A DNA stretch of 64,000 nt from Pseudomonadota bacterium (GTDB lineage: Bacteria > Pseudomonadota > Alphaproteobacteria > Rhizobiales > Hyphomicrobiaceae). How positions within the stretch are numbered: the stretch's first letter is position 1; every line of letters begins with the position of its first letter. The stretch covers positions 186,001-250,000 of the forward strand of contig JAFECE010000007.1 of assembly GCA_018242295.1 (NCBI GenBank). Direction: 5' to 3'. Made by a program: the position numbers and the translations under genes. Positions 1 to 64,000 of the stretch are shown here, piece after piece. Under the pieces are notes generated by a model that was not told where the DNA came from, made no database searches, and saw only the letters and a program-made list of their open reading frames with translations.

Positions 1-273
1 CAACAAACTGCAGGAGCTACTAGGATGGCGAACCCTAGTTCTGGCAGCTGACTATTGTCGAGGCGCGTTTCATTCCCGTAATTAGAAAATCCGCCTGCTG
101 ATGTTTATCCGCAACGAAGGCAGCGGCGACGAGGACGATCCATAGGATATACGTAATTTGAAAAGGCACGCCCGTCGCATCTGTTCCGCATGGCACGAGA
201 GTCTCGACTAAGGTGTTCAGCCAACGAGCTTCTTCAGATCAGCGTAACGATGACCAAGCCGCCGCTCACTAAG

Positions 274-609
274 CTACACGGGCTGAGGCACGCGACCGTC
301 ATAGACCATCCGCTTCACCGTCGCGACGAAGCAACTGAGCATCTTGGCAGCTGCCCAATGCGATAACAGCTGTTGGTCCGTATGCTCGCGAGCTTCAGCC
401 GTCAGATATTTCCCCAACTTTCGCCACGCCTCTTCTTGCGCCTTGGCGAGACCGTCGGCTTTTTCGGCCAAAACCTTATTGAGCACCGGCCGGATAGCTT
501 CGCCGTATTGCGGCACAAGGCGCGCTTGGTCTTGAGCCGGAAGAAGCTTCTCCCTCGTCGTCGCATTTGGAGAAACTTTGCAACTTACAGCACTCGAAAA
601 ATGCTTCAA
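274..609 (-). CDS. Doubtful hypothetical ORF next to tRNA-Thr
   Basis: An open frame on the minus strand starts just 3' of the tRNA-Thr gene. The longer open frame upstream reads through the tRNA and cannot be coding there, so the earliest usable start after the tRNA is a TTG at 609, giving about 111 residues. The translated part is rich in Lys, Ala and Glu and looks helical. I recognise no family; it has none of the Arg/His/Tyr motifs of a tyrosine integrase. The surrounding DNA is less GC-rich than the rest of the window. It could be a relic of an element inserted at the tRNA or simply non-coding. Confidence 0.25.
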   Translation of the reverse strand: MKHFSSAVSCKVSPNATTREKLLPAQDQARLVPQYGEAIRPVLNKVLAEKADGLAKAQEEAWRKLGKYLTAEAREHTDQQLLSHWAAAKMLSCFVATVKRMVYDGRVPQPV

Positions 610-638
610 ACACCTGCTCTTAAATGGTTTTTTAGAAA

Positions 639-714
639 TGGTGCCGCTTGCGTGACTCGAACACGCGACCCCGTCATTACGAATGACGTGCTCTACCGGC
701 TGAGCTAAAGCGGC
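639..714 (-). tRNA. tRNA-Thr (anticodon CGT)
   Basis: Read on the minus strand, a full cloverleaf is present. The acceptor stem GCCGCTT pairs with AAGCGGC, the D arm is GCTC/GAGC, and the anticodon stem CGTCA/TGACG encloses loop TTCGTAA, putting CGT at plus positions 679-681. The T arm is GCGTG/CACGC with loop TTCGAGT. The discriminator base is A, and CCA is encoded in the DNA at 639-641. It decodes ACG threonine codons, which are frequent in this GC-rich genome. Confidence 0.95.
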
Positions 715-1302
715 ATAAATCGACAAAGCCGGTTGCTGCTTGCCGATCGCCGTGCGCGAAAATGTTTCAGGCACGCTCCAAGCACGGAATGCGCCGTAGT
801 CCGGGTTCGCTGGTCCTGTGGGCCGGCAAACCTTGGAAAGCGGCGCATCGCGCTTCGAGTCCGAGCGTCCTAGCGCACCCATCCCGACATCGCAAGATGC
901 AAACGGTATCGCCGGGCTCTGCAGCCCTCGAACCAGCTAATCTACTGTTCTGAAAGCCTGTTGTTGCGTCGCTCCAGGCAAAAAGCCGCACGGAGAACCG
1001 CCAGGGCTAATGGCCCGCTTCCAAAGACAGCCCCGGGTCCAAGGGCACGACGGAATTGACAACGGACATTGCGCTCGTTGCCTCGGCCGATCAGCGAGCA
1101 TCTCAGCATGCAAAGTGCTCAGCGCGATTGTTGCCATTTGCACCCGTCTCGCGCGCTCAACGGCACATTTTCAAATGCGTCTCTCGTTGCAGCTCCAACG
1201 ATGCACAGAAATGTTGCGAGCACTTCCCGGTTTAAGTTGTACGCTGACCAATCGCGAGGCACCCCTAGCGCAAGTAGATATTGGCGTGAGGGATGTCTAG
1301 TC
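715..1302. other. 588-base gap with no supported gene
   Basis: The stretch between tRNA-Thr and the outer-membrane protein gene has several short overlapping open frames on both strands. None has a recognisable product, a good ribosome site or consistent codon use. I see no further tRNA, repeat or strong terminator. It probably holds the tRNA promoter (right end of the tRNA) and the promoter of the gene starting at 1303. Confidence 0.5.
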
Positions 1303-2031
1303 ATGGTGAAAGTTTTAGGAATTGCAGCAGTTGCAGTCATTTTAAGCGCTGGAACAGCAATTGCTGACCCCGGCGAATTCAACGGCTTCTACGTTGGTGG
1401 TATCGCAAGTGCGGTCTTCGAAAGTCCGAGCGCCACGCTCTTCGATGACCACGTCGGCGGCGATCCTCCACTTCACTCCGGCACCCGGGATCGCCCCACA
1501 TACGGTGTGAAAGGCGGCTACAATTACCAGTTCGACAGATATGTTGTTGGCATCGAAGGCGATTGGTCCTGGGGAACAGGCAAAAGCGAAACTGCCATTC
1601 TCGATGACGGCGGCCCGGGCATCGACAGCGCCAGTGCTAGGCTTCAGAGCCTCGGAACCGTACGCGGACGCTTGGGCTACGCGTTCTTCGATAACGCGAT
1701 GGTTTTTGGCACGGCCGGCATCGGCTGGGGCAACGCCGAATTTGGCTTCAGAGACGCCGACCTAATCTCCGGAACCGCAAGATTCCACTCCAGCGACATG
1801 GCAGCGGTCTATGGCGGCGGCTTCGAGTTGCTCTTCGCGTACAACCTCGTCTTGACCGCCGAATATCTGCATTACAACTTCGATAAGACCGTCTTCATCG
1901 CTGATGCCCCCCAACTGAATGGCGGATCGGATGTCGCGACGAGTCTCGGTCCGATCGACACCCTTCGCGTCTCGCTCAGCTATAAATTCGGCGGCGGCGA
2001 AGAGTGGGAACCACCGCCTCCGCTAAAATAG
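1303..2031 (+). CDS. Outer membrane beta-barrel protein (OmpA/Omp25-like porin family)
   Basis: A protein of 242 residues. The ATG at 1303 is chosen because it begins a clean signal peptide (about residues 1-21, ending in a run of Ala before ADP). The open frame upstream of it has no protein-like character. The mature part has the pattern of an eight-stranded barrel: FNGFYVGG at the start, repeated Gly-aromatic turns such as VKGGYNYQF and VRGRLGYAF, and a C-terminal strand ending LSYKFGGG. This is the layout of the small Omp25/Omp31-like surface proteins of Hyphomicrobiales. It stands alone, with hemY convergent downstream. Barrel assignment is firm; the specific role is unknown. Confidence 0.75.
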   Translation: MVKVLGIAAVAVILSAGTAIADPGEFNGFYVGGIASAVFESPSATLFDDHVGGDPPLHSGTRDRPTYGVKGGYNYQFDRYVVGIEGDWSWGTGKSETAILDDGGPGIDSASARLQSLGTVRGRLGYAFFDNAMVFGTAGIGWGNAEFGFRDADLISGTARFHSSDMAAVYGGGFELLFAYNLVLTAEYLHYNFDKTVFIADAPQLNGGSDVATSLGPIDTLRVSLSYKFGGGEEWEPPPPLK

Positions 2032-2119
2032 CGGGCCCAGTCCGGTGGAGCGCCGTCGCCCTGCGGCTCGAGCACGCGCAGTTCCGCGGATTTCGGTCGG
2101 ACCGGGCGGCCGGCCTTGC

Positions 2120-3820
2120 CTAGTTGACCGTCCGGAAATTGCGTCGCGCGATGGGCTGCTCGATTTCGGGCTCGGCAGGATCGGTCCCGGGATCATCCGG
2201 CGCTCGCGGCGCGACGAAAACTTTCGCATCGGGCCGCGCGGCTGGCGCCCGATCGGAAGACGGCCGCTTGCTCACCGTAGCGGCATCGTCCGCCACGGGC
2301 AGAGGACCCGTAGCACCGTTGACGGCCGCTTCGGGGAAAACCCCGTTCGGCTTCGCGGTAACGGTGACGGGCTCGGCTTCCACAACATCGCTGTCGGACT
2401 GGCCAAGTTTGCTTTCGATGTCGTCGGCGCTGCTCGCTTTCACGGGCTCGGATGGGCCAGTATCCGGCGTTCCCGCCACCGGCGCGATAGCGATCAGCTC
2501 GTCGATTTTGTTCGCAAGAATGCTGCCCTTCCCGTCCGTCGTTTCAACGGGCACACGCCACTGGAAGGCATCGAGACGGCCATCGACCGGCGATGTCGGC
2601 TCCCAGTGATCGGAAATGACGCCGTCGGCCAGCCACACCGGATCGCGCGCCGCGTTCATCGCCCGCGCCAGCCATTCGCGCACACGGCCTTTCTCGCCGT
2701 TTTCGCCCGCTTCGATACGCGCCATCAGCATGGCGACGCGCTGCGTGAGACGGTCGGTCAGAAGCGGCTCGAGAGCACGCCGCGCCTCGTCGTACATTCG
2801 CGCCTCGGTCGCCGTCGAAGCAACGGCAATGGGGCTTTCGATCGAATGCGGATTGAGAGCCGCAAGCTGCCGCACGCGGTCGAGCCTGTCGCGCGTGCTG
2901 TCGCCGATACGGGCATGGGCATACGTCGAAGCGATATCCGGATGCGGAGATTTCGACCACGTCTTCTGCAGAACCTTCGCGGCCTTGGATGTATTGCCGC
3001 GCGACGCCAGAATGCGTCCCGCAACCACCGCCGCCGGAACGAGATCCGGCGCGAGCGCGTGCGCCTCGAGCGCCCAGGCGAGTGCCTTGTCCGGAGCGTC
3101 GTCTTCAGCCTCGACAGCTCTCGCCGTCAGCAAGACGGCACGCTTGCGCTCGGCGGCAGCCTTCGCAATGTGGCCGCTCTTTTTGGCGTGATCGAGCGTC
3201 GTCAGCGCGGCCCGCCAATCCTTCTGCTTGCACTGCTGCTCGAAGAGCGCCGTCGACGACCATCCGAGCTTCGGATTGGCTTTGAGCGCGCGCGCCGCGA
3301 ATTGCCGCGCCGCTTCGCCCGCGCCCTCGCGTTGCGCTTCAAGGAACAGGCCGCGAAGCCCGAGCTGCTCTGTTTCCGGAGAAGCCAGCATGGCTTCGTA
3401 GATGCGTCGTGCGGCAGCGCGATCGCCTGCAAGCTCGGCCGACTGCGCCCGCAGGAGATGCGTCAACGGCTCATGCGGCAGTGTCTTCCGCGCCTGCAGG
3501 GCGTAACGCGAGGCAAGCGCGCTGTCGCCCGCGCCGATCGCAATCAGGCCGCCGGAAAGTGCGTCGAGCCCCTTCTTCTCCCGTTGCCGCAACAAACGAT
3601 GGCCGATGGCAGCGGGACTGTTCCAGAGCGCCCGGAAGACCGACCACAGGAATACCAGCGTCGCGACCAGCGCCGCCAGGATAACGACCGCGCGGAAAAC
3701 CGATGTCTCTATATCGTAGCCCTGCCAGGCGATCTGCAGCGTCCCGGGACGGTCCGCGAGCCAGGCGAGGCCGGAGGCGATAAGGGCGATCGTAAGCAGA
3801 TAGACGACGAGGCGCACCAT
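2120..3820 (-). CDS. hemY: HemY-type inner membrane protein with TPR repeats
   Basis: A protein of 566 residues with two N-terminal membrane helices (about 2-22 and 38-62), then a long alpha-helical TPR-like region (about 80-400) and a low-complexity C-terminal tail rich in Pro, Ala and Asp. This is the HemY_N-plus-TPR form found beside hemC and hemD in proteobacteria. It is not the protoporphyrinogen oxidase also called HemY in Gram-positive bacteria. It is linked to the last steps of heme synthesis, but its biochemical role is unsettled. It is the last gene of the minus-strand hemC-hemD-mitofilin-hemY block, 20 bases after the mitofilin-like gene. Confidence 0.88.
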   Translation of the reverse strand: MVRLVVYLLTIALIASGLAWLADRPGTLQIAWQGYDIETSVFRAVVILAALVATLVFLWSVFRALWNSPAAIGHRLLRQREKKGLDALSGGLIAIGAGDSALASRYALQARKTLPHEPLTHLLRAQSAELAGDRAAARRIYEAMLASPETEQLGLRGLFLEAQREGAGEAARQFAARALKANPKLGWSSTALFEQQCKQKDWRAALTTLDHAKKSGHIAKAAAERKRAVLLTARAVEAEDDAPDKALAWALEAHALAPDLVPAAVVAGRILASRGNTSKAAKVLQKTWSKSPHPDIASTYAHARIGDSTRDRLDRVRQLAALNPHSIESPIAVASTATEARMYDEARRALEPLLTDRLTQRVAMLMARIEAGENGEKGRVREWLARAMNAARDPVWLADGVISDHWEPTSPVDGRLDAFQWRVPVETTDGKGSILANKIDELIAIAPVAGTPDTGPSEPVKASSADDIESKLGQSDSDVVEAEPVTVTAKPNGVFPEAAVNGATGPLPVADDAATVSKRPSSDRAPAARPDAKVFVAPRAPDDPGTDPAEPEIEQPIARRNFRTVN

Positions 3821-3840
3821 GACGCAAACCCTTTGAAGTG

Positions 3841-5547
3841 TTAAGGCGACGGCTTCGCCGTCGGCTGAGAGCCGGTCGCAATCGACGACTTGAGTTGGGA
3901 TTCGAGATCGGCCAACGCCTTATCGACACTGACCCGCGCCGCGACCTTATCGAGGAAAGGCCGCGCCGCATCCTGTGCCTTCGGCGAAAGTTCTTTCGCA
4001 GCCTCGAGGACATCGGGCAACCGTCCGTCGTTCAGCGCGACTTGCATGCGCCCGACGATGGCCTCGGTGCTCTTGTCGTCCGGCTTGAGATCGACGCGCC
4101 GGACGCGAACCACCGATTTCGCCCCGGCCCACAGGCGATCGACGACCGTCGCATTATCGGGTTCGCCATCGGCGTCGATGGCATTGTCCGCAGCAGATCT
4201 GAAATCCTTGGTGAGGTCTGCGAGCGACGGCACGCCGGTATCCTTCAAGCTCTCGAGAGCCGACAGATCGACGGTATTGCCAGCGACTTTCTTCACGTCC
4301 GCGAGCTGGGCCGAAAAGTTCTGTCCGCTGTCGAGCGCACGCCGCAAGTTCTGCAATTCGAGTGCGAGCACGACGCGCTGTGCGCTTTCTTGCCGTGCAG
4401 CGTCACCTTGCACGACACCCTGAACGCTTTTCTCGAGAGCGGCCGTTCGGTCGGTGAGAGGCTGAACGGCAGCCGTGATGTCCGCCGGTTTAGCCGCCGC
4501 AGTTTTCAGGCCCTCGAATGAGGCCTTGAGGTTCTGTGTTTCGTCCTGAGCGATCTTCAGATCGGCCGCAACATGATCGGTCGCAGTTTTGACCGCCCCA
4601 ATTTCCGTCTCGATGCGAACATTGTCCGTCTTCAGCCCGGCGACGTCCTTATCGATACGCTGCGTTCCTGCGCGCGCGGTCTCGCTGGCTTCGGTCGCCG
4701 CTTGCACACGGCTCTCGACGTCCTTGGCGACGCTGACGCGCAATGCGGTGAGTTGCGTCGAAAGGCTCGTTTCGAGATCGGAAACCTTGCCGGTCAACGC
4801 CGCGAGTTGCTCGATGCGATTGGCATTGGGATCGTTGACGCCGGCGTCAGCGAGCGCCTTGAACTTCTCTTCGACCTTGCCGACGCGCTCGATGAGCTGC
4901 GGCGATCCGGCATCCGAGGCCGCCGACGCGAGCGCCGCCTTCGTTTCTGCGACAAGGCGATTCTGGCTTTCCGTGATGGCCGGAATTTTCTTCGTTTGCG
5001 TCTCGAGGTCGGAGAGGCGGAATTCGATGCTGCTCAAGTCCGGCGCGGGTAACGGTGCGCTCTGCGCTTTCTCGATCGCCGCGAGGCGCTGCGAGAGCGC
5101 GGCAACCACATCGTCCGATCCTCTGAATCCAAGCTGCGGAAGCCCCCATTGGTAGGCGAGTAGCGCGAGGGCGCCACCGGCTATGCCCGCCGCGAGATGG
5201 CTAAAAAATCCGCCGCGCTTCCGGATGACGATATCCTCCTCGTCATCGTCGTCGCGCACCCCTGCGGCGCCCGCTGTCGATGCACCGGCGGAAGCAGATG
5301 ATTTTGCGCCATCGCTCTTCAAGAATTTAGGTGTCGAAGTGTCGGCCTTGCCTTCAGCGTCGGCAGACATCTCCGCGTAGGATCGCGCCGCTGCGGGCAA
5401 AGGCACATCGGCGCCGAGGGGCTTTGCCGTCTCCGGCGAGGTCCCACCCTTCGCGGGTGTATTTTCAATCTCGGTCGCCTTGAGGTCGAGCGTCGCATAG
5501 GGCCGCTTTCCGGCGCTTGATCCTGCACTCGATTTGTCGTCTGCCAT
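3841..5547 (-). CDS. Mitofilin/Mic60-like inner membrane protein
   Basis: A protein of 568 residues. I use the ATG at 5547 (MADDKSS); the open frame continues 21 codons upstream without a better start. There is a long disordered N-terminus rich in Ala, Ser and Lys, an acidic patch (about 98-106), one membrane helix (about 113-133) and a long coiled coil (about 145-430). A C-terminal helical domain (about 460-555) resembles the mitofilin signature. This is the alphaproteobacterial counterpart of the cristae-organising protein Mic60, which is known to sit inside the heme gene cluster. It probably shapes or tethers the inner membrane. The assignment rests on architecture and position. Confidence 0.82.
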   Translation of the reverse strand: MADDKSSAGSSAGKRPYATLDLKATEIENTPAKGGTSPETAKPLGADVPLPAAARSYAEMSADAEGKADTSTPKFLKSDGAKSSASAGASTAGAAGVRDDDDEEDIVIRKRGGFFSHLAAGIAGGALALLAYQWGLPQLGFRGSDDVVAALSQRLAAIEKAQSAPLPAPDLSSIEFRLSDLETQTKKIPAITESQNRLVAETKAALASAASDAGSPQLIERVGKVEEKFKALADAGVNDPNANRIEQLAALTGKVSDLETSLSTQLTALRVSVAKDVESRVQAATEASETARAGTQRIDKDVAGLKTDNVRIETEIGAVKTATDHVAADLKIAQDETQNLKASFEGLKTAAAKPADITAAVQPLTDRTAALEKSVQGVVQGDAARQESAQRVVLALELQNLRRALDSGQNFSAQLADVKKVAGNTVDLSALESLKDTGVPSLADLTKDFRSAADNAIDADGEPDNATVVDRLWAGAKSVVRVRRVDLKPDDKSTEAIVGRMQVALNDGRLPDVLEAAKELSPKAQDAARPFLDKVAARVSVDKALADLESQLKSSIATGSQPTAKPSP

Positions 5548-5679
5548 CGAAGCTTTTGCCTCCACACGAAACTCGCGTATGCCATCTGAACCCGGACGGT
5601 ACCCGGGCATTCAGTCAAAATTTTTGTCTGTTGAGAAAGCTCTGAAGCCGGGGCATCTAACCGGCCGGTACGCGCCTTA

Positions 5680-6405
5680 TTACTCCGCTTTCGAATTTGC
5701 CGCGAGACGTTTTACGAGCGCAATCATTTCTTCAAGATTAGGATGTGAAGCGACCAACACGCTATAGCCTATTTCCGGTTGCCCCAAGGCCTCTGCCACC
5801 CGCGGAGAAAGACAAAGATGGGTTACGCCGGAAAGTTGTACCGGCAGCGACAAATCTCCGACGAGGCGCGCCCAGGTCTCGGCCGTGCGCGGCGACATCA
5901 GCGTGACAGCGTCGATATTGCCGTTTTGCAGCGCCTTGATGACCTCGGGATTTAAGCGTTCAGCAGCAACCGACCGGTAAGCCTTCGCCGCCCGGACATG
6001 GATCCCGGCGTTCGCCAGCGCCCCTACGATATCGAAGGCGATGACATCTCCCCGCAGGTAAAGCGGACGTTCGCCGAGCTCCGCCCGCCGCGAAGCGAGA
6101 ATAGGCACAAGGTCCGAGCCAGTTCCCGGACCTTCAATGACTTTCGTGAATCCGATTTCCCGCGCCACCGCACCCGTACCGGGCCCAACGGCAAAAAGCG
6201 GCAGATCGATTGCCGTCTTCAAGTCGGCCGTCAACGCATTGCGGCTCGTCGCGATCAGCGCCGTCGCATCACGAAGAATGTCGCCGGGAATAGCATCGGG
6301 CACGATCTCGATGAGCGGCGAGAGCGTGACACGCCAGCCCAGCGCTTCAATGCGCGACTTGAGCGGCTCGGCATCACCGAGAGGCCGCGTAATGACCACA
6401 TGCAT
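5680..6405 (-). CDS. hemD: Uroporphyrinogen-III synthase
   Basis: A protein of 241 residues, the usual size for the family. HemD closes hydroxymethylbilane to uroporphyrinogen III with inversion of ring D. The start MHVVITRPLGDAE is the typical opening (an ITRP segment followed by two Rossmann-like lobes). Further family marks are LIATSRNAL near residue 50, FAVGPGTG near 72 and SPRTAETWA near 172. HemD sequences are poorly conserved, so the direct overlap with hemC (one base shared at 6405) is strong support. It belongs to the minus-strand heme block. Confidence 0.93.
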   Translation of the reverse strand: MHVVITRPLGDAEPLKSRIEALGWRVTLSPLIEIVPDAIPGDILRDATALIATSRNALTADLKTAIDLPLFAVGPGTGAVAREIGFTKVIEGPGTGSDLVPILASRRAELGERPLYLRGDVIAFDIVGALANAGIHVRAAKAYRSVAAERLNPEVIKALQNGNIDAVTLMSPRTAETWARLVGDLSLPVQLSGVTHLCLSPRVAEALGQPEIGYSVLVASHPNLEEMIALVKRLAANSKAE

Positions 6406-7337
6406 CAGGCGTTCGATCGAAGAAGAATGGCGGGATCTGCCTTGGTGAGAATCTCGTCCGCGGCGGCAAGGCCGAGATCGGACGCGTTCTCCGGCGGCCC
6501 GCTACGCGAAACGTTGTAGCTTCTGCTGCCATCCACCGACAGGATTTGCCCGCGAAAGAGCAATTCGCCCGCGTTGATCACGGCGTAACCGGCAATGGGG
6601 GTTCGGCACGAGCCCTCCATCCGCGCAAGGAACGTGCGCTCGGCCGTGGCAGCCACAGCCGTTTCCGGATCGTTCAACGGTGCGATCAGCGCCGCAATCG
6701 CCTCGTCGCCATCGCGAATTTCGAGCGCGATCACGCCCTGCGCCACCGCCGGCAGCATGCGCTCGGTTGGAACCGGCGCCGTAATGCGATCCTGCATGCC
6801 GAGCCTCTTCAAACCCGCAACGGCGAGGAACGTCGCCTCGGCGACGCCTTCCTCGAGCTTGCGGAGCCGTGTCTGCACGTTGCCGCGAAACTCGACGACC
6901 CGAAGATCCGGCCGCGCATTGAGAACCTGCGACTTCCGCCGCAACGACGACGTGCCGACAACCGCATTCAACGGAAGCGCATTGAAATCCGCATGCCGCA
7001 ACGAAATGAAGGCATCGCGCGGATCCTCTCGCGGCAGGACGGCGCCGACCGCGAGCCCGCCAGGAAGAACCGTCTGCATGTCCTTCATCGAATGAACGCC
7101 GACATCGACCTCATTCGCGAGCAGCGCGTCTTCGATTTCTTTGGTAAAGAGACCTTTGCCGCCGACATCGGCCAGCGGCCGGTCGAGCACGCGATCGCCC
7201 GTCGTCTTGATGACATTGATGCTTATGGCGCTCTCGGAGAGACCATGCGCGGCCATCAGGCGCGCCCTCACTTCATGCGCCTGAGCAAGTGCCAAAGGCG
7301 AGCCTCGAGTGCCGATACGTATGCGCGTCGCTTGCAA
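6405..7337 (-). CDS. hemC: Porphobilinogen deaminase (hydroxymethylbilane synthase)
   Basis: A protein of 310 residues joining four porphobilinogen units into hydroxymethylbilane in the cytoplasm. The opening IGTRGSPLALAQ, the KTTGD segment at 44-48, VHSMKD with the catalytic Asp at residue 86, and the EGSCRTP loop with the dipyrromethane-binding Cys at residue 244 are all present. First gene of the minus-strand heme cluster and divergent from tsaD; the 127-base gap must hold promoters in both directions. Confidence 0.97.
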   Translation of the reverse strand: MQATRIRIGTRGSPLALAQAHEVRARLMAAHGLSESAISINVIKTTGDRVLDRPLADVGGKGLFTKEIEDALLANEVDVGVHSMKDMQTVLPGGLAVGAVLPREDPRDAFISLRHADFNALPLNAVVGTSSLRRKSQVLNARPDLRVVEFRGNVQTRLRKLEEGVAEATFLAVAGLKRLGMQDRITAPVPTERMLPAVAQGVIALEIRDGDEAIAALIAPLNDPETAVAATAERTFLARMEGSCRTPIAGYAVINAGELLFRGQILSVDGSRSYNVSRSGPPENASDLGLAAADEILTKADPAILLRSNA

Positions 7338-7464
7338 AAAGGTCTCTCCGGATGCTAGGCGGGCGCTCGTGTCCGTGTTCCGGTAAAGAGTGCCGTTATT
7401 CGGGCGATACTAATGCTCCAAAGGCGTGCGGATTCCAACCTAGCGCCGGCAAGTTCCTGAACAT

Positions 7465-8568
7465 ATGGCTGAGCTTCCCGATTTTGCGCCCGATCCCGTG
7501 CTGGTTCTCGGCATAGAGACGAGCTGCGACGAGACCGCAGCCGCGGTCGTGGCGCGCGATGCCGCAGGCACGGGGCGCATTTTATCGAACGTCGTACTGT
7601 CCCAATTCGACAGCCACGCCCTCTATGGCGGCGTCGTCCCCGAAATCGCTGCCCGCGCCCATACCGAGTGCCTCGACGTCCTCATTCGGAAAGCTCTCGA
7701 TGAAGCTGGCGTTGCGCTCGGCGATCTTTCCGCCGTTGCGGCGTCGACGGGACCGGGCCTCATCGGCGGCCTGATCGTCGGCGCGACCAGCGGCAAAGCC
7801 CTGGCGCTCGCGACCGGCATTCCTTTCCTCGCCATCAATCATCTCGAGGCCCACGCCCTGACGGCCGGCCTGACGGACGGCATCCGGCCTCCCTACCTGA
7901 TGCTTCTGGTATCGGGCGGACATACCCAATTGCTCTGGGTCGAAGGCACCGGCCGATACCGCCGGCTTGCAACGACCATCGACGATGCTCTCGGCGAAGC
8001 ATTCGACAAGACCGCAAAGTTGCTGGGTCTCCCCATGCCCGGCGGCCCCGCCGTCGAACGCGCAGCCCTGAACGGCAATCCGCGCCGGTTCAACCTGCCC
8101 CGGCCGATGCTGGGCCGCGAAGACCCCCATTTCTCGTTTGCCGGGCTCAAGACCGCGGTCCGCCACGCCGCCGCAAAGATTTCCCCGCTTTCGGAGCAGG
8201 ATATCGCCGACCTCTGCGCGTCATTTCAGGCAGCCGTTTCCGACAGCGTTGCCGACCGGGTGCGTTTGGCGATACGCAGCGTCCTTCCGCTGCTGCCCGA
8301 GGGTGCGCCCCGAAACTTCGTCGCCGCGGGCGGCGTCGCCGCCAACAAAACCCTGCGAACGACGCTCATCGGAATTGCCGGAGAGTTCGGCTTCGCCTTC
8401 CGGGCGCCGCCGCTCGAGCTCTGCACGGACAACGGTGCCATGATTGCCTGGGCGGGTGCGGAACGCTTGGCAGCGGGCCTCGTCGATGGCCTCGACGCAC
8501 CCGTAAAACCGCGCTGGCCGCTCGATCCGGCCGCGGCCAAAGCGGCGGGCGCGGGCGTCAAAGCCTAG
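7465..8568 (+). CDS. tsaD: tRNA t6A synthase subunit TsaD
   Basis: A protein of 367 residues of the Kae1/TsaD family. TsaD transfers the threonylcarbamoyl group to A37 of ANN-decoding tRNAs together with TsaB and TsaE. It opens with the ASKHA fold motif [12 protein letters not shown] (residues 16-27) and has the metal-binding histidines H126 and H130 in [14 protein letters not shown] (150-157), [10 protein letters not shown] and the late GGVAANK segment complete the set. The TsaB partner is also in this window at 44291. It is divergent from hemC and followed by gpsA 59 bases later, the common rhizobial order. Confidence 0.97.
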
Positions 8569-8627
8569 AGGCAGCGCCGGTCGAAATGCCGTGCTAAACT
8601 CAACACGAATTCGATCCGGGGGCACGC

Positions 8628-9623
8628 TTGCAAATTAAGTCGGTGAGCATTATCGGCGGGGGCGCGTGGGGAACTGCGCTTGCCCAGACGTTGACGCACG
8701 GCCAGACGGCGGTCACGCTATGGGCGCGCGAGACCGAAGTGGTCGACGACATCAACAAGCGTCACGTCAACCGGACATTCCTGCCCGGCGTCAGCCTCAA
8801 TCCTGCGATCCGCGCCACGCCCGATCTTTTGGCGGCGGCAGGTTCGGATGCAATCCTGGCCGTCGTTCCGGCGCAGCACTTGCGCAACGTGATAGGCCGG
8901 CTCGCCAAGCAGCTCGCTCCGGATACGCCGGTCATCATCTGCGCGAAGGGCATCGAGGAATCGACAGGCCGGTTCATGGGCGACGTTCTCGAGGAAGCGG
9001 CGCCTCAGGCGTTGCGCGCCGTTCTTTCGGGACCGAGTTTCGCAGCCGACGTTGCACGCGGCCTGCCATCGGCGCTGACGCTCGCCTGCCGCAACGAAAC
9101 CACCGGCCGTGCGCTAACGGCCGCACTCTCTTCCCGCCAGATGCGCCTCTATTGGTCGAGCGATGTGCTCGGCGCCGAACTCGGCGGCGCCGTGAAGAAT
9201 GTCCTGGCGATCGCTGCCGGCATCGTCGAAGGCCGCGGCCTCGGAGCAAGCGCTCACGCCGCAATCGTCACCCGCGGATTTGCCGAACTTCGCCGCTTCG
9301 GCGAGGCGATGGGCGCGCGGCCCGAAACCCTGCTCGGCCTCTCCGGGCTCGGCGATCTCATCTTGACGTGCGGCAGCGCACAGTCGCGCAATATGTCGCT
9401 CGGACGCGCCTTGGGCGAAGGCCGTAGCCTCGGCGAATTCCTCGGCACGCGCGTAACGGTCGCCGAAGGTGTCTACACCTGCGCCGCGCTGGTCCGCCTC
9501 GCGCGCGAAAAAGGTGTCGAAATGCCGATCGCCGAAGCCGTGCACGGGATCATCGAAGGCCGGCTCGAGGTCGATGAAGCGATTACGGCACTGATGCAAC
9601 GGCCGCTGAAAGCCGAAGACTGA
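8628..9623 (+). CDS. gpsA: NAD(P)-dependent glycerol-3-phosphate dehydrogenase
   Basis: A protein of 331 residues that reduces dihydroxyacetone phosphate to sn-glycerol 3-phosphate for phospholipid synthesis. The nucleotide-binding loop IIGGGAWGTALAQ is at residues 8-20. The catalytic lysines are visible as K107 (CAKGIE) and K190 (AVKNVLAIAAG). The SGPSFAADVARG segment is typical. The start is a TTG at 8628; a GTG at 8643 would trim five residues and still keep the NAD loop. It probably shares transcription with tsaD. Confidence 0.96.
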   Translation: MQIKSVSIIGGGAWGTALAQTLTHGQTAVTLWARETEVVDDINKRHVNRTFLPGVSLNPAIRATPDLLAAAGSDAILAVVPAQHLRNVIGRLAKQLAPDTPVIICAKGIEESTGRFMGDVLEEAAPQALRAVLSGPSFAADVARGLPSALTLACRNETTGRALTAALSSRQMRLYWSSDVLGAELGGAVKNVLAIAAGIVEGRGLGASAHAAIVTRGFAELRRFGEAMGARPETLLGLSGLGDLILTCGSAQSRNMSLGRALGEGRSLGEFLGTRVTVAEGVYTCAALVRLAREKGVEMPIAEAVHGIIEGRLEVDEAITALMQRPLKAED

Positions 9624-9974
9624 CGGCGTCGCATTTCCGAGCCCAAGTCGGCTGCGACCTTTCATCCTGAGCTTCGATAATTTCGCCAATCGTCGCCGAT
9701 GATTGGGGCTTCGCACGTGTTCGATGGCGAGCAGTTCGCCGATCGGAATGAGCGGCAAGCACGACGCCTTTACCGAATATCAAGGCATTGCTGAGATAAA
9801 GGAGAAACAGGTCTCGGACCCCAGGGTTTGTTCCCAGGTTCGTTGACCGCCAAAGTTTCGTGTCGCGTCCAAAACCCCATGCTTTTGCGAGCATGGGGTT
9901 TTTGCATCTTTCGGCGTGGCCTTGAGCAACCCGCCGTTTCGCGCTAGCACCAGCCACTTACATAAAGGCTGAGC
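9624..9974 (+). other. 351-base intergenic stretch, possible long 3' UTR or small RNA
   Basis: No protein gene is supported between gpsA and the EVE gene. A small inverted repeat (CCAATC/GATTGG) lies near 9690-9710. A strong intrinsic terminator lies at 9871-9903, about 250 bases after the gpsA stop. That distance is long for a simple 3' UTR, so an independent small RNA ending at the terminator is possible. A GATAAT at 9676-9681 could be a -10 element, but I find no good -35 for it. Confidence 0.4.
9871..9903 (+). terminator. Strong intrinsic terminator
   Basis: A perfect 13-base-pair stem, AAAACCCCATGCT (9871-9883) pairing with AGCATGGGGTTTT (9890-9902), closes a six-base loop and runs into five T residues. 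The A-rich left flank means it could act on both strands. Confidence 0.85.
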
Positions 9975-10415
9975 ATGACCGCCTTCTGGCTGCTGAAATC
10001 CGAACCCGACGTGTTCTCTTGGAACGATCTCGTTTCCCGTGGCAAGCAGGGGGAATCGTGGGACGGTGTTCGCAATTATCAGGCTCGCAACAACATGCGG
10101 GCGATGAAAGTTGGCGACCTCGGATTTTTCTATCACTCGAACGAAGGCAAAGAGATCGTCGGAATTCTCCGCGTAATTGCACCTGCTCATCCCGAGGCTA
10201 AGGATGATACTGGAAAGTGGGAATGCGTCGACGTCGCCGCGGTCGTCCCCGTTCCAAAACCGGTTGGCCTCGACGCCGTCAAGGCCAACCCGAATCTTTC
10301 GAGCATGGTGCTCGTCAACAATTCGCGTCTGTCGGTCCAGCCCGTGTCCGCCGATGAATGGAAGGAAATCTGCAAGATGGGCGGTGTCGATCTGAAGACG
10401 CTCAAGGATCGATGA
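9975..10415 (+). CDS. EVE-domain protein (PUA-like, modified-base-binding fold)
   Basis: A protein of 146 residues made of a single EVE domain (formerly DUF55). The opening AFWLLKSEPDVFSWNDL, the WDGVRNYQARNNMR segment (about residues 30-43), and GDLGFFYHS with VGILRV form the family core. EVE domains resemble PUA and YTH folds and are thought to bind modified bases in nucleic acid; the bacterial stand-alone form has no proven substrate. It overlaps the next gene by four bases (ATGA), so the two are almost certainly co-translated. Confidence 0.88.
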   Translation: MTAFWLLKSEPDVFSWNDLVSRGKQGESWDGVRNYQARNNMRAMKVGDLGFFYHSNEGKEIVGILRVIAPAHPEAKDDTGKWECVDVAAVVPVPKPVGLDAVKANPNLSSMVLVNNSRLSVQPVSADEWKEICKMGGVDLKTLKDR

Positions 10416-11080
10416 CCGCCCGGCTCGATCCCGCTGATCCTCAAAGCGCTAAACAGTTCATAGTCAAAAACACGAAGCCCATCGCTCCGCCTTTGGTGCC
10501 CGAAATCATGCTGCGCCTTGCAGAAGAGTCGCTGCCGATTTGGCAAAAAACCGAGGACGAACTCGATGCGCTTAACGTGCCGCCGCCCTACTGGGCTTTC
10601 GCTTGGGCCGGAGGTCAGGCCGTCAGCCGCTACCTGCTCGATCACCCCGAAATTTGCCGCGGCCGGACCGTTCTCGATATTGGTGCGGGCTCCGGAATTT
10701 CCGCGATCGCAGCCGCCAAGACAGGCGCCGCTCGCGTCATAGCCGCGGATATCGACGGATTGGCGGTCGCCGCCTGTGCCGTGAATGCCGAAGCAAACGG
10801 CGTTGCCATCGAAACGATGTTAGCCGATTTGCTCGACGCCGAGCCCCCGGAGAGGAGTGTCGTCATCCTGGGTGATCTCTTTTACGAGCGCCAGCTCGCC
10901 ACCCGCGTCACGGAGTACATCAACCGGGCCAGAGAACGCGGCTGCTTGGTCTACATCGGCGATCCGCGGCGAAGCTATTTCCCGGAAAACCGATTCACAC
11001 CTCTTGCAGAATATCAGGTCCCGGTAACGCGCGAGCTTGAGGATTACGACATCAAGCGGACGACCGTCTGGGGCGGGTAG
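10412..11080 (+). CDS. Class I SAM methyltransferase, ETF-beta lysine methyltransferase-like
   Basis: A protein of 222 residues. The ATG at 10412 overlaps the EVE gene stop, which fixes the start. It has the SAM-binding motif VLDIGAGSG (87-95), the acidic end of strand 2 in AADID, and a LGDLFYER segment. The PPPYWAFAWAGGQA stretch (57-70) before motif I is the hallmark of the METTL20/PrmB-like group, which methylates protein lysines such as those of electron-transfer flavoprotein beta in bacteria and mitochondria. The substrate is inferred, not shown. A nucleic-acid target linked to the EVE partner is an alternative. Confidence 0.75.
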   Translation: MTARLDPADPQSAKQFIVKNTKPIAPPLVPEIMLRLAEESLPIWQKTEDELDALNVPPPYWAFAWAGGQAVSRYLLDHPEICRGRTVLDIGAGSGISAIAAAKTGAARVIAADIDGLAVAACAVNAEANGVAIETMLADLLDAEPPERSVVILGDLFYERQLATRVTEYINRARERGCLVYIGDPRRSYFPENRFTPLAEYQVPVTRELEDYDIKRTTVWGG

Positions 11081-11155
11081 AAGGCGTTGCGGCAGTGCGA
11101 TATTGAACTGCAAACATTTTAGGCCCAGACGGCGGCAGGTCGATAATCGATCATG

Positions 11156-11184
11156 TTGTGAACCGGCGCGCGCCGCAGCATAAT
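11156..11184 (+). promoter_or_regulatory. Sigma-70-type promoter of acs with palindromic spacer
   Basis: A -35 element TTGTGA (11156-11161) and a -10 element CATAAT (11179-11184) are separated by 17 bases, the optimal spacing. The spacer holds a perfect 12-base palindrome CGGCGCGCGCCG (11164-11175), which could be an operator or chance in GC-rich DNA. The acs start codon follows 47 bases later, with a GGAGGAG ribosome site just before it. Confidence 0.5.
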
Positions 11185-11231
11185 AGGGGAAATGGCCGCG
11201 TCTCAGACGGCCAATCGGAGGAGCGCTTCTC

Positions 11232-13178
11232 ATGTCGGACAAAGTTTACGCCGTGCCCTCTCAATGGGCGGAGCGGGCTTATATTAACTCTGATTCCTAT
11301 AACACGATGTATGAGCAGTCCGTTGCCGACCCCGAGAAATTCTGGGCGAACGCCGGCAAACGCATCGATTGGATCAAGCCCTATACGCGCGCGAAAAATA
11401 CGAGCTTCGCGCCCGGCAACGTTGATATCCGCTGGTACGAGGACGGTACGCTCAACGTCTCGGCAAACTGCATCGATCGCCACATCGAGAAGCGCGGCGA
11501 TAAAGTTGCGATCATCTGGGAAGGCGACAATCCGAACGAAAGCGAACAGATCACCTATCGCCAGCTTCACGACCGCGTGCAGCGCTTCGCCAACGTGCTG
11601 AAGAAGCACGGCGTCAAGAGAGGCGACCGCGTCACGATCTATCTGCCGATGATTCCCGAAGCAGCCTACGCGATGCTCGCCTGCACGCGGATAGGTGCTG
11701 TTCATTCGATTGTCTTCGGCGGATTTTCACCGGACAGCCTTCAGAACCGCATCGAAGACGCGGACTCAAAGCTCATCATCACGGCGGATGAAGCCCTACG
11801 CGCCGGCAAAAATGTGCCCCTGAAGAAGAACGCCGACGCGGCGCTGGCGAAATGCAAGGGCGACGAAAAATTGCTCGTCGTCCGCCGCACCGGAAACCCC
11901 GTCCCGTGGACGGACGGCCGCGATTTCTGGCTGCATGAAGAGCTTGCGACCGTTCCCGCCGAATGCAGCCCGGTTGAAATGCGGGCCGAAGACCCGCTGT
12001 TCATTCTCTACACGTCGGGTTCGACCGGGAAGCCGAAGGGCGTCGTCCACACGACGGGCGGATATCTCGTCTACGCGTCGATGACCCATCAATACGTTTT
12101 CGACTACCACGAAGACGATATCTATTGGTGCACGGCGGACGTCGGCTGGGTCACCGGGCACAGCTACATCGTTTACGGACCACTCGCGAACGGCGCAACG
12201 ACGCTGATGTTCGAGGGCGTGCCGACCTATCCGACGTCATCCCGGTTCTGGAACGTCGTCGATAAGTGGAAAGTCACGATCTTCTATACCGCGCCGACAG
12301 CCATTCGCTCGCTGATGGGCGCCGGCGATTCGCTCGTCAAAGCCACGGACCGCTCCTCATTGCGCCTTCTCGGCTCGGTCGGCGAACCCATCAATCCCGA
12401 AGCCTGGGAGTGGTATCATCAGGTCGTCGGCGACGGCAGATGCCCGATCGTCGATACGTGGTGGCAAACCGAAACGGGCGGCATTCTCATCACGCCGCTT
12501 CCCGGCGCGACGGATTTGAAGCCAGGTTCGGCAACGAAGCCCTTCTTCGGCATTCGTCCCGCCCTTGTTGACGAAAAAGGCCAATTCCTCGGCGGCGCGG
12601 CGCAAGGCAATCTCGTCATACTCGACAGCTGGCCGGGACAGTCGCGCACGATCTACGGCGACCATGACCGGTTCGTGCAAACGTACTTCTCCGCCTATCC
12701 GGGAATGTACTTCTCGGGCGACGGCTGCCGCCGCGATGCCGATGGCTATTATTGGATCACCGGCCGTGTCGACGACGTCATCAACGTCTCCGGCCACCGC
12801 ATGGGAACGGCCGAAGTCGAAAGCGCGCTCGTCTCCCATCCGAAGGTCGCCGAAGCCGCCGTCGTCGGCTATCCGCACGATCTCAAGGGCCAGGGCATCT
12901 ATTGCTACGTGACGCTCAACATCGGCGAGAGCGGCGATGATGCGCTGAAGCGCGATCTCGTCGCCCATGTCCGTAAAGAGATCGGCCCGATCGCCTCTCC
13001 GGATCTCATCCAGTTCTCGCCCGGTCTGCCGAAGACGCGGTCCGGCAAGATTATGCGCCGCATCTTGCGCAAGATCGCGGAGGATGATTTCGGCAGCTTG
13101 GGCGATACCTCGACGCTGTCCGATCCGACCGTCGTCGATGATCTGATCACCAATCGTCAGAACCGGCGCGTCATCTAG
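11232..13178 (+). CDS. acs: Acetyl-CoA synthetase
   Basis: A protein of 648 residues, full length for Acs, which activates acetate to acetyl-CoA through acetyl-AMP. It has the AMP-binding P-loop [12 protein letters not shown], the WWQTETGG motif that shapes the acyl pocket, and [17 protein letters not shown] in the hinge. The C-terminal [11 protein letters not shown] carries the lysine (K606) that protein acetylation switches off in this family. It is a single-gene unit with its own promoter (11156-11184), a strong GGAGGAG ribosome site and a hairpin at 13195-13225. Confidence 0.98.
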
Positions 13179-13194
13179 CGTCCACACTACCGGC

Positions 13195-13225
13195 GGCGGC
13201 ATCAAAAGTCAGATGTGATGCCGCC
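13195..13225 (+). terminator. Probable acs terminator shared with the convergent gene
   Basis: GGCGGCATCA (13195-13204) pairs perfectly with TGATGCCGCC (13216-13225) across an 11-base loop, followed by CTTCT. It lies 16 bases after the acs stop. Its left arm contains the stop codon of the convergent SdhAF4-like gene. The T tract is weak. Confidence 0.45.
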
Positions 13226-13447
13226 CTTCTCCCAGTCGCCGAAACGCGTGGGATCGGGCCCGTCTCTGCCACCGATTTCACGCGGCGCCTTGGATTCGCC
13301 AGCCTGTTTTTGACGCCGTTCTTCGGCCTCTGCGAGCGCGCGGCGAGCCTCGGGCGTCAGCACGCGCGTATCGGGCAAAGCCGATTGCGCCTCATCCGGC
13401 CGCTCGCCGCCGGCCCTGTCATCGCCTGTCCGATCTTCGGCTGTCAT
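13202..13447 (-). CDS. Succinate dehydrogenase assembly factor 4-type protein (DUF1674)
   Basis: A protein of 81 residues; the ATG at 13447 (MTAEDRTGD) is chosen because the upstream extension is basic and unconserved in look. The C-terminal signature GGRDGPDPTRFGDWEKGG with the final DF is the DUF1674/SDHAF4 motif. In mitochondria SDHAF4 binds the flavinylated SdhA subunit and helps assemble complex II; the bacterial homologue is inferred to do the same. The N-terminal half is charged and probably disordered. It is divergent from htpX. Confidence 0.85.
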   Translation of the reverse strand: MTAEDRTGDDRAGGERPDEAQSALPDTRVLTPEARRALAEAEERRQKQAGESKAPREIGGRDGPDPTRFGDWEKGGITSDF

Positions 13448-13583
13448 ATAGAGCAAACGTCCCTTTAATCGGTTTCGCTGCCTTTTTCGGCGCGTCGCCT
13501 TTATGGATTTCGTTCGGCACCATATATACGCGGCTGTAAGGTTGTAGACTAGCTTAGGGACCACGTGTCGCGAGTATGCTCAA

Positions 13584-14543
13584 ATGCCTATGAACTATGC
13601 CAAGACCGCGCTGCTTCTGGCGGCACTGACAGCGATCTTCGTCGCATTGGGCGCAGCCATCGGCGGCCAGGCGGGTCTCGTCATCGCGTTCTTTATCGCG
13701 CTGGTGATGAACGTCGTCAGTCTATGGAAATCGGATTCGATCGTCCTCCGCATGTTCAACGCCCAGGAGGTCAGCGAAGCGACAGCGCCTGAGCTCTATC
13801 GCATCGTCCGCGATCTGGCTCGCAATGCAGACCTTCCGATGCCGCGCGTCTACATCATGAACAATCCGCAGCCCAATGCTTTCGCGACGGGTCGCAGCCC
13901 CTCGCACGCCGCCGTCTGTGCATCGACCGGCCTTCTTGAAGCGCTCGACCGCGATGAGATCGCCGGCGTGCTTGCGCACGAGCTGGCGCACATCAAGAAC
14001 CGGGACACGTTGACAATGGCCGTCGCCGCAACCATTGGCGGCGCGGTATCGATGGTCGCTCAATATATGCAGTTCGGCATGTTGTTCGGCGGCGGCCGCG
14101 GTGGCGATCGTGGCGGCCTTGGCGTGTTCGGCACGCTCGCCGCCATCATTCTTGCGCCGATGGCCGCTGGCATGGTGCAGATGGCAATCAGCCGCTCCCG
14201 CGAATATCAGGCCGATCGTCTCGGCGCGATGATTTGTGGTAAGCCCCTCTGGCTCGCCTCGGCTTTGCGAAAAATCGATGTCGCAGCGCGCCGGATTCCG
14301 AATGAGGAAGCCGAAGCGATCCCTGCCGCCGCGCATATGTTCATCATCAATCCGCTGAACGGCCACGGCGTCGACAATCTTTTCTCGACCCACCCCAATG
14401 TTGAAAATCGCATCGCCGCGCTCGAAACCCAGGCACGCGAGATGGGCGACACTGGCACCGGACCTGGCGGTCGCGCCGGCAGCTCCGGCGAAGTCTGGAT
14501 CGGTGGTCAGAACTACACCAAACCGCCGAACCCTTGGGGCTGA
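13584..14543 (+). CDS. htpX: Membrane-bound zinc protease HtpX
   Basis: A protein of 319 residues. HtpX degrades misfolded inner-membrane proteins alongside FtsH. The zinc motif HELAH is at residues 132-136 (H132, E133, H136), and [11 protein letters not shown] supplies the third ligand region. Paired membrane helices lie near the start (about 5-45) and around 145-195. A Gly-rich tail closes the protein. MNYAKT at 13590 is an equally good start two codons in. First gene of the htpX-rsmB-heparinase-purH run. Confidence 0.96.
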
Positions 14544-14544
14544 C

Positions 14545-15957
14545 GTGAAAGATACTATAAAAAGAAACGGTCCGCGCCCGGCGGCAATGGGCGCGCGCTT
14601 CAAGCGCGATCACAAACCCACGGCTAAAGCCGCTCGTCCTCCATCACCCGCGGGCGACGGTCTTAAGACGCGCGATGCCGCGGTTTCGGCGCTCTTCTCC
14701 GTATTGATTGAACATCGCCCGTTCGACGACGCGTTCGCAACCGTGTCTGCGGCACGCGATCTCGCGCCCCGCGACCGCGCCTTTGCCCGCCTCATCGCCA
14801 CCACGGCTCTCCGCAATCGCGGCGCTCTCCAGGCCGTGCTGAAAACCTACATCGCAAAGCCGCTGCCCGAACACATCGGCCGCTTGGACGAAATCCTTCT
14901 TGCGGCCGCGGCGCAGCTCCTTCTGCTGCAAACGCCGCCGCACGCCGCGATCTCTCTTGCCGTCGATCAATGTCACGCCGACACCAACGGCAAACGCTTT
15001 GCAAATCTCGTCAACGCCGTCCTGCGGCGCTTGAGCGAAACCGGCCAGGGCCGCCTCGCATCGCTGGATAATGTCACGCTGACGTTCCCGGATTGGCTCC
15101 TCAAGCGTTGGAGCGACACATATGGCGCAGCCGAGGCTCGGCAAATCGCCCGCGCATCGCTGGTCGAACCGGCCCTCGATCTGACCGTCAAATCCGATCC
15201 CGAACTGTGGGCCGAGCGCATCGGCGCCGTCGTGCTGCCGACCGGCTCGATCCGCTGCGCCCAAGCCGGACGCATCGAGGAACTCCCGGGCTTCAGCATT
15301 GGCGCGTGGTGGGTGCAGGACGCTGCCGCTGCTCTCCCGGTGAAGCTTCTGGGCGATGTCGCAGGTCTTTCGGTGCTCGACCTATGCGCCGCCCCCGGAG
15401 GCAAGACGGCGCAGCTCGCAGCCGGCGGCGCCGAGGTGACGGCAGTCGACAAGTCGGCTGGACGATTGTCACGCTTGAAAGAAAATCTCACGCGGCTCGG
15501 ACTTACCGCGAACACGGTCGTCTCCGACGCGCTGACATTCACGTCGGAAACGCAGTTCGACGCCATTCTTCTCGATAGCCCGTGCACGTCGACCGGAACG
15601 ATCCGCCGCCATCCCGATATCTTGTATCTGAAGCGGCCGGAAGACGTCGCCGCCCTCGCAAGCCTGCAGTCCAAATTGCTCGACCGCGCCGCTGGACTTT
15701 TGAAGCCCGGCGGCACGCTCGTCTATTGCACCTGTTCCCTCGAACGCGAGGAAGGCGAAGCCCAAGTCGATGCCTTCCTCGACCGCCACAAGGACTTCGC
15801 GCGACGCCCCATCATGCTCGATGAAGCGACGATCCCGCTGTCATGGCGAACGCGGGATGGCGATCTCCGGACGCTGCCGTCCCATTTCGCCGATTTGCCC
15901 GAAGGCTTGCGCGGCCTCGACGGCTTTTTCGCAGCAACCCTGATGAAGTCGGCCTAA
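14545..15957 (+). CDS. rsmB: 16S rRNA m5C methyltransferase RsmB-like (Sun/Fmu family)
   Basis: A protein of 470 residues from the GTG at 14545, one base after the htpX stop; an ATG at 14587 is an alternative. An N-terminal NusB-like helical domain (about 42-165) is followed by a Rossmann methyltransferase domain with motif I DLCAAPGGKT (279-288). The two catalytic cysteines are in DSPCTSTG (C347) and YCTCSLEREEGE (C397), as in m5C RNA methyltransferases. RsmB modifies C967 of 16S rRNA in E. coli. The basic N-terminal extension is longer than in E. coli. Confidence 0.9.
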   Translation: MKDTIKRNGPRPAAMGARFKRDHKPTAKAARPPSPAGDGLKTRDAAVSALFSVLIEHRPFDDAFATVSAARDLAPRDRAFARLIATTALRNRGALQAVLKTYIAKPLPEHIGRLDEILLAAAAQLLLLQTPPHAAISLAVDQCHADTNGKRFANLVNAVLRRLSETGQGRLASLDNVTLTFPDWLLKRWSDTYGAAEARQIARASLVEPALDLTVKSDPELWAERIGAVVLPTGSIRCAQAGRIEELPGFSIGAWWVQDAAAALPVKLLGDVAGLSVLDLCAAPGGKTAQLAAGGAEVTAVDKSAGRLSRLKENLTRLGLTANTVVSDALTFTSETQFDAILLDSPCTSTGTIRRHPDILYLKRPEDVAALASLQSKLLDRAAGLLKPGGTLVYCTCSLEREEGEAQVDAFLDRHKDFARRPIMLDEATIPLSWRTRDGDLRTLPSHFADLPEGLRGLDGFFAATLMKSA

Positions 15958-16059
15958 GCTCACAGTCTGTGCGCCCTGACGCCTTGTTTTGGCGCGGGTC
16001 AGGGGCTACTCCAATCTGCCGATCGGGCCAATTTCCGCGCGACGCAGGAGCAATCGCCC

Positions 16060-17778
16060 TTGAGCCTCAATGTCACGGAACGGCTGAAGATCCGCTCCCT
16101 TTCGGTTGAACGCCTCCGTCGCCGCGCCGTGACCTTCACGCTATCGTCGCCACTTATGCGTTGGCGCTACCTGGGCAACGGCGCCGATCAGATCCTGATC
16201 GTGCCGCAAGAGCTGCGCGCAGCGGATCCGAGCTTCTGGACAGAGGTTGCACACGGCCACTTTGGCCTTGCATCCGAGATCGCCGACCTGAAGGGCGCGT
16301 CCGCCTTTCGCGTAACGCCGCCAAGCCTGGCATGGGAGCGCGAGCTTCACGGTTTCGGCTGGCTACGGCATCTGGCGGCGACCGAAGAAGAAGAGGCGGC
16401 GACGGCGGCGCGAGAACTCGTCCTTGAATGGATCGCTTTGAAGCGCCTCTCACAAGGCATCGCTTACGAACCCGAAGTCATCGCCCGCCGGCTGATCTCC
16501 TGGATATCGCAAGCCAACATGCTGCTTGAGGGCCTCGACGCGCGCTCTTACACGCAGATCATGTCGAGCATGGGCCAACAGATCGTCGCGCTCCGAACGA
16601 CATGGCGCAATGCCCCCGACGGCGTGCCGCGCATGATCTGCCTGATCGCGCTCGTCCTGACGGGACTTTCCGTTTCCGGGCACGACCGACAACTGAAGGA
16701 AGCGGAAGCCGCGCTCGTGACCGAGCTGAAGCGGCAGGTTCTCGACGATGGCGGGCACGTCAGCCGCAGCGCCAGCGTACTATCCGATCTCGTCCTCGAC
16801 CTGCTGCCGCTCGGGCAGTGCTTCAGCTCGCGCGCTTTGCCACCGCCCGACGAGATCAATACGGCGATCAAAAAGTCTTTGAAGTTTTTGCGCTTCATGC
16901 GGCTCGGCGATGGCATGCTCGCGCGTTTCAACGGCGTCAGCACGGGTTCGCCCGCGGCGCTCGCGACAGTTCTGGGCTATTCGAGCGGCGAACTCGACCT
17001 CATGCCGGTCGCTCATTCGTCGGGCTATGCCAGGCTGGAACGCGGTTCAACGATCATCGTCGCCGACGTCGGCTCGCCTCCCCCGCTTGAGCTTTCGACG
17101 CAAGCGCAGGCCGGAGCACTATCTTTCGAGATGACGGCGCGCCATCATCTGATTTTCGCCAACGGCGGATTTCCGGGACCCGCCGACCACGACTGGGATT
17201 CCGTCGCGCGCGCAACCGCCAGCCACAACACGCTGTGCCTCGCCGAAACGTCGTCGTCGCGGCTCATCCGGCATGACCAGCTCGAAACCATGGTCGATGG
17301 CCTGCCGATCCGCGGGCCGGATACGGTCGCCTTCGAATTCAACAATGGCCCGGAACACGCGCAGTTAATCGCAAACCATGACGGTTATCTCAAACGCTTC
17401 GGCTTGATCCACGCGCGCCGACTCGTCCTGTCGGCAAATGGCGCCCGGTTGGATGGGGCCGACAGCCTCGAGCCGCCGAAGGGAACGCTCCGCCTGAAGC
17501 AGGATCTTCCTTACGCCATTCACTTCCATCTTCATCCGGATTGCGTCTGCCGCTTGGCCGGAAAGGGCGCCTGCCGGATTACCCTCCGCGACGGCGAAAC
17601 CTGGCTGTTCACCGTTGCCGGCGACACCGCCCAATTATCGATCGAAGAAAGCCTGTTCTTTGTGGACAGCGCCGGTCCGCGGCCGAGCCTCCAGATCGTG
17701 CTCCGCGGGACGACCTTCGGCCAGACGGAAGTTGGCTGGTCCGTGCACGCGGAACGGCCGAACGCCCGCCAGACCTGA
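16060..17778 (+). CDS. Heparinase II/III family protein
   Basis: A protein of 572 residues with an all-alpha toroid-like N-terminal half and a beta-sandwich C-terminal heparinase II/III domain (from about residue 330). The SHNTLCLAE segment near residue 390 is the conserved core of the C-terminal domain. The TTG at 16060 has an AGGAG ribosome site upstream. Homologues sit between rsmB and purH in many Hyphomicrobiales, yet no polysaccharide substrate is known and I see no signal peptide. Enzyme class is likely (uronate-polymer lyase); the substrate and location are unknown. Confidence 0.85.
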   Translation: MSLNVTERLKIRSLSVERLRRRAVTFTLSSPLMRWRYLGNGADQILIVPQELRAADPSFWTEVAHGHFGLASEIADLKGASAFRVTPPSLAWERELHGFGWLRHLAATEEEEAATAARELVLEWIALKRLSQGIAYEPEVIARRLISWISQANMLLEGLDARSYTQIMSSMGQQIVALRTTWRNAPDGVPRMICLIALVLTGLSVSGHDRQLKEAEAALVTELKRQVLDDGGHVSRSASVLSDLVLDLLPLGQCFSSRALPPPDEINTAIKKSLKFLRFMRLGDGMLARFNGVSTGSPAALATVLGYSSGELDLMPVAHSSGYARLERGSTIIVADVGSPPPLELSTQAQAGALSFEMTARHHLIFANGGFPGPADHDWDSVARATASHNTLCLAETSSSRLIRHDQLETMVDGLPIRGPDTVAFEFNNGPEHAQLIANHDGYLKRFGLIHARRLVLSANGARLDGADSLEPPKGTLRLKQDLPYAIHFHLHPDCVCRLAGKGACRITLRDGETWLFTVAGDTAQLSIEESLFFVDSAGPRPSLQIVLRGTTFGQTEVGWSVHAERPNARQT

Positions 17779-17891
17779 TCGAAAGAGACCTGACCGCCCG
17801 GCGGCGACGAGCCCGCATCCGCGCGTCAGATCCACGCGCGGGATAGCCTTGCTAAACGCGTCGTGCTAACCGCCACTCAGAACACACCGGG

Positions 17892-19481
17892 ATGCACATG
17901 GCCGATCAACAGATACGCCGGGCCCTCCTGTCTGTCTCCGACAAGACCGGGCTCATTTCTTTCGCCACCGCTCTGAAAAACCGCGGCATTGAGCTTGTTT
18001 CGACCGGCGGCACCGCCGCCGCCCTCAAGGCTGCGGGCCTTCCGGTTCAAGACGTCTCTGAGTTGACGGGCTTTCCCGAAATGATGGACGGGCGCGTCAA
18101 GACTTTGCATCCCAAAGTCCACGGCGGCCTTCTCGCCATTCGCGGCAACGCCGTGCACGACGAAGCCGCGCGCGAGCATGGAATTTTGCCGATCGATCTG
18201 CTCGTCGTGAACCTCTATCCCTTCGAGGCTACGGTCGCCAAGAATGCAGCCTACGACGACTGCGTCGAGAATATCGATGTCGGCGGCCCAGCGATGATCC
18301 GCGGTGCCGCGAAAAATCACGACAGCGTCACCGTCATCGTCGAACCGGCCGACTATGATCGCGTGCTCGCGGAAATCGCGGCCAACAACGGCACGACGAC
18401 ACTCGCGCTTCGCAAAGCGCTCGCCGCCAAAGCCTTCGCGCGAACGGCCGCCTATGACGCGGCGATCAGCAACTGGTTCGCGCGCGAGATCGGCACGACG
18501 ACGCCCGACTACCGCGCGTTCGGCGGCAAGCTCGGCCAGGCGCTGCGCTACGGCGAGAATGCCCATCAATCGGCCGCCCTCTATCTCTCGGCGGAACACC
18601 GCATCGGTGTCGCAACCGCCGAGCAGCTGCAGGGGAAGGAACTCTCCTACAACAACATCAACGATACCGACGCCGCCTTCGAGCTCGTGTCGGAATTTGA
18701 TCCGAAAATTCCCGCCGTTGCCATCATCAAACACGCCAATCCGTGCGGTGTCGCGACCGGGACTTCGCTCGCAGATGCCTACCGCAAAGCACTCGCCTGC
18801 GATCCGACGAGCGCCTTCGGCGGTATCATCGCGCTCAATCAGGCAATCGACGCCGAAGCCGCCGGCGAAATAACGAAGATCTTCACCGAAGTCGTCATCG
18901 CCCCGGGCGCGACCAATGAAGCAAAGGCGATTTTCGCATCCAAGAAAAATCTCCGCCTGCTGGTGACGGATGGCCTTGCCGACTCGCGCGCTGCGGGCAT
19001 GAGCTTCAAATCCGTCGCTGGCGGCTTCCTCGTTCAATCGCGGGACGCAAGCAACGCCGACGATCTCGAATTGAAAGTCGTGACGAAACGCGCTCCGACC
19101 GAAGCCGAGCTGCAAGACCTGCGGTTCGCGTTCAAGGTTGCGAAGCACGTAAAGTCCAACGCCATCGTCTACGCGAAGAATGGCGCGACGGTCGGCGTCG
19201 GCGCCGGTCAGATGAGCCGTGTGGACTCAGCCCGCATCGCCGCCTGGAAAGCCGCCGAGGCCGCAAAGGCCGAAGGCCTGGACGCGCCTCTGACGATCGG
19301 ATCGGTCGTCGCCTCGGATGCGTTCTTCCCGTTCGCCGATGGACTGATCACGGCGGCCGAGGCTGGAGTAACGGCCATCATTCAGCCGGGCGGCTCGATG
19401 CGCGACGACGAAGTGATCAAGGCCGCGGATGAGCGTGGCCTCGCCATGGTCTTCACCGGCGTTCGCCACTTCCGGCATTAG
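17892..19481 (+). CDS. purH: Bifunctional AICAR formyltransferase / IMP cyclohydrolase
   Basis: A protein of 529 residues catalysing the last two steps of IMP synthesis. The N-terminal MGS-like cyclohydrolase domain starts [13 protein letters not shown] and contains STGGTAAAL and [16 protein letters not shown]. The formyltransferase domain has [25 protein letters not shown] and KHANPCGVA, the last with the catalytic His. It ends in the usual [11 protein letters not shown] start two codons later (17898) is also possible. Its stop codon overlaps that of the convergent transporter gene by four bases. Confidence 0.98.
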
Positions 19482-20944
19482 CGCGCGGAGGGCGCCGGCC
19501 GCACGCGCACGAACAGCATCAGCAGAACGCCGGCTGCGAGGAACGCCAGCACGCCCGCCATGCCGATGCGCTGACTTCCCGTCTCAACCGTCACGAGCGC
19601 GACGACGAACGGCGCGAGAAATGCCGTTACCTTTCCGGAGAACGCGAAAAGCCCGAAAAATTGCGTGATCTTGTCGGGCGGCGCAATGCGCGCGAGCAGC
19701 GAACGGCTCGCCGCCTGCACCGGCGCCGAGACAATGCCGACGAGGATCGCAAAGGCGAGAAAGACATGCTCGCCAGGCGACGAGAATGGCTTCGACCCTG
19801 CAACCTTCTCGGCGACATCCACCGTGTAAAAGATGTGGTTCTTATCGACCGACAGAATGCCAACTGCACCCGCGATCAACGCGAAGAGTGCAATGATGAT
19901 GACGGTCTTGGGCCCGATGGCGTCGTCGAGCCAGCCACCAAACAGCGCACCGAACGCCCCGACCAGCGTCAGGATGATGCCGAATATTCCAAGCTCTAGT
20001 GCCCCCCAGCCGAATACCGACGCGCCGTAGATGCCGCCAAAAGCAAAGATGGCCGTCAACCCGTCGGTATAGAGCATGCGCGCGATGAGAAAGATCAGAA
20101 GGCTTGGGTTCGCGGGCAGCGACTTGATCGTGTCCCAGAGCTCGGCCATTGCCGTACGCTCCGGGTCCGCACTCGCTGCTCGCCGCCGGTCCGGCACGAA
20201 CAGAAAGAACGGAATGATGAAGATCGCGAACCATATCGCAGCGAACGGCCCTGTGATGCGGTCGCTCTCGTGCGTGGCGCCGTCGAGTGTCAGAAGCGGA
20301 TCGAGCCCGAGCAACGTTTTTTCCGCACCAGGGACCGGCACCAGCAAACCGGCGACGATCGCTAAGCTGACGAGGCCGCCGAAATATCCGACCGCCCAGC
20401 CCGTGCCGGAAAGCCGGCCAAGCTCGCTGCGCGGCACGAGGCCCGTCATGATGGCGTTCGAAAAGACGCTCATCAGTTCCGCCGCGAGCGTCGCCATGAC
20501 GAATCCCGCAAGCACGATCAGAATAGTCGTCGGATTTGCGTCGGGCCCCCCGAGCCACAGAACGCTGAGCCCCGCGAGGAAGACGAGCGAAAGCCCGGCC
20601 ATCCATGGCTTGCGCCGGCCGCGCCCATCGGCAGCGGCGCCAAGCAGTGGGCTGAGGATCGCGATCAGCAGTCCGGCGACAGATGCCCCATACCCCCACA
20701 GCGCCTGACCGCAAGCGGCGTTGGCGCTGCCTTGTGCAATCCATGAGCCGCAAACGGAATTCTGGACGACGACGTTCGCAAAATAGGGGCCGAAGAGAAA
20801 TGTTTGAACGAGCGTGTAATGCGGCTGCACGGCCCAGTCATAAAGCATCCACGAGACGCGAGCCCGAAGCGGCGCGCGAGCGGTATCGCTTGCCGTGGCA
20901 GACGAGACCTGCTCATCCGAGCCGCCGAGATCGAACGTTGCCAT
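19478..20944 (-). CDS. MFS transporter, UMF1/Atg22-like
   Basis: A protein of 488 residues with about 11-12 membrane helices. It opens [25 protein letters not shown], whose W-x-x-Y-D-x-A pattern is typical of the UMF1 family related to yeast vacuolar Atg22. A conserved [12 protein letters not shown] loop lies between helices 2 and 3. Substrate unknown; Atg22 exports amino acids in yeast, but that cannot be transferred. It lies 53 bases downstream of the TPM genes on the same strand and may be co-transcribed with them. Confidence 0.82.
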
Positions 20945-20997
20945 GCACTTCCCCTCTTTGCCCGCCCGGACACCAAATCGCCTATCGCCGACGTCTA

Positions 20998-21618
20998 TCA
21001 GCTTCGTAAGACGATCAAATGATCGGGAAGCACGTTTGGATCTGCGTCTCCCGGCGGGAAGTGCGCGGCAAGTAGATCGCCGATGTTCTTGATCGCGCGC
21101 TCGAACCCGTCGACCGCACGTCCCGCACCTATATCGGCCGTCAATTCGTCGACGATTTTCTGCCAGGTGCCTTGCGGCACCAGCGCATCGATACCGCTAT
21201 CGGCGATGACCTCCACACGCTTTTCCGCAAGAGACACGAAAATGAGGACGCCCGTCCGTCCCTCTGTCGTGTGCAGGTTCTGTGCGAGAAACTGCTCGCT
21301 CGCACGGCGCCGCGTGTTCGCGTTCAAAATCGCCTTCGGCACGAGCGACGTGCGCACGCGTGGATGCCAGGCAAGCGCGAGAAGCGCCAGAAAGACCAGA
21401 AGCTGGATGAGAAAGATCCACTGCACCGGCATCCAAGTGTAGTAGATCAGCGGCCACGGAATGACGAGAGCCAGAAGCCCTGCCCACATGAACGGAATAT
21501 GCTGATACCGGCTACTCTGCTCGGCGAGAACGGCAACGATCTCTCCCGACGTATTGCGCTCGGCCTCCGTGATGGCCGCGGAAATACGCTCTTCGTCCTT
21601 GGCGCTGATTAAGCTCAT
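20998..21618 (-). CDS. TPM-domain membrane protein
   Basis: A protein of 206 residues from the ATG at 21618; the open frame upstream is the Gly-rich tail of the neighbour read in another frame. A TPM domain (about 1-170) is split by two membrane helices (about 42-80). The opening ISAKDEERISAAITEAERNTSGEIVAVLA and RTGVLIFVSLAEKRVEVIAD are the family core. TPM domains occur in plant photosystem II repair protein TLP18.3 and in bacterial envelope proteins of unknown job. It lies 37 bases after the next TPM gene in a lemA-tpm-tpm unit. Confidence 0.85.
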   Translation of the reverse strand: MSLISAKDEERISAAITEAERNTSGEIVAVLAEQSSRYQHIPFMWAGLLALVIPWPLIYYTWMPVQWIFLIQLLVFLALLALAWHPRVRTSLVPKAILNANTRRRASEQFLAQNLHTTEGRTGVLIFVSLAEKRVEVIADSGIDALVPQGTWQKIVDELTADIGAGRAVDGFERAIKNIGDLLAAHFPPGDADPNVLPDHLIVLRS

Positions 21619-21655
21619 CGTTGGCGACCGCCTTTTTGCATAAACCCGATCATTG

Positions 21656-22495
21656 CTACCAGCTTCCCGAAGCGCCGCCGCCGCCGAAGTCGCCGCCACC
21701 GCCCGACCAGCCGCCACCGCTGTCGCCGCCGCCGGACCATCCGCCGCCCCAGCTTCCCGAGCCGCCCGGAATGATGACAACGCCGCCCCCGCGGCGCCGC
21801 GAGCCAGGCACGCCCGATTGTACGACTTGCGACTGCCGATAATTGATCCAGACGATGAACGCGAAGATCAGCAAGAAGATGAAAAGGTTCATCATGTCGG
21901 ACGGATCGTCTTGCGTCGTGCGCCCGCCGGCGGCGCGCCGCTTCACTTCTTCCGCGTCGCCGAGCAGGACCGATTTGATATCGCGAATGCCGTCTTTGAT
22001 GCCGCCGGCAAAATCGCCCCGCCGAAACTTCGGCAGAATGGCATTCTGAATAATCAAGGACGACATGGTGTCGGTCATGAACGGTTCGAGCCGCCGCCCG
22101 ACCTCGATGCGAACCTTGCGATCGTTCGGCGCGACGATGAGCAGGACGCCGTTGTCCTTGCCCTTCTGACCGATGCCCCATTTGCGCCCGAGCCCGACGC
22201 CAAAATCCTCGATCGGATAGCCCTGCAGCGACTTGACCGTGACAACAGCAAGCTGATCGGTCGACGTCTGTTCGAGATCTGCGAGGGCCTTTTCGATCTC
22301 GGCCTTGTCTTGGGGTGTGAGCAGCCCGGCTTCGTCCGTGACGCGTCCGGAGAGTTGCGGATAGACGGGTTCGGCGAATGCTGGTGCGAAAAACGCGAGA
22401 AGAACCACAAATAACAGCAGCAGCATCGCGCGAGCCAACGCGCGATGCTCATTGTGCAGCGTGAAAGACCGAGCGGCGTTCGGAGCGCCAGCCAT
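21656..22495 (-). CDS. Secreted/membrane TPM-domain protein with Gly-rich tail (YgcG family)
   Basis: A protein of 279 residues. The ATG at 22495 has AGGA nine bases upstream and is preferred over the TTG at 22513. A signal or anchor helix (about 25-42) precedes a TPM domain (about 45-185) with LSGRVTDEAGLL and GVLLIVAPNDRKVRIEVG. A second helix (about 208-226) is followed by a 40-residue tail almost wholly of Gly, Ser and Trp. This is the YgcG architecture. The tail presumably faces the cytoplasm or periplasm as a flexible segment. A structured repeat (22529-22628) separates it from lemA. Confidence 0.85.
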   Translation of the reverse strand: MAGAPNAARSFTLHNEHRALARAMLLLLFVVLLAFFAPAFAEPVYPQLSGRVTDEAGLLTPQDKAEIEKALADLEQTSTDQLAVVTVKSLQGYPIEDFGVGLGRKWGIGQKGKDNGVLLIVAPNDRKVRIEVGRRLEPFMTDTMSSLIIQNAILPKFRRGDFAGGIKDGIRDIKSVLLGDAEEVKRRAAGGRTTQDDPSDMMNLFIFLLIFAFIVWINYRQSQVVQSGVPGSRRRGGGVVIIPGGSGSWGGGWSGGGDSGGGWSGGGGDFGGGGASGSW

Positions 22496-22528
22496 CGGAC
22501 GAGTTCCTAGCAAAGTTGCGGGCTGAGA

Positions 22529-22628
22529 GCATTTTCAAGCAAAGTGGGCACCGGTTTGCGTAAAGAAAATGCGATTAAACAAAAAGATATAGAGCGTCGG
22601 TCCTGAATCTATCAGGACCGACGCTCTA
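22529..22628. repeat. Two-hairpin REP-like intergenic element
   Basis: First hairpin: GCATTTTC (22529-22536) pairs with GAAAATGC (22565-22572), and inside it GCAAA (22539-22543) pairs with TTTGC (22555-22559) around an 11-base loop. Second hairpin: a perfect 17-base-pair stem (22590-22606 with 22612-22628) and a five-base loop. The first core (CAAAGTGGGCACCGGTTTG) resembles, from memory, a dispersed intergenic repeat common in rhizobial genomes. It lies in the lemA-tpm transcript and could stop or stabilise RNA on either strand. Confidence 0.65.
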
Positions 22629-22633
22629 GAACG

Positions 22634-23254
22634 CTATGGCTTGCTGAAATCGACCTTCGGAACCTTCTGCTCTTCCGGCGAGACCTCGAACGTAGCCATT
22701 TCCTTCGCCTGCGGATAAAGCGCCATCTTCCACAGTCGTCCGGGAAAGGTCGAGATCTCGGTATTATACCGTCTTACGGCTTCAATGTAATCGCGGCGCG
22801 CGATAGCGATGCGGTTTTCCGTGCCGGCGAGTTCGCTTTGGAGCGCGAGGAAGTTCTGCCCCGACTTGATATCGGGATAGCGTTCGACCACTGCCATGAG
22901 CCGCCCAAGCGCGCCGCTCAGCGTCGCCTGCGCATCCTGAAATTTCTTCATCGCTTCCGGGTTCGTCAGAATGTCCGGAGGCAGCTGAATGTTCGTCGTC
23001 TGCTCGCGTGCCTTCGTGACCTCCGTCAGAACACTCTTCTCCTGATCGGCAAAGCCCTTCACCGAGGAAACGAGATTGGGAATGAGGTCGGAGCGGCGCT
23101 TGTATTGGCTCTGCACTTCGCTCCAGGCCGCCTTGGCTTGCTGCTCTTCCGTCGGGATGGCGTTGATGCCGCATCCCGCCACCGAAAGGCCCGCCATGAT
23201 GATCGCCAAGAACGCGATCGGACGAGCAATGAAAGTTCTTGTCACAGCGATCAT
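22634..23254 (-). CDS. LemA family lipoprotein
   Basis: A protein of 206 residues. The N-terminal helix ends in a lipobox SVAGC with the acylated Cys at residue 28, so it should be a lipoprotein. The LemA core follows: AWSEVQSQYKRRSDLIPNL, SVKGFADQEKSVLTEVTKAR, and ENRIAIARRDYIEAVRRYN with FPGRLW. LemA proteins are four-helix bundles of unknown function that often neighbour TPM/YgcG proteins or proteases. First gene of the minus-strand lemA-tpm-tpm unit; HtpX, a common LemA partner in other genomes, is elsewhere in this window. Confidence 0.92.
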   Translation of the reverse strand: MIAVTRTFIARPIAFLAIIMAGLSVAGCGINAIPTEEQQAKAAWSEVQSQYKRRSDLIPNLVSSVKGFADQEKSVLTEVTKAREQTTNIQLPPDILTNPEAMKKFQDAQATLSGALGRLMAVVERYPDIKSGQNFLALQSELAGTENRIAIARRDYIEAVRRYNTEISTFPGRLWKMALYPQAKEMATFEVSPEEQKVPKVDFSKP

Positions 23255-23577
23255 GATTTGACGGACCTCATCGTTGAACCGAATCCCGTTCGGCTGCCGC
23301 TAATGGACGTGGTGGGACGAAATTTGCAAGCCGGATGTTAACCGGTTGGTATGGGCTTCCCTAACGGCTTGCAAGCGCCCGGTCCGAATACTTGGCGGCC
23401 ATACAGCCGCCCACAGCTTTACCAAGTTCGCTGCCAAACGACATGGCCGATAGCCTTTCCGGTAACCTGCATCCGCCGCCTGAATACTTCGACTACCAGC
23501 CGAAAATCTGATGTCTCTACTGAACACCGGAGATTTTATGCGGATTTGGCGGCGCTTGTAGATAGTGAGGGCATGGA
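23255..23577. other. 323-base divergent intergenic region with an inverted repeat
   Basis: No gene is seen. The region separates lemA (leftward) from the repeat protein (rightward), so it should hold both promoters. TTGCAAGCCG (23324-23333) and CGGCTTGCAA (23365-23374) form a 10-base inverted repeat around 31 bases. Confidence 0.5.
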
Positions 23578-24321
23578 ATGCGAAATTTTGTGATCCGGGC
23601 TTCGCTTGCCGCTTCCGGAATTGTGCTTGCGGCGGCTCCGGCATTTTCCGCCAACGATCGCTGCAGCGAACGCGCCATTGCCTGCTACGAAAAGGTGCGA
23701 ACGCCTGACGTTTATGCCATCAAAACCCGTCAGGTCATCGTTCGCCCCGGCTGGCGTGAAGTTGTGACAACGCCGCCCGTCGTCAAACATGTCGCCGTTC
23801 CCGTCGTCACGCGCCCAGGCAGATGGCGAACGGTAACCGCGCCACCTGTCTACGCCACGAAATTCCAGCGCGTGCTCGTCAAAGAGGAAACCAGGCGCGT
23901 CGAGTTCATTCCAGCGGAGACCCGCCGAGTCGAGCAGACTGTCGTTGTCTCACCCGGCGGTACCGCCTGGGAACATACGCGCGGGCCTTCTGGGCGCGAA
24001 AGGCTTTGCAAGGTCCGAACGCCACCCGTCACGAAAACGATTGCGCGCGACGTCATCGTCAGTCCCGCGCGGCGCATTATTTATGTCACCCCGGCTGTCT
24101 ATGGCGTCGCCCCGCGTGCCGTTGTCATCAAGCCCGCCACCGCGACGCGCGTCTACGAACCGCCGGTTCACGGACTGATCAACCGATCGATTGTCGTTCG
24201 TCCGGCAACTGCCGAAGTCGTGGATCATCCGCCAGTCGTCGCCGCCCATCGCGAACGGGTCCTCCTGCGGGAAGGGCGAGACGTCTGGATCAATTCACGG
24301 TCGCGGCCGGAAGCCGATTGA
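23578..24321 (+). CDS. Secreted protein of eight 23-residue repeats
   Basis: A protein of 247 residues with a signal peptide (about 1-25, cut after AFSA). The mature part is almost wholly repeats that begin with a Thr/Glu/His-Pro-Pro-Val step: T42, T65, A88 and I111, then T148, T171, E194 and H217. Spacing is exactly 23 residues within each set of four. Each unit reads roughly PPV-x6-R-x-VVV-x-P-x3-R-x-V. Each set is headed by a Cys and KVRTP (C36 and C144); a third Cys is at 29. I recognise no family. The alternating hydrophobic pattern suggests beta strands. It is probably a surface or periplasmic structural protein. Confidence 0.75.
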   Translation: MRNFVIRASLAASGIVLAAAPAFSANDRCSERAIACYEKVRTPDVYAIKTRQVIVRPGWREVVTTPPVVKHVAVPVVTRPGRWRTVTAPPVYATKFQRVLVKEETRRVEFIPAETRRVEQTVVVSPGGTAWEHTRGPSGRERLCKVRTPPVTKTIARDVIVSPARRIIYVTPAVYGVAPRAVVIKPATATRVYEPPVHGLINRSIVVRPATAEVVDHPPVVAAHRERVLLREGRDVWINSRSRPEAD

Positions 24322-24466
24322 GAAGCGGATTGAACGGCGAATAGCAAAACATGGCATTGTCAAAAAGGAACCTCGAGTTCAATTCATGCGTTACGCAAAT
24401 GACACCGCAATGGGCCGAAATGACACGCAATAAAGCAGGCGAATCCCAATGGGGGCTAAGCTGCAT

Positions 24467-24475
24467 TGCTATAAT
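24467..24475 (+). promoter_or_regulatory. Extended -10 promoter
   Basis: TGCTATAAT (24467-24475) is a perfect -10 hexamer preceded by the extended TG motif, a strong signal in this GC-rich DNA. There is no good -35 at 16-18 bases, which extended -10 promoters tolerate. It would start a leader of about 75 bases before the gene at 24558. Confidence 0.45.
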
Positions 24476-24515
24476 TGCATGAGAACTGCAGCCGATTTTA
24501 TCCGTTTATTGCGGG

Positions 24516-24536
24516 AGCGATCAGTGGATCGCTTTT
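24516..24536 (+). promoter_or_regulatory. Leader hairpin with short U tract (possible attenuator)
   Basis: AGCGATC (24516-24522) and GATCGCT (24527-24533) enclose a four-base loop and are followed by TTT. It lies between the promoter at 24467 and the start codon at 24558, so it could end or slow part of the transcripts. The stem is only seven pairs. Confidence 0.35.
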
Positions 24537-24557
24537 CGCGATTTAACGGAGCTCGAT

Positions 24558-24857
24558 ATGGACGGTTGGAAAAAAGCTTTTAGCGGTGCAGTGGCTGCAC
24601 TTGCGGTAGCAGGCTTCGCGGCCGCCGCCGAAGCGGGGGGCAGACATGGCCATTTTGGCGGCCACTACGGTCACGGTCACTTCGCACATGGCGGCTATGG
24701 CGGCCATTGGCACGGACGCCGCGGCTGGGGCGGCTGGGGTTGGGGTCCGGCTATCGGATTCTACGGCCCCTATTATGATGATGCCTATTACGATGATTAT
24801 CCCTACGACGATTACTACTATTATCGCCGATATCATCGCCGCTATTATTACCACTAA
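24558..24857 (+). CDS. Small secreted Gly/His/Tyr-rich protein
   Basis: A protein of 99 residues with a signal peptide (about 1-26, cut after AAAEA). The mature part has a Gly-His segment (repeats such as GGHYGHGH and HGGYGGHWHGRR), a Gly-Trp segment, then a tail of Tyr and Asp (YYDDAYYDD) closing on Tyr, Arg and His. A GGAG ribosome site precedes the ATG. Such composition suits metal binding or a surface coat, but this is inference; similar small proteins are common and unnamed in Hyphomicrobiales. A promoter (24467) and a terminator (24866) bracket it as a single gene. Confidence 0.7.
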   Translation: MDGWKKAFSGAVAALAVAGFAAAAEAGGRHGHFGGHYGHGHFAHGGYGGHWHGRRGWGGWGWGPAIGFYGPYYDDAYYDDYPYDDYYYYRRYHRRYYYH

Positions 24858-24865
24858 ACTCGGTG

Positions 24866-24890
24866 ACCGGCCCCTATCGGGGCCGGTTTT
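24866..24890 (+). terminator. Intrinsic terminator
   Basis: ACCGGCCCC (24866-24874) and GGGGCCGGT (24879-24887) form a nine-base-pair stem with a four-base loop and a run of four T, nine bases after the stop of the small secreted protein gene. Confidence 0.85.
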
Positions 24891-24923
24891 GTATTGCGTC
24901 GCTTTGGGGGAAGCTATCGGCGG

Positions 24924-25064
24924 CTAAAAATGTCCTGGCCGCACGAATGAGATATCGAAGTGTATGGGAGTTGCGGCGACCAATAGCGGAGCACTGAAAA
25001 TAAGAATGACCATGATTCCGCAGGCCAAAGCCGCTTGAAGAAACTGCACAGAGCGTTTCAACAC
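24924..25064 (-). CDS. Possible 46-residue single-helix membrane peptide
   Basis: From a GTG at 25064 this frame encodes 46 residues: a short basic start (VLKRSVQFLQ), one strongly hydrophobic helix (about 11-32) and a short polar end. AAAGGG lies about eight bases upstream of the start. It is on the same strand as the small secreted protein gene at 25186-25386, about 120 bases downstream. The rest of the 24858-25185 gap shows nothing beyond the terminator at 24866. Coding is plausible, not proven. Confidence 0.3.
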   Translation of the reverse strand: MLKRSVQFLQAALACGIMVILIFSAPLLVAATPIHFDISFVRPGHF

Positions 25065-25185
25065 ATTTGCACCCTTTCCTATCAAGGCGGGTGCATTTTC
25101 CTCCGGCTGTATGGCCCGAGCGAGTCTCAGAAGCGGCGCTGCCGCGATGGAAATACGGCGCCCCGGGGGCGCCGTATTTGAACCT

Positions 25186-25386
25186 TTACCACCAACGGCA
25201 GTGACGGTGTCCGTGTCTCCACCAGCAATGACGGTGATGGCGCCAATAAACATTCTGGCTCACCGACGATTGCCCGGAAATCTGCTTGAGCGCCTGCACA
25301 TCGCTGCTGACCGAAGCAGCGCTGGCAAATCCGGCTCCAAGAACCATCGCGGCGGCCGCGAAGGCGACACCCAACGTAGTCTTCAT
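25186..25386 (-). CDS. Small secreted His/Trp/Cys-rich protein
   Basis: A protein of 66 residues. The ATG at 25386 has AAGGAG ten bases upstream, which settles the start. A signal peptide (about 1-24, cut after FASA) leaves a mature peptide of about 42 residues. Its last 20 residues are nearly all Trp, Arg and His with two Cys in a HRHCWWRHGHRHC pattern. The His/Cys spacing suggests metal or heme binding, but no family role is known to me. It is convergent with the 24558 gene. Confidence 0.7.
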   Translation of the reverse strand: MKTTLGVAFAAAAMVLGAGFASAASVSSDVQALKQISGQSSVSQNVYWRHHRHCWWRHGHRHCRWW

Positions 25387-25604
25387 GAGGCTTCTCTCCT
25401 TGGTTACGAGCGTCGTTTTGACGCCAAGTGAGGAGATACCTATAGCGACGGGGTCGGGCTCGCCTTCCATACGCTTTCGTAAAGCGGGCAATGGCCGGCT
25501 TATATCGAATCGGAGTGTTGCCTAGACACGCCAAGATGATTCGCGGATATGGCGTTGCACAATCCGTGCGGATTCCAGGAGGTATTCTGAAATCTTGAAG
25601 ATAC

Positions 25605-25679
<75 letters not shown>

Positions 25680-25827
25680 ATGTCCAGCAGCATCAGCGCC
25701 TTGCGGCGATGGAAGACCCGCCTTATGGCGCAAGTGACAATCCAATGCAAGGCCCCTTCACAGCGATATCAGAGCGGCCCATTGAGACAAAATGTAAGCC
25801 CCTGGCCGCGACCGTGTATCTATCCGA

Positions 25828-26361
25828 ATGATAATGTCCCAGCCCCAGCACGAGCCCCCTTCCATGCCCCATACACGCGCGCAACTGTTCTCGGTTTTGG
25901 ACGAACTCGGAATTCCGACGAAAACCGTCGAGCACCCCCCGGCCTTTACCGTCGCCGACACGAATACGATCGAGATCGCCCTCCCCGGGGCCCACACCAA
26001 GAATCTTTTCCTCAAGGATGACAAAGGCGCGCTTTTCCTCGTCATCGCCAATAGCGAGACGCGGGTGGACTTGAAGGCCCTCTCGAAGCGGCTCCCCGCC
26101 GGACGGTTTTCCTTCGGCAAACCGGAGTTGCTGCTAGAAGTTCTCGGCGTGACCCCTGGTGCCGTGACCGCATTTGCGGCAATAAACGACACCGCAAAGC
26201 GCGTGAAGATCGTGTTCGATCAGGCGCTGATGATGGAAGAGAGCATCAACTGTCATCCGCTCGAAAACACCGCCACCACGAACATTGCACGGGAAGATCT
26301 TTTGCGGTTCATTTGTACAACCGGCCATGAACCCCATGTCATGGTATTGACCGCATCTTGA
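25828..26361 (+). CDS. Prolyl-tRNA-associated deacylase, YbaK/PrdX family
   Basis: A protein of 177 residues with a single YbaK/aminoacyl-tRNA deacylase domain. PrdX/ProX-type enzymes hydrolyse Ala-tRNA(Pro), a proofreading task missing from some prolyl-tRNA synthetases. Typical segments are PTKTVEHPPAFTVADTN (about 33-49), the GAHTKNLFLKDDKG core, VDLKALSKRL, and NCHPLENTATT near residue 150. An internal ATG at 25864 would shorten it by 12 residues. It precedes the thioredoxin-TPR gene with almost no gap. Confidence 0.85.
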   Translation: MIMSQPQHEPPSMPHTRAQLFSVLDELGIPTKTVEHPPAFTVADTNTIEIALPGAHTKNLFLKDDKGALFLVIANSETRVDLKALSKRLPAGRFSFGKPELLLEVLGVTPGAVTAFAAINDTAKRVKIVFDQALMMEESINCHPLENTATTNIAREDLLRFICTTGHEPHVMVLTAS

Positions 26362-26387
26362 AGACCGGCGGCGAGGAGATTGGGTCA

Positions 26388-27299
26388 ATGGATTTCGGGG
26401 ATAAGGAATTCGCTGGCGCGCCAGGCGCCGCGGACATCATCAAGGACGCGACAACCGCGTCTTTCAAAGCGGACGTTCTCGACGCGTCGAAAACGATTCC
26501 GGTCATCGTCGACTTCTGGGCGTCGTGGTGCGGCCCCTGCAAGCAGTTGACGCCGCTGATCGAGAAGGTCGTTCGCAGTTATCGAGGCAAGGTCCGCCTC
26601 GTGAAAGTCAACGTCGACGAAAACCAAGCGATCGCGGCGCAGCTTCGGATTCAATCATTGCCGACGATCTACGCCTTTCGTGACGGCCAGCCGGTCGACG
26701 GCTTCGTCGGCGCGCAGCCGGAGAGCGCCATAAAGACCTTCATCGACCGGCTTGTTGCCGACGATGCCGAGCTCGGTATCACAGAGGTGCTGAAGGCGGG
26801 CGAGGAACTGCTCGAGCAGGGGGACCTGCAAGGCGCGGCCGAAGCCTTTGCCTCCGTCCTCCAGGAAGACCATACCAATGCCGAGGCGCTCGCAGGCCTT
26901 GCCGGCTGCTACATGAAAAGCGGCGACGTCGCGCGCGCCAAGCAAACGCTGACGCTCGTCCCGCCGGACAAGCGGGAATTGGCCGTCGTCAAAAGCATCG
27001 AAGCTGCGATTCTGCTTGCCGAAAAAGGGGCCGACCAGACCGACCTTTCCGCCTTGACGGCGCGCGTGCAGAAAAGCCCGGCCGACCATCAAGCCCGCCT
27101 CGATTTGGCGGTCGCGCTGGCCGCCAGAGGCGATCGGGAAGAGGCCCTTGAACTTCTCCTCGATCTCGTCAGGATGGACAGGAATTGGAATGATGAAGCC
27201 GCCCGCAAGCAACTGCTGCAGTTTTTCGACGCCTGGGGCCCGAAGGATCCGTTGGTCGCCGAAGGCCGACGGAAGCTCGCATCGATCCTGTTCAGTTAG
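26388..27299 (+). CDS. CnoX-type thioredoxin-TPR co-chaperone/redox protein
   Basis: A protein of 303 residues. The ATG at 26388 has GAGGAG nine bases upstream; the TTG at 26358 overlapping the prior stop is weaker. A thioredoxin domain (about 15-125) carries an intact WCGPC site (C48, C51), then TPR-like helices (about 135-300). CnoX (YbbN) holds oxidation-prone proteins for DnaK and GroEL. E. coli CnoX lacks a working redox pair, whereas this one keeps both Cys, as in other alphaproteobacteria. It is followed by the Lon-N gene after 30 bases. Confidence 0.88.
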   Translation: MDFGDKEFAGAPGAADIIKDATTASFKADVLDASKTIPVIVDFWASWCGPCKQLTPLIEKVVRSYRGKVRLVKVNVDENQAIAAQLRIQSLPTIYAFRDGQPVDGFVGAQPESAIKTFIDRLVADDAELGITEVLKAGEELLEQGDLQGAAEAFASVLQEDHTNAEALAGLAGCYMKSGDVARAKQTLTLVPPDKRELAVVKSIEAAILLAEKGADQTDLSALTARVQKSPADHQARLDLAVALAARGDREEALELLLDLVRMDRNWNDEAARKQLLQFFDAWGPKDPLVAEGRRKLASILFS

Positions 27300-27329
27300 G
27301 TTTTCAGCACAAAGCGGAGACACGCGAAC

Positions 27330-28013
27330 GTGACGCTCACGGAACGCTACCGGCGTCCAGCCGACCTGCCCCCGAGGATTGCGGTGTTTCCGCTTCGTGG
27401 GGCGATCTTGCTGCCGCGCGCGACATTGCCGCTGAACATTTTCGAACCGCGCTATCTCGAGATGATCGACAACGTGATGTCGGGCGCGCGGATCATCGGC
27501 ATCGTCCAGCCGGTCGTATCGGGTGAGGATGATCAGGAAAGCCCAATCGAAAAGACTGCCGGGTTGCGCGCCGTCGGATGCGCCGGCCGCGTGACCTCTT
27601 ATCAAGAGCTCGACGACGGCCGTCTTATCATCACGCTCACCGGCATAACGCGCTTCCAGAGCGTCGGCGAAGCCGAAACCGAGAAGCCCTATCGCATCAT
27701 GAGCGTCAGCTACGACCGGTTCGCGAGCGACTTGACGGAAGGCCTCGGCGAAGAGCTCGTCGATCGCCAAAATCTTTTGCGTGTCCTGAAAACGTATCTC
27801 GAAGCCAACCGCCTGAAAACCGATTGGGCGACGATCCAGCGCGCTTCAAACGAATTCCTGATCAACGCCCTCTCGGTCATGTGCCCGTATGGCCCCGAAG
27901 AGAAGCAGGCCCTTCTCGAAGCAAAGGATTTGCGATCGCGCGCCGAGGTGCTCGTCGCTCTCGCCGAAATCGATTTGGCCTCGAACGGCAGCAGCGGCAC
28001 GACCCTGCAGTAA
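27330..28013 (+). CDS. Stand-alone Lon N-terminal (LAN) domain protein
   Basis: A protein of 227 residues with only the substrate-binding domain of Lon; no AAA or protease part follows. The start RIAVFPLRGAILLPRATLPLNIFEPRYLEM is the classic Lon-N strand pair. GCAGRVTSYQELDDGRLIITLTG and FQSVGEAETEKPYRI continue the fold, and a helical end lies at about 150-220. Such proteins are common in alphaproteobacteria next to CnoX and Trm112-type genes; the role is unknown, perhaps substrate delivery in protein quality control. Confidence 0.88.
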   Translation: MTLTERYRRPADLPPRIAVFPLRGAILLPRATLPLNIFEPRYLEMIDNVMSGARIIGIVQPVVSGEDDQESPIEKTAGLRAVGCAGRVTSYQELDDGRLIITLTGITRFQSVGEAETEKPYRIMSVSYDRFASDLTEGLGEELVDRQNLLRVLKTYLEANRLKTDWATIQRASNEFLINALSVMCPYGPEEKQALLEAKDLRSRAEVLVALAEIDLASNGSSGTTLQ

Positions 28014-28028
28014 ATCGGGAAGTTGTCG

Positions 28029-28256
28029 ATGAGTGAAACCGAAGAGACGGCGGATGATTCCGCGAATGCCGTCGATCCAAAACTTCTGGAGCTGCTCGTC
28101 TGCCCCTTCACGAAGACGCGTCTTGTCTACGACGCGAAGGCGGGTGAGCTGATCAGCAAGGCTGCAGGATTGGCTTTTCCTATCCGCAATGGCGTTCCGC
28201 TCATGATCGAAGAAGCCGCACGCAAATTGAACGATGACGATTTTCGGCGACTTTAA
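28029..28256 (+). CDS. Trm112/YcaR-type small zinc-ribbon-like protein
   Basis: A protein of 75 residues; the ATG at 28029 is taken over a TTG two codons earlier. The family core is [17 protein letters not shown], then [27 protein letters not shown]. Eukaryotic Trm112 activates several methyltransferases; bacterial members keep the fold but usually only one or two Cys (one here), so zinc binding is doubtful. It ends the prdX-cnoX-lonN run. Confidence 0.85.
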
Positions 28257-28335
28257 GGCGAGACGCGAAACAGCGTCGCAGCGCGCGAAAATTTTTTAGT
28301 TGCTGCTGCGCTGGTTTAACCACGTCTCTTTAGAT

Positions 28336-28350
28336 TCTGTAAAATACAGA
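28336..28350. promoter_or_regulatory. Inverted repeat in the kinase promoter region
   Basis: TCTGTAAAATACAGA is a perfect six-base inverted repeat with a three-base centre, in an AT-rich island (about 28287-28352). TAAAAT inside it could serve as a -10 element. It is a candidate operator or promoter for the histidine kinase gene. Confidence 0.35.
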
Positions 28351-28401
28351 GAGCTGACTGTCGCCCCGCATCCAGGGGCAAAAGCGTTGTTACAAAAACC
28401 G

Positions 28402-30300
28402 ATGTACACGCGGCCCGCCATGGCGGGCAAAGGCGCTGAACCGTCATCCCGCCCTGGGCGGCAGGCTGTCAGAGCATCACGCATGTGTGCCGCGATCGCG
28501 TTTTTCGCCGGCCTGTTGATGCTCGCCGGTAGCCTCGCTGCCAGCGGCGCGAAATACGACGCCGGTCTCGCGGTCGCAATCTTGGGAACCGCGCTGCTCA
28601 CAGGCGGAGCCGTCGCGGGCGTTCTCATGTCGCATGAATGGACAGGGACCATCGCTCGCGCTGTCCGGTTGCATCGACGCGATAAAGTCCGCAAACTCGA
28701 AGAAATGAAGGATGCGCATTGGCGGTTGTCGGATAACGCTGTTCGCTACCGGCAATTTCTGGATGCTCAGCACGATTTTGTCGTTCGTCACTCGCTCGAC
28801 GGCCGCTTGCGGTTCGCCAATCGCGCCTTCATCAGCGCTTTCGATGTCCGCGACGAAGACGTCCTCGGCTCGATCTATCGTCATCCGGTCATCAGAACGG
28901 AGGCGGCCGCCGGATCATCGCCGTCGGGACGGTGCACACTCGAGTTCGTAAAGACCCGCAACGGCAACCGATGGATTGCATGGATCGCAAGTGAAGTCAT
29001 CGGCGAGACAAGCGAAATCGAAATTCAGAGCGTCGGTCACGACGTCACCACCGAGCGCGAAATCGAGCAAAACCTCAAAGCGGCCCGCGACCGCGCCGAA
29101 GCCACGAGCCAAGAAAAATCGCGCTTCCTCGCGGCAATGAGCCACGAAATCAGAACGCCGATGAACGGCATCCTCGGCATGATCAGTCTCATGCGCGATA
29201 CGGGCCTCGACGGCGAGCAGGCGACGCAGGCTCGCGCCGTCGAAGAGTCCGCCCAGGCGTTGCTCGCCCTGCTCGACGACATCCTCGACTTCTCGAAAAT
29301 CCAAGCCGGAAAACTCGATCTGACCACGGACGTCTTTTCGCTGCAGAATTGTATCGCGCAAACACTGCAGCTCATGATGCCCGACGCCGCCGCCAAGCGG
29401 CTTGCACTCACATCCACGATGTCCAGCGCCGTGCCCGAGTGGGTGCGCGGTGACGAAATGCGGGTCCGCCAGATCATTCTCACTCTGCTTTCGAATACTG
29501 TGAAGCTCACCAAGGCCGGCGGCGTCGCCGTGCGGACCGAGCTTGATTTGAACAAGCCGAGCTTCCCGAATGCGGTCCGTATCGCCATCGAAGTTGCCGA
29601 TTCCGGCGCCGTCATCGCTCCGGATGCACCCGCCCGGCTTTTCGACGAGTTCGAGCAAGACGAAACTACGGCAAGCGATCCGGCGGACACCGGCCTCGGA
29701 TTGGCAATTGCAAAACGCTTCGCACAAGCGATGTCCGGCGCCATCGTCGCAGGCAAAGATCGTGCGAACGGAACCGCCTTTACAGCCGTTCTCGAACTTC
29801 AACGCGCTGAAGCTCCGGGCGATGCGGCGATCGAAGACACGGGCGCTGCCACTGGCTCCCTCCGCCGCCGTCCCTTCAGCGTTCTGGTCGCCGAAGATAA
29901 CCGCATCAACGCCCTCCTGGCATGCAAGGTCATCGAGCGCGCGGGTGGCAGAGCGACGGTCGTCGAAGACGGGCGCTCCGCTATAAAAGCGATGTGGGAA
30001 ACGATCGAAGGCAAACGGCCGGCGTTCGAAGTCGTTTTGATGGATCTGCAGATGCCCGGCATCGATGGGCTAACGGCCACGAAATCCATTAAGGCCCTCT
30101 ATTCGGAGCGAAAACCCCTTGGCCTGCCGTGCCCGCCGATCATCGCGTTAACCGCAAATGCCTTCCCGGAAGACCGGGAACGCTGCCGTTTGGCTGGAAT
30201 GGACGACTATCTCGCGAAGCCTTTCGACGCACGCGATCTCCATGATTTGCTGCTCAGATGGACGGGACCGAACCTCGGCGAAGCGACACCGGCCGCCTGA
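28402..30300 (+). CDS. Hybrid sensor histidine kinase with C-terminal receiver
   Basis: A protein of 632 residues from the ATG at 28402. The frame stays open to a TTG at 28300, but that lies upstream of an AT-rich promoter-like patch. Two membrane helices (about 28-48 and 54-76) precede a PAS-like domain (about 117-215), then HisKA with MSHEIRTPMNG (H248). The ATPase domain has an N box SNTVKLT (N365), a G1 box altered to DSGAVI (D400; second Gly replaced by Val) and an intact DTGLGLAI (from 429). The receiver has ED (498-499), D548 in LMDLQMPG and K606. The signal is unknown and no separate regulator gene is adjacent. Confidence 0.88.
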   Translation: MYTRPAMAGKGAEPSSRPGRQAVRASRMCAAIAFFAGLLMLAGSLAASGAKYDAGLAVAILGTALLTGGAVAGVLMSHEWTGTIARAVRLHRRDKVRKLEEMKDAHWRLSDNAVRYRQFLDAQHDFVVRHSLDGRLRFANRAFISAFDVRDEDVLGSIYRHPVIRTEAAAGSSPSGRCTLEFVKTRNGNRWIAWIASEVIGETSEIEIQSVGHDVTTEREIEQNLKAARDRAEATSQEKSRFLAAMSHEIRTPMNGILGMISLMRDTGLDGEQATQARAVEESAQALLALLDDILDFSKIQAGKLDLTTDVFSLQNCIAQTLQLMMPDAAAKRLALTSTMSSAVPEWVRGDEMRVRQIILTLLSNTVKLTKAGGVAVRTELDLNKPSFPNAVRIAIEVADSGAVIAPDAPARLFDEFEQDETTASDPADTGLGLAIAKRFAQAMSGAIVAGKDRANGTAFTAVLELQRAEAPGDAAIEDTGAATGSLRRRPFSVLVAEDNRINALLACKVIERAGGRATVVEDGRSAIKAMWETIEGKRPAFEVVLMDLQMPGIDGLTATKSIKALYSERKPLGLPCPPIIALTANAFPEDRERCRLAGMDDYLAKPFDARDLHDLLLRWTGPNLGEATPAA

Positions 30301-30388
30301 AGCGCAATGACGCGCGCCGTCGAATCTAAAAACTGTCACGGAATCGTGCTAGCGGCATCTGAGGCAACTGAGCAGGGAAGCTCCCTCT

Positions 30389-31357
30389 ATGTGGCAGTCG
30401 ATCGCAGACCGGGGCAGATGGCGGCCGGGTTTACCGGGAAAGATACCTGCGGGACTTGCCGCACTGAACGCCCTGAAGGCGCCCGCGCGCCGCTTCAGCG
30501 GTTTGCCACGCGACATCGAGCCCAAAATTTACGGCCGCGTCGGCAATCTCGAGGTCCGCTTGGCCCGCACGTGGGCCGAGATCAAGCTGGCACAGCGTCT
30601 GCGCTACCAGGTTTTCTACGAGGAAATGTCGGCGGTCCCAACGCGGCTTGCGCAGTTTCGCCGCCGCGATGAGGACGCCTACGACGCCCTCTGCGATCAT
30701 CTTCTCGTCGTCGATATCGATCAGACAAAGCCGGGACGCGCAGGCCGGCCCGAGAAGCCGAAAGTCGTCGGCACCTATCGCATCCTTCGCCAGGACGTCG
30801 CCGAGCGCGGCCCCGGATTCTACACGGCAGGCGAATACGATATTGCGTCTCTTCTCCGCCGCAAGGCCTCGACGCACCGCTTCATGGAGCTTGGCCGCTC
30901 ATGCGTCCTGGCACCTTACCGCAGCAAGCGGTCAGTCGAGCTTCTGTGGCACGGCCTTTGGACCTACGTCCGCGAAAATCGCATCGACGTCATGATCGGC
31001 TGTGCGAGCTTCGAAGGCATCGATCTTCAAGAACATGAAATGGCGCTGAGCTATCTGCATCATCGGGCAATGGCTCCCGAAGAGTGGCGCTGCCGGGCCC
31101 ACGATCGGCTCTATATCCCGATGGACCGCATGCCGCTCGCCGACATCAACCAGAAGGCCGCGCTGAAGGCGATGCCGCCGCTCATCAAGGCTTATCTGCG
31201 GCTTGGCGCTTATTTTGGCGACGGCGCCGTTCTCGACAAGCAATTCGGCACGACCGACGTTCTTGTCATCATGCCGGTAGCGAACATCGATCCGCGCTAT
31301 TTCGAACACTACGGCGCGCCGGAAGAAACCAAGAGCCGGATCGCGATCGACGCCTGA
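30389..31357 (+). CDS. olsB: Ornithine lipid N-acyltransferase OlsB
   Basis: A protein of 322 residues of the GNAT-like hemolysin/OlsB family. OlsB transfers a 3-hydroxyacyl chain from ACP to the alpha-amino group of ornithine, making lyso-ornithine lipid for the membrane. Core segments are LRYQVFYEEM (about 72-81), KVVGTYRIL, ELGRSCVLAPYRSKR (about 168-182) and IGCASFEG. The extra N-terminal 50 residues are basic. It lies beside the malic enzyme and mutS-glnD, the same setting as olsB in S. meliloti as I recall. The partner acyltransferase is at 46050. Confidence 0.87.
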   Translation: MWQSIADRGRWRPGLPGKIPAGLAALNALKAPARRFSGLPRDIEPKIYGRVGNLEVRLARTWAEIKLAQRLRYQVFYEEMSAVPTRLAQFRRRDEDAYDALCDHLLVVDIDQTKPGRAGRPEKPKVVGTYRILRQDVAERGPGFYTAGEYDIASLLRRKASTHRFMELGRSCVLAPYRSKRSVELLWHGLWTYVRENRIDVMIGCASFEGIDLQEHEMALSYLHHRAMAPEEWRCRAHDRLYIPMDRMPLADINQKAALKAMPPLIKAYLRLGAYFGDGAVLDKQFGTTDVLVIMPVANIDPRYFEHYGAPEETKSRIAIDA

Positions 31358-31380
31358 GCAGACTGCGCGTCTGCTCTTAT
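31356..31380 (+). terminator. Hairpin terminator at the olsB stop codon
   Basis: GAGCAGAC (31356-31363) and GTCTGCTC (31369-31376) form a perfect eight-pair stem with a five-base loop, then TTAT. The stem begins inside the olsB stop codon and ends against the convergent malic enzyme stop at 31377. Confidence 0.55.
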
Positions 31381-33650
31381 TCGCGGCCCGCCCCGTAGGC
31401 CGCAAGCGCCGCCATATTGACGATATCGGCGTCGGTCGAGCCAAACGTGCAGATCTGCACCGGATGCGAAAGACCGACAACGATCGGCCCGATGAGCGTC
31501 GCGCCTCCGAGCTCCTTCATCATCTTCGTCGAAATCGACGCCGCGTGAAATGCCGGCATGACGAGAACGTTCGCCGTGTCCGACAGGCGGCAAAACGGAT
31601 AGTGATCCATCAGCGAGCGATTGAGCGCAACGTCGGCAGCCATGTCACCGTCGTACTCGAAATCGACAAGACGCTCGTCGAGAATACGCACCGCTTGCCG
31701 GACCTTCTCCTGGCGTTCGCTCTTCGGCTGTCCGAAATTCGAGTAAGCCAATAGCGCAACACGCGGCTCAATACCGAAAGCACGTGCTGCACGCGCGGCT
31801 TCGACAGCGATATCCGCAAGCTGCTCCGCAGTTGGCAAGTCATGGATGCTGGTGTCGGCCACGAGAACGGCGCGGCCGCGGCTCAAGAGCAGCGAGACGC
31901 CGATGACGTGCCGTCCCGGCTTTTGATCCATGACGCGATGAACATCGGAATAAACGCTCGTCCAGTTGCGTGTGACGCCCGAAACCATCGCGTCCGCATG
32001 GCCGTGCGCCACCATCAACGCGCCGAACACATTGCGCTCATTAGTGACGAGGCGTTCGCAATCGCGCTTCAGATATCCCCGGCGTTGGAGACGCGAATAG
32101 AGATAATCCGAAAACTCTTCGAGGAAAGGCGACGCCGTGGTGTCGATCAATGCGAATTCTTTGCGCAGCGGAATGCCGAGCTCACGAAACCGCTCGGTGA
32201 CGACTTTCTTCGATCCGATCAAAATCGGCTGCCCAAAACCCTGCTGCAGAAACGTGTTGGCCGCACGGATAACGGCATGATCTTCACCCTCGGCGAACAC
32301 AACGCGTTTCGGATCGTTGCGGACCGCATCAAACGTTGATTGCAACCAGCTTGCGACAGGATCGAGGCGCCCCCTCAACCGTGCGACGTAGCCTTCCATA
32401 TCGACGATGGGATTGCGCGCCACACCGGAATCCATCGCCGCCTTCGCGACGGCAGCAGAGACGTGCGGCAAAAGCCGTGGGTCGAACGGCGCGGGAATGA
32501 TGTACCCCGGCCCAAACGTCGGACGCTCACCGAGAAAAGCCGCCGCAACCTTGTCCGGAACCTCGGCACGTGCAAGAGCCGCGATGGCTTCCGCCGCGGC
32601 GATCTTCATGGCGTCGTTGATCGTCGTCGCGTGAACGTCGAGCGCACCGCGGAAGATGAACGGGAAGCAGAGAACGTTGTTGACCTGATTGGGATAGTCG
32701 GAGCGCCCCGTCGCCATGACTGCATCCGACCGGACGGCCTTCACTTCTTCCGGCGTAATCTCCGGATCAGGGTTTGCCATCGCGAAGATGATGGGCTTCG
32801 GCCCCATCTGCGCTACCATCTCTTGCGACAGCACGCCGGCCGCCGAAAGCCCGAGAAAGATGTCTGCGCCTTGAATGACATCCGCCAGTACGCGCGCGTT
32901 CGTTTTCTGCGCAAACGGCGCCTTGTAGATGTCCATGAGTTCCTTGCGGCCCTCGTAGACGACGCCTTCGATATCACAGACGGTGATGTTCTCGCGCTTG
33001 ACGCCGATCATCACGAGCAGATTGAGGCAGGCAAGCGCCGCCGCGCCTGCGCCTGCGCAGACGAGCTTCACATCGCCGATGTCTTTCTCGACGACGCGGA
33101 GCCCATTCAGAATGCCCGCAGCTACGACGATCGCAGTCCCATGCTGATCATCGTGAAAAACAGGAATGTCGAGAAGCTCCTTCAGCTTCTCTTCGATGAC
33201 GAAGCAGTCCGGCGACTTGATATCTTCGAGATTGATACCCCCGAACGAGGGTCCGAGATAGCGCACCGAGTTGATGAAGGCTTCCGGGTCCGGCGTATCG
33301 ACGAGCAGGTCGATCGCATCGAGATCGGCAAAGCGCTTGAAGAGTGCAGCCTTGCCCTCCATCACCGGCTTTGATGCCAGCGCCCCGAGATTGCCCAACC
33401 CGAGAATAGCCGTACCGTTCGAAACGACGGCAACCAAATTCCCCTTGCTCGTATAGGTATAGGCGTCTCGCGGGTTTTCCGCGATCGCCAGCACCGGAAT
33501 GGCAACGCCCGGCGAGTAAGCCAGCGACAGATCACGCTGCGTCGCCAGCGGCTTCGTCGGCGTTATCTCGAGTTTTCCGGGTTTGCCGCCCGCATGGAAT
33601 GCGAGCGCTTCCTGAGCCGTGACTTGGGCTGCACGATGAGGGGAGGCCAT
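31377..33650 (-). CDS. maeB: NADP-dependent malic enzyme with phosphotransacetylase-like C-terminus
   Basis: A protein of 757 residues from the ATG at 33650. The N-terminal malic enzyme part (about 1-420) has SLAYSPGVAIP, GLGNLGALASKPVMEGKA and FHDDQHGTA, and a NAD(P) domain with CAGAGAAALA. The C-terminal part (about 430-757) resembles phosphotransacetylase, as in all MaeB/Dme proteins of this class, where it lets acetyl-CoA regulate the enzyme. It converts malate to pyruvate and CO2. It is divergent from mutS. Whether NAD or NADP is used cannot be read safely from the sequence. Confidence 0.95.
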   Translation of the reverse strand: MASPHRAAQVTAQEALAFHAGGKPGKLEITPTKPLATQRDLSLAYSPGVAIPVLAIAENPRDAYTYTSKGNLVAVVSNGTAILGLGNLGALASKPVMEGKAALFKRFADLDAIDLLVDTPDPEAFINSVRYLGPSFGGINLEDIKSPDCFVIEEKLKELLDIPVFHDDQHGTAIVVAAGILNGLRVVEKDIGDVKLVCAGAGAAALACLNLLVMIGVKRENITVCDIEGVVYEGRKELMDIYKAPFAQKTNARVLADVIQGADIFLGLSAAGVLSQEMVAQMGPKPIIFAMANPDPEITPEEVKAVRSDAVMATGRSDYPNQVNNVLCFPFIFRGALDVHATTINDAMKIAAAEAIAALARAEVPDKVAAAFLGERPTFGPGYIIPAPFDPRLLPHVSAAVAKAAMDSGVARNPIVDMEGYVARLRGRLDPVASWLQSTFDAVRNDPKRVVFAEGEDHAVIRAANTFLQQGFGQPILIGSKKVVTERFRELGIPLRKEFALIDTTASPFLEEFSDYLYSRLQRRGYLKRDCERLVTNERNVFGALMVAHGHADAMVSGVTRNWTSVYSDVHRVMDQKPGRHVIGVSLLLSRGRAVLVADTSIHDLPTAEQLADIAVEAARAARAFGIEPRVALLAYSNFGQPKSERQEKVRQAVRILDERLVDFEYDGDMAADVALNRSLMDHYPFCRLSDTANVLVMPAFHAASISTKMMKELGGATLIGPIVVGLSHPVQICTFGSTDADIVNMAALAAYGAGRE

Positions 33651-33844
33651 GCTGTTGGACCGTTCGTGAATTTTGTGCACTCGGGGCTTCCGAGGCACAC
33701 TTCAGGGGAAAAGAGCCGGCACGATAGGTTGCAGCAAACGATACGGCAACCTATGCATATCCGACGCTTGGATCGGGGCGGTGGAGCGCTTCATGCTGCG
33801 TCATCGATCAACGCCAATGAGGCAAATTGAAACGTAGTCACTTG

Positions 33845-36676
33845 ATGTCCAGAACCGGCGCGCAGCGCAAGAGCAGCCCAACCGAATCAGTACCGTCTGT
33901 GGCAGCCGAAGTGTCGCACAGCGATGGCGAAGCGGCTGTCTCGAACGAGGCGACGCCGTCGATGGCGCAGTATCTCGAAATCAAGGCAGCAAATCCAGAC
34001 AGTCTGCTCTGGTATCGCATGGGCGACTTCTACGAACTATTTTTTGAAGATGCGGTTACCGCCTCCGAAGCGCTGTCGATTGTGCTGACGAAGCGCGGCA
34101 AACATCGCGGCCAGGACATCCCGATGTGCGGCGTCCCCGTACACCGGGCCGACGAATATCTGCAGCGTTTGATCAAGAAGGGCTATCGCGTCGCCGTTTG
34201 CGAGCAGCTCGAAGATCCGGCCGAGGCCAGAAAGCGCGGCGCCAAAGCCGTCGTCAAACGCGATGTCGTCCGCCTCGTCACGCCCGGCACTCTGACAGAA
34301 GAGGCGCTCCTCGACGCCAAAGCCAGCAATTACCTTACCGCCGTTTTCGGCGCGAAGCCGTCCGCTCGAGGTGCGGATAACGCAGACTCGCGCGTCGCGC
34401 TGGCGTCCCTCGATATCTCAACAGGTGAGTTCGAGGTTGCCGAACTCTCCGCCCTCGATCTCGCGGGCGAGTTGATACGCTTGGCGCCGAGTGAAGTCCT
34501 CGCCGCCGACGATCTCCTCTCCGATCAAACCTTCACGAGAGCTGTCGAATATTCGGGCGGCAAGACCACGCCGGTCCCAACCGCATATTTCGACAGTGCG
34601 GCCGGCGCGCGCGATCTCAAGGCCTGCCTGGGCGTCACCGATCTCGCAGGCTTCGGCACCTTTTCGCGCCACGAACTCGCAGCCATCGGCGCCGTTCTGA
34701 AATACATCGACCTGACGCAAATGGGCCGCAAGCCCTTGATCCGCGCCCCGCGCCGGGCCGGCAGCGCCTCGCTTTTCATCGATGCCGCCAGCCGCACGAG
34801 CCTCGAACTTGTGAAGTCGTCCTCGGGCGATAAATCTTCGTCCCTGCTCGGCGCGATCGACCGCACGATAACAGGCGCAGGCGCTCGCGAACTCCTGGCG
34901 CGCATTTCGAGCCCGCTGACCGATCCTGCCGCCATTGACGCGCGCCTCGACGCCGTTGGTTTCTTGCTCGCCAACCGCCTGCTGCTGGATGACATCCGCT
35001 TTCGTCTGCGTGGAACGCCCGATCTCGCGCGGGCCCTGCCGAGACTGAGTTTCGGGCGTGGTGGCCCACGCGATCTCGCAGCCGTGCGCGACGCCATCGA
35101 AGCGGCCTCCGAATGCGCCAAAATGCTGTCAGAGGCGACGGCTCCGCTGCCCCTGGCGCCCGAGCTGCATTCGATCCGTACACGTCTGACCGTGGTTCCA
35201 GCATCGCTCAACGCCGCGCTTCAGAGCGCACTGGTCGATGATCCGCCGCTGTTGAAACGCGACGGCGGCTTCGTCAGAGACGGCTATAATCGCGATCTCG
35301 ATACCGCGCACGAACTGAGGAACGACAGCCGCCGCGTCATGGCGGAACTCGAAACGCGCTACATCGAAGAGACGGGCATCAAAGCCCTTCGTGTACGCCA
35401 CAACAATATTCTCGGCTTTTATATCGAGGCGACGCAGCTCAACGCCAAACCTCTGCTTTCGCCGCCCCTGTCGGAACGCTTCAAGCACCGGCAGACGATG
35501 GCAAACGCGGTACGATTCTCAACCGCGGAACTGCTGGAAACCGAAGGCCAGATCGCCTCTGCAAGCGAGCGCGCGCTGAACCTAGAGCAGGAAATCTTCG
35601 CGAGCCTCGCGCAAGACATCGGAGCCGCGAGCGAGACACTTGGCGCGGCGGCGGGCGCCCTCGCCGAACTCGACGTCTATGCGGCGCTCGCAACGCTGGC
35701 GCTCGAGCAGGGCTATGTGCGGCCGGTGACCGATCACAGCCCCGCATTCGAAATCCGTGGCGGCCGCCACCCCGTCGTCCAGCAGGCTCTGGCGAAGAGC
35801 AATGGCGCGGCATTTATCGAGAACGACTGCATTCTCGGAAAGGGTGGAGCCGATGCGCCGCCAGGCTTCGACGAACTTCCCGATGCGCGCATCTGGCTTG
35901 TCACCGGACCGAATATGGCCGGCAAATCGACATTCCTCCGCCAAAACGCCCTCATCACGGTGATGGCCCAGATGGGCTCATACGTGCCCGCACGCTCCGC
36001 CCACATCGGCATCGTCGACCGGCTGTTTTCGCGCGTCGGCGCCTCCGACGATCTGGCGCGCGGACGCTCGACGTTCATGGTTGAAATGGTCGAAACGGCC
36101 GCGATCCTTAATCAGGCGACGGAACGTTCCCTCGTCATCCTGGACGAGATCGGCCGCGGCACCGCGACGTTCGACGGCTTGTCGATAGCCTGGGCGACAG
36201 TCGAATATTTGCACGGAGTGACGAAGGCGCGGGCACTCTTCGCGACCCACTATCACGAGCTGACCGCCCTGGCGCGACGCCTCGATGGGATCGCGAACGT
36301 CACGATGGACGTTACCGAATGGCACGATAACATCGTTTTCCTGCATAAGGTTAAGCCCGGCGCCGCCGACCGCTCGTATGGTATTCAAGTCGCGAAGCTC
36401 GCGGGCCTGCCTGAAACCGTCGTCTCCCGGGCGCGTCAGGTCCTGGAGCGCTTGGAAAAGGCAGATCGCCGTCCACGCGTCGGCAACGAAGGTATCGACG
36501 ATCTGCCATTGTTCTCCGCGGCGCGGCCGACGGGCGCAGCCACCGGCAAGGAGCCTTCAGCCGTTGAAAAGCTGCTCGACGCCATGCATCCTGATGAGCT
36601 GTCGCCCAAGGCGGCACTCGAAAAGATGTATGAACTCAAGGCTCTTGCCGAAGCCCAGAAGAAGACGAAGCCTTGA
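33845..36676 (+). CDS. mutS: DNA mismatch repair ATPase MutS
   Basis: A protein of about 943 residues from the ATG at 33845; a TTG at 33827 with GAGG upstream is a real alternative. The mismatch-reading Phe-x-Glu is in MGDFYELFFEDA. The lever and clamp regions follow, then Walker A GPNMAGKSTFLRQ (about residue 690) and Walker B LVILDEIGRGTATFDG (about 765). The C-terminal helix-turn-helix tail ends in MYELKALAE. Longer than E. coli MutS, mainly by a polar N-terminal extension. Its stop overlaps the glnD start by four bases. Confidence 0.97.
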   Translation: MSRTGAQRKSSPTESVPSVAAEVSHSDGEAAVSNEATPSMAQYLEIKAANPDSLLWYRMGDFYELFFEDAVTASEALSIVLTKRGKHRGQDIPMCGVPVHRADEYLQRLIKKGYRVAVCEQLEDPAEARKRGAKAVVKRDVVRLVTPGTLTEEALLDAKASNYLTAVFGAKPSARGADNADSRVALASLDISTGEFEVAELSALDLAGELIRLAPSEVLAADDLLSDQTFTRAVEYSGGKTTPVPTAYFDSAAGARDLKACLGVTDLAGFGTFSRHELAAIGAVLKYIDLTQMGRKPLIRAPRRAGSASLFIDAASRTSLELVKSSSGDKSSSLLGAIDRTITGAGARELLARISSPLTDPAAIDARLDAVGFLLANRLLLDDIRFRLRGTPDLARALPRLSFGRGGPRDLAAVRDAIEAASECAKMLSEATAPLPLAPELHSIRTRLTVVPASLNAALQSALVDDPPLLKRDGGFVRDGYNRDLDTAHELRNDSRRVMAELETRYIEETGIKALRVRHNNILGFYIEATQLNAKPLLSPPLSERFKHRQTMANAVRFSTAELLETEGQIASASERALNLEQEIFASLAQDIGAASETLGAAAGALAELDVYAALATLALEQGYVRPVTDHSPAFEIRGGRHPVVQQALAKSNGAAFIENDCILGKGGADAPPGFDELPDARIWLVTGPNMAGKSTFLRQNALITVMAQMGSYVPARSAHIGIVDRLFSRVGASDDLARGRSTFMVEMVETAAILNQATERSLVILDEIGRGTATFDGLSIAWATVEYLHGVTKARALFATHYHELTALARRLDGIANVTMDVTEWHDNIVFLHKVKPGAADRSYGIQVAKLAGLPETVVSRARQVLERLEKADRRPRVGNEGIDDLPLFSAARPTGAATGKEPSAVEKLLDAMHPDELSPKAALEKMYELKALAEAQKKTKP

Positions 36677-39474
36677 CCAATGAAACCTTGAATGAGCTCG
36701 TCCCACCGCCTTACTTCGACAAGCTTGCCGCGCGCCGCGAGCTGACCGGGCATTTCAATGCGAGCATCTCGCCGGCCGATGCGCGCCCCAAGGTACTCGA
36801 CAGCCTGAAGACTATACTGAGGAACGCGCGGGAGTCGGCGCGCACCGCGCTCGAAGCCGATGGAAACGGCAGACGCTGCGCCGCCGGCCTCAGCCTGTTC
36901 CAAGACGAGCTGATCAGACTGATCTACGACTACACGGTCATCCACGTCTACCGCGCCACCAATCCCTCCGACGCCGAGCGCATGGCGATTGTGGCGACCG
37001 GCGGCTACGGGCGCAGCCTTCTCGCGCCGGGCTCCGACATCGATCTCCTGTTTCTGCTTCCCTACAAGCAGACGCCCTGGGGCGAGAGCGTCGCCGAGTA
37101 CATGCTCTATCTGCTCTGGGACTTGGGCTTCAAGGTCGGCCACGCGACACGCACGGTCGAGCAATGTCTGAAACTCGGTCTCGCCGATATCACGATACGC
37201 ACGGCCCTTCTCGATTCCCGGCTCATCCTCGGCGACAAGCAGCTTTTCGCAGAGTTCGAGGATCGCTTCCGCTCGGAGGTCGTCGCGGGCACCGCGCGCC
37301 AGTTCATCGACGCCAAGATGGCCGAGCGCGACGAGCGAACGCGGCGCGCAGGTTCAAGCCGCTACAAAGTCGAGCCGAACATCAAGGACGGCAAAGGTGG
37401 CCTCCGCGACCTCCATACGCTGCAGTGGTTGTCGAAATACATCTTCAACCAGGAGGTCGGCGCCGCCGCCGTAGAAGCCGGGATCTTCACGCCCGAAGAG
37501 GTGCAGACCTTTCGCCGGTGTGAAGATTTTCTCTGGCGCGTGCGCTGCTTCCTGCACTTCCTGACCGGACGCGCCGAAGAAGTCCTGTCGTTCGAAGTAC
37601 AGCCGGCAATGGCGCAAAGCCTCGGCTACACCTCGCGCGACGGTCTGCGCGCCGTCGAGCGCTTCATGAAGCACTACTTCCTCATCGCGAAGGACGTCGG
37701 CGACCTGACGACGATCCTCTGCGGTGCGCTTGAAATGCAGCAGCTGAAGACGTCGCCCGGCTTCAAGCGGCTCCTCAATCCGCTAAGCTGGAAGATGCGG
37801 CGCGAGGTCCGCCAGAAAACCGATTTCCGCATCGATAATGACCGCCTGAACATCGCCGACGCCGATGTCTTCGTTCGCGACCCGGTCAATCTCATCCGCT
37901 TCTTCGCGCAGGCCGCGAATACCGGCGCCTATCTCCATCCCGACGCGATCCGCTTGCTGCGCGGCTCGCTTCGCCTCATCGACGACAAGCTTCGCCATGA
38001 CCCCGAAGCCAACAGCATTTTTCTTTCGCTGTTGACGGCACATGGAAACCCGGAGGCATCCCTCCGCCATATGAACGAAGCCGGCGTGCTCGGCCGCTTC
38101 CTGCCCGAGTTCGGCCGCATCGTCGCGATGATGCAGTTCAACATGTATCATCACTACACGGTTGATGAGCACCTGTTACGCACGCTCGGCAATATCGTCG
38201 CCATCGAACGCGGCGAGCTTGCGGCCGACCTGCCGCTTTCGACGGCCATCTTTTCCTCTATACAGAACCGCCGCGCCCTGCTCGTTGCGGCGTTCCTTCA
38301 TGATATCGGCAAGGGCCGGAAGGAAAGTCACTCGACCGTCGGCGCCCGCATCGCGCGCAAGGTCTGCCCGAGGCTCGGCATGACGGCTGGCGAAACGGAA
38401 CTCGTCGCCTGGCTCATCCAAGAGCACCTGACGATGAGCAATTTCGCGCATTCGCGCGATATCTCCGATCCCGATACGATCCGTGCGTTCGCCAATATCG
38501 TGCAAAGTCCTGAGCGTCTTAAGCTGCTTTTGCTGTTGACCTCCGCCGATATTATGGCCGTCGGTCCCGGCGTCTGGAACGGCTGGAAAGGCCAGCTTCT
38601 CCGCACGCTTTATCATGAAACCGAACCGCTCGTTGCAGGCGGCCACACGCAAGCTCCGCGCGCTGAACGGATCGAACAGGCGCAAGCGGCATTGCGCAAC
38701 GCGCTCTCCGATTGGCCGGCTGACAGCGTCGACAGCTTTATTGAGCGGCACTATCAAAACTATTGGCTCCGCACCGAACTCGCAACGCAAGTCGAGCATG
38801 CGAACGTGGTGCGCGACGCCATGCGCTCGCATACGAAATTCGCGACCGCCATCAAGACCGATGCCTTTACGGCGATAACCGAGCTCACGGTCTTCGCGCC
38901 GAACCACGCGCGGCTTCTCTCGCTCTTCGCCGGCGCCTGTGCTGCGGCAGGCGCCAACATAGCCGGCGCGCACATCACGACGACACGCGACGGTTACGCG
39001 CTCGATACCTTTTTGCTCAATCGCGAATTCCGCGACGACGAAGACGAGCTTCGCCGCGCCCGCCGGATCATCGACACCATCGAGCGTCTGCTGACCGGCA
39101 AAGAGCAGCTTCCCGTTCTGCTTCAGAAGCGGCGCATCGGCTCGCGAGGCGTCGAGGCCTTTACTGTCGAGCCCGAGATCGTCATCAACAACGCGCTCTC
39201 CGATCGCCTGACGGTGCTGGAAATTTCCGGCCGCGACCGCCCCGGCCTCCTATACGAATTGACGTCCGTCCTTTCGGATCTGTCGCTCGACATCGCCTCG
39301 GCGCACGTCACGACATTCGGCGAAAAGGCCGTCGACGTCTTTTATGTGACGGATCTGGTCGGCAAGCAGATCGTCAACGAAACCCGCCAAGCCGCCCTCC
39401 GAGCGCGATTGCAATCCGTTCTCGATCCGCTAACCGAACCTGTGAAGAATACGTCTGAGCCTGCCCGCGCCTGA
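36673..39474 (+). CDS. glnD: Bifunctional uridylyltransferase/uridylyl-removing enzyme GlnD
   Basis: A protein of 933 residues that senses glutamine and modifies PII proteins (GlnB/GlnK). The nucleotidyltransferase site GGYGRSLLAPGSDIDLLF lies at about 110-127. The HD hydrolase domain has FLHDIGKG near residue 541, and two ACT domains fill the end (about 735-810 and 845-920), where glutamine binds. The start is a TTG that overlaps the mutS stop (TTGA), so translation is probably coupled. The target PII genes are not in this window. Confidence 0.97.
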   Translation: MTNETLNELVPPPYFDKLAARRELTGHFNASISPADARPKVLDSLKTILRNARESARTALEADGNGRRCAAGLSLFQDELIRLIYDYTVIHVYRATNPSDAERMAIVATGGYGRSLLAPGSDIDLLFLLPYKQTPWGESVAEYMLYLLWDLGFKVGHATRTVEQCLKLGLADITIRTALLDSRLILGDKQLFAEFEDRFRSEVVAGTARQFIDAKMAERDERTRRAGSSRYKVEPNIKDGKGGLRDLHTLQWLSKYIFNQEVGAAAVEAGIFTPEEVQTFRRCEDFLWRVRCFLHFLTGRAEEVLSFEVQPAMAQSLGYTSRDGLRAVERFMKHYFLIAKDVGDLTTILCGALEMQQLKTSPGFKRLLNPLSWKMRREVRQKTDFRIDNDRLNIADADVFVRDPVNLIRFFAQAANTGAYLHPDAIRLLRGSLRLIDDKLRHDPEANSIFLSLLTAHGNPEASLRHMNEAGVLGRFLPEFGRIVAMMQFNMYHHYTVDEHLLRTLGNIVAIERGELAADLPLSTAIFSSIQNRRALLVAAFLHDIGKGRKESHSTVGARIARKVCPRLGMTAGETELVAWLIQEHLTMSNFAHSRDISDPDTIRAFANIVQSPERLKLLLLLTSADIMAVGPGVWNGWKGQLLRTLYHETEPLVAGGHTQAPRAERIEQAQAALRNALSDWPADSVDSFIERHYQNYWLRTELATQVEHANVVRDAMRSHTKFATAIKTDAFTAITELTVFAPNHARLLSLFAGACAAAGANIAGAHITTTRDGYALDTFLLNREFRDDEDELRRARRIIDTIERLLTGKEQLPVLLQKRRIGSRGVEAFTVEPEIVINNALSDRLTVLEISGRDRPGLLYELTSVLSDLSLDIASAHVTTFGEKAVDVFYVTDLVGKQIVNETRQAALRARLQSVLDPLTEPVKNTSEPARA

Positions 39475-39675
39475 CGAATGCGGCGAATGCCCCGGAATGC
39501 CGAACCGGAAGCCCAAAATGCAACAAACCGGGCGAGACACGGCCGTGACCCGGCGGCCACGCCCCACAAGTGAGGCATTAGGCCATCAAATTGCCGGATG
39601 TTTCCGGCCGTAAGCCGGTTTAAGAGGGCGAAACTTCCGCCTTGGCGCCAAAAGCGAACAGTAAGCTTCCCATCG

Positions 39676-41256
39676 ATGAAACTTTATAAATCGTTCGCGA
39701 CCGTCGGCGGCCTCACCCTCCTCAGCCGAGTCTTCGGCTTCATGCGCGACATCCTGATCGCGGCAACGCTCGGATCGGGATGGGTGGCCGACGCCTTCGT
39801 CGTCGCCTTCCGCTTTCCCAACCTCTTCCGCCGTCTCTTTGGCGAAGGCGCCTTCAACTCCGCCTTCGTCCCGATATTCGCCAAGAAGCTCGAAGGCGAC
39901 GGCAAGGAAGCCGCCCGCCGGTTTGCCGAAGACGCGATGGCGGGCCTCCTCTTCGTGCTGCTGATCGTCACCATCGTCGCCGAACTCGCGATGCCGGTTT
40001 TGATGTACGGCCTGGCGCCGGGCTTCAATGTTACGCCGGAGAAGTTCGATCTCTCCGTGCTGCTGACACGGATCACGATGCCATATCTACTGTGCATGTC
40101 GATCGTCGCCTTGATGTCCGGCGCGCTGAACTCCGTCGGACGCTTTGCCGAAAGCGCCTCCGTCTCGATCGTCCTCAACGGCGCGATGATGATCGCGACG
40201 CTGATCTCGCTATGGCTCGGCTACCGGGCGGGGCCTGAAGCCGGCATCATCCAGGCGTGGGGCGTGTTCGTAGCCGGATTTCTGCAGCTTTTGCTTCTGA
40301 TGTGGGGCATGCACAATGCCGGGATGAAGCTTGCGATCCGTCGTCCAAGCTTGACCCCGGATGTTCGCAAGCTTGTGCGCCTCGGCATCCCCGGCGTCAT
40401 CTCCGGCGGCGTGACGCAGCTCAATATCGCCATTGGCACCGTCATCGCGTCGCTTCAGCCGGGTGCCGTTTCCCATCTCTATTACGCCGATCGGGTCTAC
40501 GAGCTGCCGCTGGCAATCGTCGGCATAGCGATCGGCATCGTGCTCCTGCCCGATGTCGCGCGCCAGTTGAGAAGCGGCAATACGGCGGGCGTCATGGATA
40601 GCCAAAATCGTTCGCTCGAATTCGCGCTGCTGCTGACGATACCGGCGGCATTGGCTCTCGCGGCCATCCCGGTCGATATAACGCGCGTCCTCTTCGAGCG
40701 TGGCGCGTTCAGCGCGGCCGACACCAAAGTCACGGCATCCGTGCTCGCGATTTTTGCCCTTGGCCTCCCCGCATTCGTGATGATCAAGGTCTTCTCACCT
40801 GCTTATTACGCGCGCGAGGACACGAAGACGCCGATGCGCTACGCAACGATCAGTCTCACAGCGAACACCGTCGGCTCGATCGCGTTGTTCTTCCTGTTGC
40901 GCCATCTCGGCATGATGCCCCAGCTCGGCATCGCCATCGCGACGGCCCTCGGCGGCTGGCTCAACGCCTATCTGCTGTGGTCGACCTTGCGGCACCGCGG
41001 CGACTTCATCATCGACGGCCGGCTCAAGCGGAACGTACCCCTAATCCTGTTTTCGAGCGTCGCCATGGTCGTCGCCCTGCTGGGCACGAGCCACGTCCTC
41101 GCACCACACCTCGATCACAGCGGCGGATTCTTCGTCAAGGCATCGTTCCTGGCCGTCGAAATCGGCATCGGGCTGGGCGTCTTCGCGGTTCTGATTTTAG
41201 CGACAGGCGTCATGTCCATCGGCCAGCTCGGCCGTCTGACCCGCCGAGGGAGCTAG
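39676..41256 (+). CDS. murJ: Lipid II flippase MurJ
   Basis: A protein of 526 residues from the ATG at 39676 (MKLYKSFATVGG). The open frame runs 26 codons further back without a likely start. About 14 membrane helices fit the MOP/MviN fold. Family marks are the opening LTLLSRVFGFMRDILIAATLG, AFRFPNLFRRLFGEGAFNSAFVPIF and the central LPLAIVGIAIGIVLLP. It flips lipid II across the inner membrane for peptidoglycan synthesis. The 200-base gap after glnD holds GC-rich inverted repeats but no gene. Confidence 0.96.
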   Translation: MKLYKSFATVGGLTLLSRVFGFMRDILIAATLGSGWVADAFVVAFRFPNLFRRLFGEGAFNSAFVPIFAKKLEGDGKEAARRFAEDAMAGLLFVLLIVTIVAELAMPVLMYGLAPGFNVTPEKFDLSVLLTRITMPYLLCMSIVALMSGALNSVGRFAESASVSIVLNGAMMIATLISLWLGYRAGPEAGIIQAWGVFVAGFLQLLLLMWGMHNAGMKLAIRRPSLTPDVRKLVRLGIPGVISGGVTQLNIAIGTVIASLQPGAVSHLYYADRVYELPLAIVGIAIGIVLLPDVARQLRSGNTAGVMDSQNRSLEFALLLTIPAALALAAIPVDITRVLFERGAFSAADTKVTASVLAIFALGLPAFVMIKVFSPAYYAREDTKTPMRYATISLTANTVGSIALFFLLRHLGMMPQLGIAIATALGGWLNAYLLWSTLRHRGDFIIDGRLKRNVPLILFSSVAMVVALLGTSHVLAPHLDHSGGFFVKASFLAVEIGIGLGVFAVLILATGVMSIGQLGRLTRRGS

Positions 41257-41337
41257 CAAAAGCCGCCGCCACTTGCGCTGCGGCCGCCCGCACGCGATAA
41301 GGCCGCCGGCTTTCTCTTCAACACGGTACGCACACCC

Positions 41338-42375
41338 ATGAAAATCACGCCGCGCGTTTTCTCCGGCATGCAGCCGACAGGCAGCTTGCATCTCGGCAAC
41401 TATCTCGGCGCGATGGTCAACTGGATCAAGATGCAGGAGACGCACGAGTGCATCTATTGCGTCGTCGATCTACATGCGATCACCGTGTGGCAGGACCCTG
41501 CTGAGCTGAGAAACGCGATCCGTCAGGTGACGGCCGCCTACATCGCCGCTGGTCTCGACCCGAAGAAAAGCATCCTTTTCAATCAATCGCAGGTCAGCGC
41601 CCACGCCGAGCTGGCATGGGTCTTCAATTGCGTCGCGCGCCTCGGCTGGCTGAACCGCATGACACAGTTCAAAGAAAAGGCCGGCAAGGATCGCGAGCAG
41701 GCGTCCGTCGGGCTCTACGCCTATCCGAACTTGATGGCGGCCGACATCCTCGCCTACCGCGCGACGCATGTGCCGGTCGGCGAAGACCAGAAGCAGCACC
41801 TGGAGCTTGCCCGCGACATCGCCCAGAAGTTCAACAACGACTTTGCCGCCTCGATCATCGCGGAGGGCTTTGCCGACGGCATTTTCTTCCCGCAGCCCGA
41901 ACCCGTCATCACCGGCGCCTCGACGCGGGTCATGAGTCTGCGCGACGGCTCGAAGAAGATGTCGAAATCCGATCCGTCCGATCTTTCGCGGATCAACATG
42001 ACGGACGATGCCGATACGATCGCCAAGAAGATCCAGAAGGCGAAAACCGATCCCGAGCCGCTCCCGAGCGACGAAGGCGGCTTTGCCGGCCGCCCCGAGG
42101 CGGAAAATCTGATCGGAATTTATGCAACCATCGTCGACAAGCCGGTCGATGCTGTGCTTGCCGAATTCGGCGGCCAGCAATTCTCCGCGTTCAAAAAGGT
42201 GCTGGCCGACGCGCTCGTCGCCAAGATCGAGCCCATCGCCAACGAAATAAAGCGGTTGACGGGCGACCCAGCCGAGATCGATCGCATTCTTGCGGACGGG
42301 TCATCACGGGCGCGCGAAATCGCAACGCCGATCATGGGTAAGGTCAAGGACATCGTCGGTTTCATCCGAAGCTGA
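41338..42375 (+). CDS. trpS: Tryptophanyl-tRNA synthetase
   Basis: A protein of 345 residues, a class I synthetase charging tRNA-Trp. The HIGH-type signature is HLGN at residues 18-21 after SGMQPTGSL, and the KMSKS loop is intact near residue 207 ([10 protein letters not shown]). [15 protein letters not shown] is also typical. It follows murJ after 81 bases, a gap with a loose AAAGCCG/CGGCTTT inverted repeat. Confidence 0.97.
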
Positions 42376-42410
42376 CTTAACCCCCACGCTGACCGTTGCA
42401 GCGGGTGCCG

Positions 42411-42932
42411 ATGAATGGCAGCATCGTGTCTATGAAACCGCGCCGCTCATTCGAAGAAGGCCATCGCCGCAAGTTCCTGATCGTCGTTGACGAGAGCCAG
42501 GAAGTCGAAAGTGCGCTCTATTACGCGGCGAGCCGTGTGCAGCGCTCTTCAGGCCTGCTCGTCATGCTCTACGTGATCGAGCCGAGCGAGCTGCAGCATT
42601 GGGCTGGCGTGCACCGGGTGCAGCTGGACGAAGAGACGACCAAGGCAAAGGCGCTGTTCCGGCTTTTCCGGCGCAAGCTCGCCCACGCGGGTTTCGAGAA
42701 CGTCGAGGCCGAAGACGTCATTCGCGAAGGCCGGACCGCTGAGGAGATTAACCAGCTCATTGCCGAAGATGAGGATATTGCGATCCTCGTCCTCGGCGCC
42801 TCGATCGACGCGAAAGGCCCTGGACCACTCGTCGCGTCCCTTGCGACGGCACGCGCCGCAGGCGGCTTCGCGGTGCCGGTGACGGTCGTCCCGGGACAAC
42901 TTTCCCTCGCGGAAATCAAGGCCTTGGCCTAA
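42411..42932 (+). CDS. Universal stress protein family (UspA-like)
   Basis: A protein of 173 residues from the ATG at 42411; ATG at 42432 is nearly as good. It has the Usp fold: KFLIVVDESQEVESALYYAASR at the first strand and helix, LVMLYVIEPSE, and a late LVLGASIDAKGPGPL segment. The ATP-binding G-x2-G-x9-G-S/T pattern is not clearly met, so it may be a non-ATP-binding member. The function is general stress-related and unspecific. It lies between trpS and nfu, as in related genomes. Confidence 0.85.
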   Translation: MNGSIVSMKPRRSFEEGHRRKFLIVVDESQEVESALYYAASRVQRSSGLLVMLYVIEPSELQHWAGVHRVQLDEETTKAKALFRLFRRKLAHAGFENVEAEDVIREGRTAEEINQLIAEDEDIAILVLGASIDAKGPGPLVASLATARAAGGFAVPVTVVPGQLSLAEIKALA

Positions 42933-43057
42933 ATTGCCCCACCTGGGTGCCGGAGCCGATATCTCGACACGAGCAGCCATCCTACCTATATTTGAAGCGT
43001 TCTAATCCTATTCCGCGCAGGATGGCGCGCTGGAACCGACCGCGAAATGAGGCACCC

Positions 43058-43612
43058 ATGTTTATCCAGACGGAAGCCACGCCCAATCCGGCGACGCTGA
43101 AATTTATCCCGGGACGGGATGTGCTCGCCGACGGCACCGCCGATTTCCGCACGAAGACCGATGCGGCCACTTCCCCGCTCGCGACCCGCCTTTTCGCGAT
43201 CGAAGGCGTTGCCGGCGTGTTTCTTGGCTCGGACTTCATTTCGATCACCAAGGGCGACATCGAGTGGCAGCACCTGAAGCCGATGGTGCTTGGTGCCATC
43301 ATGGAACACTACATGTCGGGCGCCCCCATTTCCGAAGGCGAAGATGCCAACGACAGCGCCGCGGAAAGCTATGCTCCCGAGGACGAAGCGACCGTCGCGA
43401 CGATCAAGGAATTGCTCGAAACACGCGTTCGCCCCGCCGTTGCCCAGGATGGCGGCGACATCACGTTTTCAAGCTTCCGCGATGGCGTCGTCTATCTCCA
43501 CATGCGCGGCGCGTGCTCCGGCTGCCCGAGTTCGACAGCCACCCTCCGGCACGGCATCGAAAACCTGCTGAAGCACTTCTGCCCCGATGTGCAGGCGGTG
43601 CAGCCGGTCTAA
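43058..43612 (+). CDS. Nfu-type iron-sulfur cluster carrier
   Basis: A protein of 184 residues from the ATG at 43058 ([16 protein letters not shown]), which is the exact start of the mitochondrial-type Nfu N-terminal domain. The C-terminal NifU domain carries the cluster-binding pair C153-x-x-C156 in [13 protein letters not shown]. It delivers 4Fe-4S clusters to client proteins; MiaB, encoded at 46968, is a known type of client. Closely matches mitochondrial NFU1 in layout. A terminator-like hairpin follows. Confidence 0.93.
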
Positions 43613-43630
43613 GGCCTCAAATATTCCCCA

Positions 43631-43654
43631 GAACCCCGCCCCGGCGGGGTTCTT
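43631..43654 (+). terminator. Terminator-like hairpin after nfu
   Basis: GAACCCCG (43631-43638) pairs with CGGGGTTC (43645-43652) around a CG-rich loop and runs into TTCGT. It lies 18 bases after the nfu stop and 32 bases before the nitroreductase gene. The T tract is short, so termination may be partial. Confidence 0.5.
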
Positions 43655-43685
43655 CGTATCTGGCCCCCGAAACTCGCGAGAAAAA

Positions 43686-44276
43686 ATGGCCGAGCCGCTC
43701 GATAGTGCTGCAATCGACCAATTGTTCGATAAGGCTCGAACCAACAACAAATGGCAGCCGCGCGAGGTGCCCGACGCGCTCCTCCGCCAGATCGTCGAGC
43801 ATATGCGATGGGCCCCGACGAGCGCCAACTGCTCGCCTGCACGCTTCGTTTTCGTCAAGTCGCCTGAAGCCAAAGCGCGGCTGAAGCCGCATCTGAGCGC
43901 GGGAAATGTGGATAAGACAATGGCCGCACCGGTAACGGCCATTGTTGGCTACGATCTGAATTTCTACGAAGCGCTGCCGAGGCTCTACCCGCCCGCTGAC
44001 GCCAGAAGCTGGTTCGCGGGCAAAAAGCAGCACGCCGATACAACCGCCTTTCGCAATGGGTCGCTTCAGGGCGGATATTTCATCCTGGCAGCCCGCGCGC
44101 TCGGGCTCGACTGCGGCCCGATGTCAGGCTTCCAGAATGCTGGCGTAGACGCCGAGTTCTTTACCGGAAGTGAAATTAAGTCGAATTTCCTCTGTAATCT
44201 GGGCTACGGGGATCCGGCGGGGGTCTATCCCCGCTCACCACGATTTGACTTCGACGAAATCGCCTCGATCATTTAA
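43686..44276 (+). CDS. Nitroreductase family protein, RutE/malonic semialdehyde reductase-like
   Basis: A protein of 196 residues from the ATG at 43686. The FMN-binding marks are [23 protein letters not shown] (about 41-63) and [12 protein letters not shown] (about 144-155). The [10 protein letters not shown] form and the total length fit the RutE/HadB-like group, which reduces malonic semialdehyde to 3-hydroxypropionate. No rut genes are nearby, so the substrate here is open. It sits between nfu and tsaB. Confidence 0.82.
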
Positions 44277-44290
44277 AAGCTCCGCCTGGA

Positions 44291-44989
44291 ATGAATATTC
44301 TATCGCTCGACACGTGTTTTGATGCCTGCTCGGCTGCGTCGGGTCGGGGGCTTCGTTCCCTGACACCTGGCATTTCCTTCAGCTTCGAGCCTATGCAAAC
44401 GGGGCACGCTGAGCGTCTGCTGCCGATGATCGAAACGGTCATGGCGGAAGCGGGCCTCGATTTCAAAGCGCTCGACCGCATCGCTGTCACGTACGGACCC
44501 GGGACGTTTACCGGCACGCGCATTTGCGTCTCCGCTGCCCGCGCGCTCGCCCTCGCAACTGGCGCACAGTTCGTCACACTTTCAAGCCTCCGATTGATGG
44601 CGATGAGCGCGCGCATTCCCACCGCTCCGACGAAACGCATCGCCATCGCAACCGACGCGCGGAGGAGCGAGGTCTATGTCGAAGTCTTCGATCGCCACAC
44701 GATGCAAACGGTCGTCGAAGCGCAATGCGCGGCAATCCCGGCCGCCGCCAAGTTGCTGGGTTCCGGCCCGATCGTCATCGCGGGTTCGGGCGCCGAGCAA
44801 CTCGCTGCCGAAGCCAATCTCCAGGACCTCGAGGCGACAGCAATCCTGCCCGATCTCCTGCCCGACGCGCTCGATATGCTGTTTCCCGCCTGCGAACTTC
44901 CGCTGACAGAGATGGTGAAACCGCTCTACCTGCGAGCACCCGATGCGAAGCCGCCCGCGCCGAGCCCATTTCTCGGAGCTAGGGCATGA
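44291..44989 (+). CDS. tsaB: tRNA t6A synthesis protein TsaB
   Basis: A protein of 232 residues related to TsaD but without the metal-binding histidines. TsaB scaffolds TsaD in t6A formation on tRNA. The opening ILSLDTCFDACSAA, HAERLLPMIETVMAEAGL and the GPGTFTGTRI loop (about 73-82) are the family core. Its end overlaps rimI by four bases (ATGA), a very common pairing. Confidence 0.94.
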   Translation: MNILSLDTCFDACSAASGRGLRSLTPGISFSFEPMQTGHAERLLPMIETVMAEAGLDFKALDRIAVTYGPGTFTGTRICVSAARALALATGAQFVTLSSLRLMAMSARIPTAPTKRIAIATDARRSEVYVEVFDRHTMQTVVEAQCAAIPAAAKLLGSGPIVIAGSGAEQLAAEANLQDLEATAILPDLLPDALDMLFPACELPLTEMVKPLYLRAPDAKPPAPSPFLGARA

Positions 44990-45495
44990 CGAATGTCACG
45001 CCGTTCCGGAATTTGCGGCATGCAAGCATGCTGTGGGCGGCGCCCGATCGAGCCGAAGAAATTGCGGCTCTCCACACCAAACTCTTCGACCCGCCGTGGG
45101 ATGCGGCCGCGATCAAATCCCTTCTCGAACATCCCGCCGCCACCTCCCTGATCGCCGTCGCGGGAGGACAGAAGAAATCGGTCATCGCCTTCGTGATCGG
45201 CCAGCTCGCCGCCGACGAAGCAGAGATCCTGTCGATCGGCGTCTCGCCCGACTGGCAGCGCGTGGGCCTTGCGACCGGCCTTCTCGAAGGCCTGTCCCGT
45301 GCGGCGCGGCGCGGCGGCGCCAAGCGCATTTTCCTCGAGGTTGCAGAGGACAATACAGCGGGCCTGGCGCTCTATCGTAAGCTCGGATTTGTCGAAGCCG
45401 GGCGGCGAAAGCGCTATTATGAGCGCCCGGGCAGCACCCGCGTTGATGCTTTGACGCTTGTTCTGACACTCGAAGAGTCTGAACAACCAGCCTGA
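44986..45495 (+). CDS. rimI: Ribosomal protein S18 alanine N-acetyltransferase RimI-like
   Basis: A protein of 169 residues with a GNAT fold. The acetyl-CoA loop is in VSPDWQRVGLATGLLEGL (about 86-103), and ALYRKLGFVEAGRRKRYYE near residue 128 is the typical RimI end. In E. coli RimI acetylates the N-terminus of S18. Translation is coupled to tsaB by the four-base overlap. The N-terminal 25 residues are longer than in E. coli RimI. Confidence 0.9.
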   Translation: MTNVTPFRNLRHASMLWAAPDRAEEIAALHTKLFDPPWDAAAIKSLLEHPAATSLIAVAGGQKKSVIAFVIGQLAADEAEILSIGVSPDWQRVGLATGLLEGLSRAARRGGAKRIFLEVAEDNTAGLALYRKLGFVEAGRRKRYYERPGSTRVDALTLVLTLEESEQPA

Positions 45496-45585
45496 TATGG
45501 ACGTTCGGCCTTGTCACTGCCTATAAGGCGCCCATACTCCGGCGACGAAGAATAGTCGCCCTTAAGCCAAAAGCCTAACACCGCC

Positions 45586-46041
45586 ATGACCCTGCAGTCC
45601 GCGAAATCCGAGACATCCATCGAATCGCGATGCGCGGAATGCGGTCTGCGGATGACGGGCCAAAGGCGCGTCATCGCTCGGGTGTTGTCCTCCGCCACCG
45701 ATCATCCCGACGTCGAGGAAGTGCATCGGCGCGCCCACGCGATCGATTCGCGAATTTCGCTCTCGACGGTCTACCGCACGCTCAAGCTTTTCGCTGGGAA
45801 GGGCATATTGGAGCGGCACGATTTCGGCCACGGCCGCGGGCGCTACGAGGCGGCGCCGCGCGAGCATCACGATCACCTCGTCGATATCGAGAGCGGGCGC
45901 GTCATTGAGTTCTCGAACTCCGACATCGAGGCCTTGCAGGAGCGCATCGCGCACGAACTCGGTTTCGAGCTTGTCGGCCATCGCTTGGAACTCTATGGGG
46001 TCCCTCTGGCAAAGAAAAAATCTTCAAGCCGGAGAGGCTAG
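45586..46041 (+). CDS. fur: Fur family metal regulator (Fur/Mur type)
   Basis: A protein of 151 residues. The winged helix is clear: LRMTGQRRVIARVLSSA (21-37), STVYRTLKLF (60-69) as recognition helix, and GRYEAAPREHHDH with the metal-site HHDH at 94-97. The C-terminal CxxC structural zinc pair of E. coli Fur is absent. In alphaproteobacteria this form often answers to manganese (Mur) rather than iron. The usual rhizobial position is here, between rimI and the acyltransferase. Iron versus manganese cannot be decided from sequence alone. A small GGCGAC/GTCGCC hairpin lies just upstream (45541-45560). Confidence 0.9.
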   Translation: MTLQSAKSETSIESRCAECGLRMTGQRRVIARVLSSATDHPDVEEVHRRAHAIDSRISLSTVYRTLKLFAGKGILERHDFGHGRGRYEAAPREHHDHLVDIESGRVIEFSNSDIEALQERIAHELGFELVGHRLELYGVPLAKKKSSSRRG

Positions 46042-46049
46042 CGAACCCC

Positions 46050-46928
46050 ATGGCAACCGGCTCACTTCGCGCCTCGGCCGTGCTCGCAGCATTTCTCTGC
46101 TTCACGCTGCCGTTGATGCCGGTGCAGGCCCTGCTGCTGAAAACGTCGCCCAAGGCCGCGCGGCGCTTTCCTAATTGGTATCATCGCCAGGTCTGCCGCA
46201 TCCTCGGAATTTCGCTCGAGATCGACGGCGCCGTCGTCGCCAACACACCTGTGCTGCTCGTTTGCAATCACACGTCGTGGCTCGATATTCCCGTACTCTC
46301 GGCTCTGGCGCCGGTTTCCTTCGTTGCCAAGCTCGAAGTCGGCGGCTGGCCTTTCGTCTCCGCCTTGGCGAAGCTCCAGCGATCGGTGTTCGTCGATCGG
46401 ACGCGGCGGCAGGCAACCGGCGATGCCGCAGCCGAAATCATGACGCGGCTGAAGCAGGGCGACACGATCGTGCTGTTCGCCGAAGGAACGTCGAGCGACG
46501 GCAATCGCGTACTGCCCTTCAAAACCTCCCTCTTCGGCGCGGTTTCGGGCGAAGGCGCACAGGAGCCGCAAGTCGTCGTCCAGACGGCCGCGGTCGTCTA
46601 CACACACGTCCGCGGCATTCCATTGACCCGCGCCGACCGGCCGCGCATCGGCTGGTATGGCGACATGGAAATGACGTCGCACGCATGGGGTGTCCTTCGA
46701 TCTGGCCCGATTACCGTTACCATTAAGGTGGGCCCGCCCGTTCCCTTGCGCGATTTCCGGGATCGCAAGGATCTGGCACTCAAAACCGAACGCGAAATCC
46801 GCTCAGCCGTCATCGGCATCCTGCGCGGCCGCCCCGGCGACCCCGGCCTGGTCCCGGTCGAACCGTCCGAGGAAAGCCGCCGGAGAAAGCTCGCTTTGCC
46901 GCAGGTCCGCAGCGAGAAATGGACATAA
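46050..46928 (+). CDS. olsA: Lysophospholipid acyltransferase, probably OlsA
   Basis: A protein of 292 residues of the PlsC/LPLAT family. An N-terminal membrane helix (about 5-27) is followed by the acyltransferase motif NHTSWLD (about 72-78), with H and D as catalytic pair, and the substrate motif FAEGTSSDG (about 145-153). Position next to miaB and phoH matches olsA of S. meliloti as I recall, which adds the second acyl chain to lyso-ornithine lipid. OlsA can also act on lysophosphatidic acid, so a general PlsC role is the alternative. olsB is 15 kb upstream. Confidence 0.8.
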   Translation: MATGSLRASAVLAAFLCFTLPLMPVQALLLKTSPKAARRFPNWYHRQVCRILGISLEIDGAVVANTPVLLVCNHTSWLDIPVLSALAPVSFVAKLEVGGWPFVSALAKLQRSVFVDRTRRQATGDAAAEIMTRLKQGDTIVLFAEGTSSDGNRVLPFKTSLFGAVSGEGAQEPQVVVQTAAVVYTHVRGIPLTRADRPRIGWYGDMEMTSHAWGVLRSGPITVTIKVGPPVPLRDFRDRKDLALKTEREIRSAVIGILRGRPGDPGLVPVEPSEESRRRKLALPQVRSEKWT

Positions 46929-46967
46929 CCGCGGCATTCTATGCTATGCGCTAGGGCACTGAAGCCC

Positions 46968-48353
46968 ATGAGCAAAAAGACCAGTTTCGGCCCGGCCAAT
47001 CACGTGCAGCGAGCAAACACCAAATCCTATTTTCTGAAGACGTTCGGCTGTCAGATGAACGTCTACGACAGCGAGCGCATGGCGGAGGCCCTGGCGCGCG
47101 ACGGCTACAGCGAGACGGGCAACGTCGCCGATGCTGACCTCGTAATCCTGAATACCTGCCACATCCGCGAGAAGGCAGCCGAAAAAGTTTATTCCGATCT
47201 CGGCCGAATTCGCGTCATCAAGGACGCACGCAAACAGAACGGCAAAGAGACGGTGATCGCGGTCACAGGCTGCATCGCGCAGGCCGAAGGCCCGGAGATA
47301 ACCGCGCGCCAGCCCGCCGTCGATCTCGTCATTGGACCGCAGAGCTACCATCGTCTCCCGGAGCTCATCGCGCGCGCCGAAACCAACAGCGAGCGCATCG
47401 TCGAAACCGAGTTTCCGGGCGACGAAAAATTCGTAGCGATGAAAGCGCCGCGCCGCATCTCGTCGCCCTCGGCGTTTCTGACCGTTCAGGAAGGCTGCGA
47501 TAAGTTCTGCACGTTCTGCGTCGTGCCGTATACTCGTGGCGCCGAGTTTTCGCGGCCCCTCGCCAAACTCGAAGCCGAAGCGCGGGAACTCGCCGCTGCC
47601 GGCGCCAGGGAACTCGTTCTCCTCGGCCAGAACGTCAATGCCTATCACGGCGAAGGCCCGGCTGGCCGCACGATCGGCCTTGGAGAATTGATCCGTCGGC
47701 TGGCGGAGATCGATGGCATCGAACGCATCCGCTACATGACGAGCCACCCGCGCGATATGAGCGACGATCTGATCGCAGCGCACGCCGAGGTGCCGCAGCT
47801 GATGCCGTTTCTGCATTTGCCCATCCAGTCCGGCTCTGACCGGATGCTGGCCGCCATGAACCGCAAGCATGGGGCAGCGGAATACATCGATCTGATCGCG
47901 CGCATCCGCGAGGCGCGCCCCGATATCGCCCTTTCGAGCGATTTCATCGTCGGCTTCCCCGGCGAAACCGACGAGGACGCCGAGGAAACGATCGCGCTGG
48001 TTAAGGCGATCGGCTACGCCCAGGCGTTTTCGTTCAAATACAGCCCCCGCCCCGGAACGCCCGCCGCGGGGCTCGAAGTCCAGGTCCCAGAGAACGTGAA
48101 GGCCGAGCGACTGCAGCGGCTGCAGGCTTTGCTGGAAGAGCAGCAGATGGCCTTCAACACCGAGATGCTCGGAAGCACCATCCCCGTGCTGTTTGAACGT
48201 CGCGGCCGCCACCCAGGTGAATTCGTCGGCAGGACACCCTATTTACAGCTCATCTATGCCGCGGGAGATGGCGATCTCACGGGCCGGACGGCAGATGTGA
48301 GGGTCACCGAGGCCCGGCGCGTCGGCCTGTCGGGTGTCATTTCCGCAGCATAA
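46968..48353 (+). CDS. miaB: tRNA-2-methylthio-N6-dimethylallyladenosine synthase MiaB
   Basis: A protein of 461 residues from the ATG at 46968; an ATG at 46941 would add nine unlikely residues. MiaB adds the methylthio group to i6A37 of tRNA using two 4Fe-4S clusters. The N-terminal cluster ligands are C28, C64 and C102, and the radical-SAM triad is C177, C181 and C184 in [18 protein letters not shown]-terminal TRAM domain closes the protein (about 385-455). Confidence 0.97.
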
Positions 48354-48413
48354 ACGCGTTATACTGGTCGAGGACGGCTGTGCGTTAACTACACCGGCGC
48401 CTGCCGAACGTGT

Positions 48414-49487
<1,074 letters not shown>

Positions 49488-49491
49488 CGCC

Positions 49492-50004
49492 ATGCCTGCT
49501 TCAGGAAAGGCCCGAGCGCGCGTCTTCGAGGTGGAGATCGTCGAAGACGACGGTGACTGGTCGCACGTCGGCAACCTCGACAGCCTCATCGAGACTGCCG
49601 CCCGTGCGGCCTTCTCGGCCGCTGGCGACGGTCGTCAAACGGCGATTGTAACCGTCGCCCTATCCTCCGACACCAACGTCGCCGCTCTCAACGAACGCTT
49701 TCGCGGCAAGTCTAAGCCCACGAATGTGCTGTCTTTTCCGGCCGGCAGCGGCGCGCCAGGAGGACAGCTTGGCGATATCATCATGGCGTTGGAAACGCTG
49801 GAACGCGAAGCTGCCGAGCAAGGCGTCCCGTTCGAGCATCACCTGCAACACTTGGTAGTACATGGCGTGCTGCATCTTTTAGGCTATGATCACGAGACGG
49901 CAGACGATGCCGAACGCATGGAAGCCATTGAAATTGAAGTACTTTCGAAATTGGGCGTTGCTAATCCCTACACGGGCGCTCTGGAAACCGGTACAAAGGA
50001 CTGA
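49492..50004 (+). CDS. ybeY: Endoribonuclease YbeY
   Basis: A protein of 170 residues from the ATG at 49492, four bases after the phoH stop. The zinc motif is complete: H124, H128 and H134 in HGVLHLLGYDH. SKPTNVLSFPAG (74-85) and LGDIIMALET are also conserved. YbeY takes part in 16S rRNA 3' end processing and ribosome quality control. Confidence 0.96.
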   Translation: MPASGKARARVFEVEIVEDDGDWSHVGNLDSLIETAARAAFSAAGDGRQTAIVTVALSSDTNVAALNERFRGKSKPTNVLSFPAGSGAPGGQLGDIIMALETLEREAAEQGVPFEHHLQHLVVHGVLHLLGYDHETADDAERMEAIEIEVLSKLGVANPYTGALETGTKD

Positions 50005-50025
50005 CCGGGTTCCGACCCATGGGCC

Positions 50026-51051
50026 ATGACCGAAAACACATACCAAAAGACCGTGTCTGACACCGTAGACGATGATAGTCGGGTTTTGGGCGCAAACAGC
50101 TGGCTTCAGGCGCTGCGCGCCAAGCTCGGCCTTGTGGTGCCACAGAACGTCCGCGACGCGCTGGAAGGCGCGCTGAAGACCGGCACCTCGGAGAACTTCA
50201 CCGACGCCGAACGAAAGATGCTCGAGCGGCTGCTCCGCTTCGGCTCGAGCCGTGTGGCGTCGCTGATGATACCGCGCGCCGATATCACGGCACTCGATGA
50301 AGACGAGCCGATCTCCGAGCTTCTCGAAACGTTCAACGAGGCCGGCGTTTCGCGCATTCCGCTTTTCCGCGAAACGCTCGACGATCCGCGCGGGATGATC
50401 CTCATCAAAGACGTGCTTCGCTGGCTGATGGCGGAAGCAACGGGACAACCCGTCAAAAACGGGAAGACCGATCCCGAAGCCGAAAAGCCCGCGCTCAACC
50501 AGTTCGATCTTAGAAGCGTCGATTTGAGCCGCCCCATCACGACGGTAAAAATCCGCCGCCAGATTTTGTACGTGCCGCCGTCGATGCCCGCCGTCGATCT
50601 GTTGATCCGCATGCAGTCGACGCGCATTCACATGGCGCTCGTCGTCGACGAATATGGCGGCACCGACGGCCTCGTCACCATCGAGGATCTGATCGAACAG
50701 GTCGTCGGCAACATCGAGGACGAGCACGACGATGACGAGGAAACCAATATCGTCGTCGATCCGAAGCTCGGCATCGTCGCCGTCGCGCGCACCCCGATCG
50801 AAGAGCTTGAGAAGCATCTCGACATGAAACTCGTGCCCGAAGACGAAGAAACCGAAGTCGATACCATTGGCGGTTTGATCTTCTCGATGCTCGGTCGCGT
50901 GCCGGCGCGCGGCGAGCTCATCCGGCATCCGTCGGGGGTCGAGTTCGAGGTTCTCGATGCCGATCCGCGACGCGTGAAAAAACTCAAAATTCACCCCCCA
51001 CGCCCGCCCGTCACCAACACGAAATCCCTGCCTGATACGCCGAAGGCGTGA
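50026..51051 (+). CDS. CBS-domain protein, CorC/HlyC family
   Basis: A protein of 341 residues with two CBS domains (about 75-205) and a C-terminal CorC/HlyC domain (about 235-315). The line MIPRADITALDEDEPISELL opens the first CBS domain and VVDEYGGTDGLVTIEDLIEQVVG ends the second. No DUF21 membrane part is present, as in E. coli CorC (YbeX), which is linked to magnesium and cobalt efflux and ribosome biogenesis. It lies in the classic ybeZ-ybeY-ybeX-lnt order and overlaps lnt by four bases. Confidence 0.93.
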   Translation: MTENTYQKTVSDTVDDDSRVLGANSWLQALRAKLGLVVPQNVRDALEGALKTGTSENFTDAERKMLERLLRFGSSRVASLMIPRADITALDEDEPISELLETFNEAGVSRIPLFRETLDDPRGMILIKDVLRWLMAEATGQPVKNGKTDPEAEKPALNQFDLRSVDLSRPITTVKIRRQILYVPPSMPAVDLLIRMQSTRIHMALVVDEYGGTDGLVTIEDLIEQVVGNIEDEHDDDEETNIVVDPKLGIVAVARTPIEELEKHLDMKLVPEDEETEVDTIGGLIFSMLGRVPARGELIRHPSGVEFEVLDADPRRVKKLKIHPPRPPVTNTKSLPDTPKA

Positions 51052-52676
51052 TGGACGCGAGAACCGAACATCCGCCGCTGATCTCAAGCGCGCGCGCTTG
51101 GGTCATGGGCCTTCGCGGCTGGAAGCGAGCGCTCGTCGCCATGGCTGCAGGCGGGCTCTCCGCGCTGGCATTCGCTCCATTCTTCGTCTTTCCGATCTTC
51201 TTTCTGACGCTCGCCGTTTTCGTCTGGCTGATCGACGGCAGCGCCGATTGGCGTCGTGCCTTCAGCACCGGCTGGCTCTTCGGCTTCGGCTATTTCTTCT
51301 TCAATCTTTTCTGGATCGGCGAAGCCTTCCTCGTCGAAGCCGACAAGTTTGCCTGGCTTCTCCCCTTTGCCGTGACGCTGCTCCCCGCAGGATTGGCGCT
51401 GTTTTGGGGAATAGCCGCCGCCGTCGCGCGCATTTTCTGGAGCGAAGGCATTGGCCGCCTTTTCATCTTTGCCATCGCGCTCAGTCTCGCCGAATGGCTG
51501 CGCGGCCATATCCTGACAGGTTTTCCCTGGAACCTCGTCGGTTATGCTCTGACCTATCCTCTGCCGTTGATGCAGAGCGCGGCGCTGTTCGGTGCCTATG
51601 GCCTGACCGCGATCGCGCTCTTCATGTTTCCCGCGCCTCTCGTGGTCCTCGGCGGCAATCGCGACCCGCTCTCGATCAGAAAGATCGTTGATGCGATCGC
51701 CCTCGGCGCCGTTCCAATCGCCCTCCTGTTGGTCTACGGCGCATGGCGCTTGCAAACGCCGGAAACCTTCGTCCCGGACGTAAAGTTCAGGATCGTTCAG
51801 CCGAGCGTCCCCCAGCGCGAAAAATGGATGGCCGAATACCAGCGCCGCATCTTCGACGATCACGTCGCGCTCTCGCTTGCAAATCCGGCGGGCGAGAAGG
51901 ATTCGCTCGCGGGCGTTACGCACCTCATCTGGCCGGAAGCGGCAATGCCGTTCTTTCCTCTCGAGTCCCCAGTGGCACTCGACATCCTCGCCAATATCCT
52001 GCCGCCGGGAACGACGCTGATTACCGGCGCCTTGCGCCACGACCCGTCCCCCGCGGCTGGCGCGGCCCCCCCGGCCGATGCGCGCGCGCTCAACAGCATC
52101 CTCGTCTTGAACGAGCGGGCCGAGCCGATCGCGACCTATGACAAGATCAATCTCGTCCCCTTTGGCGAATACGTACCGTGGGAAGCGACGCTCGCCACCA
52201 TCGGCATCCAGAAGCTGACGCATGGACGGGGCTCGTTCGGCGTCGGCCAGAAGCCACGACCGCTGATGGCGATCCCGGGCCTTCCCTCTGCACTCGGCCT
52301 GGTCTGCTACGAAGCCCTATTCCCCGGAAATATTGTGCAGGGAACCGCGCGGCCCGGGGTCCTGATAAACGTTACGAACGATGGCTGGTTTGGTGAATCG
52401 ACCGGGCCCTACCAGCATTTCCATCAAGCGCGAATTCGCGCCGTTGAAGAAGGCGCGCCCCTGCTAAGGGCCGCAAATAACGGTATTTCTGCCGTCGTCG
52501 ATCCCTACGGTCGCGCACTACAGGTGCTGGGATTGAATGTGCGCGGCGTGATCGACAGCGCCCTCCCCGAGGCGGTCACGCCGCCGCTCTACGCGCGGCT
52601 CGGCGACTGGATCTTGGCGATCATTGTCGCAATTTACGCGGGGTTTGCCGTCCGCCTTCGGAAAAATGATCGTTAA
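51048..52676 (+). CDS. lnt: Apolipoprotein N-acyltransferase
   Basis: A protein of 542 residues that adds the third acyl chain to lipoproteins at the inner membrane. Eight or so membrane helices (about 27-230 and a last one near 520) flank a nitrilase domain in the periplasm. The catalytic triad is E297 (LIWPEAAMP), K366 (TYDKINLVPFGEY) and C420 (LGLVCYEALFP). The likely lipoprotein LemA in this window is a substrate candidate. Coupled to corC by an ATGA overlap. Confidence 0.96.
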   Translation: MMDARTEHPPLISSARAWVMGLRGWKRALVAMAAGGLSALAFAPFFVFPIFFLTLAVFVWLIDGSADWRRAFSTGWLFGFGYFFFNLFWIGEAFLVEADKFAWLLPFAVTLLPAGLALFWGIAAAVARIFWSEGIGRLFIFAIALSLAEWLRGHILTGFPWNLVGYALTYPLPLMQSAALFGAYGLTAIALFMFPAPLVVLGGNRDPLSIRKIVDAIALGAVPIALLLVYGAWRLQTPETFVPDVKFRIVQPSVPQREKWMAEYQRRIFDDHVALSLANPAGEKDSLAGVTHLIWPEAAMPFFPLESPVALDILANILPPGTTLITGALRHDPSPAAGAAPPADARALNSILVLNERAEPIATYDKINLVPFGEYVPWEATLATIGIQKLTHGRGSFGVGQKPRPLMAIPGLPSALGLVCYEALFPGNIVQGTARPGVLINVTNDGWFGESTGPYQHFHQARIRAVEEGAPLLRAANNGISAVVDPYGRALQVLGLNVRGVIDSALPEAVTPPLYARLGDWILAIIVAIYAGFAVRLRKNDR

Positions 52677-52788
52677 TCAAAGTGTTGAAGTCAACTTGTC
52701 GCGGCGGCGGTCAAACATTGACGCCCGTCGCATGCGCACCTAGGAAGTGCATACCCTTTCTCGATGGGAACTGGTGGCTGTACGCGTG

Positions 52789-53256
52789 ATGGTGAACGAA
52801 ATATCGATCGAAGACGACACAAGCGAAGAATCGCCGAAAGGTTCTCGCCGCGCCAATCCCATGGATGTCCATGTCGGCTCGCGCGTGCGGCTCCGGCGCA
52901 TGCTTCTGGGAATGAGCCAGGAAAAGCTTGGCGAACATCTCGGTCTTACTTTCCAGCAAGTGCAAAAATACGAGAAGGGCGTTAACCGCATCGGCGCGAG
53001 CCGGCTGTTCGATCTCGCTCGTGTTCTCGGCGTGCCGGTGCAGTTTTTCTACGACGAAGCACCCTCCGGGGCGCAGGCGGCGAGCGTTGCGATGCCGGGC
53101 TTTGCCGAGACGCAGCCCGACGAAAGCTACGTCGTCGATTTCCTTGGCACGCGTGAAGGACTGGAGTTGAATAAGGCCTTCGCTCGCATAACCGAGCCGA
53201 AGGTACGCCGCTCAATCGTCGACCTTGTTCGCGCACTCGCGGGCGAAGACGGCTGA
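52789..53256 (+). CDS. XRE-family DNA-binding regulator
   Basis: A protein of 155 residues from the ATG at 52789; ATG at 52861 is an alternative start. A helix-turn-helix lies at about 29-80: VGSRVRLRRMLLGMSQEKLGEHLGLTFQQVQKYEKG, then GASRLFDLARVLGVPVQFFYDEAP. A linker and a C-terminal helix pair follow (about 120-155). Orthologues hold this place, between lnt and metK, across Hyphomicrobiales and are short cytoplasmic repressor-like proteins. Its targets here are unknown; metK next door is the obvious candidate. Confidence 0.88.
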   Translation: MVNEISIEDDTSEESPKGSRRANPMDVHVGSRVRLRRMLLGMSQEKLGEHLGLTFQQVQKYEKGVNRIGASRLFDLARVLGVPVQFFYDEAPSGAQAASVAMPGFAETQPDESYVVDFLGTREGLELNKAFARITEPKVRRSIVDLVRALAGEDG

Positions 53257-53396
53257 AGCCGGGCGCTTCGCAATATTCGCAATTGCCTCTGGTTTGGCAG
53301 AAGGGTCGCTAGGTCGCGGCCCGATTCGCGAAGATCGGCACGCCCCGGCTTGACCGAATCCAACAACATTGCGACAAACCGGCGCTTTTCATCGGG

Positions 53397-53438
53397 CCGG
53401 GATCGCCGACATCAACAGTCCGTTGGCGACGATCCCGG
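53397..53438 (+). promoter_or_regulatory. Strong hairpin in the metK leader
   Basis: CCGGGATCG (53397-53405) pairs perfectly with CGATCCCGG (53430-53438). Directly inside, CCGAC (53406-53410) pairs with GTTGG (53422-53426), leaving a three-base bulge (53427-53429) and an 11-base loop. It ends 29 bases before the metK start codon and has no T tract, so it is not a plain terminator. SAM-sensing leaders are known before metK in some alphaproteobacteria, but I cannot match this to a known class. Confidence 0.45.
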
Positions 53439-53467
53439 AGATCCAATTTCTCAACACGGGGGCCACA

Positions 53468-54673
53468 GTGGCGCGCAAGTCCTTCCTTTTCACGAGTGAG
53501 TCCGTCTCTGAAGGTCACCCGGACAAAGTCTGCGATCGCATCTCTGACGAAGTCGTCGACGCGTTCTATCGCGAAGGCGCCAAGGAAGGCCTCGACCCCT
53601 GGGGTATTCGCGCCGCATGTGAAACGATGGCGACGACAAATCGCGTCATCATCGCCGGTGAATCGCGCGGGCCCAAGGGCGTTACCGTCGCCGCCATCCA
53701 GGATCTGACACGCGCTGCCATCAAGGACATCGGCTACGAGCAGGAAGGCTTCCACTGGGCGAACTGCAACATCGAAGTCTTGTTGCACTCGCAGTCTGCC
53801 GACATTGCCCAAGGCGTTGACGCCAAGCAGCCGACGAACCAGGAAGAAGGCGCCGGCGACCAGGGCATCATGTTCGGATATGCCTGCAACGAGACGCCGG
53901 AACTGATGCCGGCACCGATCTACTACGCCCACAAAATTCTGCGCGACCTCGCCGTCGCTCGCAAAGCCAAGCAGGGCGAGGCCGCCAAGCTCGGGCCTGA
54001 TGCCAAGAGTCAGGTGACCGTCCGTTACGAGAACGGCAAGCCCGTTGGCGTTACGCAGATCGTCGTCTCGCATCAGCACGTCGTCGAAGATCTGAGTTCG
54101 CGCCAGGTTCGCGAGATCGTCGAGCCATTCGTCCGCGCCGCTCTGCCTGAGGGCTGGATCGGCAAAGACACCGCCTGGCACATCAACCCAACCGGAAAGT
54201 TCTTCATCGGCGGTCCCGATGGCGACACCGGACTGACCGGCCGCAAGATCATCGTCGACACCTACGGCGGCGCGGCGCCCCACGGCGGCGGCGCGTTCTC
54301 GGGCAAGGACCCGACGAAGGTCGACCGCTCCGCAGCCTACGCCGCCCGCTACCTCGCAAAGAACGTCGTCGCGGCGAGCCTCGCGGACCGCTGCACGATC
54401 CAGCTTTCGTATGCGATCGGCGTCGCCAAGCCGTTGTCGATCTATGTCGATACCCACGGCACCAGCAAAGTCGATGAGGCCGCGATCGAAAAGGCCCTGG
54501 GCGAAGTCATGGATCTGACGCCGCGCGGCATCCGCAGCCACCTCGATCTCAACAAGCCGATCTATTCCCGGACCTCCGCTTATGGACATTTCGGTCGTCC
54601 GGCCGAAAAGGACGGCGGCTTCTCCTGGGAGAAAACCGACCTTGCCGCCAAGATCGCCAAGGCCGTTGCCTAG
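53468..54673 (+). CDS. metK: S-adenosylmethionine synthetase
   Basis: A protein of 401 residues from the GTG at 53468 ([20 protein letters not shown]), with GGGGG just upstream. The longer open frame to 53369 would cover the leader hairpin and lacks conservation in look. The family marks [12 protein letters not shown] and [16 protein letters not shown] are intact, as is the opening [11 protein letters not shown] with the catalytic His. It makes SAM for the many methyltransferases in this window (trmB, miaB, rsmB). A terminator follows. Confidence 0.97.
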
Positions 54674-54700
54674 CGATTACGGGCCGAACCTGTGAGATAC

Positions 54701-54737
54701 AAAGGCGGCTGCTCAAACGGCCGCCTTTCCCTTTTTT
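54701..54737 (+). terminator. Intrinsic terminator after metK
   Basis: AAAGGCGGC (54701-54709) pairs with GCCGCCTTT (54720-54728) around a ten-base loop and is followed by six T residues (54732-54737). It sits 28 bases after the metK stop and 25 bases before trmB. Confidence 0.75.
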
Positions 54738-54761
54738 GCGAATGAGTGATTTAGCGCGCGA

Positions 54762-55424
54762 ATGTCGGGCGACGACCACGAACTCAGATCATTTGGGCGG
54801 AGACGCGGGCGAAAGCCGAGCACGCGTCAGACAGCGCTGTTGCGCGAAGAGCTGCCGCGCCTCGCCTTCGATCCGGCAAATCCCCCGGGCGGATTCAAAG
54901 AGACCTGGCTCGAAATCGGTTTTGGAGGCGGTGAGCACCTCCTGTGGCAGGCGCGCCGGAACCCTGATGTTGTAGTGATCGGCTGCGAACCGTTCGAGGA
55001 CGGCGTCATCAAGGTGCTAACCGCCGCGACCGAAGAGAAACTGCAGAACATCCGCGTTCATATGGATGACGTACGCGGAATTCTGAAAGCGATGGCGCCG
55101 AACTCCATCGATCGCGCCTTCATCCTCTTTCCCGACCCCTGGCCGAAGCGAAAGCACCGAAAGCGCCGCCTGGTTAATTCTTCCTTGCTGAAGCTCCTGG
55201 CGCGCGTCATGCGGCCGGGCGCAGAACTCCGCATCGGCACGGATATCGGCGATTATGCTCGCACGATGCTTGAAGCATTTAGCGGAGAACCGGCCTTTTC
55301 CTGGCAGGCATCAAGCCCGGCCGACTGGCGCGAGCGCCCGAGCGACTGGCCGGAAACACGCTACGAGGCGAAGGCCGTCCGCGAGGGCCGCCGGCGCTAT
55401 TATTTCCGGTTTCTGCGGCAATAG
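54762..55424 (+). CDS. trmB: tRNA (guanine-N7)-methyltransferase
   Basis: A protein of 220 residues making m7G46 in tRNA. It has the SAM motif LEIGFGGGEHLL (about 49-60), VIGCEPFEDGV, and the family signature FPDPWPKRKHRKRRLVN (about 122-138) that positions tRNA. The C-terminal TRYEAKAVREGR segment is also typical. It follows the metK terminator, so it probably has its own promoter or depends on readthrough. Confidence 0.96.
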   Translation: MSGDDHELRSFGRRRGRKPSTRQTALLREELPRLAFDPANPPGGFKETWLEIGFGGGEHLLWQARRNPDVVVIGCEPFEDGVIKVLTAATEEKLQNIRVHMDDVRGILKAMAPNSIDRAFILFPDPWPKRKHRKRRLVNSSLLKLLARVMRPGAELRIGTDIGDYARTMLEAFSGEPAFSWQASSPADWRERPSDWPETRYEAKAVREGRRRYYFRFLRQ

Positions 55425-55501
55425 CCGCGACCGAGCCTTGCGCGGAAGGCAAATCTCGCCTATTTAGCGTCTATTCCAATAAAACGACGATCCGATAGAG
55501 A

Positions 55502-56188
55502 GTGGACCGCAAGGCCCGCTCCGAACGAACTTTAAGCACAGGAACGCCCTTGCAGGACACCATCGCCAACGACACGGCTTCGCCGTCGGAACAGGGTTCC
55601 GGCACCGGCCGCTTTTTGCGCGAGACTGGTCTTGCAGCCGACGTTGCAGCTGTCGTCGAGCCAACGCTCGAAGATCTGGGTTTCCGGCTGGTGCGCGTGA
55701 AGATCCAGGGCGACGGTCGCGATCGCATCGTCCAGCTGATGGCGGAACGTCCTGACGGTTCGATCACGGTCGATGATTGCGAAACGATTTCGAAAGCCGT
55801 CTCGCCCGTGCTCGATGTCGCCGATCCGGTCTCGGGCGCCTATCGCCTTGAAGTTTCGTCTCCCGGCATCGACCGTCCGCTCGTTCGCCCGAGCGATTTC
55901 GAGGATTGGTCAGGACACGAAGCGAAGATAGAATTGAACGAGCCGATCGACGGCCGCAAGCGGTTCAAAGGCGTGCTCGAAGGTTTCGAGGACGGCGAAG
56001 TGCGCATCAAGGCCGATACCGGCGAGCATGGCGTGCAGCACCTCGGCCTGCCGGTTCATCTGATCGCCGACGCCAAGCTCGTGCTGACTGACGAACTCAT
56101 TCGCGAAGCACTACAACGCGCCAAAGAGCGCCATTCCACGCGGCCCGGTGACGGTGCCGAACTCGACGAAGACGATCTGGAGGATTGA
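55502..56188 (+). CDS. rimP: Ribosome maturation factor RimP
   Basis: A protein of up to 228 residues helping 30S assembly. The GTG at 55502 gives an odd basic start; a TTG at 55550 would give about 212 residues. The N-terminal domain has [19 protein letters not shown] and [22 protein letters not shown]; the SH3-like C-terminal domain has [14 protein letters not shown] and [16 protein letters not shown]. First gene of the rimP-nusA-ylxR-infB block. Confidence 0.93.
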
Positions 56189-56192
56189 CCCT

Positions 56193-57833
56193 ATGGCCAT
56201 GGCAGGCATCAGTGCCAACCGGCTCGAGCTTCTGCAAATTGCAGACGCCGTCGCGCGCGAAAAGACGATCGACAAGAAGATTGTCATCGAGGCGATGGAA
56301 GACGCCATCCAGAAGGCCGCGAAGTCGCGCTATGGAGCCGAAAACGACATCCGCTGCGAGATCGATCCGAAGACCGGCGAAGCGAAGCTGACGCGCGTCC
56401 TCGCCGTCGTCGATGAAGTCGAGAACGACGCGACACAGATTACCGTCGAAGACGCCAAGAAGCGCAATCCCGACGCCAAGGCCGGCGATATGATCGCCGA
56501 AACGCTTCCCCCCTTGGAATTCGGCCGTGTCGCCGCGCAGAACGCCAAGCAGGTCATCGTCCAGAAGGTTCGCGAGGCCGAACGTGACCGCCAGTTCTCG
56601 GAATTCAAGGACCGCACCGGCGACGTCATCAACGGCACCGTGAAGCGTGTTGAATACGGCAACGTCATCGTCGATCTCGGCCGCGCCGAAGGCATCATCC
56701 GCCGTGATGAGATGATCCCGCGCGAAAACGTCCGCCTCGGCGACCGCATCCGCGCCTACATCTACGAGGTCCGCCGCGAGCAGCGCGGCCCGCAAATCTT
56801 TCTGACGCGCGCCCGGCCCGAGTTCATGTCGATGCTGTTCCGCGCCGAAGTTCCCGAAATCTACGATGGCGTCGTCGAGATCAAGTCGGTGGCCCGTGAT
56901 CCGGGCAGCCGCGCAAAAATAGCGGTGATTTCGAAGGATTCTTCCATCGATCCAGTCGGCGCCTGCGTCGGCATGCGCGGCGCGCGCGTGCAGGCGGTCG
57001 TCAACGAGCTGCAGGGCGAAAAGGTCGACATCATCCAGTGGAACCCGGACGCTGCGAGCTTCATCGTCAACGCCTTAGCGCCCGCTGAAGTCACCAAGGT
57101 CGTGCTCGACGAAGATTCAAACCGCATCGAGGTCGTCGTTCCCGAAGCGCAGCTGTCGCTCGCCATTGGCCGCCGCGGCCAGAACGTGCGCCTTGCCTCG
57201 CAGTTGACCGGCTGGGACATCGACATTCTGACGGAGCAGGAAGAAAGCGAACGCCGCCAGAAGGAATTCTCCGAGCGCACGCAGCTCCTCATGGATTCGC
57301 TCGATGTCGACGAGGTCATCGCCCAGCTTCTCGTCACCGAGGGCTTCGCGACGATCGAGGAAGTTGCCTACGTCGACATTGCGGAAATCGCGCATATAGA
57401 AGGCTTCGACGAGAACACGGCCGAGCAGATCCAGAGCCGCGCACGCGAGTATCTCGAGCAGCAGGAAGCCGAACGTGATGCCAAGCGGCGCGAGCTTGGC
57501 GTTGCCGACGAGCTGGCCGAGATCCCCGGCATTACGACCGCAATGATGGTCGCACTCGGCGAAAACGGCGTCAAAACCGTCGAAGATTTCGCAGACTGCG
57601 CGACCGATGAGCTGATCGGTTGGACCGAACGCAAGAAAGACAAGGAAAAAGACAGCGACGCCCAGCGTCACAAGGGTTTCCTCGACGGCTTCGAACTTTC
57701 GCGGACGGACGTCGAAAACATGATCATGGCCGCGCGCGTCCACGCCGGCTGGATCAAAGCTGAAGATATCGAAAAGCCCGCAACCGACGAAACCGAAGCT
57801 GCCGAGACCGGCAGCGCCGGCGCCGAAGGCTGA
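56193..57833 (+). CDS. nusA: Transcription termination/antitermination factor NusA
   Basis: A protein of 546 residues from the ATG at 56193, with GGAGG nine bases upstream inside the end of rimP. Domains in order: the N-terminal RNA-polymerase-binding domain (about 1-125), S1 (about 135-200), two KH domains (about 215-345, with KIAVISKD and [10 protein letters not shown]) and C-terminal helix-hairpin-helix repeats (about 360-520). An Ala/Glu-rich tail ends it. It acts on pausing and rRNA antitermination. Confidence 0.97.
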
Positions 57834-57866
57834 CGGGAATGACCCGGAAGGCAACAAACGCGCGTG

Positions 57867-58559
57867 ATGGTGAAACGGCAAAATCGGCCTACGCGGGATC
57901 GGACGGGGCCTGGCTCCGTTCCGGGTTCCGAGCGGCTGTGCGCCGTCACGCGACAGACGCTTGATCCGGAAAATCTGATCCGCTTCGCTTTGTCGCCGGA
58001 CGGCATTATCGTCCCTGATCTCGACCGGCGCTTGCCGGGCCGCGGCGTCTGGGTCGGTTGCGACCGGCGCCTTGTCGAAAAGGCGGTGGCGACACACGCC
58101 TTTGCAAAAAGCCTTAAAGTTAAGGCCGAAGCCCCCGCAGACCTTGCAGAACGCGTGGATGACCTTATCGTTAAGCGCGTAGCCGGAACATTATCGCTCG
58201 CCAATAAGGCGGGCCTCGTAATTGCTGGATTTGAGAAAATTTTCGCGGCTCTTGAGAAGGGGCCGGTAAGAGCAGTACTCCATGGCTCGGATGCAGCCCT
58301 GGACGGACGCTCGAAAATTGATCGGAAATACAAGGCCATTCAGGCCAGCCGGGGTGCACCTGCGGCAATCGTCGATGTTCTGACCATTGCGCAAATGAGC
58401 TTGGCCATTGGGCGCGGAAGTGTGGTACATGCTGCCCTCACACCCGGAGGACTGTCGGATCGGTTTCTGGAGGAAGCGGAGCGGCTTCTGCGCTACCGGT
58501 CTTCTGTGATTGAGGCCACGCAGGTGGCCGACGACGAATTTTCTGAACTATCTAGCTGA
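57867..58559 (+). CDS. YlxR-L7Ae two-domain RNA-binding protein
   Basis: A protein of 230 residues from the ATG at 57867; the GTG just before it is the other choice. The N-terminal YlxR domain (about 20-95) has LCAVTRQTLDPENLIRFALS and GRGVWVGCDRRLVEKAV. The C-terminal L7Ae-like domain (about 110-200) has LSLANKAGLVIAGFEKI. Both are RNA-binding folds; the fused form between nusA and infB is normal for alphaproteobacteria. The exact role is unknown. Confidence 0.9.
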   Translation: MVKRQNRPTRDRTGPGSVPGSERLCAVTRQTLDPENLIRFALSPDGIIVPDLDRRLPGRGVWVGCDRRLVEKAVATHAFAKSLKVKAEAPADLAERVDDLIVKRVAGTLSLANKAGLVIAGFEKIFAALEKGPVRAVLHGSDAALDGRSKIDRKYKAIQASRGAPAAIVDVLTIAQMSLAIGRGSVVHAALTPGGLSDRFLEEAERLLRYRSSVIEATQVADDEFSELSS

Positions 58560-58577
58560 AGGCTGAACGGATAACGC

Positions 58578-61373
<2,796 letters not shown>

Positions 61374-61390
61374 CCGCCCATGTAAGCCAC

Positions 61391-61413
61391 CCGCGCGGGA
61401 GCTTCCCGCGCGG
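61391..61413. promoter_or_regulatory. Very stable GC hairpin after infB
   Basis: CCGCGCGGGA (61391-61400) pairs perfectly with TCCCGCGCGG (61404-61413) around a three-base loop, 18 bases after the infB stop. No T tract follows, so it is more likely an RNA end-protecting or processing structure than a full terminator. Confidence 0.55.
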
Positions 61414-61437
61414 CGATGCTTCGTTTGCCACCATGCG

Positions 61438-61464
61438 CGCTTCGCTTTTTAAGGCGAAGCGTTT
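61438..61464 (+). terminator. Possible weak terminator or attenuator
   Basis: CGCTTCGC (61438-61445) and GCGAAGCG (61454-61461) form eight pairs with an eight-base loop, followed by TTTG. It lies between infB and the YcxB-like gene and may lower expression of the downstream genes. Confidence 0.45.
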
Positions 61465-61518
61465 GTTCAATTCGAATGAAAGAGGCCGCGCGCGGTCCCA
61501 TCCTGCGGCGGTCAGAAC

Positions 61519-62070
61519 ATGACAGATCTAACGTTCAAGCTGCCTCTGCGGCTAACCTTCCGTCTGACGCGCGATGATATCGCAGCATTCGAGCGTCTGC
61601 CGCGCGAACTCACGCGGTCCGGCACGCTTGCATTCTTTGCGACGATCTTCGCTTGCGGCATGACGCTTGTGGCTTTCGAAGAGCAATTGGGCGGCTTCGT
61701 ACCGGAGACGCTCGCGGGCTATAGCAATATCATTTTTGCGGTCGTCGCCGGAGCCATTGGCTTTGTGGCTTTCAGTCTCGCCCTGACGCTGCTCTCGTAC
61801 TGGCGCATTTCACAAGCCGAATATCCAAGCGAGGATACGGAAATCGAAGTATTCCAATACAATTTGAAGATCAGCGACGGCCGGCCGCCGCGAACGCTCC
61901 AATGGAATAGCATTGCCCGCGTCATTGAAGCGCCGGCGCATGTGTTTCTGTGCCTGACGCCGCGAAACGCGGTCATCGTGCCGCTACGCGCCTTTCATTC
62001 GGTTGCTGACATGCGCGCGTTCGCCGATTTATCAGAAGCGCTATCGCATGGAGCCGACGGCAATGCCTGA
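61519..62070 (+). CDS. YcxB-like membrane protein
   Basis: A protein of 183 residues. A cytoplasmic start (FKLPLRLTFRLTRDDIAAF) is followed by two membrane helices (about 34-52 and 68-96) and a C-terminal cytoplasmic domain of YcxB-like pattern (LQWNSIARVIEAPAHVFLCLTPRNAVIVPLRAF). YcxB-like proteins are small membrane proteins of unknown role. Here it is inserted between infB and rbfA, which are usually adjacent. The family call is tentative. Confidence 0.7.
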   Translation: MTDLTFKLPLRLTFRLTRDDIAAFERLPRELTRSGTLAFFATIFACGMTLVAFEEQLGGFVPETLAGYSNIIFAVVAGAIGFVAFSLALTLLSYWRISQAEYPSEDTEIEVFQYNLKISDGRPPRTLQWNSIARVIEAPAHVFLCLTPRNAVIVPLRAFHSVADMRAFADLSEALSHGADGNA

Positions 62071-62085
62071 GCGAGGAAGCTAACA

Positions 62086-62487
62086 ATGCGATCCAAAGGG
62101 AAATCCGCATCCTCAAAAGCGCCGTCGCAGCGCATGCTGCGCATCGGCGAGCTTGTCCGGCATAAACTGTCGGAGCTGCTGGCGCGTGGCGAGATCCACG
62201 ATGACGTGCTGGCGTCGCACGTCGTCACGATTCCGGAAGTTCGTCTCACGCCGGATCTGAAACTCGCGACCGTTTACGTCATGCCGCTCGGCGGCAGCGA
62301 CGTCAAACCGGTCATCGAAGCGTTGACGCGGAATAAAAAATATATTCGCGCCGAGGTGGCGCATACGCTCAATCTCCGTTACGCGCCGGATCTTCGCTTC
62401 CGCGAAGACGAGACATTCGAAGAAGCGACGCGGATCGATCGTCTTCTCGATAGCGACAGAGTTCGTCAGGATACCCAAAAGAAATAG
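62086..62487 (+). CDS. rbfA: 30S ribosome-binding factor A
   Basis: A protein of 133 residues with a KH-type fold. Opening [23 protein letters not shown], then [19 protein letters not shown] and [21 protein letters not shown] are the family core. RbfA helps mature the 30S subunit in the cold. Its stop is one base before truB, so the two are co-translated. Confidence 0.95.
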
Positions 62488-62488
62488 C

Positions 62489-63409
62489 ATGGCACGACGC
62501 AAAAAAGGCAACGCCGTTCACGGCTGGCTCGTCCTCGACAAGCCGATCAACATGACATCGACGCAAGCTGTCGCGGCGGTGCGCCGCGCGTTCAACGCGC
62601 AGAAGGCGGGGCACTCGGGAACTCTCGATCCGCTCGCGACCGGCATTCTTCCGATTGCACTTGGCGAGGGAACGAAAACGGTTTCCTTCGCGGTAGACGG
62701 CGAAAAAGCCTACCGCTTCACGGTTCGTTGGGGCGCCGAGACCGAGACGGACGACACCGAAGGCGGCATCACGAAAACCAGCGACAACCGTCCGGCGCGC
62801 GCCGACATCGAAGCACTGCTGCCTCGCTTCCACGGCGAGATCATGCAGACGCCGCCCGCATATTCGGCGATCAAGATTGCCGGCGAACGCGCCTACGATC
62901 TCGCGCGCAACGGCGAGACGGTCGTCATCGAGCCGCGCCCCGTCTTCATCGATAGCCTCACGCTCGTCGATATGCCCGACGAAGCGACGAGCGTCTTCGA
63001 AGCCCGCTGCGGCAAGGGCACGTATGTGCGCGCGCTCGCCCGCGACATGGGCCGCATCCTGGGTTGCTACGGCCACGTGATCGCGCTTCGGCGCACGCAG
63101 GTCGGCCCCTTCGACGAAAGCCGCGCGGTTCCGCTGGAGGCACTGCTTGTGGCAGCCGAGTCTGGCGATCCCGATCAGGTGGCGAAGTATCTTCTTCCCG
63201 TTGAGTCGGCGCTCGCCGATCTGCCGGAGCTGCTCGTTTCGCAAAGCGACGCCGCGACCCTTGCACGGGGTCAGACCGTGTTGATCCGCGGCCGCGATGC
63301 CCCGGTTTTGTCGGGGCCCGCCTATGCGACGTCCAAGGGCCGGCTTGTCGCGCTTGGCGAGCTCGCGAAGGGCGCGCTTCACCCGACGCGCGTCTTCAAT
63401 CTCGGCTAG
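62489..63409 (+). CDS. truB: tRNA pseudouridine-55 synthase
   Basis: A protein of 306 residues making pseudouridine 55 in the T loop of tRNAs. The catalytic Asp is D47 in AGHSGTLDPLATGILPIALG, with KAYRFTVRWG and TPPAYSAIKIAGERAYDLAR following. GTYVRALARDMGR lies near residue 173. The basic start MARRKKG is common. It completes the infB-rbfA-truB part of the block. Confidence 0.97.
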   Translation: MARRKKGNAVHGWLVLDKPINMTSTQAVAAVRRAFNAQKAGHSGTLDPLATGILPIALGEGTKTVSFAVDGEKAYRFTVRWGAETETDDTEGGITKTSDNRPARADIEALLPRFHGEIMQTPPAYSAIKIAGERAYDLARNGETVVIEPRPVFIDSLTLVDMPDEATSVFEARCGKGTYVRALARDMGRILGCYGHVIALRRTQVGPFDESRAVPLEALLVAAESGDPDQVAKYLLPVESALADLPELLVSQSDAATLARGQTVLIRGRDAPVLSGPAYATSKGRLVALGELAKGALHPTRVFNLG

Positions 63410-63506
63410 GAAGCGGCAATTCAACTTAACGCTATGAAAATTATGACGTATTTCTCATCGAATCTGAACTCGCCTTTGCCGGGCATTCGTGTATAAGTAG
63501 CCCATC

Positions 63507-63534
63507 CGCGCGGGCCCTTTTCCGCGCGGCTTTC
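63507..63534 (+). terminator. Hairpin between truB and rpsO
   Basis: Two copies of CCGCGCGG, itself a palindrome (63507-63514 and 63523-63530), pair across an eight-base loop and are followed by CTTT. It lies 98 bases after the truB stop. It could end the truB transcript or be part of an rpsO leader; a TATAAG at 63493-63498 lies just before it. Confidence 0.45.
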
Positions 63535-63607
63535 GTTTGCGACCCCGCTGGACGACATCCCGGCCGTGGCCGCTTCATTCAAACTCCAAATTCGAAAGGA
63601 GCATTCG

Positions 63608-63889
63608 ATGTCGCAGGTAGCACCGCACAGGCGTGTGGCGAAGACGGCCGTCATCAAGGACAGCGCGACCAAGGCCAACGATACCGGCTCGCCGGAAGTT
63701 CAGATCGCCGTGCTTACGCACCGCATTAACGAGCTGACCGAGCACTTCAAGACGCACAAGAAGGACAACCACTCGCGCCGCGGCCTTCTCAAGATGGTCA
63801 GCCAGCGCCGGCAGTTGCTCGACTATGTGAAGGCCAAGGACAACGCTCGCTATCAGAAGATTATCGAGAAGAACGGCATCCGCCGTTAA
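63608..63889 (+). CDS. rpsO: Ribosomal protein S15
   Basis: A protein of 93 residues from the ATG at 63608, with AAAGGAG ahead of it; the open frame upstream lacks S15 features. The core has [24 protein letters not shown], then [25 protein letters not shown] and the end [13 protein letters not shown]15 binds 16S rRNA early in 30S assembly and in other bacteria represses its own mRNA. pnp would be expected next, beyond the window. Confidence 0.97.
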
Positions 63890-63963
63890 TCGCGCTCATT
63901 TCAGCGCCTCAGTCAGGACGGCCCAATGGCCTGTCACTCGAATCGATAAACAAGAAAAGCCGT

Positions 63964-63982
63964 CGGCGCTTGCCTAGCGCCG
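63964..63982 (+). promoter_or_regulatory. Hairpin downstream of rpsO
   Basis: CGGCGCT (63964-63970) and AGCGCCG (63976-63982) form a seven-pair stem with a five-base loop. There is no T tract. In many bacteria the rpsO-pnp spacer carries processing or terminator structures; this one fits that place but its role is a guess. Confidence 0.35.
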
Positions 63983-64000
63983 GCGTTGAAAAGCGCTCGT

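Follow-up and report, generated by a model that had tools for sequence, protein, structure and literature searches.

A gene of the Hyphomicrobiaceae encodes a secreted protein that consists almost entirely of two blocks of short repeats. This locus raises the question of how such a protein folds and why its two blocks are of the same size. We addressed it by a computational analysis of a 64,000-nucleotide stretch of contig JAFECE010000007.1 (positions 186,001 to 250,000; here called the window), of the protein encoded in it (the window protein), and of its relatives.

Gene layout and repeat structure

The open reading frame is a real gene, and it is under purifying selection, with dN/dS values of 0.17 to 0.18 against three relatives. 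Autocorrelation of the mature protein gave mean BLOSUM62 scores of 0.70, 0.57 and 0.45 at lags of 106 (the distance between the blocks), 129 and 23 residues, respectively. No lag in any of 500 shuffled sequences exceeded 0.093; the repeats are thus not a product of chance. An initial annotation, made from the window sequence alone, had described two blocks of four units, and this layout was confirmed. Its spacing of exactly 23 residues was also correct, but the unit starts that it gave (residues 42, 65, 88 and 111, then 148, 171, 194 and 217) are one residue too low. Every unit opens with a proline, whereas the Pro-Val step assigned to all of them is found in some units only: PV dipeptides lie at residues 67, 75, 90, 150, 196 and 219, and other units start with PDV, PAE or PAV. 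The cysteines said to head the blocks, C36 and C144, were both found, and KVRTP follows shortly after each, at residues 39 and 145. The blocks, taken for copies of one module, are indeed homologous, since 24 columns are invariant between the block-1 and block-2 rows of our alignment A3. The tryptophans near the ends of the arms (W131 and W237 in the window protein) are kept in 140 and 137, respectively, of 149 two-block equal-arm proteins. The features of the locus are listed in Table 1.

Table 1. Features of the repeat gene and its neighbors, in window coordinates
Feature	Position	Strand	Remarks
lemA (Pfam LemA)	22634..23254	-	Divergent neighbor
Two-arm repeat protein gene, 247 aa	23578..24321	+	ORF from ATG to TGA; dN/dS ~0.18
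Signal peptide, residues 1-25 (AFSA)	23578..23652	+	By inspection of the sequence
C29	23662..23664	+	N-terminal-type extra Cys, 3-9 residues ahead of C36
C36	23683..23685	+	Heads arm 1, 7 residues ahead of the first unit proline; invariant in 15/15
Arm 1 (units start at residues 43, 66, 89 and 112; 23 residues each)	23704..23979	+	W131 near the end
Central linker, residues 135-148	23980..24021	+	Predicted ribbon hairpin tip
C144	24007-24009	+	Inside the central linker; invariant in 15/15
Arm 2 (units start at residues 149, 172, 195 and 218; 23 residues each)	24022..24297	+	W237 near the end
99-residue Gly/His/Tyr-rich protein	24558-24857	+	Secreted-looking
101-residue protein	25186-25491	-	Secreted-looking

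Distribution of the family and comparison with known models

Judged by its sequence, the window protein belongs to a wide proteobacterial family, whose features it carries: equal blocks of 23-residue units (4+4) and a cysteine at position −7 of the first unit. Relatives in named records come from two Hyphomicrobium metagenome-assembled genomes and from H. facile. A search with the single protein gave matches in 27 of 60 related genomes at E values up to 1, part of which were unrelated weak matches. A profile of 15 relatives matched 35 of 398 genomes sampled from the phylum, 89 of 397 from the order, 43 of 103 from the window's family and 24 of 161 from another family. With a second profile (A5), built from the seven repeat regions of six PG_binding_1 relatives and L036, matches were obtained in 38/274, 10/289 and 1/78 genomes of three class samples and in 8/12 genomes of one order; this profile recovered the window protein at an E value of 3.4e-23. 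Smaller searches found the family in 8/8 genomes of one genus and 3/5 of one family. The E limits were not uniform across these searches, and one genome per species was searched, so that the variation in unit number is variation between species.

The window protein matched none of the Pfam families at E values up to 10 and no NCBIfam model. MORN repeats also span 23 residues; neither MORN nor any other Pfam repeat model matched it up to E 10, and PG_binding_1 (PF01471) is lacking. Scans of the 15 relatives against Pfam and NCBIfam returned weak, unrelated matches only (three families in Pfam), and the Pfam matches of ten other relatives were all below the curated cutoffs. PG_binding_1 was found in all eight of the tested relatives with a C-terminal extension. 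One of these proteins, L046, gave NCBIfam matches at its C-terminal end, apart from one weak match elsewhere, and none reached the cutoff. The best hit of a PDB sequence search had an E value of 0.086, and the second profile gave none up to E 1. PHROGs yielded two weak matches with one member each, and plasmid sequences yielded one partial match for the window protein and none for L046. Thus, the earlier statement that no family with this plan is known agrees with the curated libraries searched, but the family itself is widespread in genomes. Among the matches listed from the open-licence PMC literature, no paper dealt with this family or with any equal-arm repeat protein.

Scans of viral contigs recovered one relative, L167 (IMGVR_UViG_2654588102_000002, positions 3010-3423, plus strand), a short single-block protein with CxxC pairs at both ends. 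In another relative (L018, genome G032), a long His/Gly-rich segment separates the signal peptide from the repeats.

Antiparallel co-variation and charge pairing between the arms

Mutual information between the arms was computed for every possible order of unit pairing. For proteins with two arms of four units (76 sequences, Neff 49), the antiparallel order, which pairs unit i with unit n+1−i, ranked first of 24 at all four cutoffs, and for 3+3 proteins (35 sequences, Neff 17), it ranked first of 6, again at all four cutoffs. The seven 2+2 sequences favored the parallel order. A smaller run with 50 and 29 sequences had been too shallow to rely on; because the present sets are enlargements of these, they do not constitute an independent repeat. 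The leading antiparallel position pairs were 8-8, 9-9 and 2-16 for 4+4 proteins and 9-9 and 8-8 for 3+3 proteins. In the position map of the 3+3 set, band means peaked at position sums (x+y) of 59 to 61, while short end bands came first when the fraction of high cells was considered. The antidiagonal seen in the position map speaks for direct strand pairing and led us to drop an arrangement with two face-to-face packed sheets.

Charge covariance located the register. It was most negative at x+y of 85 and 84 for the 4+4 set (−2.53 and −2.36; mean 0.22, standard deviation 0.48) and at 62, 61 and 60 for the 3+3 set, which is one unit away, as expected. Half of the 22 strongest anticorrelated pairs of the 4+4 set (11) fell at x+y of 81 to 87, a band that comprises 6.3% of the cells. 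At position 9, antiparallel partners carried opposite charges in 220 of 231 charged pairs, compared to 359 of 641 for other partners. In the three underlying sets (30, 42 and 27 sequences after thinning at 80% identity), the ratios of opposite to same charges were 73:0, 99:10 and 48:1 for antiparallel pairs and 170:41, 131:203 and 58:38 for the others. Since wrong pairings were also mostly opposite in the PG_binding_1-type set (170:41), the alphaproteobacterial 4+4 and 3+3 sets carry the test; the PG_binding_1-type set was chosen by locus number, with eight such proteins scanned for the domain. In the window protein, this register places R51 opposite E226.

Proteins with five or more units per arm showed the same preference at position 9 (13:2 for antiparallel pairs versus 88:104), and their charged 8-8 pairs were all of the same sign (0:6). 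In log-odds scores of nine long-armed proteins, the in-register antiparallel arrangement had the highest mean (−0.334, followed by −0.351), though it did not come first for each protein. A continuous ribbon predicts that short strands also pair one unit off, at a position sum of about 40. The pairs 18-20 (40:0 versus 46:56) and 21-19 (72:1 versus 185:151) match this prediction. A scan of 191 position pairs also returned some off-register pairs enriched for like charges, such as 21-15 (6:44).

Relatives with four blocks (eight after thinning) have mostly acidic residues at position 9 of blocks 1 and 2 and mostly basic residues in blocks 3 and 4. Blocks 1-2 (4:15) and 3-4 (0:10) are unlikely partners because of these like charges, and pairings 1-4/2-3 (12:0 and 13:0) and 1-3/2-4 (13:0 and 12:0) fit equally well. 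The short-strand pair 21-19 leans toward 1-4 (7:1) and 2-3 (5:0) over 1-3 (3:4) and 2-4 (3:1).

Predicted strands and cysteine positions

AF2 models were read at the level of secondary structure. The run with the full window protein and three relatives gave strands at low confidence (mean pLDDT 51, pTM 0.30), as did a second run on the second half with both blocks as alignment rows (44.9). The strands of the first model mirror each other about r+r'=276 (correlation 0.854, the best of 230 sums; next, 0.782 at 275), and 102 of 110 strand residues with a mirror position in the chain have strand there. The second run mirrored at the same sum (0.847), which corresponds to x+y=84, the register found by co-variation. 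As the first alignment comprised four sequences (the relatives being 71 to 89% identical to the window protein), this agreement is largely independent of the co-variation. Foldseek returned no PDB match to the first model at E values up to 0.001.

Cysteines were counted in 160 of the 161 proteins with equal arms; the remaining one, L046, is at a contig edge. All 160 have the leading cysteine, 159 of them at −7. An extra cysteine was found 3 to 9 residues ahead of it in 55 proteins or 21 to 31 residues past the last unit start in 98; seven have neither and none has both. When the C-terminal range was widened to 45 residues, three multi-Cys proteins (L021, L130 and L129) had an extra cysteine at both ends; L019, outside this count, and the single-block proteins also have cysteines at both ends. 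Eight two-block proteins without the central cysteine all keep the C-terminal one. In 56 proteins this cysteine is at +24, and in 42 it falls between +26 and +29. Paired with the leading cysteine at −7, the +24 site gives x+y=86 for 4+4 proteins, close to the register. The alternative sites fit termini in contact, with a putative disulfide bond where they join. Neither these positions nor the four-block charges are central to the proposal of a ribbon.

Pairing of the arms between two chains, as in a swapped dimer, would produce the same co-variation as pairing within a chain, and C144 could cross-link such chains. The central linker is short, however, the AF2 strands were symmetric about residues 136 to 140 in both runs, and alternative cysteines near either terminus fit one closed chain. 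Hence, a dimer of this kind seems unlikely to us, and we infer that the arms pair within one chain.

Equal unit numbers in the two arms

Units were counted with a dynamic-programming unit model, and the 179 ORFs that scored above 45 were retained as family members (6 of 99 ORFs from an earlier parse, L148, L150 to L152, L062 and L063, are missing from them). Repeat number ranged from 2+2 to 14+14 among the 161 ORFs with equal blocks: 4+4 in 90, as in the window protein, 3+3 in 42, 3+3+3+3 in 11, 2+2 in 10, 11+11, 9+9 and 5+5 in 2 each, and 14+14 and 7+7 in 1 each. The other 18 include five that are cut by contig ends (L293, L141, L136, L258 and L193), four with a single short block (L060, L154, L155 and L167) and one degenerate ORF (L016). 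Five can be read as equal by other means (L137, 7+7, L019, 6+6, and L145, 3+3, by eye; L018 and L232, both 4+4). Three are complete and clearly unequal (L020, L149 and L028, with arms of 12+9, 10+6 and 9+11 among them). We also compiled by hand the genus-level types with at least five units in each arm; of these ten types, seven were equal where 1.6 were expected (permutation p = 1.6e-4). Pairing of arm 1 with arm 2 would keep the unit numbers equal.

The equal arms speak against the fold implied by the initial annotation, a solenoid or stack of eight strand-turn units that each form their own β-hairpin. Such a fold would suit the regular 23-residue period and the DSSP strands of the AF2 model, which are broken near prolines. 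However, charge covariance within an arm is weak (−0.7 at most in the 4+4 set, against −2.5 at antidiagonals 84 and 85 between the arms), and the predicted strands mirror each other about the chain center. We therefore consider a solenoid improbable. The annotation remains right about a secreted repeat protein with β strands, seen here in a low-confidence model, but not about independent strand-turn elements, as the strongest co-variation is antiparallel and between the blocks. The paired ribbon may itself be coiled.

Equal arms could also stem from a recent duplication of the whole block in each lineage, as the homology of the blocks might suggest. Unit identity in L014 (0.41 and 0.42 within the arms, 0.43 between them) is in line with this, and L140, L137 and L019 likewise show no difference. 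Against it, units are more alike within an arm in L021, L130, L129, L020, L149, L142, L147, L028, L122 and L153; in L129, identity is 0.50 and 0.44 within the arms versus 0.38 between them. Moreover, the arms show two-unit gains or losses at different sites. Between the 9+9 and 11+11 proteins of one genus, each of the two arms has a gap of two units. In another genus, the gaps between L137 (7+7) and L142 (9+9) cover units 6-7 of arm 1 and units 3-4 of arm 2, which are exact antiparallel images. The arm-1 gap is ambiguous for L140 (5-6 or 6-7), and for L129 the images match only if the arm-1 gap takes a position that scores two identities fewer than the best one. The 9+11 protein belongs to the same genus as the 7+7 and 9+9 proteins. 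Within a genus, the two arms change in concert by separate events, and a recent duplication is very improbable. Genome G059 (locus L072) carries the paralogues L011 (4+4) and L028 (10+6) side by side; the arm-1 units of L028 are nearly identical, which suggests a recent expansion of this arm.

The protein might instead be a basic, disordered tether that attaches to wall polymers through its charge and lacks defined pairing. This reading would accord with the pI of the mature protein (10.8) and the low AF2 confidence, but it is hardly credible given the exact spacing, the purifying selection, the specific charge pairing and the existence of acidic relatives (L038, L058 and L061; pI 4.5 to 4.7).

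A proposed β-ribbon and its possible role as an envelope pin

The repeats, the equal arms and the antiparallel register are established by computation. Building on them, we propose that the mature protein is very probably a single antiparallel two-stranded β-ribbon with its hairpin at the center and its termini together. Arm 1 (units 1 to 4) would run out, the chain would turn at the linker (about residues 136 to 140), and arm 2 (units 5 to 8) would return, with unit i of arm 1 beside unit 5−i of arm 2 and residue r paired with r' at r+r' of about 276 to 277. The prolines at unit positions 1 and 15 would be nearly level on both strands, so that the ribbon would kink every 14 and 9 residues. 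The shape would be extended, and the W131/C144 hairpin would lie at the end opposite to the two termini. Fully extended, the 92 residues of an arm would measure about 30 nm (at 0.33 nm per residue), and kinks would shorten this length.

Such a ribbon could act in the cell envelope as a rigid pin of adjustable length, with the Trp/Cys hairpin tip presented at the far end. Anchorage would be at the end that carries the termini, through PG_binding_1 in relatives and perhaps through strong basic charge in the window protein, and the unit number would set the reach of the pin. An envelope location, beyond what the signal peptide indicates, and the pin role are drawn by analogy with the PG_binding_1 relatives and with variable-length surface rods, and we offer the role tentatively, as one possible use. 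As an overall explanation, the antiparallel β-ribbon appears likely; the pin role within it is less likely than not. Several putative ribbons side by side could form a tube or rod that crosses the periplasm, its length set by the unit number.

The PG_binding_1 relatives (for instance, L046, L037 and L061) resemble the window protein in the leading cysteine, the two arms of four 23-residue units and the central linker. They differ from it by a C-terminal PG_binding_1 domain and a cysteine past the last unit; the window protein lacks both and has C29. Most tandem-repeat proteins form solenoids or closed rings or resemble beads on a string. Here, the partner of each repeat apparently lies in the opposite half of the chain, and a change in copy number would then have to be offset at a distant site in the gene. 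There is a reasonable chance that the family represents an entirely new class among repeat proteins. In such an intramolecular β-zipper, the two tandem-repeat arms would evolve separately, yet cross-strand charge pairs would hold them in register, and their copy numbers would have to change together. SMC proteins offer a parallel, as the two halves of one chain pair antiparallel in their coiled-coil arms and must match in length; these arms are α-helical, in contrast to the 23-residue β repeats of the window protein. Lysenin and similar pore-forming proteins contain long two-stranded antiparallel β-hairpins, but Foldseek found no significant match between them and the AF2 model (best E, 0.032; TM-score, 0.06). 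To our knowledge, no equal-arm rule exists for SasG. SasG consists of successive G5 and E domains and would share with the present family an elongated, repetitive build and a variable length at the cell surface (PMC4458895). Periscope proteins project an N-terminal ligand-binding domain on tandem arrays of folded domains; their length also varies by repeat number, which may set reach, but the analogy is functional only, since their domains fold individually whereas the 23-residue units considered here pair between arms, as judged by co-variation (PMC8201768).

These results provide a first foothold in the structure of a secreted family that is widespread and whose repeats had no model in the libraries searched. 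Equal arms at 2, 3, 4, 5, 7, 9, 11 and 14 units constitute a natural test of co-evolution in repeat arrays and may offer a simple design rule for extended β structures.

Genomic neighborhood

The repeat gene is transcribed divergently from lemA, which is followed by two TPM-domain genes. In the 60-genome set, lemA lies beside the repeat gene (within about 1.5 kb) in 13 of 21 family-bearing genomes, namely, ten of Hyphomicrobium and three others; purH, a transporter gene and ybaK are near the repeat gene in genome G052. The site of the gene had been called an accessory patch. The gene is indeed patchy within the genus (present in 9 of 21 other species), but it is divergent from lemA in all ten Hyphomicrobium genomes that bear it. 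In 39 regions, among the 22 largest clusters listed, no partner was shared beyond the lemA/purH site except for kinase-like ORFs, which occur near the repeat gene in five regions, all outside Hyphomicrobium. As no shared partner was found elsewhere, the context gives no function. One Hyphomicrobium copy at the lemA site (L016/L077, genome G019) is shortened and degenerate and lacks the central cysteine. The two small secreted-looking proteins encoded beyond the repeat gene have no Pfam match. The 99-residue protein just downstream was found, among the loci compared, only in the window's own genome, and the 101-residue protein occupies the same place in close Hyphomicrobium relatives.
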